The notes beneath the pieces were generated by a model that saw only the letters and a list, made by a program, of their open reading frames with translations, did not search any database and had not been told where the DNA came from. This document shows, piece by piece, positions 1 through 64,000 of a stretch of 64,000 nucleotides of DNA. The translations under genes were made by a program, and so were the position numbers. Origin of the DNA: Enoplolaimus lenunculus. Taxonomy: Eukaryota > Nematoda > Enoplea > Enoplida > Thoracostomopsidae. The stretch's first letter is position 1. Every line of letters starts with the position of its first letter. The stretch spans positions 124,001-188,000 of the forward strand of contig JASANG010003360.1 of the NCBI GenBank assembly GCA_030248215.1, written 5' to 3'.

Positions 1-3000
1 TATTTGTTGTTTTGGCTCGTTGCTATATGTAGTAGAAGTTATAGGTGCATGTTTTACTTGTTCCTCAGTTGAAATTTTTGACGAAGCGGTTGCTTCAGAA
101 ATAAATGATCTATCTTGGGACTCGGATTTATCAGCGGAATCTACTGTGGTGATATGGCTAGTTTTTGAAGAAGCCATTGATGAAGAAATTGTAGCAGCTC
201 TTAATAAGCCGCTGTCGGGTACGTGGGATACTTTTGAATTTAAAATTAGGTCAGAAGTTTTACCGGTTGATATACTGTTTGATATCTGGTCTTTGTTAGT
301 TTTAAATGCGTCGCGTTCGGATTGTTCTAAACTCGCTAAAGTTGCATTAATCACAGAGTTCACCGACTGGATTGCTTGCGGAACTTGTGTCGATGATTTC
401 AAAATAGGCTCTCGGGATCCTTGAGATAGCTGTGGTTTCAACGTTGGATCTTGGGTGATATTTTGTTTCAGAACACTGGTAGAAGTTTGATATCTAGACC
501 CGCCAGGCAATGGTGAAAGGCTGGCTTCTTTGCTACTCGAGGTGCCGCCGCCTTTTCGGGCCGGATACTGGCCTTCAGAATCGCTACTTTGAAGCACGCC
601 GCTAAAATCCATATTTGCTCCGCGATTAACTTGCCAATTTTCGTTGCAATATTTTCGCACTGGATCAAACACAGGAATATTGCGTTCAGGATTTTTTCGT
701 CTGCTATGGAAGACTTCTGCTAGTTCGTTTGATACAAGAGGGCTCGCTGTAGATTGCGGTCGGCCGGCCCTTGTTGGAGAGATTGGAGGTTCAACGGTCG
801 ATTGAGCAACGAGTCTATGGTCCTGCCAAACTGCTCCTATGTCCGTCCGGTTGGCGGAAATTGCAACTTCTCCAGGTTGGCGATATGATTGGGCACGTCG
901 CGGTTTTCGTGATAACCCTGGATCATGCGCTGAAGATTCCGTTGTTGCTGCTGGTGCCGGTGCCTTCATTTGGATTAAATTGGTGTTTCGTTGAATGTTT
1001 CTAGTATCGGTATCTGACGTTCCACTAGAAGTAATATCACTTCTAGCGGCTCTGTGAGCATCGGCAAAAGTTGGCCGTGTTTGTTGAGGTTGAAAATCTA
1101 CCGTTACTCGGTGTGCTGCAATATTCTGTTTTCCAGTTGAATCAGGTCCAGTTGTTCGCTGAATGGGACTTTCTGATGACGTCACTGAGTGTACAGAATG
1201 ACGCCAAAACTCAGGAGGGCTATCTTTCTCGTCGCCGCGTTTCTTCAGTATAGAGTCAAGCGCGGGGGCCGCTGTTTCAGCGCCTTTGATCTTTTCCGCC
1301 GATGGTCGTTTTAAAATCGAATGTGGTGCCAGCGTTGCGACGTCTTGGCTTTGTGTTTCCGCTGACCACGGTCCATTTTCGTCGGATTTTTTCAAAATCG
1401 ATGTCGTTTGCGCGATTTCTGCTGCTGATATCGGAGCAATTTCTGGTGAAGAGCTTTTGCGTCTTGATGATCGTAGAATCGATGTGATTGGATGTGATTC
1501 GCGTTGCTCCCAGCTGTAGTCTTGCAGACCAGCCCCTCTGGTTGCCTTGTCACCGCTAGGGTCGTCTGAACTCACTCCAATTGACATCGATCTTCGTTTC
1601 AAGATTGACGGAGGCGGCGGTGTATCATCACCAATGCTGGTTACGCTTGACTTCTTCAGTATTCCTTGAGTTGCCTCCGCTTCTTGTAATTTTGTTGGAC
1701 TTCCTTCAACAACGCCTGTTATCGTCGGTTGTGAATGTTTCAGTATCGGTTTAATTTGATCCGTATCCGCCGCTCCAGTCGATTGTGATTGCTTCAAAAT
1801 TGGATGTAGCTTGCGTTCTTCTTTTGGTTGCGTCACGCTGGTTGCAGTTTGTCCGGCTTTTTCCGCGACAGCTTTATCGATGTCTGGCGATTGGCTACAA
1901 AGTTTCGGCCGGTATTCAGTTCCGGTTTGAAGTAACGCTGGCGGTGAGTCGGTTTGACCACTGGGAACTTCAAAATCTGTGGTTTTCGCTCGTCTGCTGC
2001 CACGATGAGGAAGACTATGAAACGCAGTTGCCGTACAGCGTCGTTTTTGAGCGTCTTTATCATCTGCTCGACTCAGTGTTTCCATATAATCAGCGATAAT
2101 TGGTTTCGACCTCTCTTGGCGTAGCTCTTGTTGCTGCGGCATTGTTTCCATTTCTTCTGTAGTTTCATCGTTCATAGCTCCTTGCTCCCGTCTGTTCGGC
2201 TGATATTGACTAACAGTTGCAGTTGCACTAAATTGCCGTGCTTTGTCTAGACTTGCTTTTCGAGCTCTCCATCGTTCCAAGTTTGATGTCGCTGATCCGG
2301 ACGCAGAGCTGACTGAGTGAAATTCAGACGACCCCCCTGAATCGCCGCCTGACTGTTTATAGCCACCATCGTCCTTAGAAACCTCTGATGGGGACAGTGC
2401 TGCCATTGCAGGGCTCTTGTTAGCATCTGGCTGAGCATGGAGCGTACTCACCTTGCCAATAGACGCTTTGGTTGTAGTCTTTGACGCTGACAAACCTTCT
2501 GGAATAACATCTGTATTAGAGTTTAGTTTAGGCTTTGCTGAATAAGCAGATGATGGAAAACCGGCTTTCGCTAAAAGTTTATTTGAGACAGCACCCCTGG
2601 TTTGGTTCTGTTCCCCATCGATTTGATGGGTCCCCACCCTACCCTGTTGAACAGATTGACCTTGGACAACAGTCGGAGTGCTTGGAGTGACAGATGTGAC
2701 GGCAAAGCTTGTTCCACCCATAGCAGTTGTTGACCCACGAGATGTTTCTGGCGTCGCAGCGGTGGGTGTAGTGGTTGTAATTGCAGCTGCTGTTGTGCGT
2801 ACTGTTTTTGTGCCTGGATCTCGGTAGCATTGTGTTCGACGAATACTTCCAGCGGTTTGAGCATAATCTGCAGGTGGAACTTTACCCATGGCAGATGTGG
2901 TATCCAGTTTGGTAGAAGGGACTGAATCAGGTGTTGCTTTTATAGGACCATGACTTGATTTGCCGTCTGCAACAGTTCCAGTGTGAGAGCTTGAGCTTTC

Positions 3001-3948
3001 AATGCTCCCTTTTGCTGCTGGAGACGACGATTCACGACCAGTTGACGCAATTTTGAGCTGTGGAGCGCTAGGAGTTCCGCTGATAGATGCAAGCGAATCG
3101 TAATGCCGGGAACGGTTAGCAACAGAACTTGCGTTACTCGATCCAACTCGAAGAGCGTGTAACCCGGCAGGAAAGCTACCCCCACCAGCAGCTACTCTCG
3201 CTTTGTGACCAGCAGATTCTGTACTAGAACCAGAGCTTACAGACCACGGTCGTTCGTAAATCATTTCTTGCCGGATTTGGTTCAGTTTTAGCCTTTGAGT
3301 TGCTAAATTCACTCCTGGTAAGTTTTCCCGTTCCCACGGTTGAGTTAAACTAGAGATACTAGGTATAGTTTGACCAGAATTTGAATTCAATTTGTCGTTT
3401 TGACCTAAAATGTGATTACCCACATGTGCAAGTTTGCTCGCTTGAGTATCTGGAGTGTCGATTAGTAAATTTTCAACGAAAGTTCGACCACGAACTGGAT
3501 TTGAGTTGAGGTCCGGTGAGGCTTTTGACGGATTGAATGTTGAAACGAATCGTTCGTCGTGACGATTTGAAATTGAAATTTTTGAATGCGGTTTTGATGC
3601 CGAAATTAATTTGAACGGTATTGCTGAATAAACGTTGCTTTGAGCTACTGCTGGCCCGTGTAATTGTGTTGTTGAAATACAAGTGTTGACTGGGAAGTTA
3701 ATTAAGTTGGAGCTAACGGTAGTGTGTTGATCTGTGGTATTTTTAGGCAGTTGCGGTTGAATAAATACGCTTTTGCCTTGGAGCACTTGCGCACTGGAAA
3801 CCGCTAAGTTTGCAGATTTACGATGCTCGCTGGAGTAGCGATTTGATTGGTTCGGCGGCAAATCTTGTTCGCTGACTGCAGTGGTTTGTTTTTGGCTCGA
3901 TGGAAACGAAGGAAACTTAGATGATATAATGTCATTATAAGGCACTCT
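1..3948 (-). CDS. Exon 8, giant open exon with clustered ILK motifs, runs off left edge
   Basis: This frame has no stop from the acceptor AATTTCAG at 3949 to base 1, which is 1316 codons, far beyond chance. It encodes residues 469-1784 and continues outside. Composition is Ser, Thr, Gln and Pro with few hydrophobics, so it is probably disordered. Two less simple stretches stand out: one near residues 670-705 containing TQRLKLNQIRQEMIYERPWS, and one near 1560-1600 containing FHSRRKNPERNIPVFDP. Ten short Ile/Val-Leu-Lys/Arg motifs occur, eight between residues 1185 and 1368, many of the form S-I-L-K or G-I-L-K. A consensus donor AAG|GTGAGT lies inside it at 2452/2451 and may give a shorter splice form. 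No family recognised. Confidence 0.82.
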
Positions 3949-5036
3949 CTGAAATTAACACTGCAGTCGCTGTAACCTAATCCAAATGGAGATGCCATTC
4001 CGAATTCATTTATAAATTTTCATTTAAACGCAACTCAAACGTGTCTGTAGGAACTACCCTGGTCTATTCACCCTCAGTCGCCATGTACGGACGAAAACCA
4101 AAATTTTGTATTAAGGTTTAGCACTAAAATTGCGTTCAACTTCTCGCTCGCTTCATACGCGATCATTGTTCTAATATATCCTACGGCTGTCTACTAAAAA
4201 TTTCTGGATCTTCCATCGGTCGTAGCCAAACGCCAGGAACACTGTACACAAATTCCAAAGTCTCAAAACATATTGGGGTAGAACTTTGTAGACGGAAGTT
4301 GAAACCAAAAATTATTTAAGAGCTTTAATACATTTCTACCAGGTTCGTAGCCAAGATTTCATCAATGTCCACGCGCAAAAATATTTTTTTACTTCCAGGA
4401 CGTAGAAAGTTATTCCAACACCTGTTTGTGCTTAGGCGTAAGCCCATCTTAGACCTAGGTTTAGGTTTAGGTTTACGGATATGCTTATACTACTGTTACG
4501 GCCCTGGGTGGAACCATGTTTCTGCGGGAGTGCAATAGAAGCTTAGGCTTTAGACTAACTTTTTTTTTGCTTTGTATTAGGTATAATCTCATTCTTGTGC
4601 TTAGGCTTATGTACCACCTCATTCTTGTACTTAGGCCTAAGCCTATGCTTAGACCTAGTCTTAGGCGTAAGCTTAGTTTAGGTTTAAGAATATGTTTATA
4701 CTACTGCTACGACCCTGTTTCATACATAGGCCACACGGTTCAAGCAATAACAAAACATTTAAAGAGCTCAACCGGTTACGAAAACGCAAAAATTCGCCAA
4801 AAAACAATTCTTTGCATGTCTCCAAAACGTTTTCGGATTGGGGGTAATGACAGAAGAAACGCTCTCTCTGTCCGCTCACCCCGGTAAAATGACAAAAATG
4901 ATTCAAGATTGCCTGCAAAAATATCCCTCATGAGCTTAATTTTGAGTAAATTAACAAACAATTGGTGCACTCTCTTATTCGAGTAAGTTGTCGTTCAAAT
5001 CTATACGCAAAAACAGCCGATTAATATCGTGTATAT

Positions 5037-5291
5037 GTCGTAGGCCAATCTGCTATTCCGGCCCAAATAGCACATTGGCCTAGACCAAATAGCGATTGTA
5101 AGATGTAGAAATACGAAAGTGATGTAAAGGCAACGCTGATTGGTTAACGGTATTGCGTATCTCCAAATATCAAATCTGATTGGTCTAGAAGTTCAATAGC
5201 AGTTTAGCCAAGGTAAAACTGCTATTACGTAACATAGCAGATTTGCCTAGGTCAATAGGTAATTGGCCGGAATAGCAGATAAGCCTACGAC
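5037..5291. mobile_element. 255-bp inverted-repeat element
   Basis: The ends are GTCGTAGGCCAATCTGCTAT and, complemented, GTCGTAGGCTTATCTGCTAT, continuing TCCGGCC on both sides (24 of 27 matching). No coding potential. Confidence 0.75.
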
Positions 5292-5696
5292 GTATACGCA
5301 CTGAAAAATACCAAAATGTTTAGAAGCCTTCGAAAAAACCTTCAGACGATAGGACTCGATACATTTGCCGCATGCCGTTATCACTGCGCTTGGCAATCCT
5401 AAAATCCTGTCACTGGTCTGGTTTACATAGCCGGATTTCTGCAATTCAGCTTAACCTAAACAAACTGTAATCAATCACTCAAAACGGAGCGCTACAATCG
5501 ACTAATCCTCGACTTCCTAGCATTTTAGCTTATCTTTAACCAAATCCGCAACGGCAAAACGGGACGTATCTGCAAAACAGTATCCCGTCCGGACGCACAT
5601 TTTCACTTACCCGGTCCATAAAACTGGTTTACAGCTTAAAACAATTCTATGTTTGGTGAATTTTTCTTGCCCGATCTATAAATTTCACCGCCCAGT

Positions 5697-5890
5697 CAAG
5701 GGGGCGGATCCAGGAATTAGTGACGGGGGAGCGAGTTGCAAAAGTTAAAAAACGGCAGTTTTTACGGTATTCTGTGTACGTGCCAGTTTTCTGACGGGGG
5801 GGGAATTGTAAGGTGCGGACCTTACCGTTTTTTACATTAAAATTTCTGATGGGATGTACTCAAACGACCCCATTTCGGATCCGCTAGCGG
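5697..5890. mobile_element. GCGGATCC-ended element (family E)
   Basis: Starts GGGGGCGGATCCAGGAATTA and ends CATTTCGGATCCGCTAG. The interior has TTTACGGTATTCTGTG, TTTTCTGACGGGGGG and AAAATTTCTGATGGG. Relatives: 10140-10276, 23236-23436, 29340-29460 (one end) and 30215-30330. Confidence 0.6.
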
Positions 5891-6183
5891 TGTCGTCTCG
5901 CTATTTAAACCGATCTATAAAGTAATGATACAAACGTAACAGCGTCTATCACCGGTGCTTTTAAATCCCATAAACAGCAAGCGAATCACTTGAAATAGCT
6001 CTTACAACCTACCCTGCGGATGGCATTGATGGTAGACTACCAAGATCTGGTACAGACACCGAAACAAAACAAAATAAACAATAAAACAACAACAACAAGC
6101 TGCAAAAAATGAATGAATAGGTTAAAACAGTTTTCTATCTTAATAACTACGGGTAGGCACGGCGCGAAGGTGTCCACGGTCCC

Positions 6184-6334
6184 CAGGGCCGCAGCTAAGA
6201 AGGGGGCCGGGGGTGGGGCGGAAAGTTTTTGCCCCCAAAAAAGTTTTTAATCTTGCTTGTAACTCACTGAAAACCCTTGTATGCTCTTCTGAAAAAATTT
6301 TAGCCCTTATCGAGGTGACCTGGCTACGGGCCTG
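6184..6334. mobile_element. Family-D element (GGCCCGTAGCC ends)
   Basis: Ends CAGGGCCGCAGCTAAG and GTGACCTGGCTACGGGCCTG. The interior has CTTGCTTGTAACTCACTGAA and AACCCTTGTATGC, shared by the family. The flanks ACGGTCCC and ACGGTCCA form an 8-base duplication with one mismatch. Confidence 0.75.
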
Positions 6335-6484
6335 ACGGTCCACACATGCGGGATGTAAGCTTTAGGTGCTTTCTCGATGTAAACGTAACCGTATCTTTCT
6401 TGCAACTGTACTGTGAGAAAAATTGACGTTTTTAGTTTTTGTGTTAAAACTTAAATATTTGCTAAAATATTCAAATTAGTCAAA

Positions 6485-7049
6485 GCAAGAGTGCATGATA
6501 CGAGAGTGTGCAACTCTTGGGGTTCCGCATGGTACAAAATCTACCAGCTGGCGTTGCGGTTTTGGCGGCCATCTCTTTGATCAAACCGGGGTCGGTGTCA
6601 CATGCAGTAACCCTAAATTAAACTATAAGCGGAGCAATATTTGATGCCGGATAAATGGAGTGTCATGGTGCGCACAGATTGTACACCCCTCGAAATAAAT
6701 TGGCGTCGGGGTAGGCCAAAAATACAAAACGCGTACTGGGTACATAGTTTTCTACACAGAATGTACCCAATTAGCGCCCGTTGCGTTTTAGTCCTACTAC
6801 CCTCCCTTGGGGGGGTTACATTCATTACACTTGTAACTGGCAGCCAACATCGATTAAATTTTGTTAAAAATACGATCATGCCACTTTTCAGGAAATACAA
6901 CAGCATAGGAATTTCAAAGTGTTTTAATATTTTGACCCCCCCAAATTGGATGGGGCAGGCCAAAAGCACAACGCGCGCTTGGTACATAATTTTCTACCAC
7001 ATAATGGACCCAATTGAATGTTCTTGTTAAAGGGTATCAAGCACTCTTG
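6485..7049. mobile_element. Family-H element, longest copy (565 bp)
   Basis: The ends are CAAGAGTGCATGATAC and, complemented, CAAGAGTGCTTGATAC. CAAAG is present on both sides. Internal words GGGGTAGGCC and CACAACGCG are shared with the other copies. The overlapping ORFs at 6613-7030 are open on both strands and not convincing as genes. Confidence 0.65.
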
Positions 7050-9261
7050 GACAAAGCAATTAACTGCAAGTTAAAACGCATGCAATCAATGGAAGTTTAT
7101 AATTTTCAAATTTTAATTTTCAAATTAAAAAACAATGATTCGGAAGTGGCGAATCCATGATTTTCCGGCTGTTGAGGATACTTTTTGCTTTATGTAATTT
7201 TTGTTTTCAAATACTTTTTTAGCAATTTTTTCCATTTAAATACCTGGACAGTTTTCAAATGTATCAAAGAAGCGAAATTTTCGAATTTGGCTTTTAGTCT
7301 CACCATATTTTTGACCTATTTAACTACAAACCACAATTTGACCTTCAAATGAACCACTTACATCGCGAAACAGTTCAGCTTGGCAGGGCCAGATATGATC
7401 ACATCCGCCATGAGCCCCTGGATCCGCCACTGCCTGCCAGAGCGCCGCACCTTAACTGTCGAATGTGTTAAATTTCAGTGACAAAACAAATGTTTTCACC
7501 ATCTGCATCTCAAAAACATTGGCAGATCCAGAAATATTGAAAACGCTGCAATTGTATAACTAACTCTTAATACAAAACTTTGGTTCTGGATCCCTGTTCG
7601 GGGCCCTGGCCATAGCGAACTTCTCTCGAATTCGACAGTGCACATAGGATGCGGGCTTGAACTTAACGTATCTCTGTTTGCGCTGACCTATCCATATTTT
7701 TACCTAAAAGAGGAAATTATTTTTCCCTTTCTGAGCCGAATTGAGCCAGAAAAACAGGCAGAACCCAAGAATTAACCTGTGTATTTTCCAGAAAGTTTTG
7801 CGATGATTCAACCACATTTTTGGAAAATTGATTCGAGCAAAAAATGGTTACGATTCCATTAAAACAACAAAAAATAATGACAAATGTCAGATGAAACCAT
7901 TCGGTAATAAAAGTCTTAGTTCGCAGGCGCCAAAGCCGAAACATCGACCGTAGTGCGGGACAGTGACTCCGTAGGAAAAATTTTGCTCCCTGAAAATGTT
8001 TCAGCCCCCCACTTTTGAATCGTATGAAATTGCCACATGGACGTATGCCCTTCCGAAAACATGAGTTTTGCAGATTTGAATTTGGGGCCCAAACGTTAAA
8101 ATCGCTTTTGTTCATATCTGGTCTTAAGATAAATAGTTTTTTGCGTTGCAATCAACGCCGGCAAATAGCAGCTTAAACCTTATTAATGACGTGGAAATAA
8201 ACGTATTTGAAACGGAACATGCCAAACAGACCCGTATGCTGTGTTTGGGGTGATGTTTTAAACAAAAATTTATCCGATACATTTATTAATTATAAAAAGC
8301 TAACAGTTTCAGATAATGCTATCATCTTTTGACGAACTAGACAACAAACTAATACCTAAACCAACAAATAACAAACAAAGAAACAAACAAACAAACAAAC
8401 AAAAAAACAAAAAACAAACAAATAAGAAAGCCAATAAACACAAAAAACGTATATATATAAATATATATACATATATATGTATATATGTATATATATATTT
8501 ATATATATATGTATCGCGATATATGTTGAGCAAAAATTCATACTGAACGAAAACATACAAGCAACCACGATACAACGCAGACACTGGCAATACCAAACGC
8601 CCTAATAGATTCAGTAAACCCTCACTGCAAAAAAACATACCAACTGTGAACACATCACAGCTTTGGCCAATTGGTTCAACTTTTAAAAAATCTCTGCCAG
8701 AACCGCGTCGTCAAAGATCTTAACATTTCTCAATAAACATTTTTGAGTCACAATATTCAGCATGCAAAATATTGCAGGCAAACGGGCGAGAACAGAAATA
8801 TATTTTCAGGTTTATCGTTTAAACAATAAAAAAGACACCCCCGACACATTTTGTAAAGGTAATATTTTGCCAGTTGGTAAACGGCGTTTACCAATGGACG
8901 GAGGTACAAAGTTGCGCTCGGCTCAAAATATATATTGCAAATTGCAATTATGCGTACAGCCAGAATTGCAGCAGTTCTTAAACGACGCAGGAGCGGTTAC
9001 GCCTTACCCCCGTCGTCTCAAGACTGCGTTGCGACTGGTTGTATTAACAATATTTACAGGGGTGTTACAATAAACATATACAATGTGTCCCTGGAATACC
9101 TCTTAGGGCCTCCTGTTCAGTTGCGATACGCTTTTAAGGGGTGTTTTGAAAGTTTGCATTAAGCATAATTGCCCTTCATCAGTGACGGGGCTGGTCGGAA
9201 AGGGGACATATCCGATACGAACGTGAAACTGGTTTTTGTACAGGCTTTATCGCATGGCTTA

Positions 9262-9420
9262 GGGTGGTGCTATACTTTTGATGACGTCCGGCGCCTATCG
9301 TCACCAGCCTGTGTCGTCCGTCTCCGTCCGGTAACGATACCGTATAGAGACGGACGATGACGTACGGTGACGTACGGCAACGGACAGTGACGTATGGTGC
9401 CGCACGACAAGCGTACCGGC
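9262..9420. mobile_element. Family-G relic
   Basis: TTA precedes GGGTGGTGCTATACTTTT, a match to the family-G terminus. CG-rich GTGACG/GACGTACGG repeats follow. The right terminus is not recognisable. Similar CG-rich relics without clear ends lie at 17290-17385, 33583-33700 and 51956-52065. Confidence 0.5.
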
Positions 9421-11027
9421 ATCATAAGGCTGCGAACGGCTTGCCTTCGCCTAAAAGCCTATAAATAAACTTTTCTTAAGCCTTAGGCTGGCCCTAAGCC
9501 TTGACTTTAAATGTTACAGGTCAGTGTACAAGCGGATTTGAATGGAAATAATATTCAAATTTTGATATCTGTTACTAATTTTATGCGTTTATGGGGCAGT
9601 TTACACCCCTGGCAAAAAATATATGTAAAATACATTTGAAGCGAAAAAACCTTCAAGGGCTCAAATTTTTAACCGTTTTTGAAATAAAATCTCAAGTACA
9701 GAATATAAATTTAAACATAATAACGTTACTATGCTAATGATCACAGACAGAGTAGAATGTTTTGAAAATATGCAAAACGAGTACGAATCTAAGGGGTAAG
9801 CCACCCAGGCCTAAGCGGGAGGCCACCGTGGCTTAAAACTCCACCCAGGAATCACAATCAATTTGTTGGTAAAAATGAGTACTAAAATTGCGTTCGGCTT
9901 CTCGCTCGCTTGCTTTTCCCATCGTTTGAGAAATTTCTGGTTCCGCCACTGAATGAACAGTAAAAAGAACCAATGTACAAGGAATAAAAAAGCATTGTAG
10001 CATCAAAATAAAAATGTGTTTGTACACCTGTTAATAGTACAATTTTAGCCATATTTAATGTCTAAAAATAGATTTCCCATGAGTAATCGTAGGATTCATG
10101 CCAACCTTGGTGGTAATTTTCAGAAAACCATTTGCTCCAGCGGCAGATCCAAAAATTTGTGACAGGGAGGCAAAAGTTATAAAACGCAAAACTTACAGGG
10201 GGATATTGCCATTTTACCACAAAAAAATTTCTGGCGGGAGGCGTTCGCCCCACCTCGCCGTCCTATGGATCCTCTAGTGATTAGCTAGCTATTGCTACAG
10301 CCAACTAGCAGTGGACTGTCCCTGTCGCAGATCCAGGATTTTTCGGCGGGCAGGATACTTTTTGCGTTCTGAAATTTTACAGTTTTAATGTGCGCTTTTA
10401 ACCATTTTTTTATTATTTCCTGATTGACCAATTGCGGCAAAGGCGGAAATTAATTTATTTGTGTTGCAATATCGCCGTATCTTTTACTTTATTTAGCTTG
10501 AAAATACCTTGTAAGTTTCAGATAAACAACTCAGTAAAATTTCGGTAGTAATTTCAGGCAAAATACTTCCTCCAGCGGTCTTAAGTAACCGTGACAGCTG
10601 CTGTACCTTACAGCCCCCACCATTCAGAACCGCAGTGCTAATGCAGAATGCAAGCTTCAAACCAGCTAAAACTGAGGTATAAGACTAACCACAAATACAG
10701 TAGGGCTTCTAAAGTATATCTTGCTAGCGTTGCTAAGACCTTTGCAAACCTGAGTCAAATTATTAATAAATTATATTACTCGTATTCGCTCGCTAGTTTT
10801 GAGTAATTAATCATGTTTTCAATAAAAGACACGGTTCCAGGTTAAATTTGGCTCACTAATTCAATTGAACCTATGGTAGCAAGTGCTGGTGAGAACAAAC
10901 TAAGATACGTGGAACCAATTAATGGTGGCGAAAACTTTCAGCGTCGTACGGTAATTTGAAAACGATGCCGCAATGTATAGATAATTCACGAAATAAATTG
11001 AAATAAATCCAACAAATTTAAAATTTT

Positions 11028-11340
11028 GGCTTATGTTACTTTTAGGAGCGTCCTGGTTTCTGGTGGGTCTGTAAAAGAGTAGGTTAAAATTCTAGATTAC
11101 ATTTTTTTGCTTAGGTTTAGGCTTAGGATTTAGGAACACTTTTGCAACGCTTAGACTTAGACTTAGGCTTAAGAATGCACTTTTTCAACGCTTAGGCTTA
11201 GGCTTAGGCTTAAGAACACACGTTTGCAACGCTTAGGCTTAGACTTAGGAACACACTTTTGCAACGCTTAGGCGTAGGCTTAGGAATAGTTTAATCTGCT
11301 GTTACGCCCCTAAGCCAATGTTGCATTTAGGGGCGTAACC
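11028..11340. mobile_element. Family-A element (TTAGGC core), expanded copy
   Basis: Left GGCTTATGTTACTTTTAGG, then GCTTAGGCTTAGG hexamers broken by AACACACTTTTGCAACGC spacers repeated four times. Right ACTGTTACGCCCC-like, followed by an inverted echo of the terminus. Confidence 0.7.
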
Positions 11341-11348
11341 ACAAATCA

Positions 11349-11723
11349 ATGAAGTTGCCAAGGATGAAAATACTGATTGCTCTTTTGCCAATAGTTGCAG
11401 AGTTTATATGTGCACAATTGCACGGTATCAAAACATTGAGCGATAAATTTACATGGATTAAGCGGTTATTTTTCAAAAGTGAACACACGACCGTAGCCAG
11501 CTCAACTTCATTCTATGAAACTGAATACTTTTCAACGAGAGGCATGCAAAAAATTTACCATGACTTACAAGCCAAGTTGAAAGTAGTTTCCGAGAGAAAA
11601 CCCAATCCTTTCGTTGATGCCGAACCCCCTGCGCCCCCGCGTTCAAGTTACAAGCCCCGGCGAACAGGAGGAACAAGTAAAGCAACAAAAAACGCATTCG
11701 AGCAGCATACAAATCATATTTAA
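11349..11723 (+). CDS. Possible small secreted protein, intronless ORF inside intron 7
   Basis: This plus-strand ORF of 124 codons has two ATGs five codons apart. Starting from the second one gives a clean signal peptide: MK, then the hydrophobic core ILIALLPIVAEFICA, then QLHG, with cleavage likely after ICA. The mature part is about 100 residues, basic, with a Pro-rich PPAPPRSSYKPRR stretch near residue 95-108 and no cysteine pairs. I do not recognise a family. It lies antisense within an intron of the large gene, directly after a family-A transposon (11028-11340). I see no clear TATA box or AATAAA signal close by. It could be a real young gene, a single exon of a longer gene, or chance; the signal peptide is the main support. 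Confidence 0.4.
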   Translation: MKLPRMKILIALLPIVAEFICAQLHGIKTLSDKFTWIKRLFFKSEHTTVASSTSFYETEYFSTRGMQKIYHDLQAKLKVVSERKPNPFVDAEPPAPPRSSYKPRRTGGTSKATKNAFEQHTNHI

Positions 11724-12255
11724 AACTTGAGAAACTTGACGACTTTAAATTATTCAAAAATAACTTTCAGAGTTTAATGTTTTGCGCAAAAAAACCAGGG
11801 TACAGTTTTTGACAGGAGAAAATATTCCACACTGGACCAACGGTGATGCGTAATATTTTGAAATGCAACCCAAATTTCAAAATCTACTAAACATTCCAAA
11901 GATACAAAAAAAACGCTAGCAGTTATATGGCACTCGTACACTTTGTTTTCCAAACAAGCTTTAGCCTAAAAGTTACGCCTATGCCTAGACCGAAACCTAG
12001 GCGTAAGTATGTCAAAATCTAAAAAAATTTTCAAAGCCAAAGTTTACGAATGACTGTGCCACAAAACCGCTAAAATTCTTGTTCATGTTTCTTGGAATGC
12101 AGGAACGAATTGAATTTTTGCAGGAATTCAGGCTGGAACAAGAATTCCGGTATCAGATATTTTCGTCACGATATGCCCGGCTTCTATATCTCTATATTAT
12201 TATCGATTAATTATTGCGTTATGATGGTTACAAAATATATACTGTTTGCACGGTG

Positions 12256-12463
12256 GGCCCATGTTACTTTAAGGGGCGTCCAGGTTTCTGGTTGGTTTAT
12301 AAAAGATTAGGTTTAGATTCCAAACTATATTTTTACTTAAGATCAAGCTTAGGCTTACGCTTAGCCTTAGGCTTAAGAACACATTTTTGAAACGCTTATG
12401 CTTAGGCTTAGGCTTGGGAATATGCTTTAATCTACTGTTACGCCCCTTAAAGTAACATTGGCC
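12256..12463. mobile_element. Family-A element with perfect 8-bp duplication
   Basis: Ends GGCCCATGTTACTTTAAGGG and, complemented, GGCCAATGTTACTTTAAGGG. Flanked by GCACGGTG on both sides (12248-12255, 12464-12471). Eight bases fits the hAT superfamily. Confidence 0.85.
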
Positions 12464-12991
12464 GCACGGTGTATATCACTTACATTATCATAATCCGACA
12501 CATCGTTCCTTTGAGGGGATCCTGTTGAGCTTTTTGAGTACCCTGACGTTGACGATGGATCCTTGTGGACGGGCAGTGTACCTGCAATTTAAACAAGGAT
12601 AAAACCAAATTCAAACTGTTTAAAATAAAAAAATCTTTGGGGTTTTTCCACCAGTCGGTGTTGGTCCAAAAATGGTGTGACTTATAAATTTTTGCTTATT
12701 TGAGTTTCTCATGACTCCCGTTGACTAACCGATATAATCGAAACAAAACAAAATGTCGCCGCATCGCTCAGTACACGAGAAATCTGAACCAAAACCAAAA
12801 AATTTTGTATTAACATTGTGTACTAAAATTGCGTTTGGCTTCTTGCTCAATTTGCTAAACGAGCTGTAGTCACTAAAATATTTCAAGTGGCCCCACTCGT
12901 GTCAAAAAGTTCTGAATCCGTAATGTGAACAAACTTTAACCCCCGGAAATGGCCTGGCTTCGCTATTATGAACTTTCTTGCAAAACGTCAC

Positions 12992-13240
12992 CGATGTTGC
13001 TTGAGCCCCGGAATGGTGACGGGTCAATGGCGTACCGTTTATCCCTGGTTTATCAAACTGTTGATGTTCTATGAGGCCATTATTAGCGGGTGCTGGCAGT
13101 ACCGGTTGAGGACGACGGACAGCTGTGGGAGAACGAGACCCAAGAATCAATGCGGTCGATGATCGATTGATTGGACGAAACGCTGAATTTTGACTGATTC
13201 GTAGTCGAGAGCTATGATGGCACGATGGAGATAGCGATTT
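12992..13240 (-). CDS. Exon 7, Ser/Arg/Pro-rich segment
   Basis: This exon encodes residues 386-468 (83 codons, phase 0 at both ends). It begins KSLSPSCHHSSRLRISQNSA and ends HHSGAQATS. The acceptor is the strong GAGTTTCAG. The donor chosen is TCG|GTGACG at 12991, because it gives phase 0 and so fits exon 8; the reading frame stays open for about 30 codons beyond it, so a later donor is possible. The acceptor's flank (13243-13440) contains a degenerate duplication of about 105 bases in the 407-base intron. Confidence 0.68.
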
Positions 13241-13647
13241 CTGAAACTCAACCAACAAGTTCAAAGAATGAAACAGCAAACGACTTCTGTCAAAGAGGGC
13301 CACCATTCGAGAATCCGGGGGTAGGGGGTAGGGGTTGAGAAATTCAACCAACAAGTTCAAAGAAGTACCTGGCGCCAAATGAAACAGCAAACGACCCGGG
13401 GGGACGGGGTAGGGGTTGAGAAAGGTTCTCCAACCCCTAAAAAGTTTCGAGTTCAAGTATACTTTTCGTTTGTAGAGTTGATACGTTTCACGAGTTTGTA
13501 ACCATGTTAGGTTGGAGGGACACTAAATAAGTACATCACTATATGGTTTAAGTTCTATAGACCAGTTTTTTGGAATTGTAATTTTCTTACCCATGACAAG
13601 TTTATGACAAGCTTGCTGGAGGTTGAAAATAGCAAAAATATACATAC

Positions 13648-13998
13648 CGGTTGCAGTGATTCAGTAACGGTTTCTCGTGATTTGTTCGATCTCTCCAAGG
13701 ATGCTGATTCCGTCAGGATCTGATGCTGTTTAGAAGGTAAACGGTTGTTCGCACCAACTGTGACAGGCGCTTGACCGGTAGGGTCGAACGATACCCCCTC
13801 GTGCCTTGGGAGGTTCGTTGTTTTTGGACTTGATTTTCGCGAGTTGGCCAACACGTCTTGAACCGAAGCGCTCAGGATGGCTAGAGTCGCAGGTGGCGGT
13901 GGCATAATTTTTGGCGAATGCTGCTGGGCAATGAACGCTTTTGTTGCGATCCGAGGCTCGTGCGGCAGACTGTTGTAGCCGTTTTGGCAAACAGGAGG
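13648..13998 (-). CDS. Exon 6, Pro/Ser-rich segment
   Basis: This exon encodes residues 269-385 (117 codons, phase 0 at both ends, so it can be skipped without frameshift). It holds a proline run (KIMPPPPATL), SPK sites and TESASLERSNKSRETVTESL near the end. The acceptor is GTATTTTAAG and the donor is CCG|GTATGT. The PPPP stretch could bind SH3, WW or EVH1 domains (inference). The upstream intron (13999-15463) carries the GCC-rich minisatellite at 14390-14727. Confidence 0.75.
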
Positions 13999-14389
13999 CT
14001 TAAAATACAAAAATATAAATTAAGTATCATTGTTTCCTTGATACAGGGATGTATTTAAGTTGGTAAAGATATTTTTACTCGATCAAGGCTTTAGTTTACG
14101 TTACCATACGTGCACTCGGCACATCCATCGTCACCTATACTGTTTTAAAAAGGCTAACTATACTGTTATTGCGTAACTGTGTGCGGAAATTTCATCTCTA
14201 AATAAAAAATGTCCGCATAGAGTTTATTCCATTGACGGACATTTTGTATACTGTTTGCGCATTATGTTAACATTAAATATAGAGTTGCGTGAATTGTCGG
14301 ACTTTGTCGTTACAGTCTAAAAGGTGTCGCCGGAAAGCGCTAAATAAGATAATTAATTTGTTGCGTTTGTTGCTTTTTGCAAGTTCGCC

Positions 14390-14727
14390 AAAATTTCTCG
14401 CCAAAATTTTAATTTTCCGGCCAAAATTTGAATTTCGCGCCAAAATTTGAATTTTCCCGCCAAAATTTGAATTTCCCGCCAAACTTTGAATTTTCCGCCA
14501 AAACTTGAATTTAGCACTAAAAATTGATTTTTCTAGCCAAAAATTGAATTTGCCGCCAAAATTTGAACTTTCCCACCTAAATTTGAATTTGCCGCCAAAA
14601 TTTGAATTTTCCCGCCAAAATTTGAATTTTCCGCCAAAATTTGAGCTTCCCGCCAAAATTTGAATTTTCCTGCCTAAATTTGAATTTGTCGCCAAAATTT
14701 GAATTTCCCGCCAAAATTTGAATTTCC
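14390..14727. repeat. Intronic 17-20-bp minisatellite with repeated TTTCCCGCCAAA motifs
   Basis: About 18 degenerate copies of GCCAAAATTTGAATTTTCCC lie in intron 5. The words TTTCCCGCCAAA or TTTCGCGCCAAA start at 14433, 14453, 14472, 14608 and 14704, with near matches in most other copies. These fit the E2F/DP consensus TTTSSCGC. The minus-strand ORF across it (14273-14695) is a repeat by-product. Confidence 0.85.
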
Positions 14728-15463
14728 AGGCTAAGGTGTCCCTAATGTTCCTATCATATAAAAATATTGTCCACTACACTGTTTTTCATACATTTCAATG
14801 TCCTAGACAGTGTCTCTGCAAAACAGTCTTGTCCGGATAGAGTTTCCGTGAAACTCTATGATGTCCGCGAATGGCGGTGATACTATTGGAAAATGAAGGG
14901 TTTCGATAAAACGTAAGCCGGACAAGCTATTGAATTTCTTTTTGGAGGGGACATTTCGTGTGCCGAGTGCACGTATGGTAACGTGTGAGTGACAAGACAC
15001 GGAAATTTTATTTTTATGTTGCAAAGAGTAATATGTTTGTCGATTGCTATGTAAATTTTACGTAACTAATGATTAGCAAGCTATTACCCACACTTTGGCA
15101 TTTTTAAACGCGGGTATACCCACTTCAACAATTTGGCCCTAAAAATCAGAAACGAACCTTTTTTCCGCATGACCTCAATAAAGTAAACTTAAGCTTTAGA
15201 CTAAATTTTGCGTAGCCTTAGGCTTAGGCATACGTTAATTCTTATGCTTAGGAATTTGCTTATGCTACTGTAACTGCCCTGTTCTATACATTGGCCAAAA
15301 CTGCTTACATGGCTTGTTCTTACCCACGGGTAGCGCTCTCGACTCTGTGTGGAACAAGTACGATATTAGAAAATGATACTAAAAACAAAGTAAAAGTTGC
15401 TAAGTATCCAGTGACGCCTGACCCAACTGAACTGCAATAATTTTCCGTTTCCTCAGGACTTAC

Positions 15464-15540
15464 TAATTTTTGACCTTCGTCGAAATCAAACGATCCGCGT
15501 CTTGTATCCCGATTGCTACCGGAACGCCAAGAATTAACCT
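15464..15540 (-). CDS. Exon 5, 77-base micro-exon
   Basis: This exon encodes residues 243-268: EVNSWRSGSNRDTRRGSFDF followed by DEGQKL. The acceptor is TTGTTTCAG and the donor is a textbook TTA|GTAAGT, phase 0. The frame continues open past the donor for about 50 codons, so intron retention could give an alternative C-terminus here. The site RRGSF fits a basophilic kinase motif (R-R-x-S), which is an inference from the local sequence. The exon is separated by only 463 bases from exon 4. Confidence 0.7.
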
Positions 15541-16003
15541 CTGAAACAATTACAAAATTTGCCAAATTTGCAATGTTAAAGTTTGCGGACGCAGGCTAAT
15601 TATCTCTCCGCTGGGAGACTTACGATGCGATAGGATTAGACTTAGGCTCAGGCTAAGGATTAGGCGAACAAATAATACAGCGTAATCCACACATTATTGA
15701 CGGTAGCGCTAGCTTGACTTGTGAATAACGCATTTTTGACGGATGTGTTTACCGTTTGCTTAGAACCGCCAGCGGTTTTGGGTAAAATTATAAAAAGTCT
15801 TGCCCTAAGCCTAAGCCTAAAAGTTAAAGTGGTGGAAAGTACACAAAAGCCGGAACAAAATTTGTGTTTACCGTATGCTTAAGAGCATTAGCGGTTTTGG
15901 GTAAATTTTGTAAATCAAATTTTAAATAAAGTCTTGTCTTAAGCCTAAGCCTAAAAGTTAAAGTGTTGTAAAGTACACAAAAGCCGAAACAAAATATCGT
16001 CAC

Positions 16004-16165
16004 CTGTCTGGAGCGCATCAAGTGCGTTCTGTAGCGTTCCGTTTCCGTGGCTATCTTGGTGATAACTGTGCGACAGCCGCATTACTCGACGTCGGCGAGA
16101 ATTGTTTGATGATGTTGGACTTCTACGACGGTAGATATCAGTTGTCAACGGGCCCGGAGGTTGGT
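16004..16165 (-). CDS. Exon 4, Arg-rich segment
   Basis: This exon encodes residues 189-242, including DIYRRRSPTSSNNSRRRRVM and a short amphipathic piece LQNALDALQT at its end. The acceptor is AACTGTTTCAG and the donor is ACAG|GTGACG, phase 1. The last G joins AG of exon 5 to give Glu. The two RRR clusters could act as nuclear-localisation or membrane-contact signals, but that is inference from composition alone. The intron on its upstream side (16166-18322) holds a 0.3-kb AT array and a truncated family-A element. Confidence 0.75.
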
Positions 16166-17397
16166 CTGAAACAGTTAGACAGGGTGTTTACATCGAACAA
16201 CAGTAGGTGACAGCCGACAGAACGCCCCACAGTAAGTCGACACCAATCCTGAAAGTCTTAAAATAATTGTTGGTGCTAAATATTGCTCGTTATACAATGA
16301 TAACAAATTTTAAAAATTTAGGCCAATGTTACGTTTAGCGCCGTAACAGTAGAGTCAGCGTATTTATAAGCATAACTCCAAGTGTTGCAAAGCGTATTCC
16401 TAAGCCTCATCCTAAGCCTAGCAAAAAATGTGGTCATGAAATAGTTTGTGGAACACAAAATGATGCGCTGGGCTTCAAATTAGCAGTTGTTCGTCAGCAC
16501 TCAACCCAATAACCATCAGCAAATTAAAGCCTAACCACTTACTTTGAAGGTCGTTCGGAGTAACTGCGAGTGCAAAAAACATTGAAAATTTTCGAATCAC
16601 CAAAATCAAATATTTTTAAATTTTAAATTAACTAAAAAACATTAAAATTATTAACACAACAGTGACGCTTCCACGAAGAAGTAATTGCATACCCGCGCTA
16701 ATCATGCCGTACTGAAAAAATTTAGCCTTAAAAATGGCTCATCTGAAGCTCACAGTGTGTTTTCTATCCAAAAACCTGAACACGCCATAAAAGCTTTAAA
16801 AGTTCCAAAACAGAAATAGTATTCTTCCCCGTTCGACAATCCTGCAAAAAGTGTGTCAATTTGGTCACGTTTTAAACGTTTCAAACAGTCAAAAATGGCT
16901 AATGTTTCGTCAGATTTTATAAGATTCTCTAAAAAGTTTAATTTATTCCCATCTGACAGGGATTGAAACAAAAGCAGATTGTGGGGGAGAATCCAAAGAG
17001 ACGTAATTACTCAATTCCATCCAACTTAAATATTTTTACTATATGTTTTAAGTATTAAAATTAGCATGACACAAGGCGCAAGAACCATTACACGAATTGT
17101 GGTCGCTATATCTCTGCCAGATTGTTAAAATTTTTGGTTAAGCATGCTACTAGACTGCACTTTATCCAACATATATTGCTTAGACTTATTCTAATTACCA
17201 TTAAACTGCGTTATATAATTTCAGTTAGCCTATAGCTAAATTGCTAATGCATGAACCACAAAATTAACTACTCTAAGCGTGACACTATCGTTTTTGGTTA
17301 GTTTGAAACTGTCTGACGCTGTTCGATGCTGTCTAGCGTTATCCGGCACCGAACGGCATCGTATCACTCGGTCTCGGCCTTGTTAATTTGAGCTTCG

Positions 17398-17700
17398 ATA
17401 TATATATTTATATTTATATATATTTATATATATAATATATATATAAATATATATATAAATATATATATAAATATATATATAAATATATATAAATATATAT
17501 ATATAAATATATATATAAATATATATATAAATATATATATAAATATATATATAAATATATATATAAATATATATATAAATATATATATAAATATATATAT
17601 AAATATATATATAAATATATATATAAATATATATAAATATATATATATATATCTATATATATATTTATATATATTTATATTTATATATAGATAGATATAT
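17398..17700. repeat. AT-only 12-bp satellite in intron 3
   Basis: Tandem ATATATATAAAT over about 300 bases. The minus-strand ORF (repeating IFIY) is an artefact. Confidence 0.95.
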
Positions 17701-17776
17701 AATGAATAATTGTACATCCTACAAGAATTGACAAAATTATTGCGTGAAATTCAAACAAAAATAACACAAGTAGCTG

Positions 17777-18002
17777 GACAGGGACCACGACAGGTTCAGT
17801 TCCCCTGGACCAGTAGATAGACAGGGACCAGGGGGCCGGTTCAGTTCCACTGGACCAGTCGCTAGACAGGGACCAGGGGAGGCTGCAGTTAAACTGGACG
17901 AATTTTGTCTCCATTTCATCCTTGCTTGTAAGTCACCGAAACCACTTGTACGCCTCTGCTCAAAAATGTTTAGCCCAAGCCAGGTGAGCTGGCTACGGGC
18001 CT
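17777..18002. mobile_element. Family-D end preceded by a 43-45-bp duplication
   Basis: GACAGGGACCA recurs at 17777, 17820 and 17865, each time with TTCAGTTCC and CTGGACCAGT. The right part ends in GGTGAGCTGGCTACGGGCCT, the family-D terminus. Confidence 0.6.
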
Positions 18003-18322
18003 AATTTCACTACTCAGAACCTTTGTCATCGTTGCCTAAAATATGTAATTGGCTAAATTTTGATCTGGTGCCGCCTCGCCATCCCAGTCTGGATCGAATG
18101 CCGACAAATGAATGATTCATTAATTAGCGTATGTCAACTAATATTTAGCTAAAAGTAGCATATGGAGCATGGCCGGTGCCACGGTTTCAAATATGAGGGT
18201 TCGAACAAACCAATCTTCCATCAAAAACACATATGTTGCCATTCGAAGTCCAAATACTTGAAACGCAAGCCGCACTTAATTTTTTGAAATTTTCTCAATG
18301 AAACGTCTTTATCTGACCGTAC

Positions 18323-18441
18323 AGATTGGACGGTTCGCAGACTCGTCAGCTTCCAACTTGGTACGACGCCTAGCGCTTTCACGGGAATACAATGACAATT
18401 CGTCACCTGACAACTTGTCGCCCAACAGTATCCTACACAAC
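18323..18441 (-). CDS. Exon 3, short charged segment
   Basis: This exon encodes residues 149-188, including GDELSLYSRESARRRTKLE. The acceptor is ATCATAG|G, and its single base completes the Arg codon from exon 2. The donor is the weakest in the gene (AATCT|GTACGG, phase 1). A stronger alternative is CAG|GTGACG at 18402/18401, also phase 1; using it would drop about 26 residues without changing frame. The longer version is preferred because the extra sequence stays open and keeps the charged composition of the neighbouring exons. The splice choice may be alternative. Confidence 0.62.
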
Positions 18442-19328
18442 CTATGATAAAATCTAAACCATAAAATCCAAAGCGTAATCCCCAGCCTTACAGCCTAAGA
18501 TCTAAGCATAATGATTGGTGTCGAATTGTCGAGTTGATGAAATTTCGAATTACAAGCAAATCGACCGACGATTTATCCGGCGAGCGAATTGTCGTGACAC
18601 CGCTTTGACGTTACCACCGACAAAGAGTTTACGAATTAAAAACGAAAAATTAAAAGTTGAAAACGCTTTATAACTGAAGTGGTTTGTTTCATATTTGCGT
18701 TAACTTGTGATTAACACTCACAAAATGGTCAATTTCCGCAAACATTTCGACATTTACTGCTTCAGCAACCACTCAACCGTTATGTACAAGTCGTATTTAC
18801 TTTTTAAAAAAAGCAATTTTGTCTTCTATTCTTGTTAAACCACAACAAACGCTTTGTTAATACCGCATTTTTGAAAGCGAACTATGTATAAAACTTTATT
18901 CATTTTACAAAATACGAGTCAAATTGTGTAAAGTTTGTCATGTTTTCGGACAATTGTACCATGAGTAACTCTTTTTCGACCGATTGTAGAGAAAAAATAT
19001 CGCAAAACTGGCTAATGGTACTATTAGAGTCGTAACAGCGTATTAAGCATATTGCTAGACCTGAGCCTAAGCGTTGAAAAAGTGTATTTCTAAGCGTAAG
19101 CAAAAATGAAGTCTAGAATGTAAGCCTACTCTTTTACAGACCGACCAGCAACTGCGACGGCCGTAAGAGTATCATGGGCCGGAATGGCCGGAAAACCAGT
19201 GGCGTAGCTATAATTTCATTTCGGAACGGAATAATTTGGACTCTCAGTACGTTATTCAAAGTCGTATAAAACCTTTATTTCGTGTTCACAAAAATTCAGT
19301 GAAAAGATGTATTCCGCTATCCGTCCGC

Positions 19329-19636
19329 TGACCCATGTAAAGATCAGGGGCGGAGAGATTTTCTGTGGGACTGCAGTAGAGTAAGCTTGTTAAGCTTTAG
19401 ACTAATTTTTTTTGGTTTGGCTTAGGCTTAGGCTTAAGCTTAGTCTTAGGAATATGGTCATTCTTACGCTTAGGTTTACACTTAGGCTTAGGCTTAGGAA
19501 CATGGTCATTGTTACGCTTAGGTTTAGGCTTAGGCTTAGGCTTAGGAACATGGTCATTGTTACGCTTAGGTTTAGGCTTAGGCTTAGGCTTAGGAATATG
19601 CTGATAATACTGTTCCGCCCTTGTTTTTTACATTGG
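19329..19636. mobile_element. Family-B element (TTAGGC core), perfect 8-bp duplication
   Basis: TGACCCATGTAAAGATCAGG to TTTTTTACATTGGC, flanked by CCGTCCGC on both sides. Contains the 48-bp tandem repeat. Confidence 0.85.
19451..19594. repeat. 48-bp tandem repeat inside a family-B element
   Basis: AACATGGTCATTGTTACGC or variants start at 19451, 19499 and 19547, and the next partial copy starts at 19595. Each is followed by TTAGGTTTAGGC-type hexamers. Small ORFs on both strands (19402-19671 and 19412-19693) are products of the repeat. Confidence 0.9.
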
Positions 19637-20246
19637 CCCGTCCGCTTGTATACAACCCTTTTCGACACCAAAGTATCGACTAAAATTATTTGAAATATTT
19701 TTGGTATACCTCAACATCATTTTTCTAAAGCCAAAACAAACTTTTTACCCCCGTAACGAACTCAACATGCTAAAGGGGCCCAAGAAACTTTTACAGGGGA
19801 ATGTGATGATTTAACTCAACTTACGAACAATACGAAAGGTTTTCTAGAGCGGCCGAAATTTTTCTATACCTGAAGATTCTCTGTCCCACTCTTAGGCTAC
19901 GGAATCATATTATTTCGTAATCAAAAACGAACGTAATAAATAAATTTTTCCTGAGCTTACGTGTTTGGCTGTAATAGCGTTTTCGCTTACGTTTGGCAAA
20001 TATTTCGTTGGATCAAATTGGCAACATTACGCCAAGAACACCAATTTTACCCAATGTATACTGGATTCGTGTAATATTTTAAAGGTTATTCAGCTCAGAA
20101 ACAACATAATGAGCTTATAATGAACCATTAGCATCGCAAAATTTTAAGGAATGTCAGAACTGGCGGAAGAATACAGTCGCGACCTTCCGGATCTGCTCAT
20201 GTTTTACGATACATTGCTGTTTATAGACTAATTGGATCGATGAAAA

Positions 20247-20437
20247 CGCCCATGTATACAGCAGGGTCGGATCGTTTTCCGGCGCGGCTGTAATAGAGTC
20301 AGTTTAAGCTTTGGACTTACTTTTTAGCTTAGGCTTACGCTTAGAAATATGCTCATCCTTACGCTTAGGCTTACGCTTAGGCTTAGGCTTAGGAATATGC
20401 TTATACTACTGTTGCGGCCTAGTTCTATACATTGACC
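20247..20437. mobile_element. Family-B element
   Basis: CGCCCATGTATACAGCAGGG to GTTCTATACATTGACC, flanks GATGAAAA and GATGAAAG. Confidence 0.8.
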
Positions 20438-20853
20438 GATGAAAGCGTTCAAAATATGTAACGAGAAAATTTTACTCGATTCACAAAAAGTTTCAACTGG
20501 GTCACAAGTATTAGAAGCTACGTTGAACTCAACGTTAACAATAATAGTTCAACTTATACAGATAAATTTGTTTATGATTCGCGTTACAACTGACATAAGG
20601 TTGAAACGGTCATCTATACGAACGTAATATGTTTCTCAAAGTATGTTCATTCATTTTTTGCTTTTCAAAGTTTGAGTTCAAGTTTTCAGTTATGATAATA
20701 CCAGCTAAGAATTACGCTTGCTCTTACTGGATGAAGTTAGTTTGACCGAGGGTTATAGAACAGTTCAAATCTTGTTCAATAATTCGTTCTCAAGGTTTTA
20801 AAAACTTGTGACCATACGCTTTAGAAGTCAGATGTTATGCCACTAAACTACAC

Positions 20854-21461
20854 GGGTCTTTTCGGTTATCCCTCCTGCTGGCCTTTGCCCGAAAATGGTT
20901 GGATATTGAAAATTTTTGCATATTTGAGGTTCTCATGACCTGCCCTGATCATTCCACGATCAAATTTGAATCTTTGAGACATTCTATTTTTAAGGTCCCT
21001 AGATCCACCCCTCAGGACCCAACAATTTTTTTATCAAAAAGTTAGACAAATTATGTAGCATTGTACGCAGCTGGCCGAGCTGACTTGAATGGCGTCAAAT
21101 TTTTGTCAATCGAACTGTCTGGCTAACCTGTTATGGTCAAGTAAATGATTTGGCGCCGTACCGAAACGTTGGAAGCACGCCAAATTAGTTTTTAACCACA
21201 ACTCGTTAGCCAGACGTCTGATTGAGGAAAATTTGACACCCGCTCAGCTTTGTAAGCTGCGTCGAATCTTATATAATTTGTCTAGCTATTTGATAAAAAA
21301 ATTTTGGGTCCCAAGGGACGACTTTAAAATAGAATTACCAAAAAATCAAATTTGGGCGTGGAATAAACAGGTGAGGTCATGAGAACCTCAAATATGCAAA
21401 AAATTTTGAAATCCAACCATTTTAGGGCAAATGCCAGCTGGCGGGGATAATCAAAAAACCC
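20854..21461. mobile_element. 608-bp foldback element with inverted arms of about 270-290 bp
   Basis: The left arm starts GGGTCTTTTCGGTTATCC and the complemented right arm starts GGGTTTTTTGATTATCC. The arms share TTTGCATATTTGAGGTTCTC, ATCAAAAAGTTAGACAAATT-like and GTTAGCCAGAC words almost to the centre. No ORF of note. Degenerate pieces of the same family (TATTTGAG plus CTGATCATTCC) lie at 27300-27410 and 63370-63440, and a weaker one at 12690-12725. Confidence 0.8.
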
Positions 21462-22840
21462 AAGCTGCACTACAAATAAATACACCTGCATGCAGTTTCG
21501 ACTGCATTCATCATGGATCATATACCCATGTACCATCATTGTTGCCAGTTCTTAAGTAGCCGGTATTTTGTTCTGAAGGTACCACAAGGCCGTACACAGA
21601 AAGCGGCCAACCCCACTCTATTGACTTTGACTAAATATATATTTGTCAACAACTAAATGTCAGTTAAGGCAACGAAACCTAAAAACTAAACCATATGCAC
21701 TCAGTTAATAGGCGTTCCCTCGCCAAAGCAGAATCCTAGATAAACCCTTGAAGTTCAAAAAACAAACCAATGAGATCATTACAATAGATTTTCAATCAAT
21801 TTCTATAACCTAACAATATCTTAATTAACTGAAATGGCTTTTTATATATAATTAAAGGCTTCAGCCGACTTAGCCCCAGCGTTCGAAAACGTGCCCCTCC
21901 TACTCAAGGTCCAGTTATTTTAAATTTGGCACCACGACCACGGCCCCAACGTCAGCATTGAATACGCGACCGTTGAACTAAACCGTCCGTTGAGATTTGA
22001 AAATTAAATAAAATATCAATATCGAAGCGTTGAAAAATCCGTCAACGTTAAAATGTCAAATTAAAATCAAAATTCCCTATTGAAACATAATAAATCTACA
22101 TTAAATTTCATGAATATCAACATTCAACTGTCATGACCACGCCAGCAACCCCCCACTCAAAAAACAGTTAGACCTAATTTCGAATCCACTCTGCAAATGG
22201 GACGTGGACAACGACAACGGTGGGGTGTATGTTTTGAAAATTTTTGAGAAAACCACAAAAAACACATATACAGACGTTAGAATAACCTACTGAAACTTTG
22301 TAGAAATGAAAATCAATTTCTAGCTCGTTATACGTTTGCTTGAAATAGACAAACGAACACTGCCATACCGTAATTGCCTCTCGAAATGAAATAATCCCAG
22401 TCAACACCCTGTGACCTCTGATGTTTTCACTCTGAGAGCGAATTTATGAAAAATTTAAAATACATTTGTAAAAATGCCCCACCACCCTCAAACAACGCCA
22501 TTATACGCAACAAATAAATAAAATTTAACTACGAAAAATAAACAAAATTTTTCAAATTTTCAAAATCAAAATTGTACCTTTTATTATCCGGAAACAGATG
22601 GTAAATGTGTAATTTTAACAGGTAACCGTTGTTTTGAAAATGAAGCATTGAACCAGAAACCTTACACCGGTATACACTTGAACGTTGAGCCTAGCCGCGA
22701 AGTTAATACCTCAATAGCGGGTAGAAACTACTTAAATAGTACGAAGGACAAGACGAATAGCTGTCATAATTTTGACGTTTCAGTTGAATCAAAAGTTTCG
22801 ACCGGTACTTGATCAAACTTAGTTTTGGGCGGATACCGTA

Positions 22841-23000
22841 CAGGCCAGTAGCCAGCTCACCTTACTGGGGATGGGCTGAAAAATTTTCAGGCGGAGCATA
22901 CAAGGGTTTCGTTGATCTATAAGCAAAATTGAAAATTTTCTACGGGGCCAAAATTTTTGTAGGGGGCTGATCCCTTTTGACCACCTTGGCTACGGGCCCG
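22841..23000. mobile_element. Family-D element, opposite orientation
   Basis: Starts CAGGCCAGTAGCCAGCTCAC and ends TTGGCTACGGGCCCG. The flanks ATACCGTA and ATACAGTA differ by one base, again 8 bases. Confidence 0.75.
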
Positions 23001-23235
23001 ATACAGTAGGATTTAAATGAAGCGTTAGATGCACCGAGATGAACATCTGGCAACTGTAATCCCTGTATCAATAATCGCTCAGAGTCGCCAGATAGGAATC
23101 ATCGTATGGTTTGTAGCCGCTGAGTGAATATTATACACAGGTCACTTGCAAATTAAACCAATCAGACGACTGATATGTTCATTTTTTGCCAAAGTTTCAT
23201 ATCAGACAGGGGCCTATGGTATCTTTCTCGTCTCG

Positions 23236-23436
23236 ATCCGACAGCAGGGTCGGATCCTTAAATTACTGACCAGGATTTGGGTTGGCAATTGTAATGAAAC
23301 GAAATTTTTACTGTTTACCAATATGTGCCAATTTTCTGAGCGGAAATTCAAAGGTTGGGACCTTAGCATTTTATCACAAAAATTCTTTTCACAGGGGGCG
23401 TACGCGCCTCCCTCTGAACGCTAGGGTCTGACAATG
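23236..23436. mobile_element. GCGGATCC-type element in intron 2
   Basis: GGTCGGATCCTTAAATTACT at the left, then CAATTTTCTGAGCGGAAATT, TTTATCACAAAAATTCTTTT and GGGGGCGTACGCGCCTCCCT, as in 10140-10276. Confidence 0.55.
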
Positions 23437-23924
23437 CCGCAATACTTTCAGCAGTATTCGGAAGATACATTCCAATATCAAAGATATGCTATATTAAAAA
23501 TAAGAACTCACTTATTTTGATCGCACTCAAACTTGGCGATTTTGAAAACGACGTTGGCCTAAAAATTTAAATTTTGGTCATTAATTGTTAATCTAACATT
23601 CTGGCTACGCCACTACTTCTATTCCCTATTGGGTATTCGTCTTACTTCCCCTACTTAAAGTTCCCCCCACATATCGAACCTGATTGCTACGACTAAACCT
23701 AACCTTACGCCTAAGACTGAGCTTAAGAGTAAAGATTTGATAATGTATTTAAAAATAAACCCTGTGGGTGGAAAATTTTGCCTACTATATTAACACTAGT
23801 GTGGGGGGTGGCAAACTAAACAAGTAACAGCCTATTGTCTGTTTATCTTCATCGTCAATTTACAGCAATTACTTAAATAGTTTCTCATTTTAAACTTTAT
23901 CATATCCATTTTACCTTAAGTCGA

Positions 23925-24104
23925 TAATGACTCTTTTTACAAAAGTGTGCAACTGGGAACATTCTGTGCAGAAAAGATGTACGCAACACACGTTGTGATT
24001 CTGGCCGCACTCCCTTATTTAGGAGGGTAGAATTAGTGCATATGATAGCCACCCCCCATGCGAAACCCCAAGAGTTGTATACACTTGTATCATACACTCT
24101 TGAT
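23925..24104. mobile_element. Family-H relic next to exon 2
   Basis: It shares ACATTCTGTGCAGAAAAGA, CATGCGAAACCCCAAGAGTT and the terminus GTATCATACACTCTTG with the other copies. Its right end is 75 bases from the exon-2 donor. Confidence 0.6.
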
Positions 24105-24179
24105 TGTACCAACTGTTTTCACACATACTACAAAATGTTACCTGGTGTACGCAAGTTATTCTACGAATTACGGGATTAC

Positions 24180-24406
24180 CTTTGTCTAAAATTAGTCGAT
24201 GTGTAATTTTCTCGATTTTCCATTCCAACATTTGGTTGTTGTCGTTGTTGGTGTTGCCATTGTTGTTGTTGTTGTTGTTTTTGGAGTCTCCTATCGTGAG
24301 AACGTCGCCGCTTTTCGCGAAGAAATTCACGGAACGATCGCCGATCGCGACTTATCTGTTCGCCATTATGATCACTTGATTGGTTGTCTTCATCGCTGGA
24401 CTGGAG
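24180..24406 (-). CDS. Exon 2, charged Arg-rich segment with poly-Gln
   Basis: This exon encodes residues 74-148 plus two bases of codon 149. An acidic start (LQSSDEDNQ) is followed by a strongly basic block (RDRRSFREFLREKRRRSHDR) that could form a helix. A Gln-rich run with six consecutive Gln follows, and then a neutral tail. The acceptor is a strong TGTTTTCAG and the donor is AAAG|GTAATC, leaving phase 2. The AG left over joins the G of exon 3 to make an Arg codon. The CAA repeat is an expandable microsatellite inside coding sequence. A small transposon relic (23925-24104) ends about 75 bases past the donor. Confidence 0.75.
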
Positions 24407-25003
24407 CTGAAAACATTTAACCGTTGTTACAGGAACAAGAAGTTTTCTAACGTAAGCAATTGGGCCATTGCTTTGCAAGAGGGGGCTTAAAGAATAGTTT
24501 GTTTACAACAAACAACCGTATCGTGTTTTAGATTTAAATTGGCACATATGCGTTGTTTCAAACACTTAGCCTCGAATTGTTTGATGGACACAGATTTTGT
24601 TACGAGCCGTAGACAGAAAGAAGCCCAGATGGCTGACCCCCCATGGAACAATTTCCCCCATCCCGGGAAAAATTTTTGGCTTCCTATAGAAAAGTTTCAA
24701 ACTTGCTTGTCAATCATCGCAAACCCTTGTACGCCCATCGTAAAATAATTTTCCAACCCCGACTAGCAAGGTGAACTCGGTTCCTAATTGACCAAAAGCT
24801 GACCAGCCCAAAGTTGTTTGAAGGAGTGGGTCCAAACCAACTAATCTGCCTAGTCTGAACGGCTATCCGTTGCCAAAGTGTAGCGAAACTGCGTACTAGT
24901 AACGATAAAATGATATTGATAAATGCCGAAGGTGAGGCCATACGCAAGTGTCAGTCAACGTCAGATCGATAGGAACTTCAGACCTTTTAACTAAGCAGCT
25001 GAA

Positions 25004-25085
25004 ACAGCAGGCGTGAAATGGTTTCAAACTGTCAAGCTACGGATCCTATAGAGTGAACACTCTATCACTAAACTACGTATCTTGC
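25004..25085 (-). repeat. tRNA-like head of a SINE
   Basis: The minus strand has an A-box-like TAGTTTAGTGATAGAGTGTT and, 33 bases on, a B-box-like AGTTTGAAACC. The arms do not fold into a good cloverleaf. A second head with the same TAGTTTAGTGGCATAACATC start is at 20805-20853 and is abutted by the foldback element. Confidence 0.45.
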
Positions 25086-25542
25086 CATTGCAACTAGTTT
25101 TATTGCCGACTATATATTGAAATGCATGCTGCCGGTAAGCTTATATACGGTCCGTAGCCAAGGGGGGGCAGGGGGAGCTCAGATCCTCTTGAAAATTATA
25201 ATCCCCTAGAAAATTTTTACGCTACAAAAAGATAGAATAGTATAAAAGGGCCGTTGTTTAAGGGTTAAAAAGGCATGCATCGGTGTGAAATGTTAAACTA
25301 TTTCACGTAAACACTTTGGGCACTTTAAGCCACGGAAGGAAGAATTGTAAGCTACGTTCTGATATTTGAATGCAATCTAGTATTAGATTTCAATTCACTA
25401 TCCGGCTCCGGTCCGATATTAAATTATCAGGTTTCTACTTCAGCTCCGTCAGTTTTTGGTATCTGGTTGCACCCTGCTGCGTAGCTAGGAACATCATACG
25501 CTGCTGCATGAAAATAGACCATTCACGTTTCCTTCACTTTAC

Positions 25543-25761
25543 CTGACGTTCTCTCGACCGATACGAGCGTGATCGTTCCCGAAGGGTTCGCCGCGTCTTT
25601 GATGAAGCTCTTTGTCTCCTACCACCGGAACCATTATGGGCTGCCGGATCCGGATCTGATTTGTAATCGACTAAACTCGAATCACCGTCGTCTGCTGGAA
25701 GTTGGCAAGTGATATTTCCGGATGTAGAGGGATTATGCAACGAAATTGTCGAATGTAACAT
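25543..25761 (-). CDS. Exon 1, probable start codon, Arg/Ser-rich N-terminus
   Basis: This exon encodes residues 1-73, starting MLHSTISLHN and ending in an Arg/Ser-rich stretch (RERSRSYRSRERQ). The ATG at 25759-25761 has an in-frame TAG 51 bases upstream, which supports it as the start. That TAG also forms a possible acceptor (CTGTAG, exon edge 25809), so the exon may extend to 25809 and begin with 5' UTR or with coding sequence from an upstream exon. The donor is CAG|GTAAAG, phase 0, and it fits the phase-0 acceptor of exon 2 after a 1.1-kb intron. The RS-like tail resembles phosphorylated basic linkers; no domain is visible. Confidence 0.7.
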
Positions 25762-26390
25762 GCCGGCAGTATACTTAAGTGAATTAGACGTTATTGTTGT
25801 TTTGATAGTCTACAGTAAATTGCATGCATCCTCACAACTGTGTGAAGCACCGATCGCTAGTTAGTAATAGGTTTTCAAACAAAAGAAAATCAACAGCTTG
25901 CGATCTCAAAAACCAAAATCAAATTGTAGGATAATTTCAGGTGACATCGTTGCTTGCTTGCTTAAATTTAATTGGTGCAATTGTGGTATCAAAAACATTT
26001 ATTTGAGGTGAACTGTGGTATTTAACTGCAATTTGTAGTATAATTTCGACTATTCTGCGATTCATTTCATTTCTTAAATTGCTTGCCTTGAATCGAAATT
26101 TTAAAAAAAAATCAAAGGAACATAATCTACATTTTTTAGTTCGCGGTCCTATCTAATTTGGGCACAAAAATTCGCTAATGTACCCACCCGCCGGGAGCCA
26201 AGATTACCGTATCCCAGTTAGTTTTGAAAAAAATTTTAAGTAATAAATGTATATTAGCGGAATAAAAATAACTTTCACTCAACTTGCAAATTGTTCAGGT
26301 CACTGCAACTGTGCGCAGATGCAACCGTTAGCAAGAGCTAAATTGTACAGAACGGTGTATATTTCATATAAAAAGTACTCAAAAAAGACT

Positions 26391-26553
26391 CGTAGCCAGC
26401 TCACCACCTTGCGCGGGGTGACTAAAACTTTTTCAGGAGTGACATACAAGGGTTTTCAACTACTTACAAGCGAGGTTGAACATTTTCTAGGGAGGGGGTG
26501 CCAAATTCTTTTGGGATGGAGCTGAGCACCTGGCTTTCCGCTCGCTATGAGCC
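26391..26553. mobile_element. Family-D element
   Basis: CGTAGCCAGCTCACCACCTT at the left, then TTTTCAGGAGTGACATACAA and CTCGCTATGAGCCCG at the right. Confidence 0.65.
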
Positions 26554-26843
26554 CGAACCGTAATAGCTTGAGTCAAATTTTAAAGTGCGGTACAACTATT
26601 TCATATAAGAAAGTATACTCAAAACAGCGCATGTGAAAACAACTAACAATCATTCTTGTAGGAAAAAAGACGAAAAACAAGTAGAAAATATAAAAAACAA
26701 AGAGATGCCGATTTTGTTCACAGACCTCGCACTCAGACAAATCTTGGAACTTGAAATTGGAAAAAAATCACATTTTGCAATATTCGCCACAATTTAGCGT
26801 TTGCAACTTGCAAATATTCCTTGTAAAAAAATTTGCAAATATG

Positions 26844-27013
26844 CGAGCCCGTAGCCAAGGGGGTGGGCAGATGGGGCTGGTTGAGCACCCCTTGAAATTT
26901 TTTTACCCCTTCGAGAGACTGTTCAATCTTGCTTATAACTCATTGAAAACCCTTGAATGCCCCTACTGGATAATTTTAACCCCCCCTAGCAAGGTGAGCT
27001 GGGTACGAGCCTG
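26844..27013. mobile_element. Family-D element, 8-bp duplication
   Basis: CGAGCCCGTAGCCAAGGGGG to GAGCTGGGTACGAGCCTG, inverted relative to the neighbour at 26391. The flanks CAAATATG and TAAATATG differ by one base. Confidence 0.75.
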
Positions 27014-27448
27014 TAAATATGTAGACAAATTAACTACGAATATGGTCGGACTCGTTGGTACCAACTAGAGATAGTCATTTGAATTGTGATTTGTTCAAGG
27101 ACTTTTTTTATATTGCGAATGCTTCTATTTCTATCTTACTCTATTTCCAATTGGCTGGGTCCGTTATTAAGGCTCTAAGCAATGATTTGACTGCAACATA
27201 TTACAGCCAAATATAAGAATTTCGAAAACTTAATTCTCTTACAATAATGTACCTTTGCTATTTCGTGCCCACGTGGCTTTTAATACTCAAGAACAGTCCA
27301 ATTTGTATTTTTTGGCATATTTGAGTTTGCCATAATCTCGCCTGATCATTCCCCAACCAAATTTTAATATTTGATCAATTCAACTTTTGACGTCCCGAAA
27401 ATCCGACGAGCATACGTAATAACGGTTTTCGCGTTAAAAAAAGAATAA

Positions 27449-27716
27449 GGTCAATGTTACTTTTGAGGGTCGTAACAGTCAATTCAGCGTATTCCTAAGC
27501 CTAAGCCTAAGCGTTACATAAGCGTATTCCTAAGCCTAAGCCTAAGCCTAAGCGTTACAAAAGCGTATTCCTAAGCCTAAGCCTAAGCCTAAGCGTTACA
27601 AAAGCGTATTCCTAAGCCTAAGCCTAAGCGTAACCAAAAAAATGTAGTCTAGACTGTAAACCTACTCTTTTACAGACCCACCAGAAAACAGGACGGCCGT
27701 AAAAGTAACATGGGCC
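27449..27716. mobile_element. Family-A element with four hexamer blocks
   Basis: GTCAATGTTACTTTTGAGGG to AAAAGTAACATGGGCC. The core has GCGTATTCCTAAGCCTAAGC repeated four times, joined by GTTACAAAA-like spacers. Confidence 0.8.
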
Positions 27717-27860
27717 AAGAGCAGTGTGAATAAACCATCAAATGTGTTAACAATAAGTCCTTAACACAAATAACGGTTTATGTTATCTGCAAGCTTAATT
27801 GCAGCGCAAGTAAGCACGAAAAGATAAACTAAAAATGAAACTACACATATGACTGCTGTA

Positions 27861-28039
27861 CAAGCCCGTAGCCAGCCAGCTCACCTTGCTAGGGGGGCCT
27901 AAAAATTTTCAGGAGGGGGCATACAAGATTTTTCGTTGACTTACAAGTAAGGTTGAAAATTTTCTAGGGACGCCAAAATTTTTCCAAAAAAAGCTAAACC
28001 CCTTTGCCGCCCATCCCACTCCCATTAGCTACGCGCCCG
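27861..28039. mobile_element. Family-D element
   Basis: Left CAAGCCCGTAGCCAGCC, right TTAGCTACGCGCCCG. The flanks CTGCTGTA and TGGCTGTA match at six of eight positions. Confidence 0.65.
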
Positions 28040-28162
28040 TGGCTGTAGTAGAGTCTGCCATACGGCAACAGGTTTAGGAAAACGGACAAAATCAGGCAAA
28101 CACAAGAGAAAAGGACGGGACTCAAGAGTATGTTTTCTATTACTATAATACCTAATCCTACG

Positions 28163-28324
28163 AGATGTTACTTTTAGAGTCGGACCGTTTTCCAAAAAGA
28201 GTATGCTTAGACTTTAGGCTTAGACTTTGGCTTAGTGTTAGTGTATATTCCGATACGCTGAAGCTTGGATTAGGGTATATAATAGGAATAAGTTTAAGTA
28301 ACGGCCTAAAAATTAACATTGGCC
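28163..28324. mobile_element. Family-A/B-like element with perfect 8-bp duplication
   Basis: AGATGTTACTTTTAGAGTCG to TTAACATTGGCC, flanked by ATCCTACG on both sides. The TTAGGC core is degraded. Confidence 0.75.
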
Positions 28325-29083
28325 ATCCTACGCTATTGTTAACGCTAGTCGATATATTATTAATCTTTAAAGTTTACACAGACTAAAATAATGAACACAC
28401 GTTTACTAGGACAAGGGCCCATATTCTCCAATGCATATAGCACCCATTACCAGTTAGTGATAGGTTTTGCAAACTAACGAACTGGTGCAATTACAGATCT
28501 CAAAATTTGTACAGTAGCAGAGAAAATCGAAAGCAATAAATGTGCTGAATTTCAAAACTCACTATTCCCCACTCCAAAAGTTACAAAGCCTATCACCAAC
28601 TGGTAATACGTGCTGCACACATTTGAGAATACGAGCTTAGCTTTTAAAATTTCAAAAGTGGAGTATTAATTTCGCTGTTTTAGCCTGTTTCTAATAGTAC
28701 TACAGCCCTGTCTACGACAATATTGGAATTATTTCTAACCTGTTCGCAGTCTGATTTGCCCAAAACTTGGAAGAAACCAGAAAAATTCCCTTCCTTAGCT
28801 TGAAAGGGCGATAGAACATTTGAAAATTGATTCAGGTGTGAATCGCTTTTACGGCTGCGCGTTGGCCTCTGCTATGTTAAGCATCCCTTTAAGTAGGATA
28901 ATCAGACCAAAAACCAAAAAATTCTGCCACAAAGAAAAATATTATAGGCTCTTGTAGTGTTCCCTCCGCATTTAACGTCAAGGCTCAGACTTGCGCTTTT
29001 AGGCTTAGGTAAAGGTTTACGCAACGGTTTAGGCTTAGGCTTAAGCTTATAGATGAACGTTTTCCGAAACTTAACCCTAAGCC

Positions 29084-29290
29084 TAAGCCTGAATTTTAAC
29101 GTTGAATTTGGGGGAAGTCTACAAGTGCTAGACATATTCAGTTAAACTTAAGCCTAAGCCTGAATCTTAACGTTGAATTTGGGGAAAGTCTACAAGTGCT
29201 AGACATATTCAGTTAAACTTAAGCCTAAGCCTAAGCCTGAATCTTAACGTTGAATTTGGGGGAAGTCTACAAGTGCTAGACATATTCAGT
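29084..29290. repeat. 71-bp tandem repeat, three copies, length changed by one TTAGGC unit
   Basis: GTTGAATTTGGGG recurs at 29101, 29172 and 29249, so the periods are 71 and 77. The six-base difference is exactly one extra CCTAAG in the linker. The copies otherwise differ by one or two bases. Confidence 0.9.
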
Positions 29291-30404
29291 TGTTTTCAAA
29301 CCAATCTTGAGATAAACAAACTACTTAACGTTGACGTGGTTCAGTGGTGGATCAAGGATTTTCAAGTCGAAAAGGATACTTTTTGTCTTCCGAAACTTTA
29401 AAGTTTCAAACCGAGTGATTTTTGCAAATTTTTCGACATTTAAGTTTGACCAATTTCACCGAAGATGCAAAGCTTTCCAATTCTGGGTTACAACCCCGCA
29501 GTAGTTTTTCTTGGCTAGAAAACACATTTTAAGGTTCAGCCGTATCGTTTGAATTGGCAATTTTTCAACACTGAACGGCCAGAGTGGGGGGCGCGAGCAC
29601 ATCCCGTAACCCCCGGGATTCACCACTGTCGTATTCGCGGAAAAAATCATATCTCTTTAGTGATGAGAACAGACAGTAGCAATAGAATAGTTTTTTTTGA
29701 AGAAAACATACATCAATTGCACACGTGCACTTTTTCTATATTCGCAATAGATACGAACGGTACACGCTGCAACCGCGGTGTTTGTCCAGTGTCGGATCCG
29801 AAATTTCTTACGGGTCGCGTGTCAACAGTTGAATCCACACTAGCGAAACCAGCAAGGATCCAGACGAAGTTTGAGTACTAAATCTTAATTCCAAAATTTT
29901 GGGTCGCCAAATGTTTGCCGGGGCGTGAGCGTGGGTGGCCCATGGCCCTCGGACCGGCGAATGTCTTTGTGTTACAAATTACCAAAAAATTGCAACAAAA
30001 ATAACAACGAAAACAACAACAAAAACAAACTGCAATTTTTGCAATATATTTTGTTTTAAGAAACATAAAAAAACTGTCGAATTTTACAATACTGTTGTAG
30101 TGCATAGACAAAATGAATTTTGCGGTTTCGAACAGAAAGTCGCTGAGTGCAATACTTGTAGCAGTTGCAGCTCCTGTATAAGTTGCAATAAACTCGTTAT
30201 CACGCCAATAAGATGGTTGTATGCACTACCGGATCCAAACGATGCGAGGGGGCGTGCGAACTTCCTTGTGCGAAAATTTTTTGTGATAAAATGGTACGAA
30301 GGTCACTACGTCACAATGTTTTCATTGAGAAAATTGCCATGTATGGTATACAGTAAAAATTGTGTTTCATAACATTTAACAATCAGGCCGCCTCATCAGA
30401 AACT

Positions 30405-30592
30405 TCTAGATCCGCTGTTGGTTGCAGTATAGACGAGGCTTAGGCTTAGGCTCTAGATCCGCTGTTGGTTGCAGTATAGACGAGGCTTAGGCTTAGGCTC
30501 TAGATCCGCTGTTGGTTGCAGTATAGACGAGGCTTAGGCTTAGGCTCTAGATCCGCTGTTGGTTGCAGTATAGACGAGGCTTAAGCTTAGGC
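30405..30592. repeat. 47-bp tandem repeat, four copies, with TTAGGC tail
   Basis: Starts are at 30405, 30452, 30499 and 30546. Each copy has TCTAGATCCGCTGTTGGTTG, CAGTATAGACGAGGC and two TTAGGC units. The first three are identical; the fourth has a TTAAGC variant. The low divergence means a recent expansion. Confidence 0.95.
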
Positions 30593-30699
30593 TTAATCCT
30601 TGGCGTGTAATCAGTTATAGAAATCGATGAGATATCAAAGTGATCAGGTTTCAGGAGGCGAGTTGCGGTGAATTCGTCACAGAAAAAAGTGCTTGCAAT

Positions 30700-30857
30700 C
30701 AGGGTCAGAGCAGCCACCCCCCATGCCCCCAATTGGGGGCGCACTTTAAAAAAGGGGTCCAATAAGAATTTAAACTAACAATTTGAAAATCAGTTGACCA
30801 TCTTAAGGGGTCCACACCCCGTAATTTTGGGGGCGCAAACCCTAGCCTGCGTCGGCA
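30700..30857. mobile_element. Family-I element (CAGGGTCAGAGCAGCC end)
   Basis: CAGGGTCAGAGCAGCCACCC at the left with CCCATGCCCCCAATTGGGGG. The complement of GGGGTCCACACCCCGTAATT and CGTCGGCACTG closes it. Relatives: 56478-56632 and 59069-59242. Confidence 0.5.
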
Positions 30858-31921
30858 CTGTTTGCAATGTGGTCAGCTATCCGAGACCTCAATGTTGGAA
30901 CTATACGGTTGTTTGCCGATTTCATTCAACGTACTTCGTATGCAATTTTACACGATCAAACAATCAATGTACGCAAACATCTATTGGGAGCGAATCCAGA
31001 AAATATTTAAGTGGTACACAGGTTAAGATACACGGTACATACCGGATAAAGGTGCAAAAAAATATTGGAATATAGCGATTGAAGTTTGCAAAGCTGCCCC
31101 GCTAAAATAATACGAACGGGGGTTCACGGACACTCAACGAAACCTCCCCCTGCTTAAGCTTAGGGTACTCGGCTGCATTTGCTCGCTTCAGTAGATTGCT
31201 TTTGGGCTGACCGAAGTTATTTTTCCCGGAATGTGCATGCATTTCGATATGGTTGCACTGCGAATATACGGATCCTCGTGATTCCCCGTGTTGTCGGCTT
31301 TCGGACATCCCTCCCCCAGTCACAGGTCATCCTACTGGGCGCTGCCAGACAATTTTTCGACCATAACTCGAAAGTTGCCGATGATTGGCGGCGTTCAAAA
31401 CTTTTAGACTTATAGAGTTGAAAGATGACACAATATTAATAATTTCTCGTGAATAATTGAACATGTTGAAAATCACCAAATTTAAACTTATAACTGATCG
31501 CAAATTCGTTGTTATATTTAAAATTGAAATAATCTCAACGCAGAAAATCTTAAAAAAATGCAAAAAGAATAAAAAAATGATAAACTTTTGGACGTTAAAC
31601 GTTTTTTGGTCTCATCCACACCATAAACCAGGCTGGGTTGCGCCAGATTTCTGGTTTAAAGGCGCGCACCCACAGCAACAACTGTTCGTCCAACTGCACC
31701 TGTTTCACCATCAGGCGCATAAAACAGACACCGCCTAGACACAGAATATAAAAAAATTGCTCGAATAGAGAAAAAACTTTATTGCAACATATCAAATATA
31801 AAAACACTCGATTAAGATATATTACATAAAAATCAGATCCCAAAGCACACACTAGTACAGTTTAAATAGATTGAACGCCGACCTACAAGATAAATATTTT
31901 AAATTTTGAAGACAATTATTA

Positions 31922-32360
31922 GGGTTGCGCTATACTTGACGTCCGGCACCGTCCATCACCGTGCGTCACCCGTACGGCGTCGTCCGCCACCCGTAAGGCG
32001 CCGTCCGTCACCCGTAATGCGCCGTTCGCCACCCGTAAGGCGCCGTCCGTCACCCGTAAGGCGCCGTTCGCCACCCGTAAGGCGCCGTCCGTCACCCGTA
32101 AGGCGCCGTTCGCCACCCGTAAGGCGCCGTCCGTCACCCGTAAGGCGCCGTTCGCCACCCGTAAGGCGCCGACCGTCACGGTCCGTCACCATACGTTGTC
32201 GTCCGTGAGTTATTTGCGTACGATGCAGCACGGTGACGGACAGCGCCGTACGGGTGACGGACGGCGGCCGTACGGGTGACGGACGGTGCCGGAGGATACT
32301 GAGAGAGTGACGGACGACGCCAGACGACGGCGCACATCGAAAAAAGTACAGGGCATCCCT
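31922..32360. mobile_element. Harbinger-like non-autonomous element carrying a GC-rich minisatellite (family G)
   Basis: The ends are GGGTTGCGCTATACTT on the left and the complement of AAGTACAGGGCATCCC on the right, a 16-base imperfect inverted repeat. TTA lies on both sides (31919-31921 and 32361-32363). The interior is CG-rich, unlike the surroundings, and carries a 21-bp array plus GTGACGGAC repeats. No transposase. Confidence 0.7.
31962..32170. repeat. 21-bp minisatellite in alternating two-type pattern
   Basis: About ten monomers of the form CGTCCGTCACCCGTAAGGCG+C and CGTTCGCCACCCGTAAGGCG+C alternate strictly over most of the array, so the true unit is a 42-base dimer. Because 21 is a multiple of three, long ORFs appear on both strands (31906-32208 and 31919-32231); these are by-products of the repeat. 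Confidence 0.9.
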
Positions 32361-32518
32361 TAGAGGGACGTAGCCAGCATTTCATTTCACAATTTATTTA
32401 TTTGGCATGCGAAAATTTTATGCAAGTTAAAATCCCAAAAATAATTATAAAAATTGACAAAAGCTGATATTTCGTGTACTTTTGGATTTTCAATTGTATT
32501 TTCTAACAACGGTTTTGT

Positions 32519-32961
32519 GTACTGTAGTGACCTGAATAAGACGGGAAGGTAATAAAAGGTGGTCCCCATTTTGAGTCCCAATCAATAGTAGTTCGTACGC
32601 CTAATGAGAGTCCGTAAGCGGTTAGAGTTCGAAATCATAACTAAAGTCCATAAATGTCAATTGCCCCTAATTTTAGTGCAAAATAACTCCAGGACCCAAT
32701 GAGTTCAAAGCTTTAAGGCATACTTAAGTTCTGAAAGTTCATTCTTAAGTATAACCTTGCATTATCGCTCAAGCTTTTGATACAAGGCAATTAAACGTTT
32801 AATGCAACGGATAGTTGCAATAACGGAAATATATCAGTAACGAATGGTGGCAGACGGCGGTTTGAAAATAAGTAACAATCCGTAACCGGATAACAGCGGG
32901 TGTCCTTCTCAGAGGCCAAATAAATATCAGTTCCCCCTCTTATTCGGGTCAATACAGTAAG
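32519..32961. mobile_element. Family-L element with TACTGTAGTG ends
   Basis: The left end is GTACTGTAGTGACCTGAATA and the complemented right end is TTACTGTATTGACCCGAATA. A 39-base echo of the right end follows (32962-33000). The interior contains ACCTTGCATTATCGCTCAAG, also found in the copy at the right window edge. Confidence 0.7.
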
Positions 32962-34179
32962 CACTAAATATCAGTTCCCTCTTGGTCACTACAGTAAGTA
33001 CTTTGTAATTTTGGTAGCAAAATCAACCTTTGCACTATAGACAATGAATTTTTAGAGTTTTCTAACATAGTAAACTTGTAATGTTTAAATATTATATAAA
33101 TTAGCTACATTAACAAACTGCTAAAATATTATAACCTTGCATTACTGAGTCAACCCGGTCTCGATCTTCAAAAAGTAAAAATTGAATCGGTGAAACTCAG
33201 TCTACTATTATAAACGGCACGGCGCAATTGTAAAGCCTTTGAACGCCGAAAACGAATATATTTTTTCGCTTACAACGCCCCATTCACATTAATCAACGTA
33301 TAAAACTACTTATAAATTGCGTACATGAACAGCACAACGCGCTATCATCACGTATCAGCGTTACATTCTCTAATTTTAGGCGACACAGTTACAAAAAAAC
33401 TAAATTTTTCAAAGTTTTAAACATTTTGAGACTAAAGACAGAATTGAAAAAAATGGAAATTAAAAAGCTGTTACGTACGAGTAGACGAAAATATAAAACA
33501 AAATTTTTGACAACACCCAGTGTCGGAATACTTTGTAGATGCGTTTGGGAGCGTAATACCGTATGCAGGATTTGCCCCGTGTGGGTTACGGCGCTGTACT
33601 TTTGGTAATGTACGGTGCCGTCCGTCACTGTCGGTGCCGTCCGACGACATCCGTCAACGTCCGACGCCGGCCGTTCCTTTCCGACAGGTGCGCCAGACGA
33701 CACCGCACAATAGGTCTACGATATCCTTCAGGAAGGATATCGTATAACTTTACGAGACCCTGATATCGTCTGCCAAGTTGCTTAAAATCACTGAGGCCCT
33801 GTGACGGCTGTAGACGTCCTGATATCATTAATACACATCCGAAAGCCATAACGATTTACGGTCTGCTACAGGTTCGATGTTTTCAGAGAGCAACCGATTG
33901 GAATGACCAGAATCAGGTGTCTAATTATTTCATGCGCAGTTAACCATTCGTTGACTAAATTCGTTATGGGGCCTAAGGTCGAAGGTCCCTCGAGATGTGA
34001 AGGGTTCCATCTTCGGCTCTGCTTAAAAGTAAACTATGTATCGGCAGTAAGGTTGAACGGTCAAATGAAACAACTTCTATGTCGATATAATCTGTATTCG
34101 ATTACAATAGGAACCAGACAAATTTATTTCAAATCAACGTGAAAAATTAATCAGATTTCAATTCAATGGTTCGAAAGTT

Positions 34180-34369
34180 TTAGACCCATGTAAACATCAG
34201 AGGCGGAACGTGTTTTTGCGGGACTGCAATAGAGTAAATTTAAGCTTTATTTTTTGTTAAGGCTTACGCTTAGCTGTAAGCTCATTGTTACGTTTATGCT
34301 TAGACGTAGGGCAGCATAGGCTTAGGAATATGCTTATGCTACTGTTACGGCCGTGTTCCATACATTGGT
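34180..34369. mobile_element. Family-B element, perfect 8-bp duplication
   Basis: TTAGACCCATGTAAACATCA to GTTCCATACATTGGT, flanked by CGAAAGTT on both sides. Confidence 0.82.
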
Positions 34370-34614
34370 CGAAAGTTACAAGACCTATTCACCAAGCGTA
34401 AAACAACGATTGCTTCGTGCTTGGCACTTACACTTAATAGCTTCCGTGGTAGCAATATGCAATCGTAAACGAAAACTTTTAAAGTGTAAAAAAATCAAAC
34501 TTTAAGTAGTGTTGTAGTAAACAAACTTAAATAATTTCAACTCTTAATAAATATTAATTAGATGCACAACGCTTGAAGATAGAAAAAAATTGAAAACTAC
34601 AAAAACAACGCCGC

Positions 34615-34866
34615 AAATTCCAGTGAGTTGATTTTAACTCTAGAATGAGTTGAATCACGCAGTCCCGATTTAGGGCAAACAGAACTGTTAATTCTGGGTT
34701 GATTCCAACTCTCATTCTGATGTTTATTTAATCAACTCCGCCGTAATCAACTCAAGTTCGAGTGAAAATGAGCTCAACTCAAAGTGAGTTAAAGTTTACG
34801 GTTATTAACACAGAAATAACTAAACTTCGTCTGAGTTGATTAATTAACTCATTGGAATTTACAGTG
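34615..34866. mobile_element. Family-C element (palindromic MITE), copy 1
   Basis: Long self-complementary element built on GAGTTGATT and AACTCAGACTGAGT words. Its terminus is CACTGTAAATTTCAGTGAG or similar. The flanks AACGCCGC and AACGCCTC give an 8-base duplication with one mismatch. Confidence 0.75.
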
Positions 34867-35100
34867 AACGCCTCAAATATGAAAAGTCAAGACGATGTGG
34901 ATGCGGCTGCCCAGTGGACAATCACGTATCTTCATTCTATGAGCAAAAGAATGTTTGGCTACTGTTAAAGATGGCCCATGTAAAAATCACGGGCGGAGAG
35001 TTTTTCTGTGAGACTGCAATAGAGTAAGCTTAAGCTTTATAATAACCTTTTTGCTTGGTTTAGGCTTAGGCTTAGGCTTCGGCTTCACAAACCCGAAGTG

Positions 35101-35400
35101 ACATAAGAAACCAATAAAACAAGTCAATATAAATATAGTAACAATACAAAAACGACAATTATAAGTTTGTCCAAAACCGTGAAACGTAGCGCATTCGCAT
35201 GCAGATAAGGGGTGCGGCCCGAGGCCGAGCCCACAGAAAAATTAACGCCTGTCCTAGAAAAGTTTTAGCCCAGGTAATAAGCTTGTTATTTCAATGACAT
35301 GTCCCTCCTTATATTATCAAATTACATGATAAAACAAGTCAACATAAATATAATAGCAATAAAAACTGCAATTATAAGTTGGTCCAAAACCGTAAAATAA
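35101..35400. repeat. Direct repeat of about 80 bases, spaced by about 220
   Basis: AAAACAAGTCAATATAAATA...CAATTATAAGTTTGTCCAAA (35117-35180) recurs as AAAACAAGTCAACATAAATA...CAATTATAAGTTGGTCCAAA (35332-35390). Each copy is followed by a decayed family-D end, so this is a duplicated transposon neighbourhood. Confidence 0.75.
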
Positions 35401-35716
35401 AGGACTCGTAACCATAGGCGTGAACAGGAATGGATCCGAGCTTCTAGAAAAATTAAAGCCCTCCTAGAAAAGCGTTAGGCCCCTGATAAACTTTTTTTGA
35501 CTTTTGGCCCATTAACAAGTTTAAGCTGGCTACAGGCCTGTAAAGGTAACATGATATATCACATCGCCACGCCCTTTTGCAAGAAATCAAACAACAACAA
35601 CTGGTCAGTATTACTACCTGGGGCTGTATCGTGTCATATGCCGTTCATATTTACTTTTACAAAAACTCTCGAAAGTTTAAAAATAAAGATTTAATGGACA
35701 CTTTGATTTGCCAAAT

Positions 35717-36286
35717 TAAAAGAAAAACAAACAAAACAACACTATGCGAATAAATAAGCAAACAAACACAAGAAACAAACAAAAGAACAAGCTAACAAAC
35801 AAACAAATAAACAAACGAACGAACAAACGAACTAACAAACAAGATAAACAAACAAACAAACCAACTAACAAACAAAATAAATAAACAAACAAACAAACGA
35901 ATGAAATAACAAACAAGAAAAACAAACAAACAAACCAACTAACTAACAAAATTAATAAACAAACAAACAAACGAATGAACTAACAAACAAGAAAAACAAA
36001 CAAACTAACTAACTAACTAAAAAACTAACTAACTAACAAGATAAGGATTCAAACAAACAAACGAACAAATAAACAAGCAAATTAACAAATACATAACCAA
36101 ACAATCAAACAAGCAAGCAAAAAACAAACTAACAGAAAGAAACAAGTAAACAAACAATCATCAAAGCAAGCAAAAAAATAAATGTGCTAGCAAACAAACC
36201 GTCAAATAGCAAAAACGAACAAATAATAAACAAACACACCATATAACAAACAAGCGAACAAACAAACAAACAAACAAACAAACACG
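35717..36286. repeat. Long imperfect CAAA tetranucleotide array
   Basis: About 570 bases of CAAACAAACGAACAAA-type sequence, interrupted by CAAGAAAAACAAACAAAC blocks. The ORFs across it are artefacts. A shorter relative lies at 8355-8440. Confidence 0.95.
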
Positions 36287-36326
36287 AAGTGATAAGCTGG
36301 TTGGTGAAAGGACACAACGCTTTTAA

Positions 36327-36575
36327 CTTCAATGACTTGACTAATCAACTCAGCTAAAGAGTTAATTATTTCTGGGTTATATAATAACAGTAAACATTAA
36401 CTCGCTCTGAGTTGAATTGATTCGCAGTCTGCGTTCAGTTGATTACGGGTAAGGTGAATAATTAAATCAGAGTGAGTTTCATTGACTAAGAATTGTCAGT
36501 TCGGAAAGTCCTAACTCAGACTGAGTGATTCAATTGATTCTGAGTTAAAATCAACTCTCACTGCGATTTACAGTG
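36327..36575. mobile_element. Family-C element, copy 2
   Basis: Same sequence and orientation class as the copy at 52709. It lies directly after the long CAAA array. Ends in GCGATTTACAGTG. Confidence 0.75.
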
Positions 36576-36906
36576 CACTACACCCATATTCAACTATAAT
36601 TCATGAGCAACTTACGCAAGAGATGCGAAGAAATTTCACAGTGAAACTGCGCCAAGATAAACCAGGAGATGCGCCTAATTTAGAAAATTTAAATCTAACG
36701 CTATTGTTTGTCTATCTGAGACTGGGAACCAATCAAATATAGTGACAAATAAATCAAGCTTCAACCAATTGGAGCGCATTCTCTTTAATTACGATAGACA
36801 ACAACACCGAAATATAAAAATAAATAATACAATAAAAAATAAAAAAAGTAAAAACGTTATCATCATATCAGACAGTTAATTTAAGACCCCCACCCTTGAC
36901 GAAATT

Positions 36907-37107
36907 TTGACGATAGGCACCAGAACACAATCATATGGCCTCAAATTTGAAAGATACACAACAGGAAGACGGTGTTCTTTAGAGGTGCAGCAACCAGTTG
37001 CAGAACCAAAGGAAGTGCCAGATATACTGTGGGACCATATAGAATACGTGAAAAAACCTCGACCGCGTGAGAAGCCAAATGCAATTTTAATAATTTGTAA
37101 TGCATGA
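36907..37107 (+). CDS. Possible terminal exon or gene fragment, unrecognised
   Basis: An open frame ends at 37107 and reads KEVPDILWDHIEYVKKPRPR then EKPNAILIICNA and stop. Composition is protein-like, not repeat-like. There is no strong splice site; a possible acceptor is TTCTTTAG before AGGTGCAG at 36983. A second coding-like stretch (HEQLTQEMRRNFTVKLRQDK) lies at 36601-36660 in another frame. I saw no polyadenylation signal. It could be a relic. Confidence 0.25.
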   Translation: MTIGTRTQSYGLKFERYTTGRRCSLEVQQPVAEPKEVPDILWDHIEYVKKPRPREKPNAILIICNA

Positions 37108-37917
37108 AAATTACATTCTTAATCTTTTTTCATTGTATGTAATGACCCTGGTTTGACCATGAGAGGGGTCGGATTTCCGCGCCCCCCACCGTCAGCTGCT
37201 GTACCACTGGGGTTTTCCAGTAGTAAAAGTTCAAAATTTCCTTCAACCAATCAAAACACATAGCATTGTAAAAAGCTGAACGCGTAGTGGATGCAATTTG
37301 TACACTGGACCGCATAATATATATACAATTGCACACAATAGTTGTTGTTTTCCCTCACTGCAATAACGATATTGCAACATATTGCAATAATAAACTGCAA
37401 TTTCAAAATTGTACACTTTGTTTCTGCAATATTTTGTTGCTGCAGTTGCGGTTTGTAAAAATTGCTCGGTGATAGCAACGGGTTTTTTAAAGCAATAATC
37501 AAAAAACTTTCTATCAGTTTTTCAAATAGACAGTAAATAAAGCTGAGCGAACATTTATAGATTGTAATTTGAAACGATTTCGATCCTTTCTCGCATGAAT
37601 ATTTTCTAATTCATCTTATAAATGTAATTTCACCGGGCGGATTGAACGTAGAACTCTCGGGAGAGACGTTTATCTTTAGATTCCAGCACGACTATTGGTA
37701 TTTTCAGATATTTTTTGCATCAAACTTAAGTCTGAATATACATCGTTTGATTTCTCGCTCGCTTCGCTCGCGAATTTATTTCACCATTCTACCCTGTTGT
37801 AAAAATTTATTTATCACTCAGATATAGTACTGTTTCAATACCTATTAATACTTAACATAGGTTTCTTCCAAGGTTTAAAGCTAAAATCTGACGACTAAAC
37901 CTATAACTAAGTTTTGG

Positions 37918-38125
37918 GCCAGTAACAGGGACTGAACAGTATTATAATCATAGTCCTAAGCCTACGCTTAACCGGAACCTAGCGTAAGCGTAAAAATGAG
38001 CTTATTCCTAAACCTAAGCCTAAGTCTAAAGCCTTAGCCAAGCAAAAAAAAAATAATTTAAAGCTTAAGCTTACTTAATTGTAGTCTCACAGAAAAAGGT
38101 TCCGACCCTAATGTTTACATGGGCC
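37918..38125. mobile_element. Family-B element, opposite orientation, perfect 8-bp duplication
   Basis: GCCAGTAACAGGGACTGAAC to TAATGTTTACATGGGCC, flanked by AGTTTTGG on both sides. Confidence 0.82.
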
Positions 38126-38824
38126 AGTTTTGGTACGATATGTCATCGCTTAACTTGCAAGTTTCAAAATTGATGTCAATTATTTCACCAATCACAACAT
38201 ATCATCAACTTGTCAGCTCCGGCAAATACACAGGGCCTAAAGTAGCGCTACCTATGGAGGCCTCGCCCTGTTAGAAGGCCTGAATCGGATTCAGCTAAGA
38301 TATATTGCGCCTTCGCGTGTGTGGTACTCAGTTTTTGGACAGCTGCTACTCCCGTGCGGAGGGACTGAAGTCTCGGCAATACCTTGAACTTCAACTTCAC
38401 TGTTAAAATTGTCAGCCTATAGAACAACGCCGCAACAGTATTTTAAGCATACGCCCAAGCTTAAGCCTATGCTTAAACGTAAAAGTAAGAATGAGCTTAT
38501 ACCTATGACTAAAGCGTACCTATGACTAAAGCGTAAATAAAAAATTAGTCTAAAACTTATTCGCTTTACTGTATTGCAGATCCGCAGAAAAACGTTCCGC
38601 ACCTGATCTTTACATACGCCGCATTTTCTAAGAATCCGAGTGAAAGTTTCGCAAACATTCCAGTCAAGGGTTGTGTCACTAAACCCGGAATTATATTTAA
38701 AATACAACTAACGAATGCTTTTAAACCCGCTGTTACCATGACCGCATATCACAGATGAGTTATGCAAATAACACTGCTCTGTGTACTTCTGTTTAGCAGT
38801 AATTGGGTACCTATTGAAGCGTAA

Positions 38825-39388
38825 GGGTTGCGCTATACTTATCCGTACCAGAGTTGGGTGGGGGGTAAGGATTTTTTACGCGACCAGCCCTTACCGCAGA
38901 CAAATATGATTTTTTACCCGCGGGTTTACACAACCCACGCTAAAAGGCCTACCCACGGCCCACCTTTTACCGGCGCTTGAAGTTAAACCAGTATTTTAAA
39001 GATCGCAAGCTACTTGCTCATAAATGACGTTTAGTGGTATAGCTCCAATAAATTTTACATAGGAAAGTTTACTTGAAGAAACAACAAAATTTCAAACCCA
39101 ACTTAATAAAGCACAGAACTTTTGCTTTTTCACCGTTCGCTGACTAGTTTAGGTATTAGCGTATGTTTTCCACCTTAACTCTTAACGATTTGGCGCGGGT
39201 AAAAATTTTGTACTCGCGTGATACAAATTTTTCCTCGCGGCTTTACCCGCGGCTGAAATTGTTTACCCAACCCGCGTGTACCCGCGGGTACACGCAGGTA
39301 TAACCGCGAGTGAACTCCCGCTCTGATGCGTACAGTACCGTCAGTCAACCGTCCAACGCCGTCCGTCATGAAAAGTATTGCGCTAACC
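38825..39388. mobile_element. Family-G element interrupted by a nested insertion
   Basis: The left end is GGGTTGCGCTATACTT, identical to the element at 31922. The right end, complemented, is GGTTAGCGCAATACTTTT. TAA and TTA flank it. Only about 85 bases belong to this element; the rest is the nested element 38849-39327. Confidence 0.6.
38849..39327. mobile_element. 479-bp element nested in a family-G copy, hAT-like 8-bp duplication
   Basis: The ends are CAGAGTTGGG and, complemented, CAGAGCGGGAG. The flanks are ATCCGTAC (38841-38848) and ATGCGTAC (39328-39335), an 8-base duplication with one mismatch. The interior is rich in TACCCGCG-type words. No ORF of note. Confidence 0.65.
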
Positions 39389-39812
39389 TTAGAGGTACAT
39401 TTTATGGTTTATCGCATCCAAACCGATGATTTGGTATATAAAAAATGTTAATTTTTTTACAAGGGAACGTTTAAAGAAATTCAGAAACAGAAGATCAACA
39501 CCGATTGAGAGGATTGGGGTTGAATTCCCTTCGCCATCACTGCGTAGTGCTGGAAATTTTGCCAATGGTTCATCTGAAGCTCACACTGTGTTTCTCGCCA
39601 AACATGTGACAGGTATGACTAGAATACGACACGAGTTCAAAAATTTAGCAGCGTATTCGGCGCCATTGATGTACCTTTCAAAATATACGAAAAGATTTTG
39701 CTTAAACGCCCTGTAAAACTGTGAATTTTTAGAAAGCAAAAAATATAATTTTCTACCGGAAACTCTCGGATCCACGCGACCTTTTGCAGAATATTAAAAT
39801 TCAGCTTAGTTA

Positions 39813-40092
39813 AACCCTATTCTCACACGTGCAAGTTTTTGCTGCGAGAACTTGCAGATACAAATTGGTCGCAGAAATTGCATTTTCAACAGCCAATAAG
39901 AAAGCGGTTGCAATATTTAAATTCAGTGAATTTGCATGGTTATTCACACATGTGAACTCAAATTTCTAACTACGATTTTTAATGAATTGTTTTCAGCTGC
40001 AAGTTTGTCGAATGGGATTTTGGACAAAGCATGCAAGTGCAAGTTGCAGCTGCAAGTTCTCGCATCAAAAACTTGCGCGTGTGAATAGGGTT
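39813..40092. mobile_element. 280-bp inverted-repeat element (MITE) with TTA target duplication
   Basis: The termini are AACCCTATTCTCACACG and, complemented from the right, AACCCTATTCACACG. Similarity continues through GTGCAAG and CGAGAACTTGCAG, for about 45 bases per arm. TTA flanks both sides (39810-39812, 40093-40095), as in PIF/Harbinger elements. No coding potential. The piggyBac element starts directly at its right duplication. Confidence 0.7.
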
Positions 40093-40139
40093 TTAACCCT
40101 CAACGGCCCGGCAAAATTTTCACCTTAATCAGCCCAACG

Positions 40140-40155
40140 GTCTACATATGTAGAC
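40140..40155. repeat. 16-bp palindrome, piggyBac left subterminal copy
   Basis: GTCTACATATGTAGAC, a perfect palindrome 43 bases inside the left terminus. The same 16 bases occur at 42090 and 42267. It is probably a binding site for the transposase. Confidence 0.8.
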
Positions 40156-40290
40156 AACACAACTAGCGTTAGTTTTGGCTTATCTCAGGGTGCTCTCCTC
40201 CTTTAACTGGCTTGAGACAGTCAGAACTAGTGTTCTGGCGGAGTTCCACCCGCTCCCCGTCCAGCCTCCCACTGCGGGCGCGTTGTCCAG

Positions 40291-41997
40291 TTAAGCACAG
40301 TCGTTGCACGTTATGGTGCGATTCATGTGGTCCTTGCACACTCGTTTTCCACATGACGAACAGCTCAATCTCGTAGATTTGCGACAACTTGTGACCTGAC
40401 ATTTGGTCGATTTACCAGATGTAGAAGGTTCGTTTCGCTTTTGAGGCAGCCCGTAAGCCATAAATGAATCCTTTGATTTTGCGTGAATTTTTTCACTACT
40501 GTAACGTTTGGTCATATTGTCTTGCGCTAGTTGTTCGGCTACTTTTTTCATGAAAACATTGCGTGACTTTTGATATTCGTTCAGTTTCATGACAATGAAT
40601 GCGTTGTGCAACGCAATATCAATCATATTGAAAAAGCAGACTAGAGGATAACGATTCGTTTTGCGTTTGCAGGTAAAATCATCAATGCAAGAGTCCATTA
40701 CATCAACCCCGCCTTTTCCCAAATTATAATCCAAGATAACTGCTGGTTTTTTGTCCTCTCTGCTGGTGCAAACTTCGTTTTTCACATGAACTGAACTTAG
40801 TAATAGCACATTTTTATTTTTCTTTGGACAATAAGACGCCAACATTATGCGGTTATTGTGGTCCCATAAAAATCGGGAGCTATAGACCTCTTGTTCTTTT
40901 GTTGACTTTAGCACCGGAGGTACGCTGCGGCGATTTGCCATTATTGTGCCTGTGCACGTTAGCCCACTTTGTAATAGGTCCACAGCCAATTCATGGGATG
41001 TGAAATAGCGGTCCATGAAAATGTTTCGCTGAGTGTTACAGTATGGTTGAATAAGATCCATTACGATGCGTTTAGCAAGCCCTACGGCCCGTTCGCCTTC
41101 ACGCCCTGTATAAATATTTCCTGTTAGGGCATATCCATTCCGAGCATCGCAAAGCCAGAATATTTTTACGCCGTACTTAGCAGGTTTCGCCGGCATGTAC
41201 GCTCGCCCCGGTGCATATCCTCTATACCCGTAGAGCTGTTCATCTACTGTAAGTGATTCGGACGGTATATAATGAAGACGTAAGTTGGACTGAAATAGGT
41301 CCCAAACATCTCGTATAGCAGCCATTTTGTCACTTTTTTGACGCTCCCGGCGAGTCAGTTTGTTGTCGAATGTTACATTTTCCAGCAACTGTTTCATTCT
41401 GTTTTTTGACAGCGCGCAGCGGTAAAAGGGCCTGCTGTCGTTTTTGGTGAATAGTGAAGCCACTGGAGACATGTTATCGCGATCTGCACCAGCTCTGATT
41501 ACCACCCCAAGCCAAGCTTTCAGCTCACACATTGGTAGCGTTGAAAAATTGCGCGCCCGCAGTCGCCTACTAGTGAGTCGCTGAATTGTATGTAAAATGG
41601 GCTCGTTTATATAAAGATAAAATGCCTGTGACTCTGTTGTAGGGTTTACTGCAGTGCCTTCGCGAAAGCGAATTATATTTCTAGCTAACACACGGACAGG
41701 CGGTGTTGTAGAATGCCACTCAACACCCGTCGCTGACAAAAACACATTACTTCCACTAGAAGTCTCGTCCATATCGCTCAACTCACTACTAGATGCGTCC
41801 GATTGTTTTTGTAATTCACCATCACTATCTTGCTCATAAATAGCAGCCTCTTCACTACTGCATTGACCTAACTCAACTGATTCTGAGTCGTCATTTGAAC
41901 TATTGTCGTCCGGTTTGTCATCTTCTGTCTCTGAATCACTTGGTTCTAATACACGTCGTACGACCTCAGTCAAAGATAATTTATGCAAACCTGACAT
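40291..41997 (-). CDS. piggyBac transposase (DDD/DDE type), intact, 568 aa
   Basis: The enzyme cuts and pastes the surrounding element at TTAA sites. Residues 1-90 are acidic and Ser-rich, as usual in this family. The catalytic aspartates are visible: D252 in LTVDEQLYGYRG, D329 in NIFMDRYFTS, and D432 and D435 in GKGGVDVMDS. The C-terminus has the cysteine-rich domain with C533, C538, C546, C549, C554, H557, C564 and C567, a RING/PHD-like zinc-binding array that binds the element ends in family members. The length fits the family (about 550-600). There is no frameshift or internal stop. The start ATG is followed by the acidic N-terminus, and 302 bases separate it from the right end, leaving room for a promoter. 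Confidence 0.96.
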   Translation of the reverse strand: MSGLHKLSLTEVVRRVLEPSDSETEDDKPDDNSSNDDSESVELGQCSSEEAAIYEQDSDGELQKQSDASSSELSDMDETSSGSNVFLSATGVEWHSTTPPVRVLARNIIRFREGTAVNPTTESQAFYLYINEPILHTIQRLTSRRLRARNFSTLPMCELKAWLGVVIRAGADRDNMSPVASLFTKNDSRPFYRCALSKNRMKQLLENVTFDNKLTRRERQKSDKMAAIRDVWDLFQSNLRLHYIPSESLTVDEQLYGYRGYAPGRAYMPAKPAKYGVKIFWLCDARNGYALTGNIYTGREGERAVGLAKRIVMDLIQPYCNTQRNIFMDRYFTSHELAVDLLQSGLTCTGTIMANRRSVPPVLKSTKEQEVYSSRFLWDHNNRIMLASYCPKKNKNVLLLSSVHVKNEVCTSREDKKPAVILDYNLGKGGVDVMDSCIDDFTCKRKTNRYPLVCFFNMIDIALHNAFIVMKLNEYQKSRNVFMKKVAEQLAQDNMTKRYSSEKIHAKSKDSFMAYGLPQKRNEPSTSGKSTKCQVTSCRKSTRLSCSSCGKRVCKDHMNRTITCNDCA

Positions 41998-42089
41998 TTC
42001 CCTGACTTTACCTCACCATACAAAACCGTGTGTAAGAACAAAACGTTCCAATTCTTGTCAAAACTCAAACTATGATCAAATCAACATCT

Positions 42090-42105
42090 GTCTACATATG
42101 TAGAC
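42090..42105. repeat. 16-bp palindrome, piggyBac internal copy
   Basis: Identical GTCTACATATGTAGAC located between the transposase start and the right terminus. It is followed by GGTCGGG, echoing the TGTCGGG that follows the right terminal copy. Confidence 0.8.
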
Positions 42106-42266
42106 GGTCGGGTTATATAGGTATATGACTCACTGTACAGCAAACTTTTGTTCCCACAATGCTATAAGTTTTTTATACTACTATAACAGAATAATTATCG
42201 ATGGAAATTAAACAATAGATTCTTAACTATAGCACCTGCCGAACAATCAATTGTCGAACTGGTTAT

Positions 42267-42282
42267 GTCTACATATGTAGAC
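42267..42282. repeat. 16-bp palindrome, piggyBac right subterminal copy
   Basis: Identical GTCTACATATGTAGAC, 17 bases inside the right terminus and 161 bases from the internal copy. Confidence 0.8.
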
Positions 42283-45094
42283 TGTCGGGCCATTGAGGGT
42301 TAAACTTGCTTCAGCCTTTGCGAAAATTAAAAGTTTCCAAAGCTTTTAAATGTTTGCAGCGTGGCCGTCACAAGATGGCTCTGCTGATCAGGAGGCATGT
42401 GAAAACTGAAAACTTTTGTTTATTTTACGTTACACACATCTCAATAAATCATCTTCATGACTGCTATCGTTTACTCAACGTGAACCGGTTACCAAAATGC
42501 GCTTCAAAAAAAACCCCAGCTTCCGCCGCTAAAACTTGGAGAAAAAAGGCGAAACCAAAATCCGATTAGGTTTCAGTGGCCCAAAAACACTGCACTGAGT
42601 GAAATGGTGAAATGTGAAAGTTTTCTAAAGATGCTATCATATATACTTTTCGACTGGCATGACGGGCTGTGTAAAGATCAGGGGTGGAACGTGCCTCTGT
42701 GAGACTACAATAGAGTAAGCTTAAGTTTCAGACTAATTTTTCGCTTAGAATTAGGTTAGGTGTAAGCTCATTCTTACGCTTATGCTTAGGCTTACATATG
42801 GTATAGCTAATCAAACCTGAACTATAATAGGGTCAGCGAGACGGCTGCACAATCCAGCGGTGAAAGGTGAACACCCTACGTTATCGAAGCATCGTTAATA
42901 ATCTGACCCTTTTATTATAAGAATCAAATCGTTTTTGGTGCCTTGCTTGCCCCGAACCAACTGCCCAGTACTTCAGCAGTGGCGGATCGACAAAGTTCTG
43001 ACAGCAGAAGCGCGCGATAAATATCAGTGAAAAAAGTGAACAAACGAAACGAAATAGACGCCAAACGCAATTTTAGCACTAAATCGTACATCAAAATTTT
43101 GGTTTTGATTCATTGTTGCATGACGGCGTATCTACGTACACCATCAATGCAGCTAATGTTGACAAATAGCACACTACAAACGGCCAATGTTACTTTACGC
43201 GGCGTAACAGTAGATTAAGCGTATTCCAAAGTCTAAGCCTAAGCCTATTAGCGTTGCAAAAATGTGTTCTTAAGCCTAAGCCTAAGCCTAAACAAAAAAA
43301 AATGTAATCTAGAATCTAAAACCTACTCTTTTATAGACACACCAGAAACCTGGACGTCCCTTAAAGTAACATGCTATTTGCTCAAAAATTTTCATGTTGG
43401 TCGCCCGAACCAGCGAATGATGAGGTTTAATAGTCAGCGTATTTGTTTTGTATTTGATTTGTTCTTGATCTGCGGCATTTTTTACATTCGCAATTGCAAT
43501 AGATTGTCAGTTTGAAAACTTATCGCTAACTTATGATAAATGGTTGACGTATTTGAAAGTATGTATTCACCACTTTCAGGTTACACTTTAATTGGAATAT
43601 TTCGCCTAAACCGGACGCTTAACCCAGGGCCGTAGCAAAGTCACCTTCTGTCGGGTATAAAATTGTTTTTAGGTAGTCCATAGGCCATTACAAGAACTTT
43701 TAGTCTCGTCTAAGCAAACGTTTCCAAAGGGAGGTAAAAAATTTTTTCAGGGAGACAGAGTAGCTGAGTTCCCCCTGGCTTACATCAGCCCATGTAAAAG
43801 ATCATGAGCGCAAAGCATTTCTGCAAGACTGCAATAGAGTCAGCGTAAGCATTAGACTATTTTTTGCTTGGGTTTAGTGTCGGTTTCAGCTAATTTTTAC
43901 GCTAAGGCTTAGATCTCAGCTTAGGAATATGCTTATACTATTGTTACGGTTCTGTTCAATACATTGACACTGACTACAGGATCCTGTGCCTACATGTATG
44001 TCCCCAGCAAGAAGTTGCTTCATACACCAAACTGCAATTTTCAATTATATAATTAATCCAATTAAAATTACTTTGAAATTGTGTCTCGGTATTTGAAAAT
44101 ATTTGAGTCTTTGAACGACGCCTTACATTTGACGCCCATTTATTCGTTTAAATGTGAAATTAAGCAATTTTAGTTGAGAAAAATTTATTAATTTTTTTAG
44201 AGTTTTATTAGTTTTGCAGCAGCAATAAGTTTAATATTATTTTGGCGAATTTATGGACAAACAAAATTCGCCGCCGTTCAAGGGCGGACGAACCGGAAAT
44301 CCTGCTGTCAAATGGCCACATTAAAACATTCTTAAGTCATCCACGGGTGGGTGATTGATAATCGCTGTGAAGTAGCGTTTAAGTGAAGTACAAAATCCGA
44401 AAAATGCTATAAGTGCGCAAAATTTGACTCAGACGGAACGATCCGGATTTCAGGAACAGTATCGAATCCAGTGCGCCTGAGCGATATATATCTATCTATC
44501 TATCTATCTCTATGTATATATATCTATATATATATAATAGCGAAATAAAGCCTGCGGGCGATGCGAGCGAGAAGCCAACCGCTGTTCCAGTCCTAAATAT
44601 TAGTGGAAATCTTTGGTTTTGATCTTGTTGGGGATTTAGGCCTTGGTGGACCCCCTTTACATCCACCAGTGGTCATGATATCAAACGCTGCAGTTTGAAT
44701 CAGGCCCAAGGTGTTCCTTTTAGATTTGCAATCTCAAATGTGCCAGGAACAAGGGAGACACATGTGTCCGTAAAGTTAGAAAAAATTTTCTCTGCCCATT
44801 ATACATATTCCTACCTTTCTGGTAATTTGTCGCTATGGGGCCTAAAGTTTCATATAATTAATGCAAACTGCTGCTACGTGGCCTATGCTGTCGGCAATTG
44901 AATCGAATATCAGCTTGTCGTACATAAACCATTTTTTATGATTATACCCTAGTCATTGGAGAATTTTGCGGCAAGAAACATATCAGTGATGGACTCAGCT
45001 TATTTCTAGGCTTATTCCCACAATGGTGTTGTTAGGTAACAATTTAAAAGTCAGGTTCACCTCACATTTTCAGGGGTTAGAACACGAACCTTTC

Positions 45095-45242
45095 GGCCCA
45101 TGTTACTTTAAGGGGCGTCCAGGTTTCTGGTGTGTCCACAAAAAATATTTTCAGATTCTAGATTACATTTTTTGCTTAGGTTTAGGCTTAGGTTTAGAAA
45201 TAAGCTTAATCTACTGTTACGCCCCTTAAAGTAACTTTGGCC
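45095..45242. mobile_element. Family-A element, perfect 8-bp duplication, short core
   Basis: Ends GGCCCATGTTACTTTAAGGG and TAAAGTAACTTTGGCC. AACCTTTC on both sides (45087-45094, 45243-45250). Confidence 0.88.
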
Positions 45243-45318
45243 AACCTTTCAATCATAACATAGCCATTCGAAGTATAGACGTTGAAAGCAAATCGACCCT
45301 TATTTTAATCGAAATTCT

Positions 45319-45480
45319 GGCTAATGTTACTTTAAGGGGCGTAACAGTAGATTAAGCGTATTCCTAAGCCTAAGCCTAAGCCTAAACATGAGCTTAAGCA
45401 AAAAATTGTAATATATCACCTAAATCCACTCTTTTATTGACCTACCAGAAACCTAGACGCCCCTAAAAGTAACATGGGCT
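45319..45480. mobile_element. Family-A element, opposite orientation, perfect 8-bp duplication
   Basis: Ends GGCTAATGTTACTTTAAGGG and AAAAGTAACATGGGCT. GAAATTCT on both sides (45311-45318, 45481-45488). It lies 76 bases from its sister at 45095. Confidence 0.88.
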
Positions 45481-46436
45481 GAAATTCTAATACTCTTCAA
45501 TTAATGAATTGATAGGCCCATCCCAAACATTTCAGGGTGTCAACGGACCCCTCCGTGCCCCGTGCCGACGACCCTGTTATTGTTTAGACGAGCAAGTTAT
45601 GTCGTCTTTGTTAAAAATTCGTTCACACCGCCGTCTAAACGGTTATATAAAATTCACATTAGTGTTATAATCGCTTTCCTAGTACGTACCAATTAATTGA
45701 ATGGACATTTGAAATGTATTGCTTCAACGTGACAATTAAAAACTTTCAACGTTGACAAAAACTACTTTAATTACTTTGGAATTTTTGTCTTAAATTTAAG
45801 TATTAATTGCCAATTTCGTTGTCGGCAAATTTAGCCATTTGTATAGTCTTTTAATTTGCCATAAGCATAACGCAAAAAAACTGTATGGGTTTGTATATTC
45901 TTGTCTCCAGCGATAACCAGGCAGAAAACTAAAGATCATTTCTAACTTTGGCATATGCAAAGGTCAGGAGCCGAACGTTTACCTGTGTGACCGCAATTGA
46001 GCAAGCTTAAGCTTTAGACTATTTTTCGCTTACGCTTAGGTTTAGGTATAAAAGCTCATTCTTACACGTTGGCTTAGGCTTAGGCTTAGGCTTATATTTC
46101 TGTTACGAGCTTGTTGTATACATTGGCCCTAATCTTTGATGAAAAGATCTTCAAAATTTTTAAAATATCGTTATAACGGGAGTGACGCGCTTGAAATGTA
46201 TTGCTGGTATCAGATACAAAAGTTTTCAGTAAAATTTTGAAATTTAATAGTCACAAGAAATTCTTCAAAAAACAATGAAATAAAACAACCTGAAAATATT
46301 GTTGTTCAAAATTAATCTTGTGCTGGATTGCTACGGGGCGTTTCGCACAGCCATAGGAGCAACTTGAGGTTGCCAATTTATAGAACATGGCCGTAAGAAT
46401 AGTATACGCATATTCCTAAGCCTAAACCTAAGCCAA

Positions 46437-46650
46437 AGTGGCCAATGTAAAGAACAGGTGCGGCACAGTATCATAAGCATATTCCTAAGCCTAAGTCTAT
46501 TAAGCCTAAGCCTAAGCGTAAGAATGAGCATATTCCTAAGCCTAAGCATAAGCCTAAGCCTAAGCCAAGCAAAAAATAGTCTAAAACTTTAAGCTTACTC
46601 TATTACAGTCCCGCAGCAATACGTTAAGCTCCTAATCTGTACATGGGCCC
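46437..46650. mobile_element. Family-B element beside a second partial copy
   Basis: GTGGCCAATGTAAAGAACAG to CTAATCTGTACATGGGCC, with TTAGGC core. A partial copy (46370-46436) abuts it. Further family-B copies or pieces: 4411-4735, 15178-15300, 34968-35088, 38409-38625, 42660-42800, 43788-43975, 45951-46128, 48149-48280, 50940-51014 and 54926-55095. Confidence 0.75.
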
Positions 46651-47447
46651 TTGAGGGTAAAGGAGTCTTCATTCTTAAAACACCCTTTGGGGAATTTTAC
46701 AACTGATAACGAAAAAATTGTTCTTTGTACATATGTTTATTGTTTACGTATGCTCTTCATTGCCTGTAACATGGTAAATAACACCAAACCTACGTTTTGC
46801 AATTCCGGACTGCGCCACTGCCCGTGACTGCCGCAAGACTACAATAGTCCGTCTTGCACTAATCAGCCATGCAGTGACGACCTCAAATTGCAATTAATGC
46901 AATCAAATGACCGCAATTGAACGCATTGCGCCGACGCTAGTAAACGGTTGCATCATCGTTTTAAAAATATGCGGGTGCTTTTTAATCATTTTGCGAAAAA
47001 TAGTTTTTATTTTTAAATTAGACAATTTTTTACAAAAAAAGTTAACAGATACAACGAAATTTGACTGCAAATTTTCAAAATATCCACACAAACCAAAACT
47101 CGCTGACGAATCCAAAGAGGGCTGGCATCGATGTCATGGCTCTGCCAGCGAAAATTGAAACCCAAATTTTTCGGTTCAAATTTAATACTAAAATCGCGGT
47201 TGACTTCTGGCGTGCGTCGCTCGCAAATAGTTTTTATTATTATACGTTATGAGGCTTAGAATTAGAAATGTCTGTATATGCCATTGCTAGTGATGGCTTT
47301 AAAGTTTTTCCGCCCCTAACCAAAAAGGAAATTTCGAAGGGGCTCAACCTTCAAGAAAACTATTATTTTCTCGCCGAAAAAGTCTCAATTTCAATGACAT
47401 ATATGAAATTTTTACAAAACTTTTCTCTCGTTTATATTGTTTCGGCT

Positions 47448-47580
47448 CTATTCACCTATTGGCTGGCGGCTTGTTTTTCCTCTATTCACCCATTGGCTGG
47501 CTGCTTGTTTTGCCGCTATTCACCCATTGGCTGGCGGCTTGTTTTGCCTCTATTCACCCACTGGCGGCTGGCCGCGGGCG
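47448..47580. repeat. 34-bp tandem repeat, about four copies
   Basis: CTATTCACCCATTGGCTGGC plus GGCTTGTTTTGCCT recurs at 47448, 47482, 47516 and 47550. The last copy is truncated and rearranged. Confidence 0.9.
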
Positions 47581-48977
47581 TAAAATCCGTTGCGATTGCT
47601 TAAATGTGATTTTAAGAGTATTTTTATGAAAAATTTTCAAAAGTTTAATTCCAACGTTTGCAGCGGTTAGCGTTTATAGTCGCGGTGCGTTGCCGTGTGA
47701 ATACTGACGATAAATTTGATTATACGGTTTAAGTAAATGATTTTCAAATGTAATAATTACATTTCTTAATTATTGTTCAAATTTTTCGCGTAAGTGTGAT
47801 CTTTTGCGTTGTATTTTAAATGTTGCTTTATTATTACACGGTTGGGCACCAACCTTTATACTCAGTGCCGCAGTAAGTGACCCCCAAAGCCGTAATTAAG
47901 AGCGGGGGGCCTGATCAGGGTTGGAACCGGCCCGGTTTTTAGAGCCCGGGCCAGGGCCGCTCGGGTCCGGACTCACGAACGTTATACAGGTTTAGAGGAT
48001 AACCCAAAACATAAAACAACCCATATAAAGATAACCACTATTTTTCATATTTTCACCAAATATTATTCAGTGTAGCTTCCTTCAGAGCCACAAAAGATCC
48101 AAACACAGACGGATCCAAAACGCTGCGAGATCCGGTGACTACGTTGGGTCCATGTAAAGATCAGGGGCGAAACGTTTTTCTGTGGGACTGCAACAGAGTA
48201 AGCTTTTAAGCTTTAGACTAATTCTTTTGCTTGACTTAGGCTTACGCTTACACTTAGGAATATGCTCATTCTTAGCACGCGTCTAGTGAGCTTGGATAAC
48301 ATTGGAAGTAGCGCTGTGTTTTCAGGCCATTAATTAAAGAAATTTTTGAAGTAGTAGTAGCAGCCGAAACGTCCGCCGTTCAAGATTCTACATAACCAAT
48401 AAGCACATTTTGGACTACAAAGCATACATCCGTATAGATGCAAACGATAGCGATTTAGGAACTCACAAAACGCACCTTTGAAATTTTTGCAAAACATAGC
48501 CCTACATTTCAAAATCCTTGCCACGCCATGACCGCTTTCTTTATGAAAATTGAACCCGAATTAATGTTCAAAAATACGTATCTAAACTTTATTACAAACC
48601 AACAATCCACTTCATAGACTCATTGGCACAAAACGAGGTCTCGCACTGCTCCGATTTATTTCAGCTCGCGAGCTCAAAGTTTGGGCCCAGGCCCGGGCCG
48701 TTTCCGGACCCGCAAGCCTTGACCCGGGCCGCATCCTGGCGATGTAGATAATTTTTCGGCGGACCTCGAAGGTATGGAGCTGTGAAACCCTCGCAGCTGT
48801 TTGGGTAGATCGACTGTGTCCTAAAGCCGACCCTGCTTATACCGAGTAAGTGAAATGAATATTGTTTGGGAACTTTACATATGCATGCAGGCTGTTTAAC
48901 GCATTGTATGTCATTTGTAGTTGTTTAGCGTTTATCCTGAACACCAGATCCAGCCGAGGAAACCGATTCTGTTGTCA

Positions 48978-49171
48978 AAATTTAGTACCAATCAATGGCG
49001 GATCCGTGGGGGGCACCCCGGCCGTGCCCCCCCCCCCAACAGTGTCTCGACAAAAATTATATAGCAATTTTGTGACAATAGTTCGTGGTTTGTGTGTCAC
49101 AGTCAAAAGTAAGTTTATTACCTGTGAAATTTTGCCCCCCCCCCATTTTGAGATCCTGGATCCACCACTGG
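48978..49171. mobile_element. GCGGATCC-type element with C-tract interior
   Basis: AATGGCGGATCCGTGGGGGG at the left and the complement of GGATCCACCACTGG at the right. Two C-tracts lie inside. Confidence 0.55.
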
Positions 49172-49730
49172 TACCAATGGTGCGTTTGACTTTTCGAACG
49201 CTTCGCTCGCGAGCTTGTTTTCCTATTATATATATATCGGTCGGCCTTAACGCAACGGAAATTTCTAAACCCGTCGCTGCCTGAACTGTTGAGAACAACA
49301 TTAATGTCGGCTTGATTATAACGGCACAAAATCAAATTTACAATGGTAGTAAAGATGTAAAGGTACACTACAGTGGCGGATGCCCAAATTCCTAAAAGCG
49401 AAGACCGTCCGAGATTTGATAGTGCAAAAATATCTCACGAGCGAAGCGAGCAAGAAACTGAACGCTGTTTTAGTGCTAAAGCCAGCCAATAATACAAAGG
49501 CTGATTTTTATTCCGAGGGTCATGGCCTTCCCCTTGGATTCTTCAGTGCTGCAGCAGTTAAGTTTTCGTAGACCACTTTTGTACACGTACGATTACAAAT
49601 GGTTAATAGTAACAATAAGGTATGTGGTTACTTTATCAGTTTCTTGAGTTTTAAATTTGTGTCTAAGTTCACCGGTCTGCAGCTGCCGTAATCATAAATC
49701 AATAGGAATTTTAGAGATGATACCTGGAGT

Positions 49731-49925
49731 GGCTCATGTAAAGATCAGGGGCGGAACGTTTTTCTGTGGGACTGCAATAGAGTAAGTTTAAGCTTTAGAC
49801 TAATTTTTTACTTGGTTTAGGCTTAGGCTTAGGCGTAGGAATATGCTCATTCTTACGCTTAAGCTTAGGCTTAGGCTTAGGAATACGCTTATAATATTGT
49901 TCCGACACCGTTCTTTACATTGCCC
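49731..49925. mobile_element. Family-B element, perfect 8-bp duplication
   Basis: GGCTCATGTAAAGATCAGGG to GTTCTTTACATTGCCC, flanked by CCTGGAGT on both sides. Confidence 0.85.
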
Positions 49926-51014
49926 CCTGGAGTGATACAGAGCGATGTGGTCAAATCAAATTTAGAAGTTGAGCGTTTCTTTAATCCGTTTATAAACCGA
50001 AATAGGTTCCGGCAAAACTAACCAGATAGTTTTATAATCGCTGATATGTGACCAAATGAAAAGAATATTAATGGTATACTGATATTTTAATTCGTTGTTT
50101 ATAATGACATAAAGTTTATGGTATCCAATGAAAATCTTCAAATTAATATTCTGCCAGAGGTAGGTAAACGAGCCAGTTATATATGCAATTTTGCGCAAAT
50201 ACTGCAGGAAAAGCTTAAGGATATTTGCTATTTCCTGAAAATTTTTATATACCTGGACAACTATTGTATGAGATGGCGAACTTAAACTTTGGAAAACGTA
50301 CGATTATAAGATTAAGAAACAGATCCGGGCGCAGAGGCACCTTCGTTCACACAGGGCGGGCGTTGGGGGGCCGAGCGGCCCAAATGTGGGTACAATTGTA
50401 TGGGGCGCTGCAAAATATTGTGTGCCCCCGAAACATAATTTTTTGCGGACGTTCCTAGGGAGAGGGCTACTTGGATGTCGGTGAACTGACTTCGTTTTAA
50501 ACAAATCATTTTGTTCAACTATAAAATCAAAAAATGTTTTTAAATGTCAGACAGCATCAGTTGAATGACTGTGTCATAGTATCACCCTCGTAAATTTTAT
50601 TCCAACAATGAAAAGTCCGACGTATTAATAATACTTTAGATGTTGTCTATTTATTGACAATAGTATTGGCATTAACTACTATGATAGCATACATATACAT
50701 ATTTTTGAATATAATCTTTATTTGGTACTTAAAATTAAATAAAACCCCCAAAACTGGTCATTAATCTAGATTAAACGCGAGGGTAAGAAGCTTCGAACCG
50801 CATATAAGTGTTCGAATTTTGAACATATTTCATTTGTCAACTTCAATTTTATTAGTTCTCTGATTTCGTTTAGATTCAGGATGCAAACTTTTTTTATCTC
50901 GAAACTTAACTGTTTGTATTAAGTTGATCTCTTTTGAGGCCCATGTATAGAACATGGCCGGATCGGTTTCGGGGAGGGGCTATAATAGAGTCAGTGTAAG
51001 TTTAGATTAATTTT

Positions 51015-51955
51015 TTGCGTAGGCTTAGGCTTAGGCTTAGGAATAGCCTCATCCATATGCTTAGGCTTAGGCTTAGGCATAGCCTCATCCATATGCTTAG
51101 GCTTAGGCTTAGGAATAGCCTCATCCATATGCTTAGGCTTAGGCTTAGGAATAGCCTCATCCATATGCTTAGGCTTAGGAATAGCCTCATCCATATGCTT
51201 AGGCTTAGGCTTAGGAATAGCCTCATCCATATGCTTAGGCTTAGGCTTAGGCATAGCCTCATCCATATGCTTAGGCTTAGGCATAGCCTCATCCATATAC
51301 TTAGGCTTAGGAATAGCCTCATCCATATGCTTAGGCTTAGGCTTAGGCATAGCCTCATCCATATGCTTAGGCTTAGGCTTAGGAATAGCCTCATCCATAT
51401 GCTTAGGCTTAGGAATAGCCTCATCCATATGCTTAGGCTTAGGCTTAGGAATAGCCTCATCCATATGCTTAGGCTTAGGCTTAGGCATAGCCTCATCCAT
51501 ATGCTTAGGCTTAGGCATAGCCTCATCCATATACTTAGGCTTAGGAATAGCCTCATCCATATGCTTAGGCTTAGGCTTAGGCATAGCCTCATCCATATGC
51601 TTAGGCTTAGGCTTAGGAATAGCCTCATCCATATGCTTAGGCTTAGGCATAGCCTCATCCATATACTTAGGCTTAGGAATAGCCTCATCCATATGCTTAG
51701 GCTTAGGCTTAGGAATAGCCTCATCCATATGCTTAGGCTTAGGAATAGCCTCATCCATATGCTTAGGCTTAGGCTTATTAATAGCCTCATCCATATGCTT
51801 AGGCTTAGGCTTAGGAATAGCCTCATCCATATGCTTAGGCTTAGGCTTAGGAATAGCCTCATTCATATGCTTAGGCTTAGGCTTAGGAATAGCCTCATCC
51901 ATATGCTTAGGCTTAGGCTTAGGAATAGCCTCATCCATATGCTTAGGCTTAGGTC
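51015..51955. repeat. TTAGGC-rich minisatellite with 234-bp higher-order repeat
   Basis: About 27 monomers consist of a 19-base core (AATAGCCTCATCCATATGC or close) plus two or three TTAGG(C) units, giving lengths of 30 or 36. Seven consecutive monomers with lengths 30, 36, 36, 30, 30, 36, 36 and the same point variants (A or C before ATAG, TAC for TGC) occur twice in tandem, at 51169-51402 and 51403-51636. Since 30, 36 and 234 are multiples of three, ORFs of 326 aa (plus) and 347 aa (minus) arise; they are repeat by-products. The left flank is a family-B terminus (50940) and the right flank a family-G-like CG-rich piece. Confidence 0.95.
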
Positions 51956-52708
51956 GTCGTCCGTCGCCGTACGTCAACGTTCGCGAGCCAGTTAACAATC
52001 GGCGCTGTACAGTAATTCGCCTACGATGCCGCACGGCGACGGATGGCTGCTGACGGCGGGCACGATAGATATAGCGTCATCCTGACTGTTTAACCTTGAG
52101 AATTGACCCCATCATATTCTGTTTTAAATATATCAGTTGGAACACAATATTTTGTTTTTTGTATCATTAGCAATGTATTTCAAGGTAAGATACCACGACC
52201 ATTCGTCGCCCGAGCAACTCGTCGACAGATTATTCGGAACGTGACATGTCATTGAGCCTACAATTCGTCACTGACCATCAGGCTTAGAATTAGCGTTAGG
52301 ATTGTTGTGAACGCTTAGGCCTAACGTTCAGCAGCAGTAGGCCTGTCGCCAGCTCACCGTGTAAAGGATACCCAATAAACTTTTAGTCGGAGCATTCTCT
52401 TGATTTCCCAACACTTTCAAGCGAACCTAAACCTATTCTGTTTCAGGTCAAAATTTATCTAACGGGATACGGTAGATTTGTAGCAAATCGTTTAACCTAA
52501 GCGTAATGAGTGACACAATCTTGTAGGGAAAAGTAGTTTTAGAGTAGCGTTTTACATGTTTGACGTACCACAAGTCAAAATAATTTTTGTCTAAAAATTG
52601 ATATATCCAGTTATGTCGTGCAAAGCAATTCACGCTTGCGCTGGCGTACAGTATCTGACTGCGCATTAAAATTGTTGGAAAGTACATCGTCGCGACGTTT
52701 GGATGATG

Positions 52709-52962
52709 CACTGTAAATTACAATGAGTTGATTAATCAATTCAGCTAGGGAGTTGGTTATTTCTGAATTAATATCAATAATCATATTAATTCACTCTGAG
52801 TTGAGTTGATTCTCACTTTGAGTTGAATTGACTCTGGGTGAGTCGGTTGATTAACTCCGAATGAATGGAATCAACTCAAAATTCTGAGTTCTGATAGTCC
52901 TGACTCAGACTGAGTGATTCAACTCATTCTGAGTTAAAATCAACTCACTGAAATTTACAGTG
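52709..52962. mobile_element. Family-C element, copy 3 (best ends)
   Basis: The left end is CACTGTAAATTACAATGAG; the complemented right end is CACTGTAAATTTCAGTGAG. The two halves are complementary for more than 60 bases. Confidence 0.8.
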
Positions 52963-53913
52963 TGATTTCGACAATTTTAAGCGCTCCTGTAGCACGCGTG
53001 CGTTGCTGTGCGGTGTTGGACCGCACTGGACGACTGCGTACGATATTAAAATGGTCGAAAAGTATAGCACCTTCCTTGCCATTTTATAAAGGTAACCTAC
53101 CGATTAGCTCTGATTAAGCAAGCCAGGCAACTTGGATTGTTGGCTAAAACAACAATCGGATTAACAATTTTCAAAAATAACATTACAATTTCTGAAATGA
53201 ATACTTATTTACGTTATAATACGTTGAGAAAAATATATTCAGACTATTGTAAATAGTACATAAACTACGGCCAATATTACTTTTAGGGGCGTAATAGTAG
53301 ATAAAGCGTATTCATAAAAGCCTAAGCGTAAGCCTAAGCAAAAATTGTAATCTAGAATCTAAACCTACTCTTTTGTAAAAACCTGGACGCAAGTTAAAGT
53401 AACTGTGTTGAATTTCAGAAAGCGTCAGCTCAAGCTCCCTAAAGCCGGCTTCACAGGCCCGCAGCTATGAGATAAGCGAGGGAGGTGGCCATCCTGCATA
53501 CAGCTTCGTCCCTCCTAACGCAAAATTAATTTTTTAATTGCATTAAAACAATTCTACGTTAGTCCAAATTTTGTTGCTCTGTCTAGCAATAATTTCCAGT
53601 TGCGCGAATCCTGTCGCTGTTGGTTTATGTTTCTGTCACATTTTTCGAAATATAAAACTGAATTAGTTTTGACCTTTAAAATAAACAGTTTTCACCATAA
53701 AACTTTCTTCTTATTTGAACCAGTAATTCTGAACCAGTAATGTACGCCGCAACTAATAATAATACAGCTAAACTATGACCCAGTTTTCGTGTAATATTTC
53801 GCTGGTTTAGGGCAAAATTCAGGAAATCCTTTTCGTTCGATGAACGCAGTTATTTGTTATTTCACCAAAGAAATGACGTTTATGATTACAAACCGAATGG
53901 AGGTCACTTGTCT

Positions 53914-53962
<49 letters not shown>

Positions 53963-55620
53963 GAATTTTCTGTTTTTCACTCAACTTTCATAAGCTTGAA
54001 ACGTTGTAATCAGTTGTCCTATTGAGTTCACTTTGAATTTCAATTGGGACAAAACCATACACAGTCACGGCATGTGTAAATTTAAAGCCTATCCGAATGA
54101 TTACTTTTGAGGTTAAACGAAAATATTAAAATTAAATATTATCTATAATGGGTCAAAGGATGATAGCTCAGTCTAAAGAACGTTTAGTAACTTTAGTATA
54201 TGGGCGAAGCCAAAGTTTTGGAACAATATGTAGAACATTTCGATTTCGTGATGAAAATGTGGTATATGGGTAACTCTGGAAATACTTGATCACCACATAA
54301 AATGGTAAAAAATAGCTTTTTGATATCGAAATTGGGGGGGGGGGGGTCGAGACATCACGGCGACCCTGTTTTAGATACGGACTTGCTTTGGTTATCATAG
54401 GTACCATATCAATACATAAAGTTTTAAGTTTCAATAAAAGTTTACAATAAATTAGATTCTGAAACAACTATACGAACAAGCTTGAACGCTTTAGCTACGA
54501 TTGATAGGTTAAACATTTTTCAGACATAAGTCACTTATTCGTCAATATCATCGTGATCTGTTCTGTGTTTTGGTGTGAAAATCAATTTCAGTTTGAATTT
54601 AATTTAAAAATTTTGAACCAAAACCCCAAGCAGCCGCACACAGAAACATTCAAAATCAACGATTGAACGAATGTGAACAACTTAGTTCATGACTGTTGTG
54701 CCCCCCCCCTTCCCAATCATCAATATTGTTTCAAATTGATATCACAATCTCCACTGGGAAAAGTGTCGATCACACTTTGACCAAAACAGTTTATAGGGGC
54801 ATTTCATACATTTTTGGTGGCTGAATATTAAACCTAAAAACGCTATTTGGTAAAGTTTTAATTTTGTAACTATTTTTGAATTTATAATATTTTAAAATTC
54901 TTAAATTGTCGTTCTACTCAAAAATTGGCCAATGTAACTACAATGGAGTAAGCTTAAAGTTTAGAATAATTTTTTGCCTACTATTAAGCGTAGGCTTAGG
55001 CATAAGCTGATGCTTATGCTTAGGTTTAGGCTTAGGTTGAGGCTTAGGAATAGGCTTATACTATTATTACGGCCCTGTTCTGAACATTGGCCAAAAAATG
55101 GCACGAAACTCCAAAGATGTAATTATGATGATATACTCACGTGTAAATTCAACAACGCCAAACAATCTGAAATTCGTTAATTTTTTAGCAGTTTATGAGT
55201 GTGAATTTTAAGGGATAAACCAAGATTTGCTATAGCTGGCAAACCTCTTATTTGTTTTAGGGTGACATTTTTAGGAAAAGTATAACGTGGATGTTCCATT
55301 AGCGGCACGCATTACTACATAAACAAAAATTAACACAACCTAATTTTAGTATTAATATTTTTTATCAAATTGCAATTTTGTCTCAAAGATTACTGTAGCC
55401 TGTGTTTCCTAACGTCGAGTCAGCTTCGACTCTTACGAAGTTGAACAAACCCTTAAGGAATTACAGCCATTTGCCTGTCTGTACCCAGACTGCAGCGGCA
55501 GAATGCGACAATCAAGTCCGCCCAGGTGTGATCCATTATTTTTAAAACATATCAAACTGGGCAAAAAATTAGTACTTTGAGTAAGTAAGTAAAATGTATG
55601 ACCCTAAAATTGTTTACCAC

Positions 55621-55762
55621 GGGCCATGCTCAGCCCCCCTTGAAAACATTTAGGCCACCCCCAGAAAGTTTTCAGCCTTGCTTGTAACTCATTGAAAACC
55701 CTTGAATTCACCTTCTGAAAAATGTTTAACCCCCCTAGTAAGGTGAGCTGGCTACAGGCCTG
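55621..55762. mobile_element. Family-D element
   Basis: Shares CTTGCTTGTAACTCATTGAA, AACCCTTGAATTC and GGTGAGCTGGCTACAGGCCT. Other, more decayed copies lie near 24600-24785, 25147-25230, 35407-35542, 43626-43791, 52342-52430 and 58335-58500. Confidence 0.65.
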
Positions 55763-56477
55763 GTGTCCCACCACATCTCAAAATCTCCCGATGCGCCTAG
55801 TTGCGCGAACCTGCGTTAAGATTGTTTTGAATTCATTTGATCCAAAACTGGCTGTTTCAAATATGGCTCATTTGGTACAAATTCTACAACTGTCCATCAC
55901 GAAAATTTTGAATCCAATTATTTAAATAAATTGTTTCTTGTTACCGAAACACACCCCTTGTTACCTCAAACATATATACCAGACCCGGACCAGCTGAAAA
56001 ACTACCAGGAGAATCGTGCAAAAATTTCAGATGACACATTTCGTTGATACGGCAAATTTTTACGGCCAGGATAAACTGTGATAATTTCGCTAACAATGAG
56101 CATGTTTCACAAAATGATTTGCTATGATTTTTTGCTTCCAAACCATCTTTGTAGTTGTTGTGAAAACTGGTGCCCGAGATGCAACACATTGAACAGAACT
56201 TAATTTCAACGTTGGCTTTAAATTTGTTGTAATATTTAAAATGTGTCACCAATTGATGCTTCAGTTCCAATTTACTTTACAAAATAAACGATTGTCAATA
56301 TTTCTAACTTTTAAACGATCAGACCTTTTTCATGATATCATGTTATATGTCATAAATGTTTAATGGGCTGGGAAATGGATTTGAACCAAAGGCTTCAAGG
56401 AACAACTTTTAAATTATAACATGGGTGTTTTGATGACTGGTTAAATGGGGTAATAAACGAAATTGGTTACCACACAC

Positions 56478-56632
56478 AGGGTTCCAGCAGCCACCCCCCA
56501 TGCCACCCATTTGGGGGGATCCACGCTAACAAGATTTTAAGCATTAAATTTGAAAAATACTTCGATCGTCGCAAACGGATCCCATTCCGGGATTTTGCGA
56601 CGGGGGGCGCTTGCATGCTCCAGCACTAACCA
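56478..56632. mobile_element. Family-I element
   Basis: CAGGGTTCCAGCAGCCACCC, CATGCCACCCATTTGGGGGG at the left, TTGCATGCTCCAGCACT at the right. Confidence 0.5.
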
Positions 56633-56980
56633 CCCAATCCACTTTGGACTGGCGTAGCATACCGGGACGTGTCATAATATGGACGTCGATGAAATATAAT
56701 TCTGAAATTTTTGAATGGCTGTTAAAATTTAGACGCTTTCACAAGATTTAAATTATTAAGCTGTTGACTGTTAACAAAAGCTTTTCTTGCCTACAAACCC
56801 AAAATTTCTTGAGCTTATCCCCGTCTCGAATTACTTGCTCCGCCCATTGTTTCCGAGGACAAAATGTGTCTTTAATTTAAAACTTCTAAAGGTCGCACAT
56901 AAATCGAATCCCGGCCAGAAATTGTTGTGATATAAGACGTAGCTGTTCTGATGGACGGTTGCAAAACGCATGGAAATTAT

Positions 56981-57167
56981 GGCCAATGTTTACTTTTAGG
57001 GCCGTAACAGTAGATTAAGCGTATTCCTCAGCCTAAGCGTTGCAAAAGCGTATTCCTAAGCCTAAAGTCAAACCCTAAGCTTAAGCAAAAAAATGTAGTC
57101 TAGACCGTAAGCCCACTCTTTGACAGACCCACCAGAAACCGGGACGGCCTTAAAAGTAACATGGGCC
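56981..57167. mobile_element. Family-A element
   Basis: GGCCAATGTTTACTTTTAGG to AAAAGTAACATGGGCC, flanks GAAATTAT and AAAATTAT (one mismatch). Other family-A copies, less complete: 16321-16437, 19010-19180, 43182-43373 and 53269-53406. Confidence 0.8.
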
Positions 57168-57179
57168 AAAATTATTGTC

Positions 57180-58320
57180 TGTTTGAACAATTGTGACAAT
57201 ACCTTTCTTATTTTTACTCAAAGTTTTCGGCACTGGATTGATATATTTAGGTTTTGGCAAAATTGAACAAACCCTGGTCGTTCATTTTGAATTGCTTTCA
57301 CTGCGGTCAAGTTAACGTTGATCGTAGTTTGTTCAAGGTGCAGTATTCAAACGGGAATGTTTGCGATTTGAATATGTGTTTACAAATTAGTCAAGTGTTT
57401 TAAGCGTAGGTACAATTGTATTTTAATATATATCTAATTCAATGCGAGAGTAGCGGCGTCTGCAAAAAATATATTTGGGGGGCACAAGATTGTTTAGTTT
57501 TAGACAGGAGATATTTAGGAGGGGGGTACGGTCTCCAATGATCCGCGTAGGGACGCCGTTGAGCTGGAGTATTCTAAATATAAAATGACTCTGAAAGAAT
57601 TTTACTGTCTCTTATATATGTTTATTAACGCAGCTTAAATTGGCTTAAAAACTGTGACAAATTTCAACATTTCTAACGAGATAATGTTGTAATTATATAT
57701 TTCCCTTCATATTTTTTGATAATTTCTTTTGTTCTTGATCAAGGGTGTGTACTAAAGACTTTCTTATTTAAAATATCAACTGCGGTCCGGCAGAAATGCT
57801 GATTTTTTGTCAATCAATTTTTACGGTTTGTCAAATTAATGTAAAAATCAAAGAATTTTTGCTTAATAGAAGCAGCCTAACAATGAGATACGTAGACGAT
57901 GGTCATCAAGCTTTGTAATAAGACGTTCCTAAATTTACAGTAGCTATCTTTGTACGCCACTATAGAAGCCTAAACTCATAGCTCCAGCAGAAACAATCAT
58001 AGTTGTACTGGTTATGACAAAGCCTTAAATGTTTGCGTAAATGCTTGCTTAAGCCTGAACCTTCGCCTAAACCTATGTCTAAACGTAATCCTAAACTTTA
58101 AACGTGGTCAGAAAGTGTGCCGGAGCCCAAAACAATTGTTGGTTTTATATCCAAGCACTGGACGATTTGGTTTATCACCGACTCATTTCACACCGGTTTC
58201 CGTCTGTGAACGGAAACTTTTTGATATTCACGACAAATGTGTTTGATACATCAGCCAATAAATTATAAGCGAATCTTTGGGGAATTGAACCAACAAAATC
58301 TAAAACCAGACGCTGTCGTC
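57180..58320. other. Stretch without supported features
   Basis: AT-rich sequence with short degenerate repeat words (TTAGGC-like at 58020-58100). I see no exon or complete element. Confidence 0.5.
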
Positions 58321-59068
58321 CGATACGGAATGGTTGCCGTAGGGGGTGCCAGGGAAGGCGACTGAGCGTCTCATGAGAAAATTTTTGGAGCCGCTGGGAT
58401 AGTTTCAACCTCGATACTGGCAAATCGTACGAAACGCTTGGATGCCCCTGCTGAAACATTTTTGGTACCCTTGCATGTTGAGCTGACTACGGGGTCTGAT
58501 TGACAAAATTTTTGCACGAATGTGAACCTTAACGTAGAAGCTGACACCCGAACCGTTTTATTGCATCCACGCAACCATTTTAATACAGATCGGCGTGGGG
58601 GGGCAGAAAAGTTTCGCAACGCTGACGACATTACCCGATTTAGCTTCGATCAAAATAGTTTCACGGGCCAAACCAAACGTGGGCGTAGGCCCGGAATCTA
58701 CTTTACAAAGGACCACGCCAATTAAATAGGGGTGTTGTTTTTAAGTTTATTTGTCTCAGCTAACGTTTAGTTATTAACCCAAAAATTTGTCGACAATCAT
58801 TGGTTGGAGGTACGGCCCCTTTTTGGCCAATCGTTGGGCAACGTTCAACGAGATAAATGAACCTAAATTTTTTTGTTGTCCTATCTCAGGCATTCTTTAT
58901 TCGGCTTTTGATCTAAAAGTTTGAATTTGAGAACCAATCAACCACTGTACACTGGACTTGTTTATAGTTTATCTTTGATAGGTTCTTGGTCTGTTTGTTT
59001 ACGAATTACAAATGTATGTCAGCTTTGTTGGTAGAAATAGCTCTGTAGTACACTTCCCGTTGTTAAGC

Positions 59069-59242
59069 AGGGCCGGAGCAGCCACCTCGCATACCCCCAT
59101 TTAGAGACCCCCACCCCTAAAGGGGCCCCCACCCTAACCGGTTGAAACAAAAACCGCTTAAGTTTTAAAATGCGTCTGGCTTCTCGCTCGCTTCGCTCGC
59201 TAGTTTGGGGGAAGACACCGCCCCTGCTTGCTCCGGCACTGT
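59069..59242. mobile_element. Family-I element containing the CTCGCTCGCTTCGCTCGC palindrome
   Basis: Ends CAGGGCCGGAGCAGCCACCT and CTTGCTCCGGCACTG. It contains GGCTTCTCGCTCGCTTCGCT, a near-palindrome found also at 37752, 49197 and 49438. Confidence 0.55.
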
Positions 59243-59694
59243 TTTTAAGGTTAATACTTTGACTTTGGCTTAAGCTTATGCTTTAGGCTTAGACACAGGC
59301 TTAGGCTCAAAAATATGCAAAAAGCCTATGTAAAGGCATAATAAAAACGATAGGTAAGACCTATGGCCTAAGCTTATGGAGATAAAATGACCGAGAGTCG
59401 AAAACAATTAATGATCGCTTTCAAGTCTGTATAAATGGGGCGCAGTTGACGCCTCTTAGTTACTCAAACCCTAGTAAAACCAACTGTGAAAGGTGTCGCA
59501 TTGTTATTTTACTAAGAATTGCAAAATATTATTGTTACACTCAATCAGTAGTTTAAATATAAACATACTTTAGGCTTGAGTTTAGATTTTCTTCTGAGTG
59601 TTTAAATGAAAAAAGCATAAAATTATAATTTTATTTGTTGATTCTAAAAAACTTACGCCGATTGGGCAAAAAAATTTTTATTCGTTACTTGAAC

Positions 59695-59981
59695 CAAGAG
59701 TGGATGATGCATACTTTAACAAGAGTATTCAACTAGGTACATTCTGTGTAGAAAAGAATGTACCCGGCACGCGTTGCGTTTTTGCCCTACCCCCGCATTT
59801 AGAAGGAAGTACAACCTGTAAGAACCATGATACCTTTTCGCTTATAGTTTAATTTTGGGTGTTGCATGTGCCAGCGACCCACCTCTAATCAAGGGAGGGT
59901 CGCCAAAAACACAACACCCGGTGTTACATTTTGTATCTCATGCGAAACCGCAAGAGTTGCCCACTCTTGTACGTACTCTTG
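59695..59981. mobile_element. Family-H element with flanking duplication
   Basis: Left end CAAGAGTGGATGATGC, right end GTACGTACTCTTG. CTTGAAC lies directly on both sides, supporting a 7-8-base target duplication. The internal CATGCGAAACCGCAAGAG matches the other copies. Confidence 0.65.
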
Positions 59982-60646
59982 CTTGAACAAATCACATCAC
60001 AAAAACTGTTTTCACGTCTCTTCGGGCAGCAGGGATATATTTTTTCACTCCTCTCGCCAGGATTCACCCAATGGTTGCTCGCAGCTTTCAGCCTCTCATT
60101 GATCTGTATCATAGTCGTGGTTAAATAAATTCAATTAGTGAGATTGATAATTTTTTCAAAGTTTTAGAAACTCGTATAAATCTAAAAGTTGTGTCTTTGC
60201 AGTTTGAAAAAATATCGCTAAATCATCGGTTTCTACCGATCTCGTTTACCAAACACATTTATTCGTTTGAAACGTTATTAATATTGACAGTTAAATATAT
60301 ATATTCAAACTAAAATCGAAAACCTAAAGATATATATAATAGTTTAATCAGACAATATGTGCAATAAAGACCAAGCAAAGCTATTTGTAGTTAAACTTGG
60401 AAAAACTCAAAGCGATGAAGCGTTTATTTAAATTGTCTAAACGGCTTTTTGAAATAATTTGTCGCTAAATTAGAGTTAATCTGCTGCTTATATTTTGTGG
60501 TAGTGACTGAAAGGTATTGTTTGGGTTGCTATAAGGTATTGATTTACGCAGATCGCAGACGAACCTGAAAGGCTGAATCGAAAGATATATATACATTTAT
60601 CTATCTATCTATCTATATATGTATGTATGTATATATGTATATATAT

Positions 60647-60900
60647 ACTGTCAAATTCAGTGAGTTGATTTAATCAACTCAGCTAAAGAGTTTGTTATTT
60701 CTATTAAATTAAGAACAGTAAAGATTAACTCACTCTGAGTTGAGTTGATTCCGACTCTGAGTTCAGCTGATTTCGGGTAAGTTGAATAATTAAATGAGAT
60801 TTAGTTTTATTGACTAAGAATAGTGAGTTGTGAATGTTCTAGCTCAGACTGAGTGATTCAACTCATTCTGAGTTAAAATGAACTCTTTGGAATTTACAAT
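60647..60900. mobile_element. Family-C element, copy 4
   Basis: Starts ACTGTCAAATTCAGTGAG and ends GGAATTTACA, inserted between AT/ATCT microsatellites (60575-60646) and ATATATAT. A weaker relative is visible at 62310-62400. Confidence 0.75.
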
Positions 60901-61448
60901 ATATATATTTTTATTTATTTATTTAGTAAAACTTGAACCAAACAGCGTAATCAGGATTTAATTTCGGAAACATATATCTTATATTTTTGAACCTTCGAAA
61001 TCACCAGGATATTGTAAACCCTGCAAAAGTTCGTTTTTTCTCCCTTTTCAAGATGTTTCCAAAAATCTTATACCCCCGAAACCTCTCGTTTTGTTTACTC
61101 TGTATACGCCTATTTTATACCATCCATCCTAATGACTTTATAAGTCAAATCACCGTTATTGATATCGAAACCTCAAACCGCTGATCACAAGCCAATAAAA
61201 GTGTAATTTTATGCGAATCACATAATTTAAAGAAATATATAATTTTCAAAGTAATTTTAAAAATATTCTTTTCGAAATCTGGTTTGAACTTTATAATTAA
61301 TCGGTTTAGTATTTGTTTAGTATTTTATGACAAAATTAAAATACATTCACATTTGAGGAACTCAAGCGTAAACACAGGGTTTAACCAGTGAAACCCGTTT
61401 GGTTTGTGTTATTTATTTAAGCGATTTTGTGTTCGAAATTTTTTCAGG

Positions 61449-61500
61449 ATGGAAACGACAAGAATTTTTGCCACAATTCTGCTGCAAATTTTAGAACGAG
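61449..61500 (+). CDS. Probable first coding exon of a secreted or membrane protein
   Basis: An acceptor (TTTTTTCAG) is followed directly by GATGG with the ATG at 61449. Seventeen codons read METTRIFATILLQILER, a charged start and a hydrophobic core typical of a signal peptide. The exon ends in G|GTAAGT, a consensus donor, phase 1. The acceptor implies an upstream untranslated exon. I could not place the next exon with confidence; an in-phase candidate starts after CATATCAG at 61800 (ACPTPMAAEQIMPGGPAKIW) but its support is weak. The rest of the gene may lie to the right of the window. Confidence 0.5.
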
Positions 61501-62163
61501 GTAAGTATGCCCTTAGAACAGTTTTGTTGTATAAATATACCTGAAATTAAGAGTACTCCACGAGGTTGGCTAGAAAATTAATAATTCTGGTTTGGCATTA
61601 ATCAATTAAGAATGTGATGCAATTTAATACTCATATATGGTTGCCGTGGCACCACAATCTTTAATGCTCACATTTCGAATCTGATGCTAGCACCAGTACA
61701 ACTTGTACTGGAGGCTCTTTGCTACTTGAGTAGGGGAACCCATAAAGTGTCCATATTTTTCATTGGTTTTCCCGACGAAGACCAGTTCTTTCATATCAGG
61801 TGCGTGCCCGACCCCAATGGCTGCCGAGCAAATAATGCCTGGTGGACCGGCAAAAATTTGGGCCGCTCAACAAAATAAAATTATTAGCTATGTATTTTTA
61901 TTTAAAAATTTAGCGGTTGACGGATTTACGTTAAATTTTGCCGTGTTAAATTGTTTTTTACAAAACGCAAAACAAGATCTGTAGATAGGAAAAGCGATAG
62001 GAAGATATGTCGGCTAAAATTTTATGAGTGGACCAGAAAAGCTTCCATTTAGGCGCATTAGGATACAATTGCTAGATTCTAGAGACCAAATAAATCTTGT
62101 CGGTCACTGCGCCCGCTAAAAATCCGTTAATTGTGGCGATCCCAGCCTCAAACGAACTGATGG

Positions 62164-62165
<2 letters not shown>

Positions 62166-62236
<71 letters not shown>

Positions 62237-62275
62237 TTATTTATTTATTCTTATATTTATTTATATATAAAGATA
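62166..62275. repeat. TA dinucleotide array
   Basis: About 65 bases of TA followed by TTTA repeats. Other AT or ATCT arrays: 8449-8520, 44486-44543, 53919-53961 and 60575-60646. Confidence 0.95.
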
Positions 62276-62279
62276 TATA

Positions 62280-63080
62280 CATATATATCAAATGTACATC
62301 GAAATTGATTCTTCAACTCACCAGACCGTAATCAACTTGTTTAAAAGTTTGAGTTGAAATCTTTGAGCGAGTTTGAAAGCAAACATCGACTGAAAAAGAG
62401 TTAATAAAAGCCTTTTGTACAATTATTTTACACCGCAAAACTGTCGTATATTAACCTGGGTAAGATGCACTTATATTACCTCGAAATTCAGTATTGTCTC
62501 TCGTTAGATTTTTACATTAATTTATGCAGCAGCACAAAGGAACATAATAAATCTGAATGAATGTTTTATGGTTGGCTAATTTCAGCTTTCTAAACCTTTA
62601 CATTTGCATACACTATGATGAAGGGTGCTTACAAGTAATCACCTGCCCCTAAATTCTTGGAGATAGGTTAAAACATTTGTGTTTTTTCTATACTGAACAT
62701 TTGCTGATTCCTATAGAGAACAAATTATTATTATAAACTTATATTTGGCCGAAATGAAATATTGGCAAAGCCCCTTGTATATATGTCAAAATAAATTTTA
62801 TTCAAACAATTTTCTATACAATAATGGGTTAAAATATTGAGAAAAGTGTCGTGTCTTTGTTTGCAGTTGGTAACCATCATATTAATAATAATTCAGTAGG
62901 CTTTGAAAATTAGCTATCGCTTTTTTTGCGGTTTAATCTTTTCCACCATTCGGTTTACAAGTTTGCTTGAAATGGTTTTTAGTTTGAACCGTATAAATTC
63001 AAAGACGCAGGTAATTTTAACAAACTAACAGTATTTTATGTTAACCCTTTATCACATGAATATTTTCTATTTCCCCTGTG
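62280..63080. other. Stretch without supported features
   Basis: AT-rich sequence after the TA array, including one weak family-C relic (62310-62400). No gene seen. Confidence 0.5.
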
Positions 63081-63092
63081 ACCTACTTTTAA

Positions 63093-63165
63093 GCTAGGAT
63101 TCGAACTCCAGTGACTGGAGTGGGAGGCGTATACCATCAACACTCAGCTATAGGAGCTTGACGCT
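63093..63165 (-). repeat. tRNA-like sequence, probably pseudogene or SINE head
   Basis: The minus strand has TATAGCTGAGTGTTGATGG (A box) and GGAGTTCGAATCC (perfect B box). The T stem and acceptor stem do not pair, so it is not a functional tRNA. Confidence 0.35.
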
Positions 63166-63751
63166 GGAGCCCGAGGGCGCTCTCACGTCTTGTAGTGCTT
63201 TAGTACTATGTATACGTGTTGAAATTGTTAAACACGGTGCGTTATATATTATTTAACGTTTATACACTGCGCTGAGTTGGCTATAGGCAACTCAATCTGA
63301 GAAGTGGTAAAGCAATTACTGGTATATTTCAGTAATTATACAACAGGCGCCTCATTTTGTAACGCCAATGTACGTTTTTCATGACCTCCTCTGATCATTC
63401 CACACTTAAAATTTCAATGTTTGAAAAATTCGATTTTTTAAAGTTTACTCAGTATATTAAGCTTCGCCTAATGGTATATAACTATGTCAATTTCAAGAGT
63501 TGTTCTTTGTAACCGAAGCGTGGGGGTCATTCTGTAACGTAGGAAAGGCTGCCATTTTCGAATACCCGGGGGATATTTTGAAATTACCAGGGATATTTTA
63601 GAAAGCACGAGGGGCCCAAATGTAAGGAGCGATATAAAATGGAGCATTGACCCCTTGCTTACGCTCACCCTGAGGCTTCAATAATGAAATTGGCAAAGAT
63701 AACTCTGTGCTAAGCGACGCAAAACAAACCTGTAACTTAGGTATCATTTTG

Positions 63752-64000
63752 CTTACTGTAGTGGCCCGAATAATAGGGGGACTGATATTTATTTGGCCGT
63801 TTTTGAGGGAACCCCTACGTTATTCGGTTACTGACAGTTGTTTATTTTTAACCCGCCCTCTGCTACCTTTCGTTATTGCTATATAATGGGTTTTGCATCT
63901 ATTCGTTTAATAAAACGTTCATTTGTCTTGCATCAGAAGCTTGAGCGATAATGCAAGGTTATACTTAGGCGCATACTTTCAAAACTTTAGTATGCTATAA
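63752..64000. mobile_element. Family-L element, opposite orientation, cut by window end
   Basis: Starts CTTACTGTAGTGGCCCGAAT and continues with GGGGGACTGATATTTATTTG and CTTGAGCGATAATGCAAGGT, the complement of the element at 32519-32961. Confidence 0.75.

Follow-up and report, generated by a model that had tools for sequence, protein, structure and literature searches.

A giant exon of a probable supervillin orthologue in the nematode Enoplolaimus lenunculus, with a cluster of SILK-like motifs

Introduction

At one end of a 64,000 nt stretch of the Enoplolaimus lenunculus genome (contig JASANG010003360.1, here abbreviated C260, positions 124001-188000, in a 296-Mb assembly of 3185 contigs; this whole stretch is called the window throughout), a minus-strand reading frame runs without a stop codon to the edge of the sequence. 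The locus raises the question of whether so long a frame is coding and, if so, to what kind of protein it contributes. The answer that we reach points to supervillin (SVIL), which connects actin, myosin and the membrane at the cell cortex.

Methods

The gene was modelled on the minus strand with a splice-and-codon dynamic programme that could start anywhere below window position 26500 and was forced to end at the stop codon of the headpiece. The programme took no exon coordinates from the original prediction made on this DNA. For the C-terminal part, a second splice run anchored on conserved blocks improved the model. The splice model joins exons in frame by construction, and exons 1-7 were placed by it without homology support.

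Coding potential was scored in blocks of 300 nt. The first codon score was trained on 2,626 codons of the other modelled exons. The second and harder test was trained on 990 codons, from C-terminal exons only, and its control region lay outside the background.

Results

A stop-free exon that continues beyond the window

The minus-strand frame is free of stops from window position 3954 to position 1, which is 1318 codons from stop to window edge, or 1316 when counted from the exon base at 3948. Beyond the edge the frame stays open to C260:123182, a total of 1591 codons from stop to stop, and the modelled exon occupies C260:127948-123183 (4766 nt). The features at this end of the window are as follows.

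1..3948, minus strand: window part of the giant coding exon (exon 8 of the model), with 1316 codons; beyond the window the exon extends to C260:123183, for a full length of 4766 nt
3949..3968, minus strand: splice acceptor region GACTGCAGTGTTAATTTCAG preceding the giant exon

With the frame's own base composition the chance of a stop is 0.051 per codon, the mean open run is 19.5 codons, and 1591 open codons would arise by chance with a probability of 4e-37. G+C content at the three codon positions of the open frame is 0.54/0.50/0.33. The longest frame on the plus strand over the exon in the window encodes 140 aa, and a search of the genome with the window part of the exon returned a single match, namely itself (four of four candidates scored). 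The exon is entered through an acceptor of the TTTCAG type (TTAATTTCAG/AGAG, the slash marking the junction) and left, at the end of the frame, through a donor close to the perfect consensus (GATTGG/GTAAGT). An in-frame TAA overlaps this donor (GG/GTAAGT), so an isoform terminating there is possible.

The frame scan confirms what the original prediction had described, a minus-strand frame without a stop for 1316 codons up to an acceptor at 3949, and the TTTCAG sequence supports that acceptor; the statement that a random frame would stop within tens of codons agrees with the mean run and the chance value given above. The exon end that had been placed at window position 1 does not hold, since the frame continues to C260:123182.

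Codon usage over the exon

In the first codon test the giant-exon frame scored between 15.3 and 32.8 in all 15 blocks (4500 of 4766 nt) and was the highest of the six frames in every one, with 12.6 the top score of any other frame on the two strands; the final 266 nt scored 27.6. The 300 intron blocks had a mean of -15.8 and a maximum of 4.1, values to be read with the reservations that these blocks doubled as background and that the test is partly circular, its training exons having been found via a score for which the giant exon was part of the training set. In the harder test the frame scored between 3.5 and 19.6 and, among the three frames of its strand, came first in 14 of the 15 blocks; the control had a mean of -13.6 and a maximum of 5.8, and 3 of the 15 exon blocks fell below that maximum. 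Taking the open frame and the codon tests together, we regard the giant exon as very likely coding over its whole length, less certainly so in three blocks, and the minus-strand coding exon of the original prediction is supported by both.

A long gene model around the giant exon

The joined model comprises 39 exons, spans about 83 kb and encodes 4,880 residues; about 37 remain once two doubtful ones (C260:79387-79376 and 71231-71115) are set aside. Seven exons lie upstream of the giant exon, between window positions 12484 and 25761, and encode 467 residues.

12484..12581, minus strand: modelled exon 7; model only, no homology support
13036..13240, minus strand: modelled exon 6; model only, no homology support
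13648..13969, minus strand: modelled exon 5, with a weak acceptor score of -2.7; model only, no homology support
15324..15540, minus strand: modelled exon 4, 3' end doubtful; model only, no homology support
16004..16122, minus strand: modelled exon 3; model only, no homology support
24180..24400, minus strand: modelled exon 2; model only, no homology support
25543..25761, minus strand: modelled exon 1, with ATG (exon search covered up to window 26500); model only, no homology support

Past the left edge of the window the model extends a further 57 kb or so in 31 exons, including the two doubtful ones. The next large ORF is modelled from an acceptor at C260:120172, with its phase supplied by the giant exon; such a match is expected one time in three, and the agreement in phase is weak evidence because in-frame joining is built into the model. 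Within these terms we infer that the giant exon and the gelsolin and headpiece exons described below would form one gene. The seven upstream exons of the original prediction (468 residues) are paralleled by the same number in the independently derived splice model, and its view that the gene leaves the window is borne out by the extension of the model. It had taken the frame for the 3' part of an eight-exon gene; in the splice model the giant exon is instead exon 8 of about 37.

Supervillin-type domains at the C-terminus

The last exons of the model point to the family. Spliced pieces matched two Pfam families over the cut-off, Gelsolin (6.2e-8) and VHP (2.9e-16), below which lay DUF7904 (0.0025) and another Gelsolin match (0.027), and the exon at C260:75449-75688 matched gelsolin in the PDB (1.9e-8). 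Gelsolin-like repeats are accordingly present ahead of the headpiece, with one Pfam match over the cut-off, another below it, and one exon that matches gelsolin in the PDB. The headpiece, assembled from two exons, ranks supervillin 2k6m first in the PDB (63.2 bits, E 1.6e-16), with villin below it (48.8 bits, 5.5e-12), as a supervillin-type C-terminal headpiece should. In a genome-wide search with the VHP profile, C260:66849-66938 was over the cut-off (E 5.9e-9), and the single TAG inside this match sits just before the start of the modelled exon. The last exon resembles the closing part of a villin headpiece; alone (28 residues) it had villin as its best PDB match, with 2k6m twelfth among the 40 matches listed (0.0023), and another exon matched only fragmin (0.055). 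Ten single ORFs of the contig gave no Pfam match over the cut-off (Gelsolin 0.14, zf-CCHC_5 0.14, Nuc_recep-AF1 0.0072). The genome-wide Gelsolin search found three places, none of them on C260, perhaps because the repeats of supervillin have diverged and are interrupted by introns.

A human SVIL sequence that we take to be approximately but not exactly right aligned over its residues 416-1788 to residues 3287-4880 of the model (28% identity, E 4e-152), which is supporting evidence only, given that inexactness and a C-terminal model built with this sequence in mind. Five other alignment pieces, starting upstream of model residue 3287, had E values of 0.083 or worse, and the giant exon had no match to this presumed sequence. 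Of six patterns that we assume to represent conserved supervillin blocks, three matched plausibly (RYQTQP, SGEEDW and ASKEDF), and LAARED was also seen. Among motifs presumed to be typical of the supervillin N-terminus, the IARY and EKYG kinds gave no match and the ERRRQL kind two chance-like ones.

Since the last exons of the model encode gelsolin-like repeats and a supervillin-type headpiece, we consider it highly probable that the frame is a very large exon of an animal supervillin orthologue, a confidence that would have been greater had the harder coding test not been weaker and the last exon alone not ranked villin first. As modelled, this orthologue would most likely have about 4,800 residues, with the giant exon as its long and probably disordered N-terminal part.

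Composition of the encoded region

Ser, Gln, Thr, Ala and Pro are abundant in the open frame and Cys, Trp, Met and Tyr scarce, and in a charge-hydropathy comparison the frame falls on the disordered side of the boundary (0.402 vs 0.420). Poly-Q runs in the model reach 72 residues. The protein search that the original prediction had proposed was uninformative for the window part of the exon, with no Pfam family, no PDB sequence and one irrelevant NCBIfam match (E 0.039). Six other ORFs of the window gave one weak and irrelevant Pfam match (0.16), and the window contains no Rfam match at the gathering score and no tRNAs.

A cluster of IL[KR] motifs

Nine xIL[KR] motifs occur in the open frame, at its residues 718, 736, 764, 783, 825, 852, 879, 901 and 1183, and eight of them fall within 187 residues.

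1243..1803, minus strand: eight IL[KR] motifs, in reading order PILK, PILK, GILK, SILK, SILR, SILK, SILK, SILK
397..408, minus strand: ninth, distant motif, PILK

Six of the nine fit [GS]IL[RK], the SILK pattern of protein phosphatase PP1 regulators. In 20,000 shuffles of the 1591-residue frame the mean number of IL[KR] was 0.45 and the maximum 5, against 9 observed; for [GS]IL[RK], in as many shuffles of the same composition, the mean was 0.09 and the maximum 4, against 6 observed. Over the whole model there are 10 IL[KR] (shuffle mean 1.6, maximum 7, n=2,000), the one outside the giant exon lying in exon C260:79660-79471. Of all tripeptides that occur five times or more, ILK shows the strongest enrichment (8 observed, 0.24 expected).

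Seven distinct nine-base cores account for the nine copies, whose DNA flanks are 28-35% alike. Four repeat families occur in the window part of the exon, two of which touch the array (a 19-nt pair, 79% alike, and one copy of a 16-nt pair), and none follows or spans the array copies. The varied codons and unlike flanks mean that recent DNA duplication does not explain the array; with distinct cores, dissimilar flanks and no repeat family that follows the copies, it is at the protein level that the IL[KR] cores have been retained or have come about more than once. Within six residues of the end of the core there is a Ser in eight of the nine copies, K/R in six and both in five.

The [GS]IL[RK] motifs lie in a region whose disorder we infer from its composition, a feature expected of a SILK-type PP1 regulator. 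Another such feature, an RVxF motif C-terminal to the SILK motif, was not found: the pattern [RK]x(0,1)[VI]{P}[FW] has no match in the 4,880-residue model, a stricter form has none either, and five loose matches begin with another first residue. The human SVIL sequence that we assume for comparison has three RVxF-type matches, all in its C-terminal half, and one IL[KR], against nine in the giant exon; presumably its SILK site follows the RYQTQPVT block, and the array here precedes that block.

Discussion

Two alternatives to a supervillin exon have to be considered. That the open frame is an artefact, arising by chance or as the shadow of a plus-strand gene, could appeal to the three blocks that the harder coding test places under the highest intron control, but the chance of such a frame, the 140 aa limit of the plus strand and the first place of the frame among all six in every block of the first test reduce its probability to almost nothing. 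It is also conceivable, if quite unlikely, that a separate upstream gene has the giant exon as its last and ends at the TAA of the donor, with supervillin starting downstream. That TAA overlaps the donor, in-frame joining is inherent in the splice model, and the pieces aligned upstream of model residue 3287 to what we take to be human SVIL have E values of 0.083 or worse, all of which would speak for two genes; against this, the donor at the frame's end is nearly perfect, the next large ORF at C260:120172 is in a phase that fits the giant exon (the one-in-three match), and a long disordered N-terminal region is described in mammalian supervillin (PMC6192639). A supervillin exon is the reading that we carry forward.

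The N-terminal half of mammalian supervillin binds myosin IIA, actin and the kinase L-MLCK, with raised myosin activation (PMC5802837), and is described as belonging to an extensive disordered sequence (PMC6192639). Judged by where it lies and by its composition, the giant exon appears to encode an enlarged version of this region. It could serve as a flexible N-terminal tether, leading from the actin- and membrane-linked C-terminal half of the protein to partners at the cell cortex.

SILK is a docking motif for PP1 (PMC10066265, PMC8786283, PMC5437018) and in one account is stated always to lie N-terminal to RVxF (PMC3792071). How much it contributes differs between proteins in the accounts consulted: changing SILK to SAAA in mouse Rif1 lowers PP1 affinity about 20-fold (PMC5437018), loss of the non-canonical SILK of Inhibitor-3 barely shifts affinity and the motif contributes once RVxF is deleted (PMC10066265), the match in Scribble is dispensable for PP1 binding (PMC8569552), and that in LAP1B did not carry the PP1 interaction (PMC3792071). 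The SILK motif of KNL1 is inhibited by phosphorylation (PMC6715587). For supervillin itself, a scaffold of archvillin, a kinase and PP1beta has been raised as a possibility (PMC8783446), and two PIP82 proximity datasets share two proteins, supervillin and bifocal, of which bifocal has been tied to PP1 (PMC11827603). We found no paper joining supervillin or SVIL with a SILK motif in the open-licence literature, a coverage that makes this absence weak evidence.

With these precedents the IL[KR] cluster is, tentatively and at rather less than an even chance, a putative PP1 docking array; the lack of an accompanying RVxF makes PP1 recruitment a lead and not a result. There is close to an even chance that the cluster is some other linear motif, for example a set of basophilic kinase sites or an actin- or membrane-binding repeat of a kind not yet known. 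Such a motif would account for the Ser and basic residues that follow the core (eight and six of nine copies, both in five) and for the missing RVxF partner, and the Scribble and LAP1B examples illustrate that SILK matches can lack function (PMC8569552, PMC3792071), but what is conserved is an ILK core after S, P or G, near to the SILK core of PP1 regulators, and the position of the Ser varies. A functionless cluster, produced by recent tandem DNA duplication or by chance in low-complexity sequence, is unlikely; the frame is Ser/Gln/Thr-rich with poly-Q runs, and two of the four repeat families touch the array (the 19-nt pair of 79% and one 16-nt copy), but its count was reached in none of 20,000 composition-matched shuffles, the nine cores are of seven distinct kinds between flanks 28-35% alike, and no repeat family spans the copies.

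As a PP1 docking array, the cluster would place the phosphatase beside myosin and the kinase on the same scaffold. The Ser residues next to the motifs could let phosphorylation tune the docking; the Ser and basic residues after the core are such that a phospho-switch would be allowed. An extension that we think doubtful is that avidity among eight or nine SILK-type motifs recruits several molecules of PP1 without the help of a canonical RVxF. Were it true, myosin II would be held at the cell cortex together with its kinase and its phosphatase, on one scaffold and multivalently, a form absent from the descriptions in the literature consulted on SILK and PP1.

Among known systems the gene resembles supervillin/archvillin in its C-terminal gelsolin-like repeats, its headpiece closest to 2k6m, its long disordered-looking N-terminal part and its many exons. 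Human SVIL has 35 coding exons, and mammalian isoforms are of about 205 and 250 kDa (PMC6192639); the model differs in its length of about 4,800 residues, about twice mammalian size, in its single 4766-nt exon and in poly-Q runs of up to 72. The human SV4 insert (residues 277-670) is likewise a large extra N-terminal coding stretch in the same gene (PMC6192639), a likeness by description and not by sequence, and has about 394 residues vs about 1589 here. Rif1, KNL1 and Inhibitor-2 also have an ILK core in a disordered region, but as described in the sources consulted theirs is a SILK combined with an RVxF, whereas the giant exon has nine ILK-type cores and the model lacks any RVxF match.

On this evidence the gene belongs to the known supervillin family, and the motif array is its unexpected part. 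What looks like an anonymous giant exon probably belongs to an actin-myosin scaffold that is conserved, and the N-terminal part of supervillin can make the protein more than twice as long. Should PP1 bind to the array, a myosin-activating kinase and a phosphatase would meet directly on supervillin, and there would be reason for interest in the single SILK site that human supervillin presumably has.

Sequence downstream of the giant exon

Downstream of the giant exon (modelled exon 8 of the supervillin gene model), on the same strand of contig C260 and outside the window, positions 120285-117853 hold another very large open frame, 811 codons long. Part of it forms modelled exon 9 in the splice model, and a Pfam search of the frame returned zero families. 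A run of 72 glutamines is encoded by modelled exon 10 (C260:114640-113274, also outside the window); additional glutamine runs of the supervillin model, 9 to 13 long, fall in modelled exons 8, 10 and 11. Besides C260, a genome-wide search placed the villin headpiece, the C-terminal domain of this model, above the Pfam cut-off at two further loci:

G000:C13:15184-15291, villin headpiece
C473:102313-102420, villin headpiece

Tandem arrays in the window

An array with a 19-base unit, AATTTCCCGCCAAAATTTG, occupies window positions 14392-14727 and sits within a repetitive minus-strand open frame of 166 aa; this is a case in which the length of a frame does not speak for a gene. Dispersed across the window are tandem arrays containing TTAGGC/GCTTAG units, which are similar to the nematode telomere repeat:

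11109-11284
19419-19600
27494-27633
30405-30593
51023-51953
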